Program-made: the position numbers and the translations under genes | Part shown: positions 1-42,760 of the stretch, in pieces | How positions within the stretch are numbered: position 1 is the first letter of the stretch | Layout of the letters: every line of letters begins with the position of its first letter | The notes under the pieces: generated by a model | Seen by the model: the letters and a program-made list of their open reading frames with translations, nothing else | What the model was told of the DNA's origin: nothing | Database searches by the model: none | NCBI GenBank assembly: GCA_003558105.1 | Contig: PWMS01000108.1 | Span: 1 to 42,760, forward strand | Source: Mollicutes bacterium | GTDB taxonomy: Bacteria > Bacillota_I > Bacilli_A > Izemoplasmatales > Izemoplasmataceae | Direction of reading: 5' to 3' | DNA: 42,760 nt

Positions 1-773
1 CCTTCTTAGTTGATACCTACAACACCTTAAAAAGTGGGATTCCCAACGCCATTAAAGTCATCAAAGAACAGCTCAAGCCCCATGGCTATAAAAAATACGC
101 GATTCGCATCGATTCCGGCGACTTAACCTACCTTTCTAAAAAAGCCCGCCAAATGCTCGATGAAGCCGGTCTAAAAGAATGTAAAATCGTCGCTTCAAAC
201 GCACTCGATGAGCACCTTATCCGTGCTTTGATCGGCCAAGGTGCCCCAATCGATATCTTTGGTGTGGGCGAGCGTTTGATTACCTCAAAAAGCGATCCTG
301 TTTTTGGTGGGGTCTACAAACTAGTCGCCACCGAAACTAAAGACGGCACCATCGAACCAAAGATTAAAATCAGCGATAACCCAGAAAAAATCACCACCCC
401 CCACTTTAAAAAAGTCTACCGCATCTACGATAAAGATACCCACAAAGCATGCGCAGACTTACTCGCTTTACACGATGAGACCATCGATGAATCTAAACCC
501 TTAACCCTCTTTGACCCCACCCATACATGGCAACAACAAACCTTCACCAACTACTACGTCAAAACCTTACAAAAAACCATCTTTAAAAATGGTGAACTCG
601 TTTATCAAAGCCCAGATATCAAAACCATCAAAGCTTACTGCGAACAAGAAAAAGCCACACTTTGGGAAGAAGTCCATCGCTTTGATTTTCCCCATCAGTA
701 CTACGTGGATTTAAGCGAAAAGCTTTGGGATCTAAAACACAACCTTATTAAAGAACGAAAACAATCATCCTAA
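1..773 (+). CDS. pncB: nicotinate phosphoribosyltransferase, C-terminal part (5' end outside window)
   Basis: The frame is open from base 3, so the gene enters from the left edge and the ATG at 153 in the ORF track is internal. The enzyme joins nicotinate to PRPP to make nicotinate mononucleotide in the cytoplasmic NAD salvage (Preiss-Handler) pathway. Family signatures seen are LVDTYNTLKSG near the edge, the phosphate-binding RIDSGDL segment, GVGERLITSKSDPVFGGVYKLV, and the C-terminal KISDNPEKITTP stretch typical of the long bacterial PncB type. About 256 residues are visible of a family length near 480. A strong hairpin terminator follows, so it ends its transcription unit. Family assignment is confident; regulation cannot be judged because the promoter is not in the window. 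Confidence 0.92.
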   Translation, partial: FLVDTYNTLKSGIPNAIKVIKEQLKPHGYKKYAIRIDSGDLTYLSKKARQMLDEAGLKECKIVASNALDEHLIRALIGQGAPIDIFGVGERLITSKSDPVFGGVYKLVATETKDGTIEPKIKISDNPEKITTPHFKKVYRIYDKDTHKACADLLALHDETIDESKPLTLFDPTHTWQQQTFTNYYVKTLQKTIFKNGELVYQSPDIKTIKAYCEQEKATLWEEVHRFDFPHQYYVDLSEKLWDLKHNLIKERKQSS

Positions 774-780
774 ATATTTT

Positions 781-815
781 AAGGCGCTTAACCCCACGTT
801 AAGCGCCTTATTTGT
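781..815 (+). terminator. rho-independent terminator after pncB
   Basis: Inverted repeat AAGGCGCTTA...TTAAGCGCCTT with a short loop and a weak T-run, located 8 bases after the pncB stop. The adjacent TTATAAT (816-821) is the probable -10 box of tpx. Confidence 0.8.
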
Positions 816-821
816 TATAAT
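816..821 (+). promoter_or_regulatory. -10 box for tpx
   Basis: TATAAT, 25 bases before the tpx start, between the pncB terminator and the AAGAGGAGG ribosome site. No convincing -35 is visible, because the terminator stem occupies that position. Confidence 0.5.
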
Positions 822-845
822 GATAATAGAAAGAGGAGGCATGTC

Positions 846-1343
846 ATGCAAGTAAAACTTGGCAACCGTATGTTTGATTTAAAAGGCAACACCATCGCTG
901 TTGGCGATCAAGCCCCAGACTTTAAAGCCACCGCGAAAGATTTAAGTCAAAAACATTTACACGATTTTAAGGAAGCGATCATCGTTTTAACCATCGCCCC
1001 ATCGATCGACACCAGCGTTTGTGCCTTTCAGACAAAAAAATTCAACCAAATCTTAGACGACAAAGAAAACGTACACGTCATCGCCATCACCAACGACTTA
1101 CCGTTTGCGCAAAAACGCTGGTGCGAAGGTGAAGGGTTAGAAAACGCCACCATCCTAAGCGACCACAAAGATTTAGACTTCGGCTTAAAATACGGGGTTT
1201 TAATCGAAGCGGTGCGGCTTTTGGCTCGCGCGGTATTCATCCTCGATCAAGACCGTAACGTCATTTATAAAGAAATTGTCGAAGACACCAGCGCGCACCC
1301 CGATTACGATCAAGCCTTAAAGATCATCAACCAAAGCGCTTAA
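846..1343 (+). CDS. tpx: thiol peroxidase (Tpx, atypical 2-Cys peroxiredoxin)
   Basis: Cytoplasmic peroxiredoxin that reduces hydrogen and alkyl peroxides using thioredoxin-type reductants. The 165-residue length is normal for Tpx. The peroxidatic Cys sits in the SIDTSVCAFQ motif around residue 59 and the resolving Cys in KRWCEGEGLENA around residue 93, so both catalytic thiols are present. The C-terminal half has the usual LIEAVRLLARAVFILD core. The start at 846 is chosen because AAGAGGAGG lies 6-14 bases upstream; an ATG at 841 is in another frame. The gene is flanked by terminators, so it is monocistronic, with its own TATAAT. It suits an organism that meets oxygen only occasionally. Confidence 0.95.
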   Translation: MQVKLGNRMFDLKGNTIAVGDQAPDFKATAKDLSQKHLHDFKEAIIVLTIAPSIDTSVCAFQTKKFNQILDDKENVHVIAITNDLPFAQKRWCEGEGLENATILSDHKDLDFGLKYGVLIEAVRLLARAVFILDQDRNVIYKEIVEDTSAHPDYDQALKIINQSA

Positions 1344-1367
1344 CCTCACATTTGTGAGGTTTTTTCT
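1344..1367 (+). terminator. terminator after tpx
   Basis: CCTCAC/GTGAGG hairpin with an ATTT loop followed by TTTTTTCTT, directly after the tpx stop codon. Confidence 0.85.
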
Positions 1368-1443
1368 TTATTATCCAAGTCTCTATGGTATCATTGAGAT
1401 GTAGGTGTAACCAAAAAATCACCGATCACAAGGAGGCTTTATC

Positions 1444-2430
1444 ATGCCCACCAGCTCTTTAGGTCAACGATTAAAACACTACCGCATCCAAGCGAATCTT
1501 TCACAAAAAGCCGTGGCTGAGGCTTTAAATGTCAGCGATTCGGCGATTTCAAAATACGAAAAAGACAAACGGCATCTCACCCCTGAGATGTTAAAGCAAT
1601 TCGCCGGTCTTTATGGTGTTTCTCTGGATACACTTTTAGATGTCGAATCTAGCGCGCACGAAGACAAAGTTCCCATCACCATCAAAGCCCCCTACAAAAC
1701 CCCAACCTCAAAAACCACCATCGTGTTTGGCGGTGGTCTATACCTTGGGTTGATGCTTATGTTGCTGGGTTTCTTTGATATCGCCCTTTGGCTTATCATC
1801 GTTTTTGCCTTCGTTTTAATGGGGTATCAAATGTATCATTTCTTTTTACACGAAGGCCGGATTACAAGCTTAAAACTGGTCGATAAAACCGCCAAGCTTA
1901 GCTACCGTTTTGATGAGGATAAACCGCGCGAAAAGTATCTAAACGAGCTTTTACTACTTAGTTTTTTTGTCTTTTTATCCGCGTTGATCATGGTGATGTT
2001 CATCTTACCTCTAACCACCGATTTTAGCGATCCTTATGACCTGTTTTTAGCGATGATTTTACTTAACCTCCACCTTGGGTATATGGTGTATGTTTGGTAT
2101 AAACGCAGTTTGAAAAAATTCTTACCTAAAGATTTGCGACACTATGATGTCAATCATCGTTTGAATACCTATAAATGGCTCGTTTTTCATTGGCTTCATG
2201 ATATCACCCTCATCTATTTTGTCTTGATGCTTGGTTATACCTTTAGTGAAACGACCATACAATTTACCTTTAACGAACAACTCTTCTTTATCAGCACCAT
2301 CGGTTTTTATTTTATTTTCACGAAACGATTCATCTATATCAATAACCTCGCGCACCACGCTTATGTTTTGACCGTTACTGGCCAAAATGGCCAAACCTCG
2401 GACAAATCCAGCTCAGACTTGCAAACATAA
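1444..2430 (+). CDS. XRE-family helix-turn-helix regulator with membrane-spanning C-terminus
   Basis: Residues about 6-65 form a standard XRE/Cro DNA-binding domain (QRLKHYRIQANLSQKAVAEA, SDSAISKYEKDKR). After a short linker the protein has about five to six hydrophobic segments, from roughly residue 88 to 310, for example GLYLGLMLMLLGFFDIALW and LLLLSFFVFLSALIMVMF. It should therefore be a membrane-anchored transcription factor, a layout known in Firmicutes; the signal and target genes are unknown. The start has an AAGGAGG site 6-12 bases upstream. The gene stands alone between terminators, so it may regulate itself or distant genes. The membrane part is not one I recognise. Confidence 0.8.
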   Translation: MPTSSLGQRLKHYRIQANLSQKAVAEALNVSDSAISKYEKDKRHLTPEMLKQFAGLYGVSLDTLLDVESSAHEDKVPITIKAPYKTPTSKTTIVFGGGLYLGLMLMLLGFFDIALWLIIVFAFVLMGYQMYHFFLHEGRITSLKLVDKTAKLSYRFDEDKPREKYLNELLLLSFFVFLSALIMVMFILPLTTDFSDPYDLFLAMILLNLHLGYMVYVWYKRSLKKFLPKDLRHYDVNHRLNTYKWLVFHWLHDITLIYFVLMLGYTFSETTIQFTFNEQLFFISTIGFYFIFTKRFIYINNLAHHAYVLTVTGQNGQTSDKSSSDLQT

Positions 2431-2486
2431 CGCGCTTTGTTAGACTGAAATTAGGCGCACCAAACGGTGGGTTAAGGATGGGGGAA

Positions 2487-2520
2487 GAAAAGACAGGCAC
2501 GTGTCTTTTCTTTTTCTTTT
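2487..2520 (+). terminator. terminator after the membrane XRE gene
   Basis: GAAAAGACA/TGTCTTTTC, a 9-base perfect stem with a 6-base loop, then TTTTTCTTTT. It separates the regulator from htpG. Confidence 0.85.
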
Positions 2521-2538
2521 AACATCGATGTAGAAAGC

Positions 2539-2567
2539 TTGACAAAACAGCTTTAAGACCATAAAAT
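2539..2567 (+). promoter_or_regulatory. sigma-A-type promoter of htpG
   Basis: TTGACA, 17-base spacer, TAAAAT, 25 bases before the htpG start. I saw no CIRCE inverted repeat here, so this looks like a housekeeping promoter rather than an HrcA-controlled one. Confidence 0.75.
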
Positions 2568-2592
2568 CATAGATGGAAATGGAGTTGATATT

Positions 2593-4500
2593 ATGGCAAA
2601 AACCAAAGCGTTTCAAACCGAATCAAAAAAACTACTCAATTTGATGATCAATTCAATCTACACCCACAAAGAAATCTTTTTAAGAGAACTGATCTCTAAT
2701 GCGTCGGATGCGATCGATAAACGCCATCATCTTTCCCTCACCGACGATAAGGTTGATGCGGCCGATGATTATGAAATCTTTATCGAGACCGACGAAGAAA
2801 ACCGCACCTTAACCATCCACGACAACGGCATTGGTCTAACCGAAAAAGAACTAGAGACCCAACTTGGGACCATCGCTGAGAGCGGGACAAAAAACTTTAT
2901 CGAAACGTTGGAGAAAAAAGATGCCCTTGAGACCATCGGCCAATTTGGCGTCGGGTTTTACAGTGCCTTTATGGTATCCAAACGCGTCTTTGTGAAAACC
3001 AAATCACCCTACAGTGAAGAAGCCTACCTTTGGCAAAGTGAAGGCGAATCCACCTACCAAATCGAGCCCACCAAAAAAGATACGACCGGGACCTCTATCA
3101 CCTTGGTTTTAAGGGATGACGATGAGGAAAACGAAGAAGACTATTCGACTTACTTAAAAGAAGCCACCATCAAACAAACCATCAAGAAGTATAGCGATTA
3201 TGTACGCTATCCTATCAAGATGAAAGTAAGCCAAGAAGTCCCCGATGAAAACGACGAAGACAAAACCGTGACCAAAGAAACCATTGAAACCCTAAATTCT
3301 ATGGTTCCCATCTGGAAGCGCCCTAAAAACGAAATCAAGGATGAAGAAATCAACGACTTTTACAAACGCACCTTCAACGATTTTGAAGACCCTTTGCATA
3401 CCGTGCATACCAGCGTTGAAGGCTTGATTACTTATACCGCCTTACTCTTTATTCCGAAAAAACCGCCTTATGATTTCTACACAGAAAACTACGAAAAAGG
3501 TCTCGATTTATATTCCCGCGGCGTCTTCATCCAGGAAAAAAACAAAGACTTAATCCCCGAGCATTTTCGCTTTGTCAAAGGCTTGGTCGATTCTGCGGAC
3601 TTGAGTTTAAATCTTTCTAGAGAGATGTTGCAACACAACCGCCAACTGAAAAAAATCGCGGTCCACATCGAGAAAAAAATCAAAAGCGAACTCGAGAAAA
3701 TGCTTAAAAACAACCGCGAAACCTACGTAGAATTCTACGAAGCCTACGGCAGTAATTTAAAATACGGCATTTACGATCAATTCGGCGCCCACAAAGAAAA
3801 GCTACAAGATTTAATCATGTTTAAAACCAACAAAAGCGACGCATTCATCACCTTAGAAGAATACATCGAAAGAAAACCAAAAGAACAAACACATATCTAT
3901 TACGCCAGTGGCAAAAACAAAGCCCAAATCATGAACCTTCCACAGATGGATCTGATCAAAGATAAAGACTACGAAGTCCTCTTATTTACCGATGATGTTG
4001 ATGAATTTATGGTTCAAGTTTTAAATGCCTATCAAGAGCTTGAATTCAAAAGCATCCAACAAGGCGAAAGCGATCTTTTAGACGACGATACCAAAGAAGA
4101 TTTAAAAACCCAAGAAAAAGCTCACGCCAAATTATTAAACGCGTTAAAGAAAAGCTTAAAAGACCAAGTCAAAGACGTTAAACTCACCGGTAGACTCAAA
4201 GAATCACCCGTTTGTTTAACCAGTGGTGAGGGCCTTTCTTTAGAAATGGAAAAAGTGTTATCAAAAATGCCCAACCAACAAGGCATGAAAGCCGACCGCA
4301 TCTTAGAGATCAACCCCCATCACGAACTCTTCAAAGCCTTAGAAACCATCCATGAAACCAAACCGAAAAAAATCGATGATTACGCCAGCTTACTTTATCA
4401 TCAAGCCCTGCTCATCGAAGGCTATCCGATCGATGATCCTAAAAAAATGAGCGATTTGATGGTCCAACTGATGGTTGAGGCCACCAAAGCCCAATCCTAA
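2593..4500 (+). CDS. htpG: HtpG molecular chaperone (bacterial Hsp90)
   Basis: ATP-dependent homodimeric cytoplasmic chaperone. The 635-residue length is normal for HtpG. The N-terminal GHKL ATPase domain (about 1-230) shows LRELISNASDAIDK, the DNGIGLT ATP-binding motif, a GTIAESGT stretch in the lid region, and GQFGVGFYSAFMVS. The middle domain has LYSRGVFIQEKNKDLIPEHF and DSADLSLNLSREMLQ, which carries the catalytic Arg region. The C-terminal dimer domain ends near residue 635. Bacterial HtpG lacks the eukaryotic MEEVD tail, as here. The gene is monocistronic, with a clear promoter upstream and a terminator downstream. Confidence 0.97.
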   Translation: MAKTKAFQTESKKLLNLMINSIYTHKEIFLRELISNASDAIDKRHHLSLTDDKVDAADDYEIFIETDEENRTLTIHDNGIGLTEKELETQLGTIAESGTKNFIETLEKKDALETIGQFGVGFYSAFMVSKRVFVKTKSPYSEEAYLWQSEGESTYQIEPTKKDTTGTSITLVLRDDDEENEEDYSTYLKEATIKQTIKKYSDYVRYPIKMKVSQEVPDENDEDKTVTKETIETLNSMVPIWKRPKNEIKDEEINDFYKRTFNDFEDPLHTVHTSVEGLITYTALLFIPKKPPYDFYTENYEKGLDLYSRGVFIQEKNKDLIPEHFRFVKGLVDSADLSLNLSREMLQHNRQLKKIAVHIEKKIKSELEKMLKNNRETYVEFYEAYGSNLKYGIYDQFGAHKEKLQDLIMFKTNKSDAFITLEEYIERKPKEQTHIYYASGKNKAQIMNLPQMDLIKDKDYEVLLFTDDVDEFMVQVLNAYQELEFKSIQQGESDLLDDDTKEDLKTQEKAHAKLLNALKKSLKDQVKDVKLTGRLKESPVCLTSGEGLSLEMEKVLSKMPNQQGMKADRILEINPHHELFKALETIHETKPKKIDDYASLLYHQALLIEGYPIDDPKKMSDLMVQLMVEATKAQS

Positions 4501-4516
4501 ACAAACCCCTAAGCAC

Positions 4517-4551
4517 AAAAAGATGTTCATCACATGGTGAACATCTTTTTT
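4517..4551 (+). terminator. terminator after htpG
   Basis: AAAAAGATGTTCA/TGAACATCTTTTT, a 13-base stem with an 8-base loop and a T-run. Confidence 0.9.
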
Positions 4552-4582
4552 CATATCGAGCCCACCTTAGCTAAAATCATGT

Positions 4583-4588
4583 TATAAT
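4583..4588 (+). promoter_or_regulatory. -10 box of the amidohydrolase gene
   Basis: TATAAT 18 bases before the ATG at 4607, with a GCGGAGGG ribosome site between them. This implies a leader of only about a dozen bases. No good -35 is visible. Confidence 0.5.
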
Positions 4589-4606
4589 TGACGCGGAGGG
4601 ATTCAT

Positions 4607-6145
4607 ATGAGACAAGCTTATATCAATTTACACATGCCATTTACCCAAAATAACGCCTTTATCATTGAAGATGGCCACTTTACCTTAGTAGGCCGCAAAG
4701 GCACCATCTTAAGACAAAACATCGATGAAATCATCGATTTGCAAGACAAAACCATCCTGCCCGCCTTTCATGATTCACATATGCATCTTTTAGGCCTTGG
4801 TTGGCAACGATCCATCTTTGATGTTGCGAAACTAAACAGCATTGAAGCAATCCAAGCCACCGGTAAAAAGCGTCCCGAACAATTTATCATGGGCCGTGGT
4901 TTTCACGAACAAACCACCGAAGAAAAACGCACTCTAAACAAACAAGATCTAGACGCGATATCAACCGAAAAACCCATCGTCATCTACCGCGCGTGTGGCC
5001 ACGTGCTTTTTGCCAATTCAAAAGCGATAGAAATGGCCCTCGCCTTACAACCCAAGTTTACCTCTGAATGGTTTGATGAGGGCATCTTTAAAGAAGAGGA
5101 CATGGACTTTATCAAAGCCATCTTCCCCACCCCAAGCCTAGTTGAAATCAAAGGCTATATTTTAAACGCGCAAGCCCACTTGCTTAAAAACGGCATTACC
5201 AGTGTTGGCAGTGACGACTACCACATCTTTGAAACCGTGCCTTATGAAACGGTTAAAAAAGCCTTCAAAACGCTCGTTGATGAAGGCAGACTAAAACTCA
5301 ACGTCCTCGAACAAGTCAACTTACCCAAAATAGCCGATTTAAAAGATTATCTTAAAAAAGGCTATGCCCACGAAAGTTATGGGACCTTCACCGAAGGCCC
5401 CTTAAAACTATTGGCCGATGGTTCCCTAGGCGGCCATAGCGCCTATATGAAAGCCCCATACGCCGATAAAGATACCAAAGGCATCGAAATCTTCAATCAA
5501 GCGGCCTTAAAAGAGCGCATCGAACTCGCACGCAGCAAACGCATGGATTTCGCCATACACGCCATCGGCGATCAAACCGCAGAAACCATCATCGATATCA
5601 AAGCATCCTTCAACGATGATCCCCTAGCCTACCGTGATTCTATCATCCATGCGCAACTTTGTGACACCGCCCAAATCAAACGCATGGGAGAACTTAACTT
5701 AGGGGCCCAAACCCAACCGATCTTCTTAAACAGCGACATTCCTATTATCGAAGAAAGATTGGGCGCCCGAGCTCAAAAAACCTATCTATTCAACACCATG
5801 ATCAACGAAGGCGTTTTAACCACCCTTTCGACCGATGCGCCGATTGAAGATGTCAATCCTTTTGAAAACCTCTACGCCGCGACCACCAGAAAATCGATTA
5901 AACACCCCGATTATCCCCCGTTTTTAAAAGAAGAAGCCATCCCCATTCGCCAAGCCCTAAAAGCCTATACCATCACCCCAGCTTACTTCGCTTATAAATC
6001 CAAAAAAATCGGCGCAATCAAAAAGGGCTATGAAGCCGATTTTATCGTCGTCGACCATTTTAATCCGCAAAACCCAAAAAGCTTTTTAAAAACCGACGTT
6101 CTAAAAACCTTTCACGCTGGTCGGTGTGTCTTTGAAAAAGCTTAA
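4607..6145 (+). CDS. YtcJ-like metal-dependent amidohydrolase (amidohydrolase family 3)
   Basis: Predicted zinc hydrolase of the amidohydrolase superfamily, cytoplasmic, 512 residues, close to the usual YtcJ length. Metal-ligand motifs appear in order: SHMH in FHDSHMHLLG (around residue 58), then LLADGSLGGHSAYM, the His of FAIHAIGDQT, the His of SIIHAQL, and the Asp of LSTDAPIEDVNPF. The small N- and C-terminal beta-sandwich segments (start to IILPAFHDSH; KKGYEADFIVVD) are also typical. Family members hydrolyse N-substituted formamides or aryl-amide-type substrates, but the substrate here cannot be read from sequence. The next gene (DUF624) begins 30 bases downstream and may be co-transcribed. 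Confidence 0.88.
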   Translation: MRQAYINLHMPFTQNNAFIIEDGHFTLVGRKGTILRQNIDEIIDLQDKTILPAFHDSHMHLLGLGWQRSIFDVAKLNSIEAIQATGKKRPEQFIMGRGFHEQTTEEKRTLNKQDLDAISTEKPIVIYRACGHVLFANSKAIEMALALQPKFTSEWFDEGIFKEEDMDFIKAIFPTPSLVEIKGYILNAQAHLLKNGITSVGSDDYHIFETVPYETVKKAFKTLVDEGRLKLNVLEQVNLPKIADLKDYLKKGYAHESYGTFTEGPLKLLADGSLGGHSAYMKAPYADKDTKGIEIFNQAALKERIELARSKRMDFAIHAIGDQTAETIIDIKASFNDDPLAYRDSIIHAQLCDTAQIKRMGELNLGAQTQPIFLNSDIPIIEERLGARAQKTYLFNTMINEGVLTTLSTDAPIEDVNPFENLYAATTRKSIKHPDYPPFLKEEAIPIRQALKAYTITPAYFAYKSKKIGAIKKGYEADFIVVDHFNPQNPKSFLKTDVLKTFHAGRCVFEKA

Positions 6146-6175
6146 ATTTTATGTGATAAAAAAAGGACTGATACG

Positions 6176-6772
6176 ATGAAACCACGCCTCAAACAATACT
6201 TGCACCATAGCCTGATCACCTTGGAACTGACCTTGATGTGGGCTTTGGTGAGCCTCCTTTCTTTAGGCCTTTTACTCGGGCCTGCCACGGTGGCCTTATA
6301 CCATATCTTATTCCATCTTATCCACAGCAACAAACGCCCCGATAATCTCGTCTTACGCTTTAAAAAAAGCTTAACCATGAGTTTACCACAAAGCGTTATA
6401 TTCACCCTGCTTTCTTTAGGGTTGATGCTGCTGCTTTATGCCGTCATCTTCCAAATTGAAACGACCTTTCTCATCATCCTTATTTATTTCATCTTCTTAG
6501 AAATCTTACTCATGCTTTTATTTTCTTTTCCCATCATGGCCCTTTTCAAACACGATAAGATGCGGATTTTACTAAGAACCAGTTTCTTAATCGCCAACAT
6601 GCACGGTTTAACCAGTATCTTAGTCGTCTTATTACTCGTTATCATGGGCCTCTTAGCCTGGGCTATTCACCCGCTCATCATCGCCATTTATCTGCCCTTG
6701 TATTTTTATCTTAGCACCGCGTTATACAAACGGGTTTTAATCCAATACATCGCCAAAGAAAAGAAGTCCTAA
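6176..6772 (+). CDS. DUF624/YesL-like membrane protein
   Basis: 198 residues with five to six hydrophobic helices, starting with LITLELTLMWALVSLLSLGL and including a GPATVALYHILFHLI segment. That segment resembles the GPA.aAly motif of the YesL/DUF624 family. Members of this family often sit beside sugar ABC transporters, but none is here, so a role is not implied. The ATG follows an AAAAAGGACTG site. The stop codon lies inside the stem of a terminator shared with the convergent HD-GYP gene. Confidence 0.6.
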   Translation: MKPRLKQYLHHSLITLELTLMWALVSLLSLGLLLGPATVALYHILFHLIHSNKRPDNLVLRFKKSLTMSLPQSVIFTLLSLGLMLLLYAVIFQIETTFLIILIYFIFLEILLMLLFSFPIMALFKHDKMRILLRTSFLIANMHGLTSILVVLLLVIMGLLAWAIHPLIIAIYLPLYFYLSTALYKRVLIQYIAKEKKS

Positions 6773-6791
6773 AAAACAGGACTTCTTTTTA
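6759..6791. terminator. bidirectional terminator between convergent genes
   Basis: AAAAGAAGTCCT/AGGACTTCTTTT around a 7-base A-rich loop. The stem contains the stop codons of both the DUF624 gene (+) and the HD-GYP gene (-), so the last codons of both genes double as terminator sequence. Confidence 0.85.
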
Positions 6792-8801
6792 AATCGTCTC
6801 AAGGATGCCGCCTTTGATCAATTGAATCATCGTATCGCTTGTGATCGGACAAAACTGGATGCGCCTAAATTGCTGTAACTCTTTAATGATTTCGACATCA
6901 TCCATCTTTTTCTTGTACGGTCTTTCATCGTGCATCGTCGCCACCGCATCTGAGATCGCCAATATTCGACCCCCAAGCGAAATCTTGTGTCCTTTAATCC
7001 CTCTAGGATAGCCGCTGCCATCCCACCACTCATGGTGGTCTCTAACAATTTTAGCGACATCTTCTAAAGGTTTAGCATCTTTTAAAACATCGTAACTATA
7101 ACTCACATGCTTTTTGATGTGTTCATATTCTTGGCGGGTTAACCGCGCTTTTTTATTTAATACCGAACTTCTAATCCCGAGTTTACCGACATCATGCAAA
7201 AGCCCGCCCAAATATATCTCCTCAACCATACTATCGTTAAGCGCCATTTTTTCCGCAAGTGACCTCGCCAACGTCGCGACCGCTTCACTATGGCCTTTTG
7301 TATATCGATCATAATAATTCAGTGTTCTGACAAACGTCAAGATGATATCGTCTTTAATATCCAAATTTTGTTTGGTAATGTGATGTTTCAAAAACAACTT
7401 ATTAAAAAGATGGGTAAAATCATGCATTTGTTTGATGCGCGTCGCGGTCATCTCATCGCGCTTCATAAAATCGCATGCAATGATATAGCGTTGTTCAGGA
7501 TTAAAATGAAACACCATATACACCCGGGTTTCAACCGGCATCGAAAGGGTATAAATATTCGCCTCAGGGTAGCTTTTTTCCAAATGTTCTTTAACGTTTT
7601 CTATTAAATAAAACTCTTTATTTCTGACTTTATGAGAATCGTATAGATCGTAAAAATAAGGTATTTTATTGACGCCATACCCTTGCGCATAACGCATTGT
7701 GAGCTCCCCTTTTTCATCGTAGAAACTAAAGAAACGATCCGCTTCATCAAAGACCATCTTCGTCACTTCAAAGGTCTCTTTCGCGTAGACATCACTATCG
7801 TATTTAGACAAAGAAATATCTTTAGAAAGCCTCAAAAACTTATTGACATAATCCAAGGTATGATTGAGATTACCGGTTAATGCCTTTAATTCATCATTTT
7901 GTTGGAGCTTTAAATCATAATAGTATTTCAACGTCATCGAAACCACATACGTCACCAACAAGAAACCCACAAAAGAACCAAAGGAGACCATAAGGTCATT
8001 AAAAGCTAGCGTGTTATCAAAGATGAAGTACCAATAAAACATCGAAATCAACAAGAACTTCGCCAGCAATATCCAATAGGAAAACAAAGTCGCCCCTAAC
8101 AAAAAGAAAAACACGAGCCCATAAAGATGTCGCCCGTAAGAAAAGTTCCAAGCCCCTTGCATGATAAAAGCACTCACAATCACAAAAAGAATCAAGACCG
8201 ACGCATTCAAGGTATATTGTAACGTCGGGTTCAAAAACCGTCTTTTTTGATCGTAATATTTACCCAAATAAAGCAACGGCGTTAAAAGGCCAATCGATAC
8301 CATAATCCCACTGGCGTTTAACACAAACCGCTGCAATAACGTGCCCATCGCATCGTAAGAAAGCTCATAAGCCAAGGCGAACATAAACCCAAAAACAAGC
8401 GCTTGGATGAAGGTAATCGCAAAAAAGCTCAAAAACCCATCCAATAAGTTGCGCGCCATCACCCTTCTTATACGCATAAACCGAAACGATTGTAAAAACG
8501 ATTCTAACATCACCATAAAGATGATGATAACCAAGAGACTATAGAGGATGCCACTAAAAGGATGGCCCAATCTAAAGATTAAGACTTGCGGTAAAAAACC
8601 AGATAGCGACCCAAAGGCAATCGCTGGATAAATCTTCCGACCATAAACCACAGCAAAAAAAAGCGCAACACCCATCGCGGGCATAAAGAGATTGCCGCCA
8701 TAAGGTTCAACCCAAAACAAAAACATGAAAAACCAAAGCAACATCACAAGCATCCCGATGATGACGGCTTTAATTTCAAATGGTTTACCGTGTAAATCCA
8801 T
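6789..8801 (-). CDS. multi-pass membrane sensor with HD-GYP phosphohydrolase domain (paralogue 1)
   Basis: 670 residues. Residues about 10-300 form eight or more hydrophobic helices of MASE1-like appearance. A short coiled linker follows (about 300-330), then a GAF-like stretch (about 335-480), then the HD-GYP domain. Catalytic signatures are LHDVGKLGI (HD at residue 536), the HHEWWDGSGYPRG motif (from about 589) and ISDA with the metal-ligand Asp near residue 618. Known HD-GYP enzymes hydrolyse cyclic di-GMP. No GGDEF cyclase is in this window, so the substrate is inferred. The start has a GAGGTGAG site and a TATAAT box 18 bases upstream on the minus strand. The C-terminus lacks the usual FDP motif, reading QFCP. 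Confidence 0.85.
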   Translation of the reverse strand: MDLHGKPFEIKAVIIGMLVMLLWFFMFLFWVEPYGGNLFMPAMGVALFFAVVYGRKIYPAIAFGSLSGFLPQVLIFRLGHPFSGILYSLLVIIIFMVMLESFLQSFRFMRIRRVMARNLLDGFLSFFAITFIQALVFGFMFALAYELSYDAMGTLLQRFVLNASGIMVSIGLLTPLLYLGKYYDQKRRFLNPTLQYTLNASVLILFVIVSAFIMQGAWNFSYGRHLYGLVFFFLLGATLFSYWILLAKFLLISMFYWYFIFDNTLAFNDLMVSFGSFVGFLLVTYVVSMTLKYYYDLKLQQNDELKALTGNLNHTLDYVNKFLRLSKDISLSKYDSDVYAKETFEVTKMVFDEADRFFSFYDEKGELTMRYAQGYGVNKIPYFYDLYDSHKVRNKEFYLIENVKEHLEKSYPEANIYTLSMPVETRVYMVFHFNPEQRYIIACDFMKRDEMTATRIKQMHDFTHLFNKLFLKHHITKQNLDIKDDIILTFVRTLNYYDRYTKGHSEAVATLARSLAEKMALNDSMVEEIYLGGLLHDVGKLGIRSSVLNKKARLTRQEYEHIKKHVSYSYDVLKDAKPLEDVAKIVRDHHEWWDGSGYPRGIKGHKISLGGRILAISDAVATMHDERPYKKKMDDVEIIKELQQFRRIQFCPITSDTMIQLIKGGILETI

Positions 8802-8818
8802 CGTCTCACCTCGCCATC

Positions 8819-8824
8819 ATTATA
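8819..8824 (-). promoter_or_regulatory. -10 box of HD-GYP gene 1
   Basis: ATTATA on the plus strand, i.e. TATAAT on the minus strand, 18 bases before the start at 8801. The short divergent region 8802-8930 also holds the phzF-like promoter on the other strand. Confidence 0.5.
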
Positions 8825-8866
8825 GCATATCTAAAGCGTAAAACGCATCCCTAGAAACCCAAATCA

Positions 8867-8895
8867 TTGCAAGAAACTTAAAAATCATGTATACT
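8867..8895 (+). promoter_or_regulatory. promoter of the PhzF-family gene
   Basis: TTGCAA, 17-base spacer, TATACT, ending 35 bases before the ATG at 8931. Confidence 0.65.
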
Positions 8896-8930
8896 AATCA
8901 TACTTTTATTAAAAAAAAGGAGGCTTAAAG

Positions 8931-9788
8931 ATGGATAAAATCATCTACCGCGTCAGTGCATTTCCCTCTGACAACAAAGGCGGCAACGAAGCGGGTGTTG
9001 TTTTAGACTGCGCCGATTTATCGGAAAAAACCATGCAACAAGTCGCCGCGCAAGTCGGCTATTCAGAGACCGCCTTTTTAATGCCATCAAAAAAAGCCGA
9101 TTATAAAATCCGTTATTTCACCCCAATCACCGAAGTCGATCTTTGCGGCCATGCCACGATTGCCGCATTCAATCTGCTGAGAAATTTAGATATCATCACC
9201 CAAGGCCGCTACAGCTTAGAAACCAATCAAGAAATTTTAGAAATTAACGTCAAAGAAAAACACGTCTTTATGCAACTGGGCAAAATGAGCTTAAAAGATG
9301 GTCCGGATAAAACAGAAATCAAACAATCACTCGGCTTAAGCGATGCACAACTGACCAAAAACCCTACAAAAATCATCTCTACAGGGGTCGAAGAAATCTT
9401 TCTTGAAGTTAAGGACTTAAAAACCTTACATCGCTTAAACCTTGATCCACTCCGCCTCCAACGCCTTTGTGAAAAACACCACGTCAAAGGTTTGTATCTA
9501 TTTACCTTAGAGACCCACGACCAAGAATCCCACGCCCAAGGCAGAAACTTTCTACCCGTCTTAGGCATTCCAGAAGAAAGCGCCACTGGCACCGCCTCTG
9601 GCGCCTTGGCAATCTATATGGATCAAGTCCTAAACAAACAACAAAAAGCTTACCGTTTCGAACAAGGTGACGCGATGCAAAAACCTTCGCGCATTCACGT
9701 CGAATTGATCAAAAGCCACCGCGACATCACCCGAGTCAATGTCGGTGGGGCTATGCGCTTTATCGATAAAATCCTCAAATTTATGTAA
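8931..9788 (+). CDS. PhzF-family isomerase-like protein
   Basis: 285 residues, matching the two-barrel PhzF/diaminopimelate-epimerase-like fold. Motifs are GNEAGVVLD near the N-terminus, SETAFL with the catalytic Glu (about residue 46), YFTPITEVDLCGHATIAAFN (about 63-82) and the second-half EESATGTASGALAIYM loop. PhzF itself isomerises a phenazine precursor, but most homologues are uncharacterised and no phenazine genes are here, so only the family is called. The start has AAAAAAAAGGAGG 8 bases upstream. It is monocistronic, with a promoter before and a terminator after. Confidence 0.88.
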   Translation: MDKIIYRVSAFPSDNKGGNEAGVVLDCADLSEKTMQQVAAQVGYSETAFLMPSKKADYKIRYFTPITEVDLCGHATIAAFNLLRNLDIITQGRYSLETNQEILEINVKEKHVFMQLGKMSLKDGPDKTEIKQSLGLSDAQLTKNPTKIISTGVEEIFLEVKDLKTLHRLNLDPLRLQRLCEKHHVKGLYLFTLETHDQESHAQGRNFLPVLGIPEESATGTASGALAIYMDQVLNKQQKAYRFEQGDAMQKPSRIHVELIKSHRDITRVNVGGAMRFIDKILKFM

Positions 9789-9794
9789 ACTTGC

Positions 9795-9830
9795 CCCCAC
9801 CAAAAAAGCATCGCTTTTTGGTGGGGTTTT
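9795..9830 (+). terminator. terminator after the PhzF-family gene
   Basis: CCCCACCAAAAAAGC/GCTTTTTGGTGGGG with a small loop and TTTT. It isolates the gene from the coiled-coil operon that follows. Confidence 0.9.
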
Positions 9831-9909
9831 ATAACTTTCCATTTTTTTTGTAAAAAGCCCTTAAAAAAGCGATAAAACATGCTAAAATAAAACCAAGGGG
9901 GAATCAGTT

Positions 9910-12600
9910 ATGACCAAGGAAGAAAAGCTTTTTAACTTATTAGAAAAACGCTACAAACATCTCATTGAATTACTCGATGAAACCGACGAACAACAAGAAG
10001 CCAAAAAACGCTTGTATAAGAAAAATAACCAAGCCATCGAAAAATCACTGGCCCATTCTTTAACCTTGCACCAAAGCAACAAAGAAACCTTAGACAAACA
10101 TTTTATCAAACTGAAAGAACGCATCCGAAAAATTCTCAATGAAAAACTCAAAACCATCGATGAAGAAAAGACCTACGAAGATCAGGTGTACGATAAACTT
10201 TTAAAAAGTTTAACCGACTCATTTGACAACAAGATAGCCTTAAACAAACTTAAACGTGAAAAAGTCAAAGCGACCTACAACCATGCCGTTAAAACCGCGA
10301 CCGAAACGTCCGTGAAAACCGAAAATGACGCCGAAGCAAAAATCGATAAAGCGGTTCGCACGCATAATGCGCACATGGAACGTTTACTCAGTGAAACCAA
10401 TGAGCTTTACGAAAGCAACGACAAAATCGAAAGTGAAGCCAAAACAACCTTTGATAAAACCGTTAAAAAGATTGAAAGAGACAAACAAAGTGCGCTTACC
10501 AAAATCAAAAAGCATCAAAGCGACTACACCCAATCATTTAAAGAGGCTTTAGCCTCATTAAAAGAATCCTATAAAACCGAAAAGAAACCGCTAGAAAAAG
10601 AAATCAAAGCTTTGATTAAAGACTATGAAAAAGAAATTAAAACCTTGGAAGATGCCCATCAAAAAGAACTTACAAAACTGACCAACTACAAAAACGAAGC
10701 CGTAAAAATCGGCGATTCAAACAAAGCCCACGAATATGAAAAGCAAATTAAACAACTTAAAAAGACCCACCAAGCGACCTTAAAAGAGAAAAAAAACGAA
10801 CATGAAAACACCATGTCACCCGAAGAAGAAAAGCTCGCCATATTTGAAAAAGACTATGAAGATAAATTTAAAGATTTGAAATATACGGCGATCGATCAGA
10901 TCATCGGCTTTTTAAGCGAAATTGAAACCGCCAATACCGATGCTCAGAAAAAAATCGAAGAAGCCAACACCGAATACAACCTCGCGTTAAACGAACATAA
11001 AAGTAAAAAAGATGCGATCAACATCGATTACGAAATCCAAAGCATCAACTTCAACCAAACTCTGCAAGAAAACAAAACCATGGCCGAACACGATAAAAAT
11101 CTAAGCAAACCCAAACGTGACCTCAAAGAAAACGAAGCGCGATTCCAAAGAGATATGGAACTCAACGAACTCGAAAAAGCCGACCGTGTCGCCGAGGAAA
11201 AAAACAAAAAAGATAAGTCTTTAGCCGATGAGAACCACACCTTAGAAGAAAATAAATTATCCTTAGCACACAAACGCTTAAACTATCTTTACGATTACGA
11301 TGTCGAACAACTAAAAATCGAAAAAAACAGACAGTTGATCAAACGCGATGAAACCGAAGAGACCATGCTTATGTCGCATTATATGAAACAAAGTGAAAAC
11401 TACACCGCCTTAAGAAGCGAAACCATCGAAGCTAAAAAAAGCTACGTCGAAGCCTTGGCCAACCAGCAAAAACAAGACCTAGACGAACTATATGAAAAAC
11501 TGCTTAAAGACGCTAAAAGCGATCACGAAGCGATGATTAAAAAGATTGAAACGGCCTATCAAAAAGAAAAAGACATCTATCAAGCCCCTTTGAATGAGCT
11601 TAAAAAAAGCCATGAAAAAACCATCAATGACATGATTAGTGCCCACGCAAAAGAACGCGAACAACTCTCAGAAAGACTCGACAACAGCAACGATAAAAAA
11701 CGCAAAGAAACCTTAAGAAAAGAACTACGAGAACTCGGTGAAAATCATGACGAAATTTTGAACCAAAAGAAAAAGGCACTAAAGAAAAAAGAAGCGGGCT
11801 TTGAAACCATGCTCGCCGATTTAAAAAGCTATAAAAACCGCTCTTTAGAAGAAGCCGAAACCTTGCTTTACCATATCACCGACCAAATCAGCTTAGCCCA
11901 AGAAGAAAACGCCATAGCTGCAGAAAACCTTACAACCAATTTTGATGCCCGCCATTATGAAATCAAGCACCGTGCTAAATTATTCCGAACCTTCCAACGC
12001 CAACGCCAACATGAAACGATTGAAAAAACACACCAGCACCAAAACGAACGCTTACACCGCTTAAACGCCAAACAAAACAAAAGCCAAACCATCCTAGAAG
12101 AACAACTCAAAGCGGTTCAACAGCAATATGAACAAGAATATGAAACGATTAGAAGCGCGATTCAAAAGGCTGAGTTAAGCTACGATAAAACCTTAACCGA
12201 AATCGAAAAGATTAAAGAAGAAAACAACCGTAACCTAAATGAAAGCTATGAGGTTGAAAAAGAACGCCTTGAGGGTTACATGTACAAACTCAACCGCAAC
12301 CATGACCAAGCCATCAAGAAAATCAAAGACGATGCCAAGCAAAATAAAGATGCCTGTTTCGAGCATAAAAAACAAGGCGAAGAGGCCAAAAGCCGTGAAG
12401 AAAACCGACTTAAAAACGCCTTAGAAGTTGAACTCGACACCAAAGACGCCAACAAAAATCAAACAATAGAAAACTATAAAAACCGTGGTAAGGCGCTTAA
12501 ATCTCATATCGATGCCGATATCCATAAACGCTTAAATGAAAAAACCATCACGCGCGTCGATGATGTTTTAAAAGCTGAAAAAGACTACGACATTATTTAA
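9910..12600 (+). CDS. large charged coiled-coil protein, unrecognised
   Basis: 896 residues made almost entirely of Lys, Glu, Asp, Asn, Gln, Ala and Leu with long heptad-like runs. I find a single Cys, no Trp, very few Pro (KKPLEK, MSPEEE, SKPKRD, QAPLNE), no signal peptide and no membrane helix. It has no Walker A motif, so it is not an SMC or Rad50 ATPase. It should form a long cytoplasmic helical rod or filament with a few proline hinges. It is the first gene of an operon and ends 22 bases before the cardiolipin synthase gene. A structural, cytoskeletal or membrane-domain scaffold role is my inference only. The start has AAGGGGG 9-15 bases upstream; a TAAAAT lies near 9883. Confidence 0.85.
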   Translation: MTKEEKLFNLLEKRYKHLIELLDETDEQQEAKKRLYKKNNQAIEKSLAHSLTLHQSNKETLDKHFIKLKERIRKILNEKLKTIDEEKTYEDQVYDKLLKSLTDSFDNKIALNKLKREKVKATYNHAVKTATETSVKTENDAEAKIDKAVRTHNAHMERLLSETNELYESNDKIESEAKTTFDKTVKKIERDKQSALTKIKKHQSDYTQSFKEALASLKESYKTEKKPLEKEIKALIKDYEKEIKTLEDAHQKELTKLTNYKNEAVKIGDSNKAHEYEKQIKQLKKTHQATLKEKKNEHENTMSPEEEKLAIFEKDYEDKFKDLKYTAIDQIIGFLSEIETANTDAQKKIEEANTEYNLALNEHKSKKDAINIDYEIQSINFNQTLQENKTMAEHDKNLSKPKRDLKENEARFQRDMELNELEKADRVAEEKNKKDKSLADENHTLEENKLSLAHKRLNYLYDYDVEQLKIEKNRQLIKRDETEETMLMSHYMKQSENYTALRSETIEAKKSYVEALANQQKQDLDELYEKLLKDAKSDHEAMIKKIETAYQKEKDIYQAPLNELKKSHEKTINDMISAHAKEREQLSERLDNSNDKKRKETLRKELRELGENHDEILNQKKKALKKKEAGFETMLADLKSYKNRSLEEAETLLYHITDQISLAQEENAIAAENLTTNFDARHYEIKHRAKLFRTFQRQRQHETIEKTHQHQNERLHRLNAKQNKSQTILEEQLKAVQQQYEQEYETIRSAIQKAELSYDKTLTEIEKIKEENNRNLNESYEVEKERLEGYMYKLNRNHDQAIKKIKDDAKQNKDACFEHKKQGEEAKSREENRLKNALEVELDTKDANKNQTIENYKNRGKALKSHIDADIHKRLNEKTITRVDDVLKAEKDYDII

Positions 12601-12622
12601 AGAATAAGAAGGATCTGATGCT

Positions 12623-14167
12623 GTGGAAAGAAACATACGCAAGAATTTGATGGTTGTATTCATCATCTCACTTGCCATTTTAGGCAGGTTTGTTTTAGAA
12701 TACGCATTCTCGCTCATCTGGGACTTTTTTGACTTTTCCACTGTCCTTGGGTTCGCCGTACGAACCTTTTTTGTCGTCATCTTTGTGATCATTTGGTTAT
12801 CGGTCGCCTTAAGAAGTGAAAACCCCCACAACAAACTACCTTGGTTATTGATTCTATCCTTTGAACCCGTCTTAGGGATTACCTTATTTTTAACCTTCGG
12901 GCGGAACTTTAAAAAATCGTTGCGCTATCAAAAACGCCCCCTCATGGTAAACGACAACTACATCACCAAAGAAGCCAAAGCCAGCGATGATATACTGTAT
13001 GATGCGAACCTTGAAGACCCGTATTTATCGTTTTTTAAAAGTGCCCATAAACTATCGTATCATCAACCTTTTTATGGCAACACCCAAGTCAATGTACTGA
13101 AAAACGGTGAAGCTTTTTATCCGGCCTTAAAAAAAGCGATTAAAAACGCGAAAACATTTATCTTATTTGAATTTTTTATTATGCGCCACGATCAAAGAAG
13201 CTATGAATTCATCAACTTATTAAAAGAAAAAGCCCAAGAAAACATCGACGTTAAAGTAATAATCGATGGGCTTGGTTCCGCACGCTCAAGACGAAAAATC
13301 TTAAAAGCCTTTAAAGATAGTGGTGTTGATATCGTTGTTAATGACCGCATCTATTTTCCCTTGTTCAATACCCGTGTCAATTACCGCAATCACCGTAAAA
13401 TCGTTGTTGTTGATGGGGTTGAAGGCTTTACCGGTGGGATGAATATCGCCAATGAATACGACAACGCCATCGCTCATCCGTATTACTTTAGAGATACCCA
13501 ACTTCACATTAAAGGCTCAGCCACCAAAAGTTTAACCGCCTTATTCTTCAAAGACTACTATTACAACACCAACCATTTTATCGACGATGACATGTATTAT
13601 CCCAACCGCAGTAAAGAGAGTCTAAACACCGTCCAAATCTTACAAAGCGGCCCCGATACCCAAGCGCCCAACATCCGCAATATCTATACCAAGATGATTT
13701 TAAACGCCCAACATTCAATCAAAATCATGACGCCTTATATGGCCTTGGACCAAGAGACACTAAACGCCTTAAAAACCGCCGCGACCAGTGGCATCCAAGT
13801 CGAAATCATTATCCCGGGCATTCCCGATAAATACATCGTTTATAAAGTCACCAAAGCCTTCATCAGCAATTTGCTCAAGGATGGTGTCGATATTTATCAG
13901 TATGACAAAGGCTTTTGCCACGGCAAGATTTTAATCATCGATGATAAAGTCGCTTCGATTGGCAGTTATAATTTGGATTATCGTAGCGCTTTAATCGATT
14001 TTGAAATTACCACCTTAATGCACGGCCCCGTGGTTTTTGATATTTTAAACGATTTTCACGCTGATTTAAAAGACTGCACCTTAATCGATAAAAAGGCTTG
14101 GGCAAAACGGCCTTTATTCTCGAAATTTTTAGAGGGTATTATGAGCATTTTCACCCCAATTATATAA
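12623..14167 (+). CDS. cls: cardiolipin synthase (phospholipase D family)
   Basis: Membrane enzyme condensing two phosphatidylglycerols into cardiolipin plus glycerol. The 514-residue length is normal for Cls. The N-terminus has two to three hydrophobic helices (about 9-30, 42-62 and 72-90), followed by two phospholipase D HKD motifs: HRKIVVVDG with GFTGGMNIANEY (about 257-280), and HGKILIIDD with ASIGSYNLDYRS (about 433-460). GTG at 12623 is chosen because AGAAGGAT lies about 10 bases upstream and the protein begins with a normal Cls N-terminus. It is the second gene of the operon, after the coiled-coil protein and 11 bases before the ABC transporter. Confidence 0.93.
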   Translation: MERNIRKNLMVVFIISLAILGRFVLEYAFSLIWDFFDFSTVLGFAVRTFFVVIFVIIWLSVALRSENPHNKLPWLLILSFEPVLGITLFLTFGRNFKKSLRYQKRPLMVNDNYITKEAKASDDILYDANLEDPYLSFFKSAHKLSYHQPFYGNTQVNVLKNGEAFYPALKKAIKNAKTFILFEFFIMRHDQRSYEFINLLKEKAQENIDVKVIIDGLGSARSRRKILKAFKDSGVDIVVNDRIYFPLFNTRVNYRNHRKIVVVDGVEGFTGGMNIANEYDNAIAHPYYFRDTQLHIKGSATKSLTALFFKDYYYNTNHFIDDDMYYPNRSKESLNTVQILQSGPDTQAPNIRNIYTKMILNAQHSIKIMTPYMALDQETLNALKTAATSGIQVEIIIPGIPDKYIVYKVTKAFISNLLKDGVDIYQYDKGFCHGKILIIDDKVASIGSYNLDYRSALIDFEITTLMHGPVVFDILNDFHADLKDCTLIDKKAWAKRPLFSKFLEGIMSIFTPII

Positions 14168-14178
14168 AGGAGACAGCC

Positions 14179-15081
14179 ATGATCGAAATCAAACATCTTA
14201 TGAAAAGCTATGAAAAAGTCCAAGCCTTAAACGACGTTAGTTTCACGGTAAAAAAGGGTAGCTTTTTTGCTTTACTCGGACCCAATGGCGCGGGTAAAAC
14301 CACCTGTATTGAAATCTTATCCACCCTGAAAAGACCCTCATCTGGCATGGTCACCATCGATGGGAACCTCTTAGGTAAACGTGATCAAGCCATTCGCGAG
14401 AAACTCGGTGTCGTCTTTCAAGAAAGCGTCTTGGATAAAATGCTGACAGTTAGAGAAAACTTACTTTTAAGAGGGAGACTCTACAAGCATAGCCATGACA
14501 CCATCTTAAAGAAAATCGACCGTTTAAAATCATTCATCGATATCGAAAGTTTCTTAGACCAACGCATCGAGACCCTTTCTGGTGGCCAACGAAGGCGCGC
14601 CGATTTAGCCCGAGCGCTTTTGAATGACCCAGAGATTTTACTGCTCGATGAGCCAACCACAGGCTTAGACCCCCAAGCCAGAGAAAACCTATGGCACTTG
14701 ATTTTAAAATTAAAAGAATCAACCCATATGACCATTATCTTAACGACGCATTATATGGAAGAAGTCAACCTCGCCGATCATGTCATTATCTTAGATCAAG
14801 GCATGATCAAAGCCGAAGGCTCCGCTGAAGCCTTACGAAAAAATCATGCGGGGTATGTCCTTAAGTTCGTGCCCAATGACAAAAACATTGTGAAAACCTT
14901 AAAAGCGAATAACTTTACCTTAAGAAAGCATTACAACACCTACCAAATCCTTTTAAAAGATGGTTATGAAGGCCTTGAAATTCTAAAGCAATATAGAACA
15001 AGCCTGGGTGATTTTGAAATCCTTAAAGGGACGATGGACGATGTCTTTTTAAATATTACAGGAAGGAACCTACGTGATTGA
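14179..15081 (+). CDS. ABC transporter ATP-binding protein (drug/lipid exporter type)
   Basis: ATPase subunit of an ABC-2 exporter, 300 residues. The track start at 14098 lies inside cls; the ATG at 14179 has AAAGGAG at -6 to -12 and gives the normal N-terminus MIEIKHLMKSY. Walker A is GPNGAGKTT (34-42), Q-loop VVFQES, signature LSGGQRRR, Walker B ILLLDEPTTGLDP, switch LTTHYMEE. A C-terminal domain of about 90 residues resembles DrrA/CcmA-like ATPases. It overlaps the permease gene by 8 bases, and the two form one transporter. The substrate is unknown. Confidence 0.92.
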   Translation: MIEIKHLMKSYEKVQALNDVSFTVKKGSFFALLGPNGAGKTTCIEILSTLKRPSSGMVTIDGNLLGKRDQAIREKLGVVFQESVLDKMLTVRENLLLRGRLYKHSHDTILKKIDRLKSFIDIESFLDQRIETLSGGQRRRADLARALLNDPEILLLDEPTTGLDPQARENLWHLILKLKESTHMTIILTTHYMEEVNLADHVIILDQGMIKAEGSAEALRKNHAGYVLKFVPNDKNIVKTLKANNFTLRKHYNTYQILLKDGYEGLEILKQYRTSLGDFEILKGTMDDVFLNITGRNLRD

Positions 15082-15949
15082 TATGCGCGCATTGATTAAA
15101 CGACACATTAAATGTTATTTAAGAGACCGTTGGGCGGTATTCTTTTCCTTTCTTTCCGTGTTTATCATTTTGATGCTTTTTGTCTTTTTCCTCGGGTCAT
15201 ATTTTGAGGATATCAGCCAACAAGCTGGCATTGACGAAAAGCTCGCAGCCTACATCGTTTATGGCTGGATCTTTTCAGGCTTATTGATGGTCTCTTCGGT
15301 AACCATTCCCTTAGGCTTTTTAGAGCGTATGGTTGAAGACCAAACCACCCGTGCGATGCACGATTTTCAAATAACCCCCTTAAAAAGATATAAAATCGTC
15401 TTTTCCTACCTCGCCGCAGCCGTTATCATCACCCTTTTTATGAACACCTTGAACCTAACGATAGGGCTTGGTATTTTATACTTAAATTCCGGTGAAGTGG
15501 TCCCGCTTTTTAATCTCATTCAAGTGATTATTATCATGGCCTTGATTGCGACCATGTTTTCAGGATTTTTCTTCTTTTTGCTATCCTTTTTCAAAAGCCA
15601 AAACGCCCACGGCACCTTCGCTACCCTCATCGGTACCTTAATCGGATTCTTAGGTGGGCTTTATGTCCCGATTGGGGCCTTATCACAAACCATCCAAAAT
15701 ATCATTAACGCCCTACCCTTCATGCAAGCGGCGGCGCTTTTAAGACAAGCGTATATGGCTGAAGCCCTTGATATGGCCTTTGGCACAAACCAAGCTGCGC
15801 GTGATAGCTACACCAGTTTTTACGGCGTCGAGATTACGCTATTCAACCAAACCCTAAGTAGCCACGTTTTATGGTTGATATTAATTTCCCTAACCATCCT
15901 CATCCTCACCGCTTCAATTTGGCGCATGCGCCATTTAAAAATCGCATAA
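15074..15949 (+). CDS. ABC-2 type transporter permease
   Basis: 291 residues with six hydrophobic helices: about 22-43, 62-82, 110-130, 145-170, 180-200 and 262-282. The layout is that of ABC-2 (DrrB-like) permeases, including the FLGGLYVPIGALSQTIQNI segment before the last extracellular part. GTG at 15074 is preferred: GGAAGG lies 7 bases upstream, whereas the in-frame ATG at 15083 would leave a 16-base gap. It is the partner of the preceding ATPase. ABC-2 exporters of this type move lipids, polysaccharides or drugs; the operon context with cardiolipin synthase makes lipid-related export worth considering, as inference. Confidence 0.88.
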   Translation: MIDMRALIKRHIKCYLRDRWAVFFSFLSVFIILMLFVFFLGSYFEDISQQAGIDEKLAAYIVYGWIFSGLLMVSSVTIPLGFLERMVEDQTTRAMHDFQITPLKRYKIVFSYLAAAVIITLFMNTLNLTIGLGILYLNSGEVVPLFNLIQVIIIMALIATMFSGFFFFLLSFFKSQNAHGTFATLIGTLIGFLGGLYVPIGALSQTIQNIINALPFMQAAALLRQAYMAEALDMAFGTNQAARDSYTSFYGVEITLFNQTLSSHVLWLILISLTILILTASIWRMRHLKIA

Positions 15950-15961
15950 AGGAGAGATTAG

Positions 15962-16489
15962 ATGTCCATCAAAGATGTTTCGCAAATATCCACCAAAAAA
16001 GGAGATAAAGGCAGCTCAAAAAACTACACCAACGAAAGCTTTCACAAAGATGATTTATTGTTTGAGACCTTAGGAACCATCGACGAATTATCCGCAAATC
16101 TAGGCCTTGCCTATCACAAAACCGGTTATGAGCCAATCAAAACCATCCAAAAAACCTTACAAGCCATCAATGCCTTAGTCGCCACCAACCCTGATCATGA
16201 AGCCTACCAAGCTTTAAGAAAAATTAGCGATCAAGACATTGATTTCTTAGAAGATGAAGAAGCCAAGCTTCTAAAAATGGCGGATATCAAACCCGTCTTT
16301 CACCTACCGGGCAGCGATACCAGCGAGGCCAATGCGTACTTCGATTTATCGCGTACCATCACAAGACGGGCTGAACGCATGTTTGTTCGCTTTGTACGCG
16401 GTTCTAAGCGTACAGATCTCGATAAACCGATGGCCTTTTTAAACCGCTTAAGCGATCTTTTGTTTTTAGCGGCTAGAAACTTCAAATAA
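15962..16489 (+). CDS. PduO-type corrinoid adenosyltransferase
   Basis: Transfers the 5'-deoxyadenosyl group of ATP to reduced cobalamin. 175 residues, normal for PduO/MMAB. The N-terminal ATP site reads STKKGDKGSS (family TRTGDxGxT), then GTIDELSANLGLAYH, then the helix pair SEANAYFDLSRTITRRAERMFVRF with the conserved RTxxRRAER motif, and the closing FLNRLSDLLFLAARNF. The glycine-rich loop is slightly altered (STKKGDKGSS), but the Asp and Gly are kept. The gene sits 12 bases after the ABC permease and 14 before a DegV gene. No adenosylcobalamin-dependent enzyme is visible in the window, so its client is elsewhere. Confidence 0.85.
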   Translation: MSIKDVSQISTKKGDKGSSKNYTNESFHKDDLLFETLGTIDELSANLGLAYHKTGYEPIKTIQKTLQAINALVATNPDHEAYQALRKISDQDIDFLEDEEAKLLKMADIKPVFHLPGSDTSEANAYFDLSRTITRRAERMFVRFVRGSKRTDLDKPMAFLNRLSDLLFLAARNFK

Positions 16490-16503
16490 GAAAGGAAGAT
16501 ACC

Positions 16504-17367
16504 ATGCCAAAAATAGGCGTTATCACCGACACCAATGCGTGTTTGGACTACTTTAAACATGACGACGACATCCCAATTTTACGCTCCATCATCCACCTTA
16601 ACGATGAGGCGTATTTAGACCACGTTGAACTAAAAGCCGAAGATTTCTACAAACGCTTAAAAGACGACCAATCGATATTCCCCAAAACCTCACAACCCCC
16701 CACCGTAAAAATGATAGAAACCTACGAAAAAATGAAAGAAAAAGGTTACACCGATCTTATCGTTGTGACAATTTCTTCGCATATGTCAGGGATATTTTCA
16801 GCGGCGAATGTCGCCGGTACGACTGTTGATGGCATCAATGTCCATGTATTTGATTCTAAAAGCGTTGCTTTTCCTCAAGCCAAGATGGCCTTAGAAGCCG
16901 CAGAAATGGCTAAAAAAGGCAAAAGCGTCGATGCGATTATCGAACACTTAGACTTTATCCGCAATAACAACCATCTTTATTTTGCGGTCGACACCCTTAC
17001 ATACCTTGTAAAAAACGGCCGTCTTTCTGGTGCCCAAGGCTTTTTGGGATCAATGTTAAAAATCAAGCCTTTGCTCCATATCTCAAAAGAAGGCAAAGTC
17101 GAACCAGTCGAAAAAATCCGTACCTTTAAAAAAGCGGTCGACCGCGTTATCGCGATGTATTTCGAAGAAACCCAAGATCTAAAGAACGTCGAACCTTTTA
17201 TTTGTCATGCCCATAACCCTGAGACTAAAAAATATATCGAAGCGGTCTTAAAAGAAAAAAATCCCAAACTTAAAACCATTTTTTCCATGCCGCTTACCCC
17301 AGCGGTTGGAGCCCATGGCGGCCCAGGGGCCATCGCCCTTGGATACTATATTAAAAAGTCAATTTAA
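16504..17367 (+). CDS. DegV family fatty-acid-binding protein (paralogue 1)
   Basis: DegV/FakB proteins bind a fatty acid and present it to the kinase FakA for phosphorylation and entry into phospholipid synthesis. 287 residues, normal length. Features are the KTSQPPT motif (about residue 62), ISSHMSGIFSAA (the Ser-Gly acyl-carboxylate loop), DTLTYLVKNGRLSGAQGFLGSMLKIKP, and the closing VGAHGGPGAIALGYY. The N-terminus TDTNACLDYFKHD belongs to a divergent subgroup shared by the other two paralogues here. AAAGGAAG precedes the ATG. It is sixth in the coiled-coil/Cls operon, and the HAAS-like repeat protein begins 11 bases later. Confidence 0.92.
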   Translation: MPKIGVITDTNACLDYFKHDDDIPILRSIIHLNDEAYLDHVELKAEDFYKRLKDDQSIFPKTSQPPTVKMIETYEKMKEKGYTDLIVVTISSHMSGIFSAANVAGTTVDGINVHVFDSKSVAFPQAKMALEAAEMAKKGKSVDAIIEHLDFIRNNNHLYFAVDTLTYLVKNGRLSGAQGFLGSMLKIKPLLHISKEGKVEPVEKIRTFKKAVDRVIAMYFEETQDLKNVEPFICHAHNPETKKYIEAVLKEKNPKLKTIFSMPLTPAVGAHGGPGAIALGYYIKKSI

Positions 17368-17378
17368 GGAGAAAAATC

Positions 17379-18497
17379 ATGCTTCAACGATATCTTAGAA
17401 AAGTTGAAACGATTTTAAACAGTTTTTATATCGATGAGCACGATAAAAAAACCTATTTAAATGCGCTTAAAAACGATATTGAAACACAAAAAAAAGACAC
17501 CGACATCGAAGCGGATATCTTAGCCAACCTTAAAGACCCAAGGGTCATCGTCGAAGAATTGGCCATGGATTACAAACGCAAACAAAGAATCCCGTTTATC
17601 GATCCCCTCTTAAAATTGATTCCCCTTATGTTGTTGACGGTGTATCTGGCAATTGGATTTACCGCTCAAGTATGGCATCCCAGCTGGTTATTATTCTTAC
17701 TTTGGCCTTTGCTTGTGGTCTTACTTGAATCGATTAACGACCATGAAATCCATCCCCTCTCCTCTGTTACACCGCTGTTGCTTTTGTTTTTGTTTTTAGC
17801 GCTGGGTATCATCTATGGTCTTTGGCATCCAGCTTGGGCTTTATTCTTTTTCATGCCCGTCTTTCCTTTGATCAACTCGCGTTTATCGTTTGAGAAAAAA
17901 GCCGTCTTTTATGCTTTACTCATCCCCACCATCATCATCCCCGTGGTTATCTTTACGTATTATATTTTAAAGACCATCCATCCCGTTTGGGTGTTGCTTT
18001 TACTCGCGTTTTTACCCCTGTTCATCGGTGAGAGACCAACTTTTAAAACGATATTTGGTATCACATTATTTTGTTTAGGTATCATCGGGTATATCACGGT
18101 CTATATGCTTTGGAACCTAGAAGAAAGCCTTTATTTTATAACTTTATTACCCTTCGCGTTTTTCATTGCTAAACCTAAACAAGAGACGTTTAAAACCTTA
18201 TATCAACCTACCCTGATGGTTTTAATGATGCTTTCGCTTTTAAGTTTTATCAGCTTAGGTATATATCTTGAGGCTTTCACCTGGGCTTGGGTGTGTTTCC
18301 TCATCCCCTTATTTTATTATCATCTTAGCGTCAAAACCATGCAAAAACGCCCCTTATCGCTTAGCACTTTTTTCCTGAGTTTATCGCTTTTTGCCTTGCT
18401 TGGTGGTTATTATGGCTACTTCCATCCCGCTTGGCTTTTCTTCTTGCTTATCCCGATATCGAAGATTATCGAGGCTAAACATGTCAAAAAAACATAG
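17379..18497 (+). CDS. HAAS-like N-terminus plus polytopic membrane protein built of about six WHPxW repeats
   Basis: Residues 1-65 look like the helical HAAS/DUF1700 type (ADILANLKDPRVIVEELA). Residues 72-365 are a chain of membrane hairpins repeating about every 50 residues. Each has a hydrophobic helix, a WHPxW-like turn, then a helix ending in Pro. Copies are WHPSW (99-103), WHPAW (149-153), IHPVW (200-204), a degraded WNLEE (245-249), FTWAW (300-304) and FHPAW (348-352). Single WHPxW helix pairs occur in many Firmicute membrane proteins; an array of six looks like internal duplication. Function is unknown. It follows DegV by 11 bases with AAGGAG at its start, and overlaps the next gene by 17 bases. 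Confidence 0.75.
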   Translation: MLQRYLRKVETILNSFYIDEHDKKTYLNALKNDIETQKKDTDIEADILANLKDPRVIVEELAMDYKRKQRIPFIDPLLKLIPLMLLTVYLAIGFTAQVWHPSWLLFLLWPLLVVLLESINDHEIHPLSSVTPLLLLFLFLALGIIYGLWHPAWALFFFMPVFPLINSRLSFEKKAVFYALLIPTIIIPVVIFTYYILKTIHPVWVLLLLAFLPLFIGERPTFKTIFGITLFCLGIIGYITVYMLWNLEESLYFITLLPFAFFIAKPKQETFKTLYQPTLMVLMMLSLLSFISLGIYLEAFTWAWVCFLIPLFYYHLSVKTMQKRPLSLSTFFLSLSLFALLGGYYGYFHPAWLFFLLIPISKIIEAKHVKKT

Positions 18498-18792
18498 ATT
18501 TTATCGCGCCATCATCATCGTTTTATCGATCGCGCTTATACAACTGTTTATCTTTACACGTATAACCTCATTTTCCCTTATTCCAATCTTAGTCGGTCTT
18601 TTCATCGCGCTTTTAACCACCGCTTTATTACTTTATGTCTTTATCCAAAGTATCAAAGCCATACAGGTCATCTCAAAGCGCGTCGATCAATTGATCGTGG
18701 TTAGTTTAGGCGTTATTATCAATGCGGTTGTACTTTATCTGATGTTTGTGTTAACGTTTAACTATATGAGACTGTTTTTTCAAGTTTTCTAA
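18481..18792 (+). CDS. small hydrophobic membrane protein, unrecognised
   Basis: The track start at 18391 lies well inside the previous gene. The ATG at 18481 gives a 103-residue protein beginning MSKKHRFYRAII. It has three predicted helices (about 8-27, 31-54 and 69-95) and a few basic residues between them. It overlaps the preceding gene by 17 bases, so translation is probably coupled. I do not recognise a family. Its constant pairing with the repeat protein would have to be tested in related genomes. Confidence 0.65.
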   Translation: MSKKHRFYRAIIIVLSIALIQLFIFTRITSFSLIPILVGLFIALLTTALLLYVFIQSIKAIQVISKRVDQLIVVSLGVIINAVVLYLMFVLTFNYMRLFFQVF

Positions 18793-18816
18793 TCTGTATG
18801 ATAAAGGTTGATTTCA

Positions 18817-19125
18817 ATGTTTGAACCAAAAATTAAACGCGCGCAGTATCTATTTAAAAATGGTCGCTTTAAACAACATGTATCCAAGGACTTTAAGCGC
18901 TTTAAACCACTTGAAGATCTTAATGTTACACTAAAATTGTCGGGTAAAACCCTCAAGCCTTATCACGATACTCAAACCGATCAACTCGCTTTTGGCTTGA
19001 CCAATCAAAAACAAGACAAGTTATACCTCGTCTTGTTTTCCCCATTGGATTATCATTTTGATGAAGATGCCGCATTTGAATGGTTTGATGTTCATCACTA
19101 CTGTTTTAAAGATAAAGATGAATAA
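18817..19125 (+). CDS. small soluble hypothetical protein
   Basis: 102 residues from ATG 18817; the track start (TTG 18808) has no room for a ribosome site, whereas AAAGG lies 9 bases before the ATG. The protein is soluble. It has a basic N-terminal half (KIKRAQYLFKNGRFKQH) and an acidic, aromatic C-terminus (FDEDAAFEWFDVHHYCF). It is not recognised. It is the last gene of the operon, running into a bidirectional terminator. Confidence 0.65.
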   Translation: MFEPKIKRAQYLFKNGRFKQHVSKDFKRFKPLEDLNVTLKLSGKTLKPYHDTQTDQLAFGLTNQKQDKLYLVLFSPLDYHFDEDAAFEWFDVHHYCFKDKDE

Positions 19126-19150
19126 TACCGCCGCGCGGTATTATTTTTTT
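19122..19150. terminator. bidirectional terminator
   Basis: ATAATACCGC/GCGGTATTAT with a CGC loop and a T-run (TTTTTTT), shared by the convergent operon end (+) and HD-GYP gene 2 (-). Confidence 0.85.
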
Positions 19151-21159
19151 AGTTTATCGAGTAAGCCTTCTTCAATCAGTTTAAGAGCTTGTTCAACCAC
19201 ATCAGGATGAAACTGACTGCCCTTAGCCTTGTTTAATTCTGCGATGATTTCAGCTTTTGTTTTGGCCTTTTGATGTGGCCAATCATGACCCATCGCACCC
19301 ATCGCTTCACTGATGATTAAAATGTGTTTCTCAAGCGCCATATCTTCGCCTTTTACCTGGTTAGGATACCCCCTACCATCGTAGCGTTCATGATGGTGTA
19401 AAACCAAATCTGCGATCATCATCAAATTTTTCGATTGGGCAATCAAATCATAACCTAATCGCACGTGTTTTTTCATGCTTTCGTATTCTAAAACACTATA
19501 GACGCCTTGTTTATTAACAATTTTTCCAGAGACGCCAATCTTGCCAATATCATGGACAATCCCGGCCCAATAAAGGTTTTGAATATGTTCACCGGACAAT
19601 TCAAACGCCTCACCTAAGCACCGTGCGATTTCACCAACCGTCTTGGAATGCGCGTAGGTCGCTTCATCAAATAAAGCAATAACTTTCAAAAGCGCTGAGA
19701 TAATACTGTTTTTCACAGCATCTTGTTCTAAGGATAAAACTTCAGATTCATAAAAACTGTTCAACAGGATATTGATGCTTTCAAAATACTGCAACACCTT
19801 ATCATCGATGGTCTTCGAACTATCTTTAGCCACATCGAAACTCATCTCAATGATAAAATCGCTACCTAATTTCACCGTCATCAACAAGATTTCTTTCATC
19901 GGTTTCATTTTGGTTTCATCAATCGATTCATCTTGAATGCCCGCTTGAAAATCATGCGTCTCACCACGATAAATCTTGGGCGCATCCAAATGATGGACCC
20001 AATCTTTTGTATCAACTTTCATTTCGTTGAGGTAGTCCAAATCGTGTCCAATCGCATCGATAAATTGAATTTCGCCATTTCTTACAATCAGACAAGCCCC
20101 ATAATCAAAAAGATTAAACATGTTAAAAATCATTTTAAAGACTTTCGAGGCATGGGCATTTTTTTGATCTTCATCAAGGGCGGTTGAGCGCGAAGATAAC
20201 GTCATCAATTCCTGCATTGAGGTAATTAAGCGCGCTAACCGTCGCGTCGCTTCATCTAAAGTTTGGCGTTCATCTTCTAAGGAGAAGAACATGAATTTAA
20301 GTAAAAAAACCAATAGCAATACCAAAAGTAAAAAGATATTGACATCAAACATATAGTAAAAATAATTTGTAAATTCAATACTATGAGGTGGAAAAACCGT
20401 CATGACAATCAAAAAGATAACCGTCGCGATAACAAACGATCGGTAAGGCAATACCATCGCTACCACAAAGGCAAACGGTAAATATAAGAATTTGTGGTTA
20501 TCGTAGTTTAAAAAAGGTATATAATGATTAAAAAACAAAATGGAAAAAACCAAGAGAAAACCATAAAAAAGCAGTTCTTTACGTAAAATATCGGTTTGAT
20601 AAAGACGCCGATTATCATAATCGAGTGCGGCTAGTAATGAGGAAGTAAAAATCAGGATTGAAAAAAAGTCACCAAAAAACCAGATTAAAGCACTGGCGAA
20701 CAGACGGTCCCAACTGATGATGCCTTGAGCCAATAAGACCAAGTGTCCAAGGGTTGTAGCGACCGCCGCGACAATCAGTGCAATCACAGGAAATAACAGC
20801 ATATTTCTTAGATTAACCAGACCACTTAGTTTAAACTTTTTCATTAACCATACGCCTAAACTTAAGGCCAACAAGGCCATAGTGGAACGTAAGACAGCTT
20901 GTGGTAGGGCCGTGATTATTGCTAAGTCAATAATCCAGATCAACCCAATAACATAGCCAACAAAAAGCCCCAACCAAAGGGGAATCATCGCACGTTTTTC
21001 ATATTTCACAAACAAGGCAAACCCAAGCCCAATCGCGGGCCAAATAATGCTCGCTTGCATCGTTAAGGTAAAGCTATGCCCTAAAGGCACCGCAAGCATC
21101 ATGGTGATGAAGATGAACCAAAATACCGGGTCTTTTAGTAACTTAACGATTTTAGTCAT
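19141..21159 (-). CDS. multi-pass membrane sensor with HD-GYP domain (paralogue 2)
   Basis: 672 residues with the same plan as the gene at 6789: about eight or more membrane helices (1-300), a linker, a divergent sensor region, then HD-GYP. The HD pair is again at residue 536 (HDIGKIGV) and HHHERYDGRGYP follows at about 588. The position equivalent to the third-metal Asp is Glu here (IISEAMGAM, residue 618), and the usual DRPY is replaced by HDWPH. The C-terminal QFHPDVVEQAL is more canonical than in paralogue 1. HD-GYP proteins usually degrade cyclic di-GMP, but the D-to-E change makes metal number and activity uncertain. An AGGATGTG site precedes the start. Confidence 0.85.
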   Translation of the reverse strand: MTKIVKLLKDPVFWFIFITMMLAVPLGHSFTLTMQASIIWPAIGLGFALFVKYEKRAMIPLWLGLFVGYVIGLIWIIDLAIITALPQAVLRSTMALLALSLGVWLMKKFKLSGLVNLRNMLLFPVIALIVAAVATTLGHLVLLAQGIISWDRLFASALIWFFGDFFSILIFTSSLLAALDYDNRRLYQTDILRKELLFYGFLLVFSILFFNHYIPFLNYDNHKFLYLPFAFVVAMVLPYRSFVIATVIFLIVMTVFPPHSIEFTNYFYYMFDVNIFLLLVLLLVFLLKFMFFSLEDERQTLDEATRRLARLITSMQELMTLSSRSTALDEDQKNAHASKVFKMIFNMFNLFDYGACLIVRNGEIQFIDAIGHDLDYLNEMKVDTKDWVHHLDAPKIYRGETHDFQAGIQDESIDETKMKPMKEILLMTVKLGSDFIIEMSFDVAKDSSKTIDDKVLQYFESINILLNSFYESEVLSLEQDAVKNSIISALLKVIALFDEATYAHSKTVGEIARCLGEAFELSGEHIQNLYWAGIVHDIGKIGVSGKIVNKQGVYSVLEYESMKKHVRLGYDLIAQSKNLMMIADLVLHHHERYDGRGYPNQVKGEDMALEKHILIISEAMGAMGHDWPHQKAKTKAEIIAELNKAKGSQFHPDVVEQALKLIEEGLLDKLKK

Positions 21160-21254
21160 ACTGTCACATCCTAACCGACATCTTTATCATACCATTTTTT
21201 TCATCGTCATGAAATAATTTATCCATTATATTATCGAATAAAAAACGGGTATGT

Positions 21255-21260
21255 TATAAT
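21255..21260 (+). promoter_or_regulatory. -10 box of the YgjV-like gene
   Basis: TATAAT 33 bases before ATG 21293, with AAAGGAG in between. Confidence 0.45.
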
Positions 21261-21292
21261 GAATTGAAAATTTTTTAAAGGAGTCACTAATT

Positions 21293-21919
21293 ATGTCTTT
21301 ATGGGTTGAATGGATCGGATATATCGCCTCATTTATTGTTTTACTTAGCTTATTGATGCGCTCGATTAAACGCTTGCGCTATGTCAATTTGGTAGGGGCT
21401 GTCATTTTTGCGCTTTACGGTTTTTTAATCAGTTCTTACCCCGTATTAATCATGAACTTCGGGATTGTTTTGGTAAACGTATATTACCTAAAACAAATCT
21501 ATGCCACAAAAGATTACTTTAATATCCTGCCCGTCAAGAAAAACGAAGAATACGCCAAAGCACTGATTGATTACCACCGAAAAGATATCGAAAACTTTAT
21601 GCCCTTGCAAAAAAACGTCATTAGCCAATCAGCATTCCGGTTCTTAATTCTTAGAAACATGAACCCCGCCGGCATATTTTTAGCCAAACCCTACGATCAA
21701 GAAACCTTGGAAATCACCTTAGATTACGCCACCCCCGCATTCCAGGATTTCAAAACCGGCGCCTACATCTATAAACAAAACCGTCAAACCTTCCAAGCTT
21801 CAGGCTACAAAAGATTTATTGCACAATCCAAAGGGGCCTCACACCAAAAATACCTAGAAAAAATGGGCTTTAAACCAACCACCATCAACCATCAAAACTA
21901 CTACATCAAAACAATTTAG
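21293..21919 (+). CDS. YgjV-like membrane protein with C-terminal soluble domain
   Basis: 208 residues. Residues 1-75 contain three hydrophobic helices (WIGYIASFIVLLSLLMRSIK, LVGAVIFALYGFLI, YPVLIMNFGIVLVNVYYL) typical of the YgjV/PQ-loop-like small membrane family. Residues about 85-208 are soluble, with a core (AGIFLAKPYDQETLEITLDY) and an ending QKYLEKMGFKPTT that resembles the closing beta-bulge and helix of GNAT acetyltransferases. That domain call is tentative, since I could not find an acetyl-CoA-binding motif. The start has AAAGGAG 8-14 bases upstream. A terminator follows. Confidence 0.65.
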   Translation: MSLWVEWIGYIASFIVLLSLLMRSIKRLRYVNLVGAVIFALYGFLISSYPVLIMNFGIVLVNVYYLKQIYATKDYFNILPVKKNEEYAKALIDYHRKDIENFMPLQKNVISQSAFRFLILRNMNPAGIFLAKPYDQETLEITLDYATPAFQDFKTGAYIYKQNRQTFQASGYKRFIAQSKGASHQKYLEKMGFKPTTINHQNYYIKTI

Positions 21920-21920
21920 A

Positions 21921-21949
21921 AAATACGCAGATTTTGCGTATTTTTTTTA
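21921..21949 (+). terminator. terminator after the YgjV-like gene
   Basis: AAATACGCA/TGCGTATTT hairpin with a 5-base loop and an uninterrupted run of T. Confidence 0.85.
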
Positions 21950-21970
21950 TTAATAGTCTTGATACAGTGT

Positions 21971-21976
21971 TATAAT
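21971..21976 (+). promoter_or_regulatory. -10 box of the tandem ABC exporter genes
   Basis: TATAAT 27 bases before the ATG at 21998, with AGAGGTG between. No clear -35. Confidence 0.45.
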
Positions 21977-21997
21977 AGCTTTGAAAGAGGTGATGAT

Positions 21998-24184
21998 ATG
22001 TTAGAACTTAAAAAATTATCAAAATATTATCATGATAAACAAACCGTCGTCAAAGCCTTAGATGATATATCGCTAACTTTTGAAAATAACGAGTTTGTGG
22101 TTATTACCGGTGAAAGCGGTTCAGGGAAGAGCACCTTGCTCAATGTCATCAGTGGCTTAGACAGCTACGAAGATGGCGAAATGTTTTTTATGAATCAAGA
22201 AACCTCCTACTTCACCTTTGAAGATTGGGAACGTTACCGTAAAAACCATATTGGTTTCATCTTTCAACACTATAATTTAATCGAAAGCTATACCGTTTAT
22301 CAAAATATAGACATTGCTTCTACGATTGCCCACCCACATCTTGCGGCTCGTGAAAAAACCGTCATGCAATTGATTGAAAAAGTCGGTTTGAAGGGCAAAG
22401 AAAAACAAAAAGCCTCCACCTTAAGCGGAGGCGAAAAACAAAGAGTAGCGATTGCCAGAGCGCTCGCAAAAGACGCGCCCATCATCATCGCCGATGAGCC
22501 GACGGGGAATTTAGATCAAAAAACTTCCAAGACTATCTTAGAACTGTTAAAAGATATTTCCAAAGACAAATTGGTCCTTTTAGTCAGTCATTCTTATGAA
22601 ACCACCAAAGCGTATGCGACTAGACATATTCGCCTCGCTGATGGTGAGGTAATCAGCGATGATAAAAAACGACAAAAACAAACACCTGTGCAAAAAACCG
22701 ATTTAAAAAGCGAACAATTAAACTTTAAAGATCTCTTTTTTATTGGCATTAAAAACTTGCTGGCCACCCCAAAAAAGACGTTGTTTACCCTTTTTGTGGC
22801 GCTTTTTGTGGTTGGCACCTTTGCGCTAATTTATGGTGCTTACGTCCAACAAGCCAACACCGAAAGTTCGCTGGGGGGATTCCGGTATTTTGAAAATCCC
22901 AACCGCATCATGGTGACAAACCGTGATTTATCCGCCTTTAGCGAAGCCGATCTTGCCTACTTTGAATCTTTAGATGGTGTGCAAACGGTCCTGCCCTACG
23001 ATACCATCTTAGGTCTCAGGGCTTACGTGCAAATCATTGGTGATGGCTATCAATTTTTTTATGATGGTTTCTTTAATCATCCTAAAACGATTCAAAATAG
23101 TGATATTAGCGCCGGTAGACTGCCGCAAAATTCAAATGAAGTAATCGTCCGCATGGATGAATTCGACCTCGGTGATACCATCAAAATCAGCATTGAAATC
23201 CCGATGCGTTTTGGTGAAGAAACCGATATTAGAATCTATGAATTTGAAGTTGTTGGTAAACTCACCGGCAATCCTTACCCACCCGTCATCTATCCCCATG
23301 CTGATTTTTTTGAAGATGATGTGATTCGCGCCTTTGGATTATTTATGCACCAAGAGACCATCTTTTTTCCCTACAATAGTTCTTTAGGTAATATCTCCCC
23401 TTCACTTAGTCTCAACAACGAGCTTGAAGCCGATGAGATTATCATCAGCCAATACCTAGCTAGACAGATTAAAAACGATGGGTTTGACGGCGACAACCTA
23501 GTTGTTGGTGATACCATCACCATGGAAATTCTAGAAAAACTTTCCTTACAACCTATCGAAGCCGATTTTACGATTAAGGATATCTCAGAAGACCTCGGCA
23601 ATTACGGCGTGCATATTAGCTTAAGCGAGGAAGGGTTGGTCCATTTATTTGATGATGTCAAGCCTCATCAGATAAGCTTGATGGTGTTTGATTCTTTTGA
23701 TGCCAACCGTGTTTTAGACCAACTCGAAGAAGTCAATGTCCACAGTTTATATCCCGCTGGCATTAGCGATCCCTTAGCGCAAATTGGCCAAGCGATTATG
23801 AACTTGTTTTTAGGTTTTCTCTCGGTAATCGTCTTATTCGTTATGTATTTCATCGGCTATATGGCTCTTAAAAATGTCATGGAAGCCAAACGAAAAGATT
23901 ATGTCATCCTACGTTCAATCGGCCTTTTTAAAAAAGACTTAAACCGACTCAGCATTCTAGAGATCCTGATGGTGATGTTCTTAGCCATCTTCATCGCGAT
24001 GATCGCGTTGATCATCAACGCGAATATCTATGCCTTCTTGCCCAATTATCTAAGGTATTATCAGTGGGGCAACTATCTATTCTTGGCTGTCTTGCTATTG
24101 ATTATGTCGGTCTTTTTAGCCCTTCGTTTCAATCAACGCATCTTCTCAAGAAGCGTCATCACAGCCTTTAAGGATCAGGGGTGA
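21998..24184 (+). CDS. MacB-type ABC transporter, fused ATPase and FtsX-like permease (1 of 2)
   Basis: 728 residues from ATG 21998, chosen because AGAGGTG lies just upstream; the track start at 21959 has none. Residues 1-215 are the ATPase: Walker A TGESGSGKST, signature LSGGEKQRVAIARAL, Walker [13 protein letters not shown], switch LVSHSYE. One helix follows (KTLFTLFVALFVVGTFALIYG, about 260-282), then a large extracytoplasmic domain of about 300 residues. Three C-terminal helices (about 605-715) carry the FtsX-type VILRSIGLFKKDL loop. The type VII/MacB class drives extracellular events (peptide or toxin efflux, lipoprotein release, enzyme activation) rather than simple transport. It lies 4 bases before its paralogue, so the two may form a heterodimer. 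Confidence 0.9.
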   Translation: MLELKKLSKYYHDKQTVVKALDDISLTFENNEFVVITGESGSGKSTLLNVISGLDSYEDGEMFFMNQETSYFTFEDWERYRKNHIGFIFQHYNLIESYTVYQNIDIASTIAHPHLAAREKTVMQLIEKVGLKGKEKQKASTLSGGEKQRVAIARALAKDAPIIIADEPTGNLDQKTSKTILELLKDISKDKLVLLVSHSYETTKAYATRHIRLADGEVISDDKKRQKQTPVQKTDLKSEQLNFKDLFFIGIKNLLATPKKTLFTLFVALFVVGTFALIYGAYVQQANTESSLGGFRYFENPNRIMVTNRDLSAFSEADLAYFESLDGVQTVLPYDTILGLRAYVQIIGDGYQFFYDGFFNHPKTIQNSDISAGRLPQNSNEVIVRMDEFDLGDTIKISIEIPMRFGEETDIRIYEFEVVGKLTGNPYPPVIYPHADFFEDDVIRAFGLFMHQETIFFPYNSSLGNISPSLSLNNELEADEIIISQYLARQIKNDGFDGDNLVVGDTITMEILEKLSLQPIEADFTIKDISEDLGNYGVHISLSEEGLVHLFDDVKPHQISLMVFDSFDANRVLDQLEEVNVHSLYPAGISDPLAQIGQAIMNLFLGFLSVIVLFVMYFIGYMALKNVMEAKRKDYVILRSIGLFKKDLNRLSILEILMVMFLAIFIAMIALIINANIYAFLPNYLRYYQWGNYLFLAVLLLIMSVFLALRFNQRIFSRSVITAFKDQG

Positions 24185-24188
24185 GTTT

Positions 24189-26588
24189 ATGATTACCTTA
24201 AAACATATCGATAAAAAATACCACGCCAATCGACGCAATGAAAACCACGTCTTAAAAGATATCAGTCTTGATTTTCCTAAAAAAGGCATGGTTATGTTGC
24301 TAGGTGAAAGTGGCTCAGGCAAAACGACCTTACTCAATATTATCGGCGGTTTGGATAAAGCCCAAAAAGGCCGCATCACGATTAACGATTCAACCTTGGA
24401 AAAATACGATCCGAAACGTTGGGATCTTTTGCGCAACCGTCATATTGGCTATATTTTCCAAAACTTTTATCTCATGCCCCATGAGACCGTGTTTGACAAT
24501 ATTCGCATCAGCTTAAAAATGATTGGTCTTGAAGATGAACACCAAATTGAAAAACGCATCAACGAGTTGTTAAAACTCGTCGGCATGCCGCAGTATAAAC
24601 ACCGCAAAGCAAACCAACTCTCCGGGGGCCAACAACAACGCATCGCCATCGCTAGAGCCCTTTCCAAAGACCCCGATGTTATCATCGCCGATGAACCAAC
24701 CGGCAACCTCGATTCCAAAAACACGATGATGATTATGAATATCCTAAAACAGATCGCAAAAGAAAAACTCATCATCATGGTCACCCACGAAACCCGGCTC
24801 GCCAACCACTACGGCGAACAAATCATCCACATCGAAGATGGCCGCGTCAAATCAAAAGCCGGTCAAACCGCCCAAAGCCCCTTGGACACTACCACAGAAA
24901 GCGATATTTATCTTCAGGATCTTACCCATCACAAGCATCAAACCGAAGCCTCAAAAATCGATTTTTATACCGATCAAAACACCACTGAGTTCAATGCGCG
25001 TTTGATCATCAAAAACAATACCCTATACATCGATATTCAAAATGGGGCCTATCAAAATATCCACATTTTAAAACCCAACGACGATATCTATGTTCACGAC
25101 GCAAAACGAAGCGAGGTCGCCAAAGAAACCCCAAAAGACACAACTTTTAAATTAAGCGAGTTAGACATCCCTGAAAAACGCGCCCAAAAAAGCGGTATTA
25201 TTCCTTGGCGCCACAGTTTAGAACGCGCTTTATCAACCCTAAAACAAAGCTCAAAATTTGCCAAGCTTCTTTATCTAGGCTTTGCCTTTAGCGCCGCGAT
25301 GTTCGCGGTTGCCATTGCGCTTTTTTCCAACATCTATTTCTTTTCTGATGCTGATTTCTTAAGTGAATACAAATACAGTTTTGAAGTAACCTATGAAACC
25401 AAGCCGCCTTTAGAAGACCTTGAAAGCCTCGCTCATGACGGTCCTTTCGACGCCTACTTACCAGATATGGCACCGCACAGTTTCAACATATACCTACCCC
25501 GCTTTTATCACACGCAACCCTCCGCGGTGGTCGATTTTAAAATAGCACCGTTAACGTTAAAAGGCGAACAGGATTTAATCTTGGGTCATTGGCCAACCCA
25601 CCCCACAGACATGATCATCTCCAAACAAGCGGCCGAGCAGATTATCGAAAACCCTCGCTTCAAAGAAAGTGGTGTCAACCACAAAGAGGATTTGTTAAAC
25701 CTAAGCTATGAACATCAAGGCATTAGCTACCGTATCACCGGCATTGTACAAGGCGATGCGCCCCTATTTTACGCTACCTTCGATCATATCTATACCCTTA
25801 AAACGATATCACCCTACACCGCCTATAGCTTGCTTGAAGGAAACCATACCATCCGTGAGGGTCGCACGATCGAAGCCGATTATGAATTTTTAATCCCTTA
25901 TAACGAGACCGAAGCCTTCGAAAGTTTTGAGATGGATATAGACGGGCAAACCTTTGTGGCGGTTGGAAGCTATCAAACAACCCTAGAGGAGGACCCTGAT
26001 TGGATGTTGATGCACGTTGAGGGTTTGAAGTCTATCCAATATCATAGCCAACCAACAGACCGTGAGATCAGCTATATCTTCTATAGTTCTAGTGAACAAG
26101 CCGCCGAAACCTACTTATCCAACCAAAATCATAACTACGAAAACCTCTATCAATCCGAGCGCACGCAAGAAGTTAACCAACGCGTCCAAAGCGCTGGTGG
26201 TCTCATTATTTTCACGCTTGTGGTGATGGGTCTTAGCGCCTTATCCTACTACTTTATCTTACGTTCTTCGATGATGAAACGGATCTATGAAATCGGCGTC
26301 TACCGCGCCATCGGGGTAAGACGAAGCGATATTATGCGCATCTTCCTGATTGAAATCCTCACCCTAACCACGTTCACCTCATTCTTAGGGTATGCCTTTA
26401 TGCGCTATATTCTAGGTTATATCCACAGCGCCACCAGCGGCATCGCCGATATCTTTAACCTCTCATGGATGGTCTTCATCGCTGGTTTAATCATCATCTA
26501 TGCAATCAATACGCTCTTTGGACTCTTCCCTTTATACCGCATCTTAAGAAAAACACCCGCCGAAATTTTAACCACCTATGATCTATAA
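24189..26588 (+). CDS. MacB-type ABC transporter, fused ATPase and FtsX-like permease (2 of 2)
   Basis: 799 residues with the same plan as its upstream neighbour. The ATPase has Walker [10 protein letters not shown], signature [15 protein letters not shown], Walker [13 protein letters not shown], switch [10 protein letters not shown] linker of roughly 130 residues with a small beta-rich stretch ([17 protein letters not shown]) has no counterpart in the first protein. A helix at about 357-378 ([19 protein letters not shown]), a large outer domain and three C-terminal helices with [16 protein letters not shown] follow. The start ATG 24189 follows AGGATCAGGGG. Partner choice, substrate and any two-component regulator are not shown; none is adjacent. 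Confidence 0.9.
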
Positions 26589-26590
26589 AA

Positions 26591-26617
26591 AAAAGCCATC
26601 TTTCAAAGATGGCTTAA
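26591..26617. terminator. bidirectional terminator
   Basis: AAGCCATCTTT/AAAGATGGCTT with a one-base apparent loop (three or more in practice) between A- and T-rich flanks, shared with the convergent photolyase gene. Confidence 0.75.
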
Positions 26618-27969
26618 CGCTTTAACCACGTCTTAACATAATCCTTAATATCACTTTTACGCTTCAAGCCCCCCGCGTTCATATAGCGAAGTTTACCAAA
26701 GACTTCGCGTTCTTTCCACGCTTGGTCATGGCGTCCAAAACACCACGCTACCGACGCATAAGAGATGGGGTCACGCCCATCTAAAAAGTAGGTATTGTTC
26801 AAATCCAAGATCGTTTCATACGCGGTTTTATAATCCTTCGACCACTCGATAATCTTCTTGCCCCAATACATCCGCATGCGGTTGTGCATATACCCAGTTT
26901 TTAACATCTGTGCCATCGCCGCATTAAAATAATCATCGTGCGTCTTTAAAGCAAGATAATCCGCCTTAGTGTAAAGATACCCTCTTTCATCATCGACGTG
27001 TTTTTCCATGGTTTCATAGGCCCACGAAACCGTCATCTTTTCAAAGCGGTCATAACCCTCTAAAAACCAAACAAAATTATACGCCAGTTCTCGGCGCACC
27101 AAAAGTTGTTCTAAAAAAGCATCCGCTGAATCGCTCAGCGTTTCATCGTTCGCGACGCGTTTTTTCACCTCGCGCCACACCAAACTCGGCGCGATATGTC
27201 CAAAATGCAAATACGCCGAAAGATAGCTTACCGCCTGCGCGCAAGCGGGGTTAAAACTACTTTCTTGATAGTGTTTAAGCCCACTATCCAAAAAGGTTTC
27301 CAGCTGTTTTAACGCCTTTTTTTCACCGCCTTGTAAAAACCTTGAAACCGAAATATCCTCAAGATCTAAATCATCCAAAACAGGCAAGGCATCGCTTGTT
27401 GAATCCTGATGTTTAAGCGTGATATCCTCATCTAAAGCCTCAGCCCAAAAAGATGCGGCACTGTTTAATTTTTTCCTAATTGTCCGGGCCGCATATTCAA
27501 CTTTAGAAGACGCCTCATCCACCGGTATAATCACATTGCTGGGGACATAAAAGACCGGAACACCAAGACTATCCGCTTGTTTTGTGATTTTACCTTTTAC
27601 GGTTCTAAGGCCTTTTAAATAGGCATCATCCATCACCACCGCGGTCGCATCCTTCAAAAAAGGGACCACACCTTCATAAAGACCTGCTCTTCGGATGATA
27701 AAGCGTGCTCCAAGGGTTTTAAGTTTGGCTTTAACATCGTTTAGACCTTCCAATAAAAACTTAAAATTCCGGCGATTGCCGTCTTTAAAGGTTTCATCCA
27801 AGACAAACAAAACATAAAGTGGGCGCTTATAATGATTGGCTAACATCATCGCTTCATAAAGCGCATGATTATCCTTTATCCGCTGCGAGGCTTGCATCCA
27901 ATAAAGGATATAGCGACCCTTGTCTTTAAGCTTTGCGTTTGTTTTTCGTTGTCGACGAGTATTTTTCAT
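26614..27969 (-). CDS. phr: class II CPD photolyase
   Basis: Light-driven flavoenzyme splitting cyclobutane pyrimidine dimers. 451 residues from ATG 27969, chosen over the track start (28008) because AAGGAG lies 6 bases upstream. The N-terminal antenna domain has the class II signature YWMQASQRIKDNHAL (about 22-36). The FAD domain has FLEQLLVRRELAYNFVWF, then KTGYMHNRMRMYWGKKIIEW. The class II ending LDGRDPISYASVAWCFGRHD and QAWKEREVFGKLRYMN is complete. The gene diverges from the OLD-like gene with only 27 bases between start codons, so its promoter must lie inside that neighbour. A photolyase implies the lineage is exposed to light at least at times. Confidence 0.92.
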   Translation of the reverse strand: MKNTRRQRKTNAKLKDKGRYILYWMQASQRIKDNHALYEAMMLANHYKRPLYVLFVLDETFKDGNRRNFKFLLEGLNDVKAKLKTLGARFIIRRAGLYEGVVPFLKDATAVVMDDAYLKGLRTVKGKITKQADSLGVPVFYVPSNVIIPVDEASSKVEYAARTIRKKLNSAASFWAEALDEDITLKHQDSTSDALPVLDDLDLEDISVSRFLQGGEKKALKQLETFLDSGLKHYQESSFNPACAQAVSYLSAYLHFGHIAPSLVWREVKKRVANDETLSDSADAFLEQLLVRRELAYNFVWFLEGYDRFEKMTVSWAYETMEKHVDDERGYLYTKADYLALKTHDDYFNAAMAQMLKTGYMHNRMRMYWGKKIIEWSKDYKTAYETILDLNNTYFLDGRDPISYASVAWCFGRHDQAWKEREVFGKLRYMNAGGLKRKSDIKDYVKTWLKR

Positions 27970-27996
27970 CAAAAACTCCTTAAGGGGGATTTTATC

Positions 27997-29226
27997 GTGA
28001 TTGAACATATCCTTATCAAAAATTTTCGAGCCTTTAAAGATGAAACCATCATCTTAGGCGATCACACGCTTTTTATCGGGACCCACAGTTCAGGTAAAAC
28101 CACGATTTTAAAAGCGTTAGACGCCTTTTTTAATCATACCTTTGAAACCGCGTCGATTCGTCACAAACAAAACGATTTCATCGTTGAGATTGCGATCGAC
28201 CAAAAAAACTATCGCAAAGTATTTTCGCCCCCGCATTATCAGTTTAACCCTCAAAAATCCACGGGCGACTTCCAAAATCTACACAGCTACGCCTATCTTT
28301 ACTTACCGAAACAACCCCTCATGATGGAAAACTACATCAATCAATTGATTGGTTTATATTATACGCCAAATTTAGACAAGTTACAAAACGATTTACCGAA
28401 AAATATGCAAGCCCTATTGAAAAAAAACACCCCTTTCATAACCAATAAAACCTTGCAAATGCCTTTAAAACCCCTTAAAATGAACACGAAAAAAGCGCAT
28501 AAAAAAGCACGCTTTACCTATCTAAAAACCCCGAAAGATAAAAAACTTCTATTGGGCATCGATTTAATTGAACAAAGCTTTTTGTTTGAGGATTTCAAAC
28601 CTTTAATCGATAAAACCCATCAATGTTTTATCGTCTCGAAACAAAAACAATTTATCAACAACTTTGATTATCATATTCATCCCTTATACCGCTCCAATAT
28701 CCAAAATGAAGTTGACACCCTAACCAAACCTCTCAATCAAACCAAACAAAAACCCTTCATCCTAGTCGAAGGCAAATACGATGTACCCTGGTTTGAAAAC
28801 GTCTTAAAACGTCTTAACCGTTATCAAGATTACCGGGTCATGCCTTGTGGTGGTTATGGCAACATCCAATTTGTGGAACAACAACTACAAAAAGCCGGTT
28901 ATAAGACCCTAATCATCACCGATGGCGATGTTACACTCGATAACAGTTATAACCTCAAACGCGAGGTTATCGAACAATACGCCGATCACGCTTTTATCAA
29001 CCGACGTTTTAACACCAACTTAAAAGCCGTACCCGGTAATAAACACCGTTTTTTTAAGGCGATTCCCGAAGAAAGCAGTACCATCAAAAGAGTCCTCGCG
29101 ACCTACCCGTTGCATCATCTACCCAACGACAACCCTTTAATTGCAGAGATTAAGCAAATATTAAATGACTATGAAAACAACCAAGGAGGCCAAAAACATG
29201 AAAACCGTATCAAAGAAACATCTTGA
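27997..29226 (+). CDS. OLD-like ATPase-TOPRIM protein with degenerate ABC motifs
   Basis: 409 residues from GTG 27997, with AAGGGGGA 7 bases upstream; the longer track ORF runs back into photolyase. The N-terminus is an OLD/RecF-type ABC start, IKNFRAFKDETIILG, with Walker A GTHSSGKTT (about 24-32). The expected ABC signature and Walker B are eroded: the region reads LKTPKDKKLLLGIDLIEQ, and the switch strand QCFIVSKQKQFI lacks His. The C-terminus is a TOPRIM domain with an intact catalytic Glu in FILVEGKYD (about 292-300) and Asp pair in LIITDGDV. OLD nucleases act in DNA repair or phage defence. At 409 residues it is shorter than usual. It overlaps the aminotransferase gene by 29 bases. Confidence 0.75.
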   Translation: MIEHILIKNFRAFKDETIILGDHTLFIGTHSSGKTTILKALDAFFNHTFETASIRHKQNDFIVEIAIDQKNYRKVFSPPHYQFNPQKSTGDFQNLHSYAYLYLPKQPLMMENYINQLIGLYYTPNLDKLQNDLPKNMQALLKKNTPFITNKTLQMPLKPLKMNTKKAHKKARFTYLKTPKDKKLLLGIDLIEQSFLFEDFKPLIDKTHQCFIVSKQKQFINNFDYHIHPLYRSNIQNEVDTLTKPLNQTKQKPFILVEGKYDVPWFENVLKRLNRYQDYRVMPCGGYGNIQFVEQQLQKAGYKTLIITDGDVTLDNSYNLKREVIEQYADHAFINRRFNTNLKAVPGNKHRFFKAIPEESSTIKRVLATYPLHHLPNDNPLIAEIKQILNDYENNQGGQKHENRIKETS

Positions 29227-30385
29227 GATTGAAGATTCACTAACCTTAGCGATTAACGCCAAAGCCAAAGCCTTGCAAAAAGCAGGTGAAAGTGTGATTT
29301 CTTTCGCTTCTGGTGAGCCCGATTTTAAAGCGCCCGCAAAAGTCCAAAACGCGGCGATTGAAGCGATCCAAAATAAGCCCATCACCTACACCGCCACCCC
29401 GGGGTTACCAGAACTTCGCAGCGCGATTAAAAACCACCTAAAAAGCGACTTCGCCTTGGACTATGAAACCCAACAAATCCTTGTTACCAACGGTGCCAAA
29501 CAGGCTCTTTATAACGCTTTACAAGTGCTTTGTGAACCCGGCGATGAAGTCATTGTCTTTAAACCTTACTGGGTATCCTACATCCCCTTGATCAAGTTGG
29601 CCGGGGCCAAACCCCTCATCATCAAAAGCGATGATACCTATCAACCTTCTTTAAGTGCGCTAAGAGAGGCCATCACTAAAAATACCAAAGCCATCATCCT
29701 AAATTCACCCAACAATCCCACCGGCGCGGTTTACGATCACGATGTCTTAGAGACAATCGCTTCTTTAAGCGTCGAACACGGCATCTATCTCATCAGCGAT
29801 GAGATTTACGCGAAACTCACCTTTAACGCGACTCATCAATCGCCGCTCAACTTGGTAAAAGCGGCTTATAAAAACACATTGTTGATCAACGGTTTTTCCA
29901 AAGCTTACGCGATGACAGGGTATCGCATCGGTTATGTTGCGGGGCCTGAGGCGCTCATCACAACGATGAAACGCCTGCAAGCGCATGCGACCTCCAATGT
30001 CAATACCATCGCACAATACGCTGCCTTAGCCGCCATGCATTTGGATGATACCGCCATCGAACCGATGGTTGAAGCCTATAAACACCGCCGTCATGTGGCG
30101 TTAAAACTATTTAAAGATATGCCCCTCATCGATGTCTTTAAACCAAGTGGCGCCTTTTATCTTTGGCTCAATATCAAAAAGATCATCGGTAAACACCATC
30201 AAGATACCACCATTAAATCCGCTTATCAGCTCGCAGAATTATTGTTAGAAAAAGCCCACATCGCCCTTGTTCCCGGCGAAGCCTTCGGCGCAGAATATCA
30301 CCTGCGTCTATCGATTGCGACCAGTGAAGAAAATATTCGCGAAGGCTTAAAGCGCTTAAAATCATTTATCGACATGCTTAAGTGA
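29198..30385 (+). CDS. class I/II PLP-dependent aminotransferase (aspartate aminotransferase type)
   Basis: Transfers amino groups between an amino acid and a 2-oxoacid; the sequence is closest in look to bacterial I-gamma aspartate aminotransferases. 395 residues from ATG 29198, which has AAGGAGG 9 bases upstream; the track start 29165 does not. Motifs are ISFASGEPDF (substrate loop), LVTNGAKQALYNAL, LNSPNNPTGAVY (PLP pocket), LISDEIYAKLTF, and the PLP lysine in LINGFSKAYAMTGYRIGY. LRLSIATSEENIREGL carries the C-terminal carboxylate-binding Arg. It overlaps the OLD-like gene by 29 bases, an odd pairing by function. Confidence 0.93.
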   Translation: MKTVSKKHLEIEDSLTLAINAKAKALQKAGESVISFASGEPDFKAPAKVQNAAIEAIQNKPITYTATPGLPELRSAIKNHLKSDFALDYETQQILVTNGAKQALYNALQVLCEPGDEVIVFKPYWVSYIPLIKLAGAKPLIIKSDDTYQPSLSALREAITKNTKAIILNSPNNPTGAVYDHDVLETIASLSVEHGIYLISDEIYAKLTFNATHQSPLNLVKAAYKNTLLINGFSKAYAMTGYRIGYVAGPEALITTMKRLQAHATSNVNTIAQYAALAAMHLDDTAIEPMVEAYKHRRHVALKLFKDMPLIDVFKPSGAFYLWLNIKKIIGKHHQDTTIKSAYQLAELLLEKAHIALVPGEAFGAEYHLRLSIATSEENIREGLKRLKSFIDMLK

Positions 30386-30418
30386 TGATAAAGGCTTTAT
30401 TATTTTTAATAAATATCG

Positions 30419-30424
30419 TATAAT
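30419..30424 (+). promoter_or_regulatory. -10 box upstream of the LURP-one-like gene
   Basis: TATAAT 26 bases before ATG 30450, followed by ATAGGAGG. It starts the compressed 30450-34096 operon. Confidence 0.5.
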
Positions 30425-30449
30425 ACGGGTAATATAGGAGGTCATGCGT

Positions 30450-30944
30450 ATGAAATTTTACATCAATCCATCGCATTTTGCGAAGCGTAGTAGTTTTACC
30501 ATACGCGATGATGCGAAGAATCGTCTTTTCAAGGTGAAAGGAAGGTTCCTTTTTGGTTTAAGAACCTTAAACATTGAAGATATGAATAACGAATTGCTTT
30601 ATGTGACCAAACGTCGTTACACTTTTTCTCCCTTTAAACGCTATATCATCGTTAGCGATGGTGGCGATAAGGTTGCCCACATCAAACGTACTTACGGCTT
30701 TTTCAAGCCGAAGTTTACCATTTATTACGAAGGCAAAGAACTGTTTATTAAAGGGTCTTTATATCAACATAATTTTTCAATCGCCGATGAGTTTAACAAC
30801 CTCGTATCGATGTCAAAAAAAGTCTTTCCCTCCGGCGATGCATACGAAATCGACGTAACCACCGAGAAAAAGCCTTTGTTACATCTTTTCTTGATGATTA
30901 CCATCGATCAGTGTTTACATGAGCGAAAAAAGCTTAGACCATAA
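30450..30944 (+). CDS. LURP-one-related (YxjI-like) protein
   Basis: 164 residues from ATG 30450. The track start (30444) is only two bases from the AGGAGG site, so the second ATG is preferred. The protein is mostly beta strand with repeated strand pairs (FTIRDDAKNRLFKVKGRF, YVTKRRYTFSPFKRYIIV, FTIYYEGKELFIKGSLYQHNF). This fits the Tubby-like LURP-one/scramblase-related fold found in bacteria as YxjI. The molecular function of bacterial members is not established. It overlaps the methyltransferase gene by 26 bases. Confidence 0.65.
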   Translation: MKFYINPSHFAKRSSFTIRDDAKNRLFKVKGRFLFGLRTLNIEDMNNELLYVTKRRYTFSPFKRYIIVSDGGDKVAHIKRTYGFFKPKFTIYYEGKELFIKGSLYQHNFSIADEFNNLVSMSKKVFPSGDAYEIDVTTEKKPLLHLFLMITIDQCLHERKKLRP

Positions 30945-31599
30945 CTGCAAAATTTGCGGGGGACCCACGCGTCCCCTTTTTGATAGGACCCTTAAAATCA
31001 CCTACGATGTTTGCACAAACTGTAATTTCACCTATAAACAGCCCGAGTATCACATCTCACACGAAAAAGAAAAATCTTTGTACGACCACCACCAAAACAC
31101 CTTTGAAAATAAAGGGTACGTCGATATGTTCATACGGTTTTTAAAGAGAAGCGTCGACCCTTTTATCGTTCAAGGGCAAGCCTTGGATTTTGGTTCCGGT
31201 CCTGGGCCGGTACTCTATGAAATCTTAAAACAACGCGGCTTTGAAACGGCCCATTATGACCCGTACTATCATCCCGATGAAACGGTATTAAAAACGTCAT
31301 ACGATCTGATTACCACCACAGAAGTTTTTGAACATCTTAGCGAGGTTTTAAGCACATTAGAAATCCTGCTAGACTGCCTTAAACCAGGCGGATATCTAGC
31401 CTTGATGACCTCTTTAAGACCTGAGGATGACGACGCATTTTTAAATTGGTGGTATCGTAGAGACCCCACCCATATCGCTTTTCACACCCAAGCTTCCATG
31501 GCCCATATCGAAAAAACCTATCCCATCACCATCGTCTATACAAACGATAAAAACATCATAACGTTTCAAAAAAGGAAGGATAACCATGAAAATTCATAG
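30919..31599 (+). CDS. class I SAM methyltransferase with N-terminal zinc ribbon
   Basis: 226 residues. The first 40 hold a four-cysteine zinc ribbon (CKICGG at about 10-15 and CTNC at about 32-35). Residues about 88-200 hold a Rossmann methyltransferase: motif I LDFGSGPGPVLYEIL, motif II-like HYDPYYHP, motif IV-like LITTTEVFEHL, and LLDCLKPGGYLALMTSL. The substrate is unknown; proteins of this layout include small-molecule and nucleic-acid methyltransferases. It overlaps both neighbours (26 bases upstream, 14 downstream), so it should be translated coupled to them. Confidence 0.85.
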   Translation: MSEKSLDHNCKICGGPTRPLFDRTLKITYDVCTNCNFTYKQPEYHISHEKEKSLYDHHQNTFENKGYVDMFIRFLKRSVDPFIVQGQALDFGSGPGPVLYEILKQRGFETAHYDPYYHPDETVLKTSYDLITTTEVFEHLSEVLSTLEILLDCLKPGGYLALMTSLRPEDDDAFLNWWYRRDPTHIAFHTQASMAHIEKTYPITIVYTNDKNIITFQKRKDNHENS

Positions 31600-32494
31600 C
31601 ACATTTGAAGAACACCAAACCTATCTAAAAGATAATCTTCCAACCGATTTTGAGGTTATTGACGATAAACAAAAAGCCCAATGGCTCATCACCGGTACCT
31701 TTAAACCAGAAGATTACCATCCCGATTTAAAAGGTGTGATCGTCCCTTTCAGCGGCACCGATCGCATCGATCAAAAGACCATTGAAAAACACGATCTGAA
31801 ACTATTTAACACCACCGTTCACGCGATATATGTTGCTGAGATGGCCGTCAAACTCACCTTAGGTGTTTTAGGTCAAATCAACACCAAAGATCAAAAACTC
31901 GCCCAAGGCGATTGGTCCGGTATTAGAAGCAAACAACCCAGAGAACCATGGATTACCTTAATCGATAAAAACGTCGGTATTTTTGGTTTTGGCCAAATCG
32001 GTCGCAACATCAAACATTTACTGTCAAGCTTCACCAAGCATTTTTATACCATCGACCGCGGGAAAGACTACGAAGATTGCTTGTTGGTCGATGATCTTGA
32101 AACCTTGGTCGAAAAAAGCGATGTTGTGATCATCTCTGCGCCGTTGAGTCCAACGACCAAACACAGTTTTAATGAAGCCATTTTAAACAAGATGCACAAT
32201 AAATATCTCATTAACGTCGGTCGTGGTGATATCATCGAAGAAGCGGCTCTTTATCAAGCCTTAAAAACCAAAACCCTAAAAGGCTTTGCCGCCGATGTTT
32301 GGTTTCACTACCCCAAAGCCACCAACCAAGTGAGGCTACCTTCACAATACCCGATCCATCGTTTTGACAATGTGCTTATGTCCCCGCATTGTGGCGGCTT
32401 TAGTGAAAAAGCACCCGACGTGATGAAAAAAAATGTTTTAGATCGACTTCTAGCGCTAAAAAAAGGCGACTATACCGGACAACTTAAACGATGA
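31586..32494 (+). CDS. D-isomer-specific 2-hydroxyacid dehydrogenase family protein
   Basis: NAD(P)-dependent oxidoreductase, 302 residues. The nucleotide-binding motif is VGIFGFGQIGRNI (about 132-144), followed by VVIISAPLSPTTKHSF, the catalytic Arg in LINVGRGDIIEEAAL, and the catalytic His in SPHCGGFSEKAP. The usual Glu of the FExEPL segment is not visible; the stretch reads ADVWFHYPKATN, a variant I associate with a subgroup of this family. The substrate is not predictable. It sits between the methyltransferase and the Fe-S protein, overlapping both genes by a few bases, and ATG 31586 has AAGGAAGG upstream. Confidence 0.88.
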   Translation: MKIHSTFEEHQTYLKDNLPTDFEVIDDKQKAQWLITGTFKPEDYHPDLKGVIVPFSGTDRIDQKTIEKHDLKLFNTTVHAIYVAEMAVKLTLGVLGQINTKDQKLAQGDWSGIRSKQPREPWITLIDKNVGIFGFGQIGRNIKHLLSSFTKHFYTIDRGKDYEDCLLVDDLETLVEKSDVVIISAPLSPTTKHSFNEAILNKMHNKYLINVGRGDIIEEAALYQALKTKTLKGFAADVWFHYPKATNQVRLPSQYPIHRFDNVLMSPHCGGFSEKAPDVMKKNVLDRLLALKKGDYTGQLKR

Positions 32495-33597
32495 AAAAAC
32501 ATCATATCCGTTATGATGAACGCCATACCATGTTCTCTAGAGCGCGCTTAAAACCAGGGACCAAACCCTATCAAGATTTTTATCAAACCCACCCACACTT
32601 AAAAAAAGGTGATGATGCGCTTCGCGGGATGGATTTTATGCAAAACATCCGCAAAAGCCAAACCTTTAAAGACACGTTTTTACCTTTAATCGATAACGAC
32701 GATAACCTCATCAAAGCGTATCATAAAATCACCGAAGAGAAGCCTGTCTCCAAGCAACAAAAACCCATCGATAAAACCCAAATCAAAGCGCTTCTAAAAT
32801 CATTTGGCGCTGTGGATAGCGGAATTGTACGCCTGCAAGAACATCATTATTATAGCCATCATGGTGGGGTCAATGACGTTTTGAATCTTGATAATTATGG
32901 CCACGCGATTAAAGCGCGCTATCGCAGCGCGATTGTCTATTTGGTCAGTATGGACGAAAAAGCCATGCGAAGAGCACCCCATTTTGAAGAAATGTTAGAA
33001 ACAAAAAACGGCTACCATGCCGTGGCCAATATCGGAACTAGACTAACGCTTTATCTAAAAGCCTTAGGTTATCCTACGCTTTTACAAAGCGAAGCGTTTC
33101 ATCTTACCCCACTCGTCCCTTTAGCCTATGACAGCGGGATGGGTGAGATTGGCATGAGCAATCATATCATCCATCCTCAATACGGCGATCGCATCCGATT
33201 GGGTGCGGTTTTAACCGATCTTGATCTCACCCCTGATCAACCGATCGATTTCGGCTTAGAAGCGTTTTGTGCTCAATGCGGACTATGTTTAATCAATTGT
33301 CCCAACCAAGCCATCAAGCATAAAAAGCGCTGGGTCAACAACCGCCAATTTTATCAGTTCGATGAACAAAGCTGTTTTAAAATGTTTAAAACCTCAGGCA
33401 CCGATTGCGGTATTTGTATTCAAAGCTGTCCCTTTTCCTATCACATAGATGCGGCCTTGATCGCAAAGATGAAAGATGACGAAAAAAGCATCGATCACGT
33501 GATCAAAAACCATCTACACCATCACGGGCGTAGACCACGCATCAAAGAGCCACTCGATATCGTCAAAGGAGAAAAAGACCATGAAAACAAGCATTGA
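32491..33597 (+). CDS. reductive-dehalogenase/QueG-like iron-sulfur protein
   Basis: 368 residues. The N-terminus (ERHTMFSRARLKPGTKPYQDFY) and centre (YDSGMGEIGMSNHIIHPQYG, then RIRLGAVLTDLDL) resemble RdhA and epoxyqueuosine reductase cores, which bind cobalamin. The C-terminus carries two Fe-S cysteine sets: CAQCGLCLINCP (about 262-273) and a second with wide first spacing, C-x10-C-x2-C-x3-CP (FKMFKTSGTDCGICIQSCP). There is no twin-arginine signal, so it is cytoplasmic, unlike respiratory dehalogenases. Its substrate is unknown; it is not a plain QueG by length or N-terminus. ATG 32491 overlaps the dehydrogenase stop by 4 bases. Confidence 0.75.
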   Translation: MKKHHIRYDERHTMFSRARLKPGTKPYQDFYQTHPHLKKGDDALRGMDFMQNIRKSQTFKDTFLPLIDNDDNLIKAYHKITEEKPVSKQQKPIDKTQIKALLKSFGAVDSGIVRLQEHHYYSHHGGVNDVLNLDNYGHAIKARYRSAIVYLVSMDEKAMRRAPHFEEMLETKNGYHAVANIGTRLTLYLKALGYPTLLQSEAFHLTPLVPLAYDSGMGEIGMSNHIIHPQYGDRIRLGAVLTDLDLTPDQPIDFGLEAFCAQCGLCLINCPNQAIKHKKRWVNNRQFYQFDEQSCFKMFKTSGTDCGICIQSCPFSYHIDAALIAKMKDDEKSIDHVIKNHLHHHGRRPRIKEPLDIVKGEKDHENKH

Positions 33598-33814
33598 TAT
33601 TCACGGGTTTACCGAAGCGATGGCCATCAAAGAAATTGAACAAACCATCGCCAAGCTACCAAAAGAAACCAAAGAACTCATCGTGATTCACGGACACAGA
33701 AGTGGCGATGCCCTTAAACAAATGGTCGCTTCGCCTTATAAAATCCGTTCCAAAAGAATAAAACGTCGTCGCTACAGTAAAAATCCTGGCGAGACGATAC
33801 TGGAGTTGTATTAA
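33581..33814 (+). CDS. stand-alone Smr-domain protein
   Basis: 77 residues, essentially one Smr domain. IDIHGFTEAMAIKEIE matches the LDLHG helix start, and LIVIHGHRSGDALKQ matches the HGxGxG motif of MutS2/Smr nucleases, with HRSG in place of the usual HGKGTG. Smr domains bind or nick branched or flapped nucleic acids and act on stalled ribosomes in some families. The gene overlaps its upstream neighbour by 17 bases, and its stop is immediately followed by the next ATG. Confidence 0.8.
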   Translation: MKTSIDIHGFTEAMAIKEIEQTIAKLPKETKELIVIHGHRSGDALKQMVASPYKIRSKRIKRRRYSKNPGETILELY

Positions 33815-34096
33815 ATGATAAAAACAAGAATCTTTGTGATTTTGATGGCAGGGTTTATCCTCAGTGGCATCTCAGCGACTATCGCTTACTTTTTTGATCC
33901 GGTGAAAACCCTGTTTTTCATCATCGCGATGCTCTTTTTGATGACTTCCTTAATCATGGCACAACTGACCTATGCTTTTTACAGTATGAAAAAAGATGCT
34001 TACGAAAAAGCCATGGATATGAAGCTTTGTCCGCACTGTCAAAAACCGGTTAAACGCAACGACAAAGTTTGTCCGCATTGCCACAAAAATCTTTAG
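33815..34096 (+). CDS. small membrane protein with C-terminal zinc ribbon
   Basis: 93 residues: two hydrophobic helices (about 5-24 and 29-52) then a cytoplasmic zinc ribbon with paired CPHC motifs (CPHCQKP and CPHCHKN). No function is known. It starts at the base after the Smr stop codon and ends the operon at a strong terminator. Confidence 0.75.
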   Translation: MIKTRIFVILMAGFILSGISATIAYFFDPVKTLFFIIAMLFLMTSLIMAQLTYAFYSMKKDAYEKAMDMKLCPHCQKPVKRNDKVCPHCHKNL

Positions 34097-34120
34097 GTCG
34101 CTAAAAGCGACCTTTTTTTA
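34095..34120 (+). terminator. terminator of the 30450-34096 operon
   Basis: AGGTCGCT/AGCGACCT with an AAA loop and a run of T, overlapping the last gene's stop. Confidence 0.9.
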
Positions 34121-34151
34121 AGAAAAAGCTTTAAACCATAGGCTTTTTTGT

Positions 34152-34157
34152 TATAAT
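34152..34157 (+). promoter_or_regulatory. -10 box of nfnAB
   Basis: TATAAT 50 bases before the GTG start, a longer leader than most promoters in the window. No clear -35. Confidence 0.45.
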
Positions 34158-34206
34158 GGAATGTGTGAGAAAGCGCTTTTATTTTGCAAAAATTTGGAGT
34201 GATAAT

Positions 34207-35025
34207 GTGTACAAAATCAAAGACAAAAAAGCCCTGAACAACGACGTGGATTGGATGCGTGTTCATGCCCCCTTAGTCGCACGTAATGCCAAACCTGGAC
34301 ATTTCATCATTTTACGCGTGGATGAGGATGGCGAAAGAATTCCTTTGACCATCGCGGATATCGATGGTGAAGATGTTGATATCATCTATCAAAAACTGGG
34401 GTATTCTACCCAACGTTTAGGCGATATGAATATCGGCGAGACGATCGCCGATTTTGTTGGTCCTTTGGGCCAAGCCGCCCACATCCGCGATAAAAAACAT
34501 GTCGTCGGTGTTGCTGGTGGTGTTGGGGCCGCCCCAATCTTACCACAATTAAGAGCCTACAAAGAACAAGGCACAAAAGTCACCTTGATTCTAGGGGCTA
34601 GAAACGAAGATTATCTCGTCTTAGAAGATACGTTTGAAAAACTTTGCGACCGTGTTATCATCACCACCGATAACGGGTCTAAAGGTCAAAAAGGCATGGT
34701 TACCGACGCCTTAGAACCTTTACTCAAAGACGATGAAAGCATCGATCACGTCATCGCTATTGGTCCTGTTATCATGATGAAATTCGTCGCTAAAATGGCT
34801 CAGGCCTACCAAAAAAGCATCGATGTATCGTTGAACCCGATTATGATCGATGGCACCGGTATGTGTGGTAACTGCCGTGTGGATATCGGTGGTAAAACCT
34901 ATTTTGCTTGCATCGATGGTCCTGATTTTGAAGGCCAAGAAGTGGATTATGATGGCTTGATGAAACGTCAAAACTATTATAAAGATGAAGAACATGTCTG
35001 TTATTTGAGGTTGAAAAATGACTAA
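34207..35025 (+). CDS. nfnA: NfnA-type ferredoxin:NADP+ oxidoreductase subunit (FAD, 2Fe-2S)
   Basis: Small subunit of the electron-bifurcating NADH-dependent reduced ferredoxin:NADP+ oxidoreductase. GTG 34207 gives 272 residues beginning MYKIKDKKAL, the normal NfnA start, with GGAG 7 bases upstream; the track start 34156 lies in the promoter. Features are GHFIILRVDEDGERIPLTIAD (FAD-binding domain), VGVAGGVGAAPILPQLRAY (NAD-binding), and the 2Fe-2S cysteines in GTGMCGNCRVDIGGKTYFACIDGPDF. The pairing with the next gene and 8-base overlap make NfnAB much more likely than a dihydroorotate dehydrogenase electron-transfer subunit (PyrK) or sulfide dehydrogenase, though these share the fold. Confidence 0.88.
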   Translation: MYKIKDKKALNNDVDWMRVHAPLVARNAKPGHFIILRVDEDGERIPLTIADIDGEDVDIIYQKLGYSTQRLGDMNIGETIADFVGPLGQAAHIRDKKHVVGVAGGVGAAPILPQLRAYKEQGTKVTLILGARNEDYLVLEDTFEKLCDRVIITTDNGSKGQKGMVTDALEPLLKDDESIDHVIAIGPVIMMKFVAKMAQAYQKSIDVSLNPIMIDGTGMCGNCRVDIGGKTYFACIDGPDFEGQEVDYDGLMKRQNYYKDEEHVCYLRLKND

Positions 35026-36403
35026 CAAAACGAGTAGAACAAAAATGCCCGAACAAGCGGTAAATGAACGCATTGATAACTTTTTAGAAGTTGCTTTAGG
35101 CTATTCCATCGCAGAAGCCAAACAAGAAGCTTTGCGTTGTATCGATTGTAAAAACCCCCGTTGCGTACAAGCGTGCCCGGTTGGGGTTAAAATTCCAGAA
35201 TTTATCCAATACATTTTAGACGACGCTTTTGATGATGCCTTTGATATTCTATATGAAGACAATATCCTACCATCGATTTGCGGCCGTGTTTGTCCCCAAG
35301 AAAGTCAGTGTGAAGGGGCTTGTATTTTAGGCATCAAACAAGAACCCGTTGCGATTGGCGCCCTTGAGAGGTTCGTCGGTGATCATGGCATGAAAAACGA
35401 ACTGGCCGACACCAAAATCACCGATGAAAAAAAAGAAAAGATCGCCGTTGTCGGCAGCGGGCCTGCCGGACTTGCCAACGCGGCTTCCTTACGTAAAAGA
35501 GGCTATGACGTAACCGTTTTTGAAGCATTGCACGACTACGGCGGTGTCTTGACTTACGGTATTCCCTCCTTTAGACTCCCAAAAGATATCGTGAGAAAAG
35601 AGATACAAAACCTTGATGATATGGGCGTTAAATTCGTTAAAAATGCCATTATCGGTAAATCCATCACGATCGAACAACTCAAAGAAGATGGGTATGATGC
35701 TATCTTTGTCGGTAGTGGGGCTGGCTTGCCTAGTTCCTTGGGGATACCTGGTGAGAACTTAAACGCTGTTTATTATGCCAATGAATTTTTAACCCGTGTC
35801 AACTTGATGCGATCCAATGACTTTCCTAAGAGTGCCACCCCGATTAAACTCGGTGATAAAGTCGCGGTTGTTGGGGGCGGAAACGTCGCGATGGATGCGG
35901 CTAGAACGGCTAAGCGCATTGGCGCAAAAGAAGTCATGATTATCTACCGCCGCGACCAAGACAGTCTACCCGCACGCCTAGAAGAAATTCATCATGCCAT
36001 CGATGAAGGCATTGAGATGAATCTCCTTTATAACCCGGTTGAAGTCTTTGGGGAAAATCATGAAGTTAAACAAGTTAAATGCGAACGTATGAAACTCGGT
36101 GAGAAGGATAGTTCCGGACGCAGAAGACCCTTGCCAACGGGTGAATATGAAATCTTTGATATCGATGCTTTGATCGTTTCCATCGGTCAAAAACCCAACC
36201 CCATCATCAAACAAAACACGCTGGGCTTAAACACCCATGATTGGGGCGGTATCATCGTGGATGAAAGTTACCAAACCTCAGTTGAAGGGGTTTTCGCTGG
36301 CGGTGACGCCGTCACTGGGGCTGCGACCGTTATCTTAGCGATGGGCGCGGGTAAAGACGCCGCTCAAGAAATGCATGCGTATTTAGAGAAAAAAGCAAAA
36401 TAA
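35018..36403 (+). CDS. nfnB: NfnB-type (GltD-like) flavoprotein subunit
   Basis: 461 residues. The N-terminal domain holds two 4Fe-4S sites (CIDCKNPRCVQACPVG and CGRVCPQESQCEGACILG). FAD is bound at VVGSGPAGLANAASL with the GGVLTYGIPSFRLPK loop, NADP at VAVVGGGNVAMDAARTAKRIG, and the closing FAD site is GVFAGGDAVTGAATVILAMGAGK. It resembles the glutamate synthase small subunit, but no GltB large subunit is present and NfnA is directly upstream. The complex links NADH and ferredoxin to NADPH supply, fitting an anaerobic fermentative metabolism. Confidence 0.9.
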   Translation: MTNKTSRTKMPEQAVNERIDNFLEVALGYSIAEAKQEALRCIDCKNPRCVQACPVGVKIPEFIQYILDDAFDDAFDILYEDNILPSICGRVCPQESQCEGACILGIKQEPVAIGALERFVGDHGMKNELADTKITDEKKEKIAVVGSGPAGLANAASLRKRGYDVTVFEALHDYGGVLTYGIPSFRLPKDIVRKEIQNLDDMGVKFVKNAIIGKSITIEQLKEDGYDAIFVGSGAGLPSSLGIPGENLNAVYYANEFLTRVNLMRSNDFPKSATPIKLGDKVAVVGGGNVAMDAARTAKRIGAKEVMIIYRRDQDSLPARLEEIHHAIDEGIEMNLLYNPVEVFGENHEVKQVKCERMKLGEKDSSGRRRPLPTGEYEIFDIDALIVSIGQKPNPIIKQNTLGLNTHDWGGIIVDESYQTSVEGVFAGGDAVTGAATVILAMGAGKDAAQEMHAYLEKKAK

Positions 36404-36410
36404 TAAAAAA

Positions 36411-36445
36411 AAGGTCTTTTCATGAAAATGGGAAGACCTTTCCTA
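36411..36445 (+). terminator. possible weak terminator after nfnB
   Basis: AAGGTCTT/AAGACCTT with an internal TTTTCAT/ATG-rich loop, followed only by TCCTATT, so the T-run is poor. Confidence 0.45.
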
Positions 36446-36517
36446 TTGACAATATAGCGATTTACTGATAATCTTAAAACTATAATGTTTTGAACATCAA
36501 AATAATGGAGGAAAACA

Positions 36518-37375
36518 ATGAAAAAAATTGGTATTGTAGTTTGTGGTAACTCAGGCATCGATTATTTGAAACACGATTATGACATTCGGTTGATTAGATC
36601 TGCGCTGCATGTCGCAGAAGAGACTTATACGGACTTCATCGACATTAAAGCCGATGAATTTTACAAAATGATCAAAGAAAACCCCGAGTACCATCCCACC
36701 ACATCGCAAACCCCCACTGGCGTTATTTTAGAAACCTATGAACAGATGAAAAAAGATGGCTATGAAGAAATTTTAGCGATTACCCTTTCGTCTAAATTAA
36801 GTGGCACATATGAAGGTGCCTTGATGGCGGCCAATATGGTTGAAGGCATCAACGTGACCGTCTTTGATTCAAAAACCGTCGCGTATTCAGAAGCTTATAT
36901 GGCTTTAGAAGCAGCCCGTATGGTCAAAGAAGGCGCCGATATTCCTAAAATTATCGACCGTCTAAATGAGATTCGTGAGAACCAAGGCTTACTCATCAGC
37001 GTTGATACCTTAAAATATTTGGTGAAAAATGGCCGACTTTCCGGTGCGCAAGGTTTCTTAGGCTCATTGATGAAAATCAAACCAATGCTCAGTTTAAGTC
37101 GGGAAGGTAAAGTCGAACCAATCGAAAAGATTAGAACCCGCCAAAAAGCGTTAAAACGCATCGTTGAAAAGTTTACAGAAGAGATTTATGAAAAGCCCAT
37201 GGATGTCTTTATCATCCACGCCAACGCGGAAGACGTTTTAGACAATGTGAAAAAAGAACTACAAAAAGCTCTACCGGATGTGGGTAATATCAACACCTAT
37301 CTTTTGACCCCTGTGGTTGGAGCGCATGCTGGTCATGGCGCGCTTGCGATTGGTTGGATTAAGAAAAAACAGTGA
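36518..37375 (+). CDS. DegV family fatty-acid-binding protein (paralogue 2)
   Basis: 285 residues with the acyl-binding features of the family: TTSQTPTGV (about 61), LSSKLSGTYEGA, DTLKYLVKNGRLSGAQGFLGSLMKIKP, VGAHAGHGALAIGW. The N-terminus reads VVCGNSGIDYLKHD, replacing the family TDS with CGN. It is more similar to paralogue 1 than to paralogue 3 by eye. A TGGAGG site precedes the ATG. Upstream is TTGACA (36446), TATAAT (36481) being too far away for a standard promoter and GATAAT (36467) a closer candidate. A MarR gene follows 55 bases later with its own TATAAT. Confidence 0.92.
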   Translation: MKKIGIVVCGNSGIDYLKHDYDIRLIRSALHVAEETYTDFIDIKADEFYKMIKENPEYHPTTSQTPTGVILETYEQMKKDGYEEILAITLSSKLSGTYEGALMAANMVEGINVTVFDSKTVAYSEAYMALEAARMVKEGADIPKIIDRLNEIRENQGLLISVDTLKYLVKNGRLSGAQGFLGSLMKIKPMLSLSREGKVEPIEKIRTRQKALKRIVEKFTEEIYEKPMDVFIIHANAEDVLDNVKKELQKALPDVGNINTYLLTPVVGAHAGHGALAIGWIKKKQ

Positions 37376-37394
37376 AAAACCTTCTAGGTTTTGT

Positions 37395-37400
37395 TATAAT
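37395..37400 (+). promoter_or_regulatory. -10 box of the marR-padR-HAAS-degV unit
   Basis: TATAAT 35 bases before GTG 37430, with AAAGAGGTG between. Confidence 0.45.
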
Positions 37401-37429
37401 GAAGATGCCATGTAAAAGAGGTGAAACCA

Positions 37430-37873
37430 GTGAATGCAACATCCACGAAAAAAATCATCAACGAATTATTGGTTGAGGTTTTTCATCAGATTTTAAGCAT
37501 CCAACAAGAACACCTTCGCGACCAAGGCGTGACCTTATCGATGACCGAAGTCCACGTACTAGAAGCGATTTCAAAACAAGCAGAACCGACCATGAGCAAA
37601 GTGGCTCTCAAATTACGCGTAACCGTAGGAACCTTAACCACCTCGGTCTCTCGCTTAGTCGAAAAGGGTTATGTCAAACGCCAAAGCAAACCCGGCGATA
37701 AACGTAAAGTCTATTTAAACCTCACAAAAGACGCGCATGACGTCTTAAAAATTCACGACGCTTTCCATGATGAAATGATTGATGCGGCCATAGAAGATTT
37801 GAAATTAGAAGAATCCCCAGAACTCGTTGAAACCTTTCGAAATTTAACGGAGTATTTCAAAAACAAGTATTGA
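37430..37873 (+). CDS. MarR-family transcriptional regulator
   Basis: 147 residues from GTG 37430; the track start (GTG 37421) sits directly on the AAGAGGTG site and leaves no spacing. Winged-helix signatures are LSMTEVHVLEAIS, MSKVALKLRVTVGTLTTSVSRLVEKGYV (recognition helix) and KPGDKRKVYLNLT (wing). FabT and related MarR proteins control fatty-acid synthesis genes in Firmicutes; with DegV genes on both sides a lipid link is plausible, but this is inference. PadR begins 10 bases downstream. Confidence 0.88.
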   Translation: MNATSTKKIINELLVEVFHQILSIQQEHLRDQGVTLSMTEVHVLEAISKQAEPTMSKVALKLRVTVGTLTTSVSRLVEKGYVKRQSKPGDKRKVYLNLTKDAHDVLKIHDAFHDEMIDAAIEDLKLEESPELVETFRNLTEYFKNKY

Positions 37874-37883
37874 GGTGAGGCCG

Positions 37884-38225
37884 TTGACAATATCCTCAGA
37901 TGTTTTACGGGGCCATCTTGAAACGATCATTTTGAAATTGATTATTGAAAAAGATCGTTATGGCTACCAAATTGCATCGGAAATCAAACAAAGAACAAGC
38001 GGGTCGTTTTCCATGAAGGAAGCGACCCTTTACGCCATGGTCCAACGTTTAGAGAGAAATGAACTCATCACCTCTTATGTAGGGGCCAAATCCCATGGAC
38101 GCAAACGGCGCTACTATAAAATCACCACCTTAGGCATCGCTTACTACAAGGAAAAGCGTAAGGAATGGGAAGAGTTAAAACGTATTATGTCGCTGTTTTT
38201 GGAGGGTCAAAATGAAAAGAATTGA
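37884..38225 (+). CDS. PadR-family transcriptional regulator
   Basis: Winged-helix regulator, 113 residues from the TTG at 37884 (GAGGTG 6 bases upstream). The track GTG at 37875 has no ribosome site, though it cannot be excluded. LRGHLETIILKLI, DRYGYQIASEIK, SMKEATLYAMVQRLERNELI and GRKRRYYKITTLG match PadR. PadR genes are commonly followed by a HAAS/DUF1700 membrane protein in Firmicutes, as here, with a 14-base overlap, so this is a recognisable module probably controlling the downstream gene. Confidence 0.88.
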   Translation: MTISSDVLRGHLETIILKLIIEKDRYGYQIASEIKQRTSGSFSMKEATLYAMVQRLERNELITSYVGAKSHGRKRRYYKITTLGIAYYKEKRKEWEELKRIMSLFLEGQNEKN

Positions 38226-38634
38226 CAAATTCCTAAACCGATTGTTTCGCAATCAACATTCAAGCCAAGAATACTTTTCCCAAATTCAAGAAATGCTGTA
38301 TGAAAAAGTTGATGACCTCGTTGAAAAAGGGTATTCTGAGGAAGATGCGGTCAATAAAACGATCGATGAATTTGGCGATGTTGATGATTTTTATTTTTCA
38401 AACATCGAACGTCCCTATGAATACAAACAATTGCGAAAAACCTTACTTTATTACCGTAATATGCTGAGGTTTTCTATCATTGCGACCATCATTTTAACCA
38501 TCATTTACTTTATTGTTAACCACATGTGGGTCTTCAAACCATCCTTTCCTTGGTTAGCGATTGTCTTAACGCTCGCGACATTAATATGGCCGATAGGCTT
38601 GTATTTTAAATTTAAAAGTGTTAAAGGAGACTGA
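38212..38634 (+). CDS. HAAS/DUF1700-like membrane protein
   Basis: 140 residues. Residues 1-65 are an amphipathic helical domain (YEKVDDLVEKGYSEEDAVNK, IDEFGDVDDFY) typical of HAAS or permease-prefix domains. Two helices follow (about 82-101 and 113-135). The turn between them, MWVFKPSFPWL and later WPIG, looks like a single variant of the WHPxW unit found six times in the gene at 17379. It probably works with PadR as a membrane stress module. GGAGGG lies 5 bases before the ATG. Confidence 0.75.
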   Translation: MKRIDKFLNRLFRNQHSSQEYFSQIQEMLYEKVDDLVEKGYSEEDAVNKTIDEFGDVDDFYFSNIERPYEYKQLRKTLLYYRNMLRFSIIATIILTIIYFIVNHMWVFKPSFPWLAIVLTLATLIWPIGLYFKFKSVKGD

Positions 38635-38637
38635 TTT

Positions 38638-39510
38638 ATGAAAAAAACCGCCGTGGTTGCTGTAAGCACAGGATGCTTGGATTATCTGGATGTACCCCAT
38701 GATAATCTTTTCATCATTCGCTGTAAGATTTTAATGCAAGACAAAACCTACAACGATTTTGTCGATTTAAAAGCCTCAACATTTTATGAAACCATCAAAA
38801 ACGATCCTAGCGTTGTGCCTTCAAGTTCGATGCCTGCTTTAGGTGAGATCACCGAGACTTTAAAAACGATTGAAAAGGCGGGTTATGAAAACGCCTTATT
38901 CATCACCATCTCAAAAGAACTCTCTGGGACCTATCAAACATGTATCATGGCTAAAAACGCTTATGAAGGCAATCTCAACATCGAGATACTAGACTCTAAA
39001 AATGCCGCTATCAGCGAAGGGTTTCTCTCTCTTGAGGCTTTGCGTATGATCGCTGAAGACAAGCCTTTAGAAGAGATTATTACGTATCTAGATAAACTTA
39101 AAACCGCACGCAAACAATACTTTATGGTTGATAATTTACGTTTGCTTGTGAAAAATGGTCGTTTGAGTGGCGCCAAAGGCTTGATGGGCAGACTACTTAA
39201 AATGAAACCAATCTTAGAAGTCAACGACGACGGCAAAATCGTCCCCTTCGAAAAAATCAGAACCCAACGTAAAGCTTTAGAACGCATGGTTGATATTGTC
39301 TTAGAAGATCTAAAGCATCTAGATAATTTCGTGATTACCTACGATACTTCAGACAATAAAGAAGGCTTTGAATATGTCAAACAACGCATCGATGAAGCTT
39401 ACCCCAAAAATGTGCATTACGCCGCGCCCATTACACCGGTCATCGGCGCACATACGGGACATGGCACCGTCGGGATTGCCTATTTCGATATCGATAAAGC
39501 CAAAAAGTAA
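38638..39510 (+). CDS. DegV family fatty-acid-binding protein (paralogue 3, divergent)
   Basis: 290 residues. Acyl-binding motifs are PSSSMPALGEI (Ser in place of Thr in the TS motif), ISKELSGTYQTC, DNLRLLVKNGRLSGAKGLMGRLLKMKP and IGAHTGHGTVGIAYF. The N-terminus VVAVSTGCLDYLDVPHD lacks the usual TDS. It is the most divergent of the three copies, which may mean a different fatty acid or partner. It lies 3 bases after the HAAS gene, with AAAGGAG, so it belongs to the PadR unit. Confidence 0.9.
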   Translation: MKKTAVVAVSTGCLDYLDVPHDNLFIIRCKILMQDKTYNDFVDLKASTFYETIKNDPSVVPSSSMPALGEITETLKTIEKAGYENALFITISKELSGTYQTCIMAKNAYEGNLNIEILDSKNAAISEGFLSLEALRMIAEDKPLEEIITYLDKLKTARKQYFMVDNLRLLVKNGRLSGAKGLMGRLLKMKPILEVNDDGKIVPFEKIRTQRKALERMVDIVLEDLKHLDNFVITYDTSDNKEGFEYVKQRIDEAYPKNVHYAAPITPVIGAHTGHGTVGIAYFDIDKAKK

Positions 39511-39513
39511 CCA

Positions 39514-39542
39514 TTGTCAAAAATACCGCATAGTGGTACAAT
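39514..39542 (+). promoter_or_regulatory. promoter of the Gx-family membrane protein gene
   Basis: TTGTCA, 17-base spacer, TACAAT, just after the DegV stop and 17 bases before ATG 39560. Confidence 0.65.
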
Positions 39543-39559
39543 AACATTCGGTGATTTAG

Positions 39560-40075
39560 ATGCAAACAAAAAAACTCGTCTTATTCAGTATTTTACTCTC
39601 CGTCAGCATCGTCTTAAACATCGTAGAACGGTTTGCGGTTGCTGGTTTTAGTGGTGTGCCCTTTTTTAGACTCGGGCTTGCTAATATCGTCATCCTGATT
39701 ATCTTATATGTCTACGGTAGTAAAGATGCTTTTACCATGCTTATATTAAGAATATTTGTAGTCGGTCTTTTGACGGGCAACCTTGGTGCGCCCACCTTTT
39801 GGCTATCCTTATCTGGTGGCCTTATCGCTTTTTTACTGATGATGCTTTTCAAACAACTACCCGGCTTTACCATCATTAGCGTCTCTCTTATGGGCGCGAT
39901 TGGCCATGCTTTTGGTCAAATATTAATGGCGATTATCATCTTGAGTACCGTCGAAAACATCTATTTATTTCCCTTGCTGATGGTCCTCAGTGTGCCCACC
40001 GGCATATTCACCGGCATGGTCGCAAAAAAACTGATGCGCATCTTAAGCCAACAACTATTCTTAGAACAATATTAA
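39560..40075 (+). CDS. Gx transporter-family membrane protein (EetB-like)
   Basis: 171 residues, five to six helices (about 7-25, 37-53, 58-75, 80-97, 102-128 and 133-155), with the VERF...FRLGLANIVILIILYVYG core and GNLGAPTFWLSLSGGLIAFLLM of the Gx family. Members were earlier called heptaprenyl diphosphate synthase component I, and one (EetB) belongs to the Listeria flavin-based extracellular electron transfer locus. The ApbE and FMN-lipoprotein genes just beyond support that context. The ribosome site is weak (GGTGATTTAG). Confidence 0.8.
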   Translation: MQTKKLVLFSILLSVSIVLNIVERFAVAGFSGVPFFRLGLANIVILIILYVYGSKDAFTMLILRIFVVGLLTGNLGAPTFWLSLSGGLIAFLLMMLFKQLPGFTIISVSLMGAIGHAFGQILMAIIILSTVENIYLFPLLMVLSVPTGIFTGMVAKKLMRILSQQLFLEQY

Positions 40076-40108
40076 AAAACGAAATCCCTTGGGATTTCGT
40101 TTTATTTT
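40075..40108. terminator. bidirectional terminator
   Basis: AAAACGAAATCCC/GGGATTTCGTTTT between the convergent Gx gene (+) and apbE (-), with A and T tracts on both sides. Confidence 0.85.
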
Positions 40109-41376
40109 TACCTTTTTTTACGACCATATAAGAAGTAGTATAAGCCAGTAGAAGAGGCAAACAATGTCAAGATGGCCAAAAGCACAACCGTCATAAATAC
40201 GTCACGACCCTCATCACAATCAAAGTCTAAAGTGAAGTGTCTTAAGTATTGTGCTTCGAAAGCCTCACTCATCACCGGCGCTACACAACTATCCTCAAAC
40301 CATATCGCCTCTAAATCATCGCGCGCATTAACATAATCAAGCCCTTCTTCCAAAGGCATAATGAAGACGGCGGTAACCAAGATATCGCCAAAAGCGCCAT
40401 CCTCAGATACCATTGTGACCGCTTTATGGTGATCGGTCGGATAAAGCGTATAAGGATTGATCAAATGGTGATACTTGCGTCCATCGACTTCATAGTAGCG
40501 ATCATAATCACCACTTGTGGTTGCGTTTTTCCCACTTTCCATCTTGATCGTGGCATAGGTGTTTTCTAGGCCAAAAGGATTTTCTGGGTTGGTTATACCA
40601 ATATAGAAGAGATCATTATCGCGATAAGGATGATCGCCATACACCTCAACATTGGAGGTGCCAGCGTTGAGGATAAAGGCTTCAATGCGCTCATCATCCT
40701 TTAATACCTCGCCCAACATCTTTGCGCCATAGCCTTTGGCCATACCGCCAAGATCAAGACGCATCCCCGCTTCGATCATCACTTGATAATTGTCTTTATC
40801 TAAATGAAGCCCTTCAATCCCAACATACGCGTTGGCTGCATCTAAGGTACTTTGTTCGGGGATGGTGCAGTATTGATCTTTTTCTTGTTCGTATATTTCA
40901 TGGGAATTTTCTTCACCCCGCAAAGACTCTTGCCAACCAAGACAACGTTCCCGATGTTCATCCCATACATCGATAACAGGCCCTAAAGTAATATCAAAAT
41001 ACCCGTCTGTAATATCGTAGTATTCAATCGATAGTTCAAGCATATCAAAAAGCAAGGGGTCTACCGTATGGTATTCACCTGGATTATCGTTGATGGTCTT
41101 AACATTAACAAGGCCTTCATAGGCCACAAACCATGTCGATAAACGGTGCGTTTTTTCCAGTATTTCATGAAGTTCATTCGTTAAATCTTCAAGGTCTTCG
41201 CCTTCTTCATGAAACATCCGCATCGCAATCGTCGTATCGTAATAGTTGCTCGTGGTAAAATCTGTGTAAGCGACACTTGATTCGGCATCATCATCAGAAA
41301 AGAAGTATAGAGTGCCAAGGCCAACAATCACAAGCAAACCTAAAATAGCTATTGTGTATTTATTCACATATTTCAT
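40108..41376 (-). CDS. apbE: ApbE-type FAD:protein FMN transferase with membrane anchors at both ends
   Basis: Transfers FMN from FAD onto a Thr/Ser of target proteins outside the membrane. 422 residues from ATG 41376: the track ATG (41394) overlaps a TATAAT box, whereas AGGTGAT lies just before 41376. An N-terminal anchor helix spans about 8-25. The catalytic domain has MRLDLGGMAKGYGAK (206-219), NATTSGDYDRYY (284-295), HHLINPYTLYP (303-313) and the Mg2+ loop GDILVTAVFIM (330-340). Unusually, a second helix (about 393-415) and a basic YGRKKR tail end the protein. It has five cysteines outside the membrane. The likely substrate is the lipoprotein encoded just upstream on the same strand. Confidence 0.9.
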   Translation of the reverse strand: MKYVNKYTIAILGLLVIVGLGTLYFFSDDDAESSVAYTDFTTSNYYDTTIAMRMFHEEGEDLEDLTNELHEILEKTHRLSTWFVAYEGLVNVKTINDNPGEYHTVDPLLFDMLELSIEYYDITDGYFDITLGPVIDVWDEHRERCLGWQESLRGEENSHEIYEQEKDQYCTIPEQSTLDAANAYVGIEGLHLDKDNYQVMIEAGMRLDLGGMAKGYGAKMLGEVLKDDERIEAFILNAGTSNVEVYGDHPYRDNDLFYIGITNPENPFGLENTYATIKMESGKNATTSGDYDRYYEVDGRKYHHLINPYTLYPTDHHKAVTMVSEDGAFGDILVTAVFIMPLEEGLDYVNARDDLEAIWFEDSCVAPVMSEAFEAQYLRHFTLDFDCDEGRDVFMTVVLLAILTLFASSTGLYYFLYGRKKR

Positions 41377-41392
41377 TTTAATCACCTGAATC

Positions 41393-41398
41393 ATTATA
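41393..41398 (-). promoter_or_regulatory. -10 box of apbE
   Basis: TATAAT on the minus strand, 17 bases before ATG 41376, giving a leader of about ten bases. It decides against the ORF-track start at 41394. Confidence 0.5.
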
Positions 41399-41420
41399 AC
41401 ATAAGATATTAAAAATCAAA

Positions 41421-41450
41421 GAAAAAAAGAGACGTCCGAAGACGTCTCTT
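41421..41450 (-). terminator. terminator of the FMN-binding lipoprotein gene
   Basis: AAGAGACGTC/GACGTCTCTT with a 4-base loop; the minus-strand T-run corresponds to plus-strand A at 41422-41428. It separates the lipoprotein gene from apbE. Confidence 0.9.
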
Positions 41451-41466
41451 ACAAATGTCTAATCAC

Positions 41467-42474
41467 TTAGTCCAATGCGTTTTGAACTGCTTCAATGTAG
41501 CTAGTAACGGTAACTGTTACACCAGCGATTACATCGTCGCCTTCAAAGTCGCCATCTTCGTTAATGTCATAGCTAGGAACGCCTTGATTTTCAACGATAT
41601 CATCGGCAAGCATTTGTACTTGGGCAACCCACATGATTTCGCCTTCAACTTCACAATCTTCTACAGGTTCACCTGGCCACATATTATAGCCGCAACCATG
41701 GTCTAAAGACATCTTAGTTGTTGCAATACCAGATCTTTCATTACCAAAATGTACCCAATCAACAAGGGCTTCATCAGAAGCTTTCATGTAGATCGTGTCG
41801 ATTCCAATATGCTCAATGTGACCATCGGCATTAACCGCCACCACAGCAATGGTGTTTTGATGACCATCGGTATAACCAAAGTTAATACCAGGTTCATAAT
41901 CGCCTGTACCACTAAATGATGGAACATCGAAGTCTGCAGGACTTTCGTCTTCACCGAGTTTTGCAATCTCAAGTGCATTTTCAACCGCTTCAATGTAGCT
42001 AGTAACGGTAATGGTAACACCAGCGATTACATCGTCGCCTTCAAAGTCGCCATCTTCGTTAATGTCATAAGAAGGGACGCCTTGATTTTCAATGATGTCT
42101 TCAGCGAGCATGCGAACTTGGTCAACCCACATAATTTCGCCTTCAACTTCACAATCTTCTACAGGTTGTCCAGGCCACATATTATAGCCGCAACCATGGT
42201 CTAAAGACATCTTAGTTGTTACATAACCCGTATTCTCGCTACCACGAGCTTCCCAGTTTAATGGGCCATCATCATCGGTTTTAAGATAAACAGAATCGAT
42301 GAAGATATCATCAATATAGCCATCTGCATCCACGTAAACATACGCATACGTATTTTGATGACCGTCTGTATAACCAAGATGTAATCCTGGTTTGTACTCA
42401 CCATAGTCTTTACCACATGCTGCAAGGGTGACCATGACGATTAAAGAAAGGGACACAAATAAAACTTTTTTCAT
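41467..42474 (-). CDS. tandem FMN-binding-domain lipoprotein (PplA-like)
   Basis: 335 residues. Signal peptide with lipobox LAAC (lipidated Cys20). Two FMN-binding domains follow, about 26-168 and 192-334. Each ends in DVIAGVT(I/V)TVTSYIEAV, with the expected flavinylated Thr at 154 and 320. The motif is a variant of the usual S/T-G-A-T, with Ala-Gly-Val-Thr. Each domain also has an EF-hand-like loop DINEDGDFEGDD (137-148, 303-314) and a Cys pair (95/108, 261/274). Residues 86-168 and 252-334 match at 76 of 83 positions. This kind of protein accepts electrons outside the membrane, as PplA does in Listeria. A consensus promoter and its own terminator suggest high, separate expression. Confidence 0.9.
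   Translation of the reverse strand: MKKVLFVSLSLIVMVTLAACGKDYGEYKPGLHLGYTDGHQNTYAYVYVDADGYIDDIFIDSVYLKTDDDGPLNWEARGSENTGYVTTKMSLDHGCGYNMWPGQPVEDCEVEGEIMWVDQVRMLAEDIIENQGVPSYDINEDGDFEGDDVIAGVTITVTSYIEAVENALEIAKLGEDESPADFDVPSFSGTGDYEPGINFGYTDGHQNTIAVVAVNADGHIEHIGIDTIYMKASDEALVDWVHFGNERSGIATTKMSLDHGCGYNMWPGEPVEDCEVEGEIMWVAQVQMLADDIVENQGVPSYDINEDGDFEGDDVIAGVTVTVTSYIEAVQNALD
41473..41901 (-). repeat. internal duplication, copy 2 (FMN domain 2)
   Basis: Encodes residues 192-334, matching 41971-42399 with a constant offset of 166 codons and no gaps. The half toward the C-terminus is nearly identical at the DNA level. Confidence 0.85.
41971..42399 (-). repeat. internal duplication, copy 1 (FMN domain 1)
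   Basis: Encodes residues 26-168. Scattered synonymous differences from copy 2 (for example around the PSYD codons) show real divergence rather than an assembly artefact. Confidence 0.85.
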
Positions 42475-42530
42475 TTGAAACGCCTCCTAAATGTTTTCTT
42501 TTTTTATATATTAAGTCTTTCACAACCTGT

Positions 42531-42559
42531 ATTATAGATTCTCTTAAACGCTTTGTCAA
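42531..42559 (-). promoter_or_regulatory. consensus promoter of the FMN lipoprotein gene
   Basis: On the minus strand: TTGACA, 17-base spacer, TATAAT, all consensus; the start codon is 57 bases further and has an AGGAGGCG site. It is the strongest-looking promoter in the window. Confidence 0.85.
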
Positions 42560-42648
42560 TGCTATGTGTGATATAATTTTGTATGACAAACCGTTTTATA
42601 ATTAACCTTCTAAACATCATTAAAGGTAACATTTAAAAGCAGTTATGT

Positions 42649-42654
42649 TATAAT
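42649..42654 (+). promoter_or_regulatory. -10 box of the right-edge gene
   Basis: TATAAT 21 bases before ATG 42675, with GAGGCGATG in between. The divergent region 42475-42674 otherwise holds only the opposing promoter and A/T-rich sequence. Confidence 0.45.
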
Positions 42655-42674
42655 AATTTTGCGAGGCGATGTAA

Positions 42675-42760
42675 ATGAAAAAAAATGATCTTATTTTAAT
42701 AGTTACGGTCTTATTGATAGGCTTAAGTTCATTATTGACAGTCCAAATTATTCAAGCGCA
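42675..42760 (+). CDS. start of a probable NusG-domain-II (EetA-like) membrane-anchored protein, truncated by window end
   Basis: Only 28 residues are visible, MKKNDLILIVTVLLIGLSSL and onward. A short basic start followed directly by one hydrophobic helix is the usual N-terminus of NusG-domain-II proteins, which accompany Gx-family and FMN-binding genes. The diagnostic domain lies outside the window, so this is a context-based guess; any small anchored protein could begin this way. The start is supported by GAGGCGATG. Confidence 0.4.
   Translation, partial: MKKNDLILIVTVLLIGLSSLLTVQIIQA

Follow-up and report, generated by a model that had tools for sequence, protein, structure and literature searches.

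The right-hand end of the window (the whole 42,760-nucleotide stretch of DNA analysed here) probably encodes a FAD-export and flavinylation cassette together with a di-FMN surface lipoprotein that sodium-pumping Rnf/Nqr complexes would reduce. Export of electrons from the cell is a plausible further step; in this reading we only infer that Rnf/Nqr gives the electrons, what finally accepts them, and what NusG_II contributes. Sequence and genome evidence supports the gene families and the single copy of ApbE, the Rnf, NqrA-less Nqr and ECF-T/A genes of the host, and the Rnf-type genes at the locus of relatives. The features of the locus are as follows.

39514..39542 (+): sigma-70-like promoter before the Gx gene, TTGTCA-17-TACAAT (10/12, consensus match only; number of sites not above that in shuffles)
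39560..40075 (+): Gx/EetB-like protein, 171 aa, predicted FAD-exporting ECF S-component (PF07456, 116 bits, Pfam)
40076..40103 (no strand assigned): bidirectional terminator-like hairpin between the convergent Gx and apbE genes (consensus match only)
40108..41394 (-): ApbE, FAD:protein FMN transferase, 428 aa (PF02424, 190 bits, Pfam)
41427..41450 (-): terminator-like hairpin between the lipoprotein gene and apbE (consensus match only)
41467..42474 (-): two-domain FMN_bind lipoprotein, 335 aa (PF04205, 33 bits, Pfam)
41515..41535 (-): flavinylation-like motif 2, DVIAGVT, residues 314-320 of the lipoprotein (sequence motif)
42013..42033 (-): flavinylation-like motif 1, DVIAGVT, residues 148-154 of the lipoprotein (sequence motif)
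42531..42559 (-): promoter-like site before the lipoprotein gene, TTGACA-17-TATAAT (sigma-70-like, 12/12, consensus match only)
42626..42654 (+): promoter-like site before the NusG_II gene, GTAACA-17-TATAAT (10/12, consensus match only)
42675..42760 (+): NusG_II (EetA-like) membrane-anchored protein, first 28 codons, truncated where the contig ends (assigned from synteny and from the resemblance of its N-terminus to complete copies in relatives)

The families that an earlier note on this DNA had assigned to the Gx protein, ApbE and the two-domain FMN lipoprotein are confirmed by Pfam (PF07456, PF02424, PF04205), and the split, separately promoted, partly divergent layout that it described is borne out by terminator-like and promoter-like sites, which are consensus matches only. 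The window ends with its contig, and the genes to the right of the NusG_II position are therefore taken from syntenic relatives. The sequence of the open frame that starts at 42675 (+) is MKKNDLILIVTVLLIGLSSLLTVQIIQA; relatives carry NusG_II at the matching place (PF07009, E-values of 7e-13 to 2e-16 in the copies tested), followed by DUF1146. The guess that the cut gene is NusG-II thus agrees with synteny, the window copy being 28 residues long. Conserved synteny in many genera shows that the gene content of the locus is not due to chance.

EetB of Listeria is an FAD-exporting ECF S-component, which binds FAD and is essential for FAD export (PMC9973259). The window copy is predicted to have an ECF-S/RibU fold: the top Foldseek matches of its AlphaFold2 model (pLDDT 80.7) are ECF S-components, including TmRibU, with probabilities of 0.99-1.00 and E-values of only 0.008-0.13. 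Since EetB/Gx is an FAD-exporting ECF-S subunit and the window copy has this predicted fold, the Gx protein and ApbE are best regarded as a flavin supply rather than an electron path. By analogy with characterised homologues, the window Gx protein would export FAD, and an ECF-T with an adjoining ECF-A is encoded in the host genome. ApbE has apparent membrane segments at its N- and C-termini, and its solved relatives are 1vrm and 7esa; FMN transfer by this enzyme is likewise presumed from characterised homologues. ApbE is single-copy in every family genome in which it was detected (31 of 41), and no copy other than the window gene was found in the host; being single-copy, it should also serve the host Rnf and NqrA-less Nqr.

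The host, an uncultured member of the Mollicutes related to Ca. Izimaplasma, belongs to a wall-less, haloalkaliphilic lineage. Soda-lake sediments are the source of most of its named relatives. The host genome has one operon of the Rnf type and one of the Nqr type, both on contigs other than that of the window, and RnfG and NqrC carry the TGAT motif. One domain model for NQRA gave no match over the cut-off in the 41 genomes. The PF03116-PF00175 fusion whose presence in a cluster marks NQR/RNF-like systems (PMC8238504) was not seen here, the PF03116 matches of the host belonging to the separate Rnf and Nqr-type operons. In a genome-wide PF04205 search of the host contigs, only RnfG and NqrC were listed and the window lipoprotein was missed, even though it scores above the cut-off when searched on its own; genome-wide FMN_bind counts are therefore minima. 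A fumarate-reductase-like partner was considered and rejected, as the one strong PF00890 protein of the host has no signal peptide and is apparently cytosolic.

With Rnf, Nqr and a single ApbE in one genome, the locus might serve housekeeping flavinylation only: Gx and ApbE would mature Rnf/Nqr, and the lipoprotein would be an Rnf/Nqr accessory or redox sensor, so that electrons stay at the membrane and no extracellular electron transfer (EET) occurs. The frequent linkage of eetB to Rnf in Clostridia (PMC9973259) points the same way, as do the absence of a recognised extracytosolic terminal reductase or multiheme candidate among the families searched and the distribution of the lipoprotein, which has a strong match in 14 of the 41 family genomes (some of which were outside the lipoprotein search) versus 31 for ApbE. 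However, the lipoproteins of most genomes in the group have at least two FMN domains, and some genomes (L035, L038) have tandem genes or longer repeats. Such an architecture is easier to reconcile with electron relay than with maturation, and we consider a purely housekeeping role unlikely.

The lipoprotein itself begins MKK...LAAC, contains the FMN_bind domain twice and is acidic (67 D+E versus 12 K+R). Its AlphaFold2 model has a pLDDT of 89.4, and C. thermocellum 2kzx, also found by sequence search, is the nearest solved fold. In the fold comparison, 2kzx was the sole relevant match, and a weak one. Both copies of the window lipoprotein's motif, DVIAGVT, differ in two residues from D-x-x-[S/T]-G-A-[S/T] (PMC12052999), and every motif detected in the lipoprotein family has Val (Leu once) where the canonical motif has Ala. 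This substitution would fit a protein that carries no covalent FMN and derives from FMN_bind, with a structural or ligand-binding role. So would three genomes of one genus (G009, G024, G036), which have a single-domain lipoprotein with no ApbE or NusG_II detected and no Gx over the cut-off, absences with a probability of ~0.0008 from incompleteness alone. Nevertheless, the family retains the Gly and the Thr/Ser acceptor, and nearly always the Asp, which is what flavinylation needs; in another system, an Ala-to-Val change lowered flavinylation to ~50% and the Asp was of minor importance (PMC12052999). Loss of covalent FMN is therefore very improbable.

The Listeria EET locus includes genes for Ndh2, DmkA, DmkB, FmnA, FmnB (ApbE), PplA, EetA and EetB. 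Like the locus of Listeria monocytogenes (PMC9973259), the window has adjoining EetB-like, EetA-like and ApbE/FmnB-like genes and a PplA-like gene for a two-domain FMN lipoprotein; it differs in having no Ndh2, DmkA, DmkB or FmnA, in its units split into convergent and divergent arrangements, in its AGVT motif in place of [S/T]GAT, and in a host genome with Rnf and an Nqr-type operon. The shared cluster would suit a Listeria-type chain from an Ndh2-like enzyme through demethylmenaquinone and the di-FMN lipoprotein to extracellular iron, with the missing genes lying in the ~17% of the host draft genome that is unassembled (82.8% complete). No UbiA/DmkA was found in the host draft genome; three congeners do carry a UbiA/MenA-like prenyltransferase. 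However, an operational EET marker, a membrane Ndh2 (K03885 plus a TM helix) encoded in the cluster (PMC8238504), is absent from the window and from the locus in syntenic relatives, as the earlier note had observed locally, and no Ndh2-like candidate was found among the PF07992 matches of the host and five congeners. These matches, judged by length, score and context, with a few read directly, are of soluble dehydrogenase, oxidase, reductase and GltD types; with no candidate across the congeners either, the gap is not the host's alone. UbiA is absent in 6 of 15 lipoprotein-bearing genomes tested, versus 2.2 expected from incompleteness (P ~0.013). UbiA was also rejected as a lipoprotein partner, its association with the lipoprotein vanishing outside the HydA-Rnf clade (P 0.69; a weak test, UbiA-negative genomes being few and related). 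A chain of the Listeria type is thus decidedly unlikely.

What occupies the putative donor position differs among relatives. Between ApbE and NusG_II, some have a HydA-like gene with an RnfCDGEA operon and others an RnfC/RnfD pair. The third arrangement, with no gene in between, is that of the window, whose locus lacks an electron-donor gene. RnfB, whose presence in a cluster defines Rnf-linked flavinylation (PMC8238504), is not encoded in the window, and in relatives with the type A locus the position of RnfB is taken by a short protein with an FeS domain. In the locus tree, which is unrooted and partly lacks left-hand genes, only the HydA-Rnf clade is cleanly monophyletic. The earlier note had named beforehand what would count against its proposal, namely a right-hand gene other than NusG-II and lipoprotein relatives clustered only with Rnf/Nqr or fumarate-reductase-like systems; the gene is NusG_II by synteny, and the relatives are not so confined. 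Its flavin-based EET module stands as to gene families. As to function it is weakened, given EetB as an FAD exporter, the absence of an EET phenotype in ΔeetA Listeria (PMC9973259), the lack of Ndh2, an ApbE that should also serve Rnf/Nqr, and Rnf-type genes at the locus of relatives.

The variation at the donor position of relatives favours the combination of FAD export and flavinylation with Rnf/Nqr, as does the co-localisation of eetB with Rnf in 572 clostridial genomes (PMC9973259). Against it count the lack of a donor gene at the window's own locus, with Rnf and Nqr on other contigs, the variant motif of the lipoprotein, the three genomes that have a lipoprotein but no detected ApbE, and the lack of a recognised extracytosolic terminal reductase. 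The Gx (EetB-like) protein would bind FAD in the membrane and move it outside with the housekeeping ECF module. ApbE would then move FMN from the exported FAD onto RnfG and NqrC, at their TGAT motifs, and onto the lipoprotein, at its two AGVT motifs. The Rnf/Nqr-type complex may give electrons to the lipoprotein at the outer membrane face, and in a wall-less lineage the lipoprotein could hand them to an outside acceptor.

Several known systems resemble parts of this scheme. The eetB/apbE-Rnf loci of Clostridia (PMC9973259) share an FAD exporter and an ApbE serving Rnf-type flavoproteins, and the window's relatives carry Rnf genes at the locus; the window, in contrast, lacks an Rnf gene there and retains a lipoprotein with several FMN domains. 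Multi-flavinylated proteins (PMC8238504) also have several FMN_bind domains per exported protein, in copy numbers that vary among relatives, whereas the present lineage is distinguished by its wall-less haloalkaliphily, a lineage-wide xGV[TS] motif and a Cys-containing insertion in many members. The relatives that have the RnfC/RnfD pair resemble the NQR/RNF-like two-subunit systems (PMC8238504, PMC10979944) in that both look like a reduced Rnf combined with an FMN protein outside it. The donor part of these relatives, however, is an RnfC-like Fe-S protein and not an NqrB-NqrF fusion, and the window genome lacks the pair.

Because EetB and ApbE constitute a flavin supply, EetAB, ApbE and PplA-like genes alone do not warrant an EET annotation. 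As a tentative possibility, wall-less bacteria may have a modular electron outlet, in which the donor part swaps between lineages (a HydA-like-Rnf operon, an RnfC/RnfD pair, or none with a remote Rnf or NqrA-less Nqr) and the other components, namely the FAD exporter, ApbE, the FMN lipoprotein and NusG_II, are constant; the multi-flavin lipoprotein would be a plug-in terminal carrier discharging Rnf/Nqr electrons outside without quinone. The window places a flavin-EET-like locus in a wall-less, Rnf/Nqr-based, apparently quinone-poor lineage instead of an Ndh2/quinone setting, and the three donor states at one locus form a natural series bearing on which donor an extracytosolic FMN lipoprotein needs.

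The window and its contig end at the same point of a draft genome of 1.56 Mb in 123 contigs (82.8% complete), and the cassette at this right end comprises the following genes:

39560–40075, + strand: EetB-like Gx gene (PF07456; Pfam)
40108–41394, − strand: apbE (Pfam)
41467–42474, − strand: gene for a lipoprotein with two FMN_bind domains (Pfam)
from 42675, + strand: partial gene of 28 codons (open frame reaching the window end)

This gene content agrees with that described in an earlier note, and the suggestion made there that the cut gene encodes NusG_II is borne out by synteny, as relatives carry a complete NusG_II gene at the same position, with DUF1146 after it. The NusG_II copies have a C-terminal ICQ...CLPN pattern in common. 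In a motif scan, terminator-like hairpins follow Gx/apbE and separate the lipoprotein gene from apbE, and a promoter-like site (12/12 match) precedes the lipoprotein gene. Three DegV-family fatty-acid-binding proteins are encoded in the 43 kb window (16504–17367, 36518–37375, and 38638–39510), and to the left of the cassette two of these genes lie on either side of the conserved MarR/PadR genes.

The AlphaFold2 model of the lipoprotein is confident (pLDDT 89.4) and has two domains; relatives have one to several. Sequence comparison gives a single PDB relative, 2kzx (C. thermocellum), which also ranks first in the fold comparison. The motif DVIAGVT occurs in two copies, and across the soda-lake alignment the motif is AGVT (13), SGVT (6), AGVS (4), TGVT (1), or AGLS (1), and never GA. 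In another system, Ala-to-Val substitution about halves flavinylation, loss of Thr abolishes it, and loss of Asp has little effect (PMC12052999). Flavinylation of the window lipoprotein is predicted. In a scan of named genomes, 15 loci matched the lipoprotein alignment, all from Mollicutes or Candidatus Izimaplasma MAGs except two labelled just 'Bacterium isolate'. Most bear the sample codes CSSed, T1Sed, T3Sed, or B1Sed, which denote hypersaline soda-lake sediment datasets whose Mollicutes were described as Izimaplasma-like fermenters (PMC6146748). The cultured relative Xianfuyuplasma coldseepsis lacks a distinct cell wall (PMC8397711). The lipoprotein is strongly acidic (67 D+E vs 12 K+R in 335 residues), as expected for a salt habitat.

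Two FMN_bind lipoproteins of relatives (L048:9793-10665 and L050:743-2515) have an N-terminal region (LxLCGSGTRAGYV), doubled in L050, that was judged rhodanese-like by eye. In three genomes of one genus (G009, G024, and G036), the lipoprotein is present, neither ApbE nor NusG_II was detected, and Gx is not over the cut-off; from completeness values, the joint chance that assembly gaps (one per genome) explain this is ~0.0008. Their lipoproteins (loci L045, L046, and L044) are single-domain and encoded beside groES/groEL-like genes. The congener G001 (93% complete) is without lipoprotein, Gx, ApbE, and NusG_II.

Listeria EetB binds FAD and is an ECF-S subunit required for FAD export, and ΔeetA causes no defect in extracellular electron transfer (EET) (PMC9973259). 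ECF S-components are the first fold matches of the window Gx model (pLDDT 80.7), including TmRibU (TM 0.71/0.73, probability 1.00, E 0.04), and eight of the nine best, with modest E-values. All six congeners have an ECF-T match, and in the window's own genome an ECF-A gene adjoins the ECF-T gene. On this model and by analogy with Listeria, the window Gx is a predicted flavin-supply protein of the FAD-exporting S-component type.

ApbE was detected in 31 of 41 family genomes, in one copy each time. The window's own genome carries an Rnf operon (contig C53) and an Nqr-type operon (contig C59), and the TGAT motif is present in both RnfG and NqrC; the single ApbE should therefore also mature the Rnf and Nqr complexes. 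The RnfG (L033:2750-3955; 401 aa) has, besides TGAT, a second site, DVTVGAT, and apparently two FMN domains. The Nqr-type operon (L032:2444-6287 on C59; also L094–L103, L110, and L111) is kept in the family and consists of B, C, D, E, and F genes in the about thirteen loci read, with no NqrA gene beside it, and NQRA_SLBB is over the cut-off in 0/41 family genomes. By gene content, the complex therefore differs from the standard six-subunit Na+-NQR. Its NqrB scores closer to RnfD than to NqrB, and its NqrF slightly under the NqrF cut-off.

The operational definitions of PMC8238504 mark EET clusters by a membrane NADH dehydrogenase, Rnf clusters by RnfB, and NQR/RNF-like clusters by a fusion. 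The window cassette is none of these: neither membrane NADH dehydrogenase nor RnfB is in place, and there is no fusion. Among the PF07992 matches of six congeners, no Ndh2-like candidate stands out by length, score, and the few sequences read. The donor side present in Listeria EET is missing. UbiA was not found in the window's draft genome; it was found in three congeners and is missing from 6 of the 15 lipoprotein genomes. No extracellular acceptor or outside reductase was identified.

In relatives, the conserved gene order is DegV–Gx–ApbE–[variable]–lipoprotein–NusG_II–DUF1146–YigZ–PolyA polymerase, and the variable part, with members backed by Pfam, has three forms, some assignments being limited by contig edges and missing genes:

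Type A (e.g., G010, G013, G015, G021, G027, G033): operon of HydA-like, RnfC, RnfD, large RnfG, two Rnf-Nqr membrane proteins, and a short FeS protein
Type B (G008, G012, G014, G018, G023, G032): RnfC-like and RnfD-like genes only
Type C (window, its congeners, G006, G017, G020, G028, G030, G034): neither the HydA-like/Rnf operon nor the RnfC/RnfD pair

RnfC of types A and B keeps two Cys clusters and lacks the canonical motif GLGGSGFP. An unrooted tree built from neighbouring genes groups type A in one clade and shows types B and C intermingled, with G017 and G030 (type C) among type B genomes; this mixing fits a history in which the RnfC/D pair was lost or gained repeatedly. The HydA-like [FeFe]-hydrogenase subunit (PF02906) opens the type A operon (L067:10207-11907, L063:425-2191, L048:2105-3805, and other loci). 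In five of six aligned copies, Ser, Thr, Trp, or His replaces the first Cys of its TSCCP motif, and the second and later Cys residues are retained; because of this replacement, the HydA-like protein may be a slow or catalytically inactive hydrogenase within an Rnf complex.

The EET module reading was right about the genes, but two of the four belong to flavin supply; together with the missing Listeria donor side and the Rnf-type genes at the family locus, this means that the interpretation needs revision. The best remaining electron donors for the lipoprotein would be Rnf and the NqrA-less Nqr; this reading is supported by the Rnf-type genes that types A and B carry in the variable part of the locus, so that the locus of the family itself points towards Rnf/Nqr.
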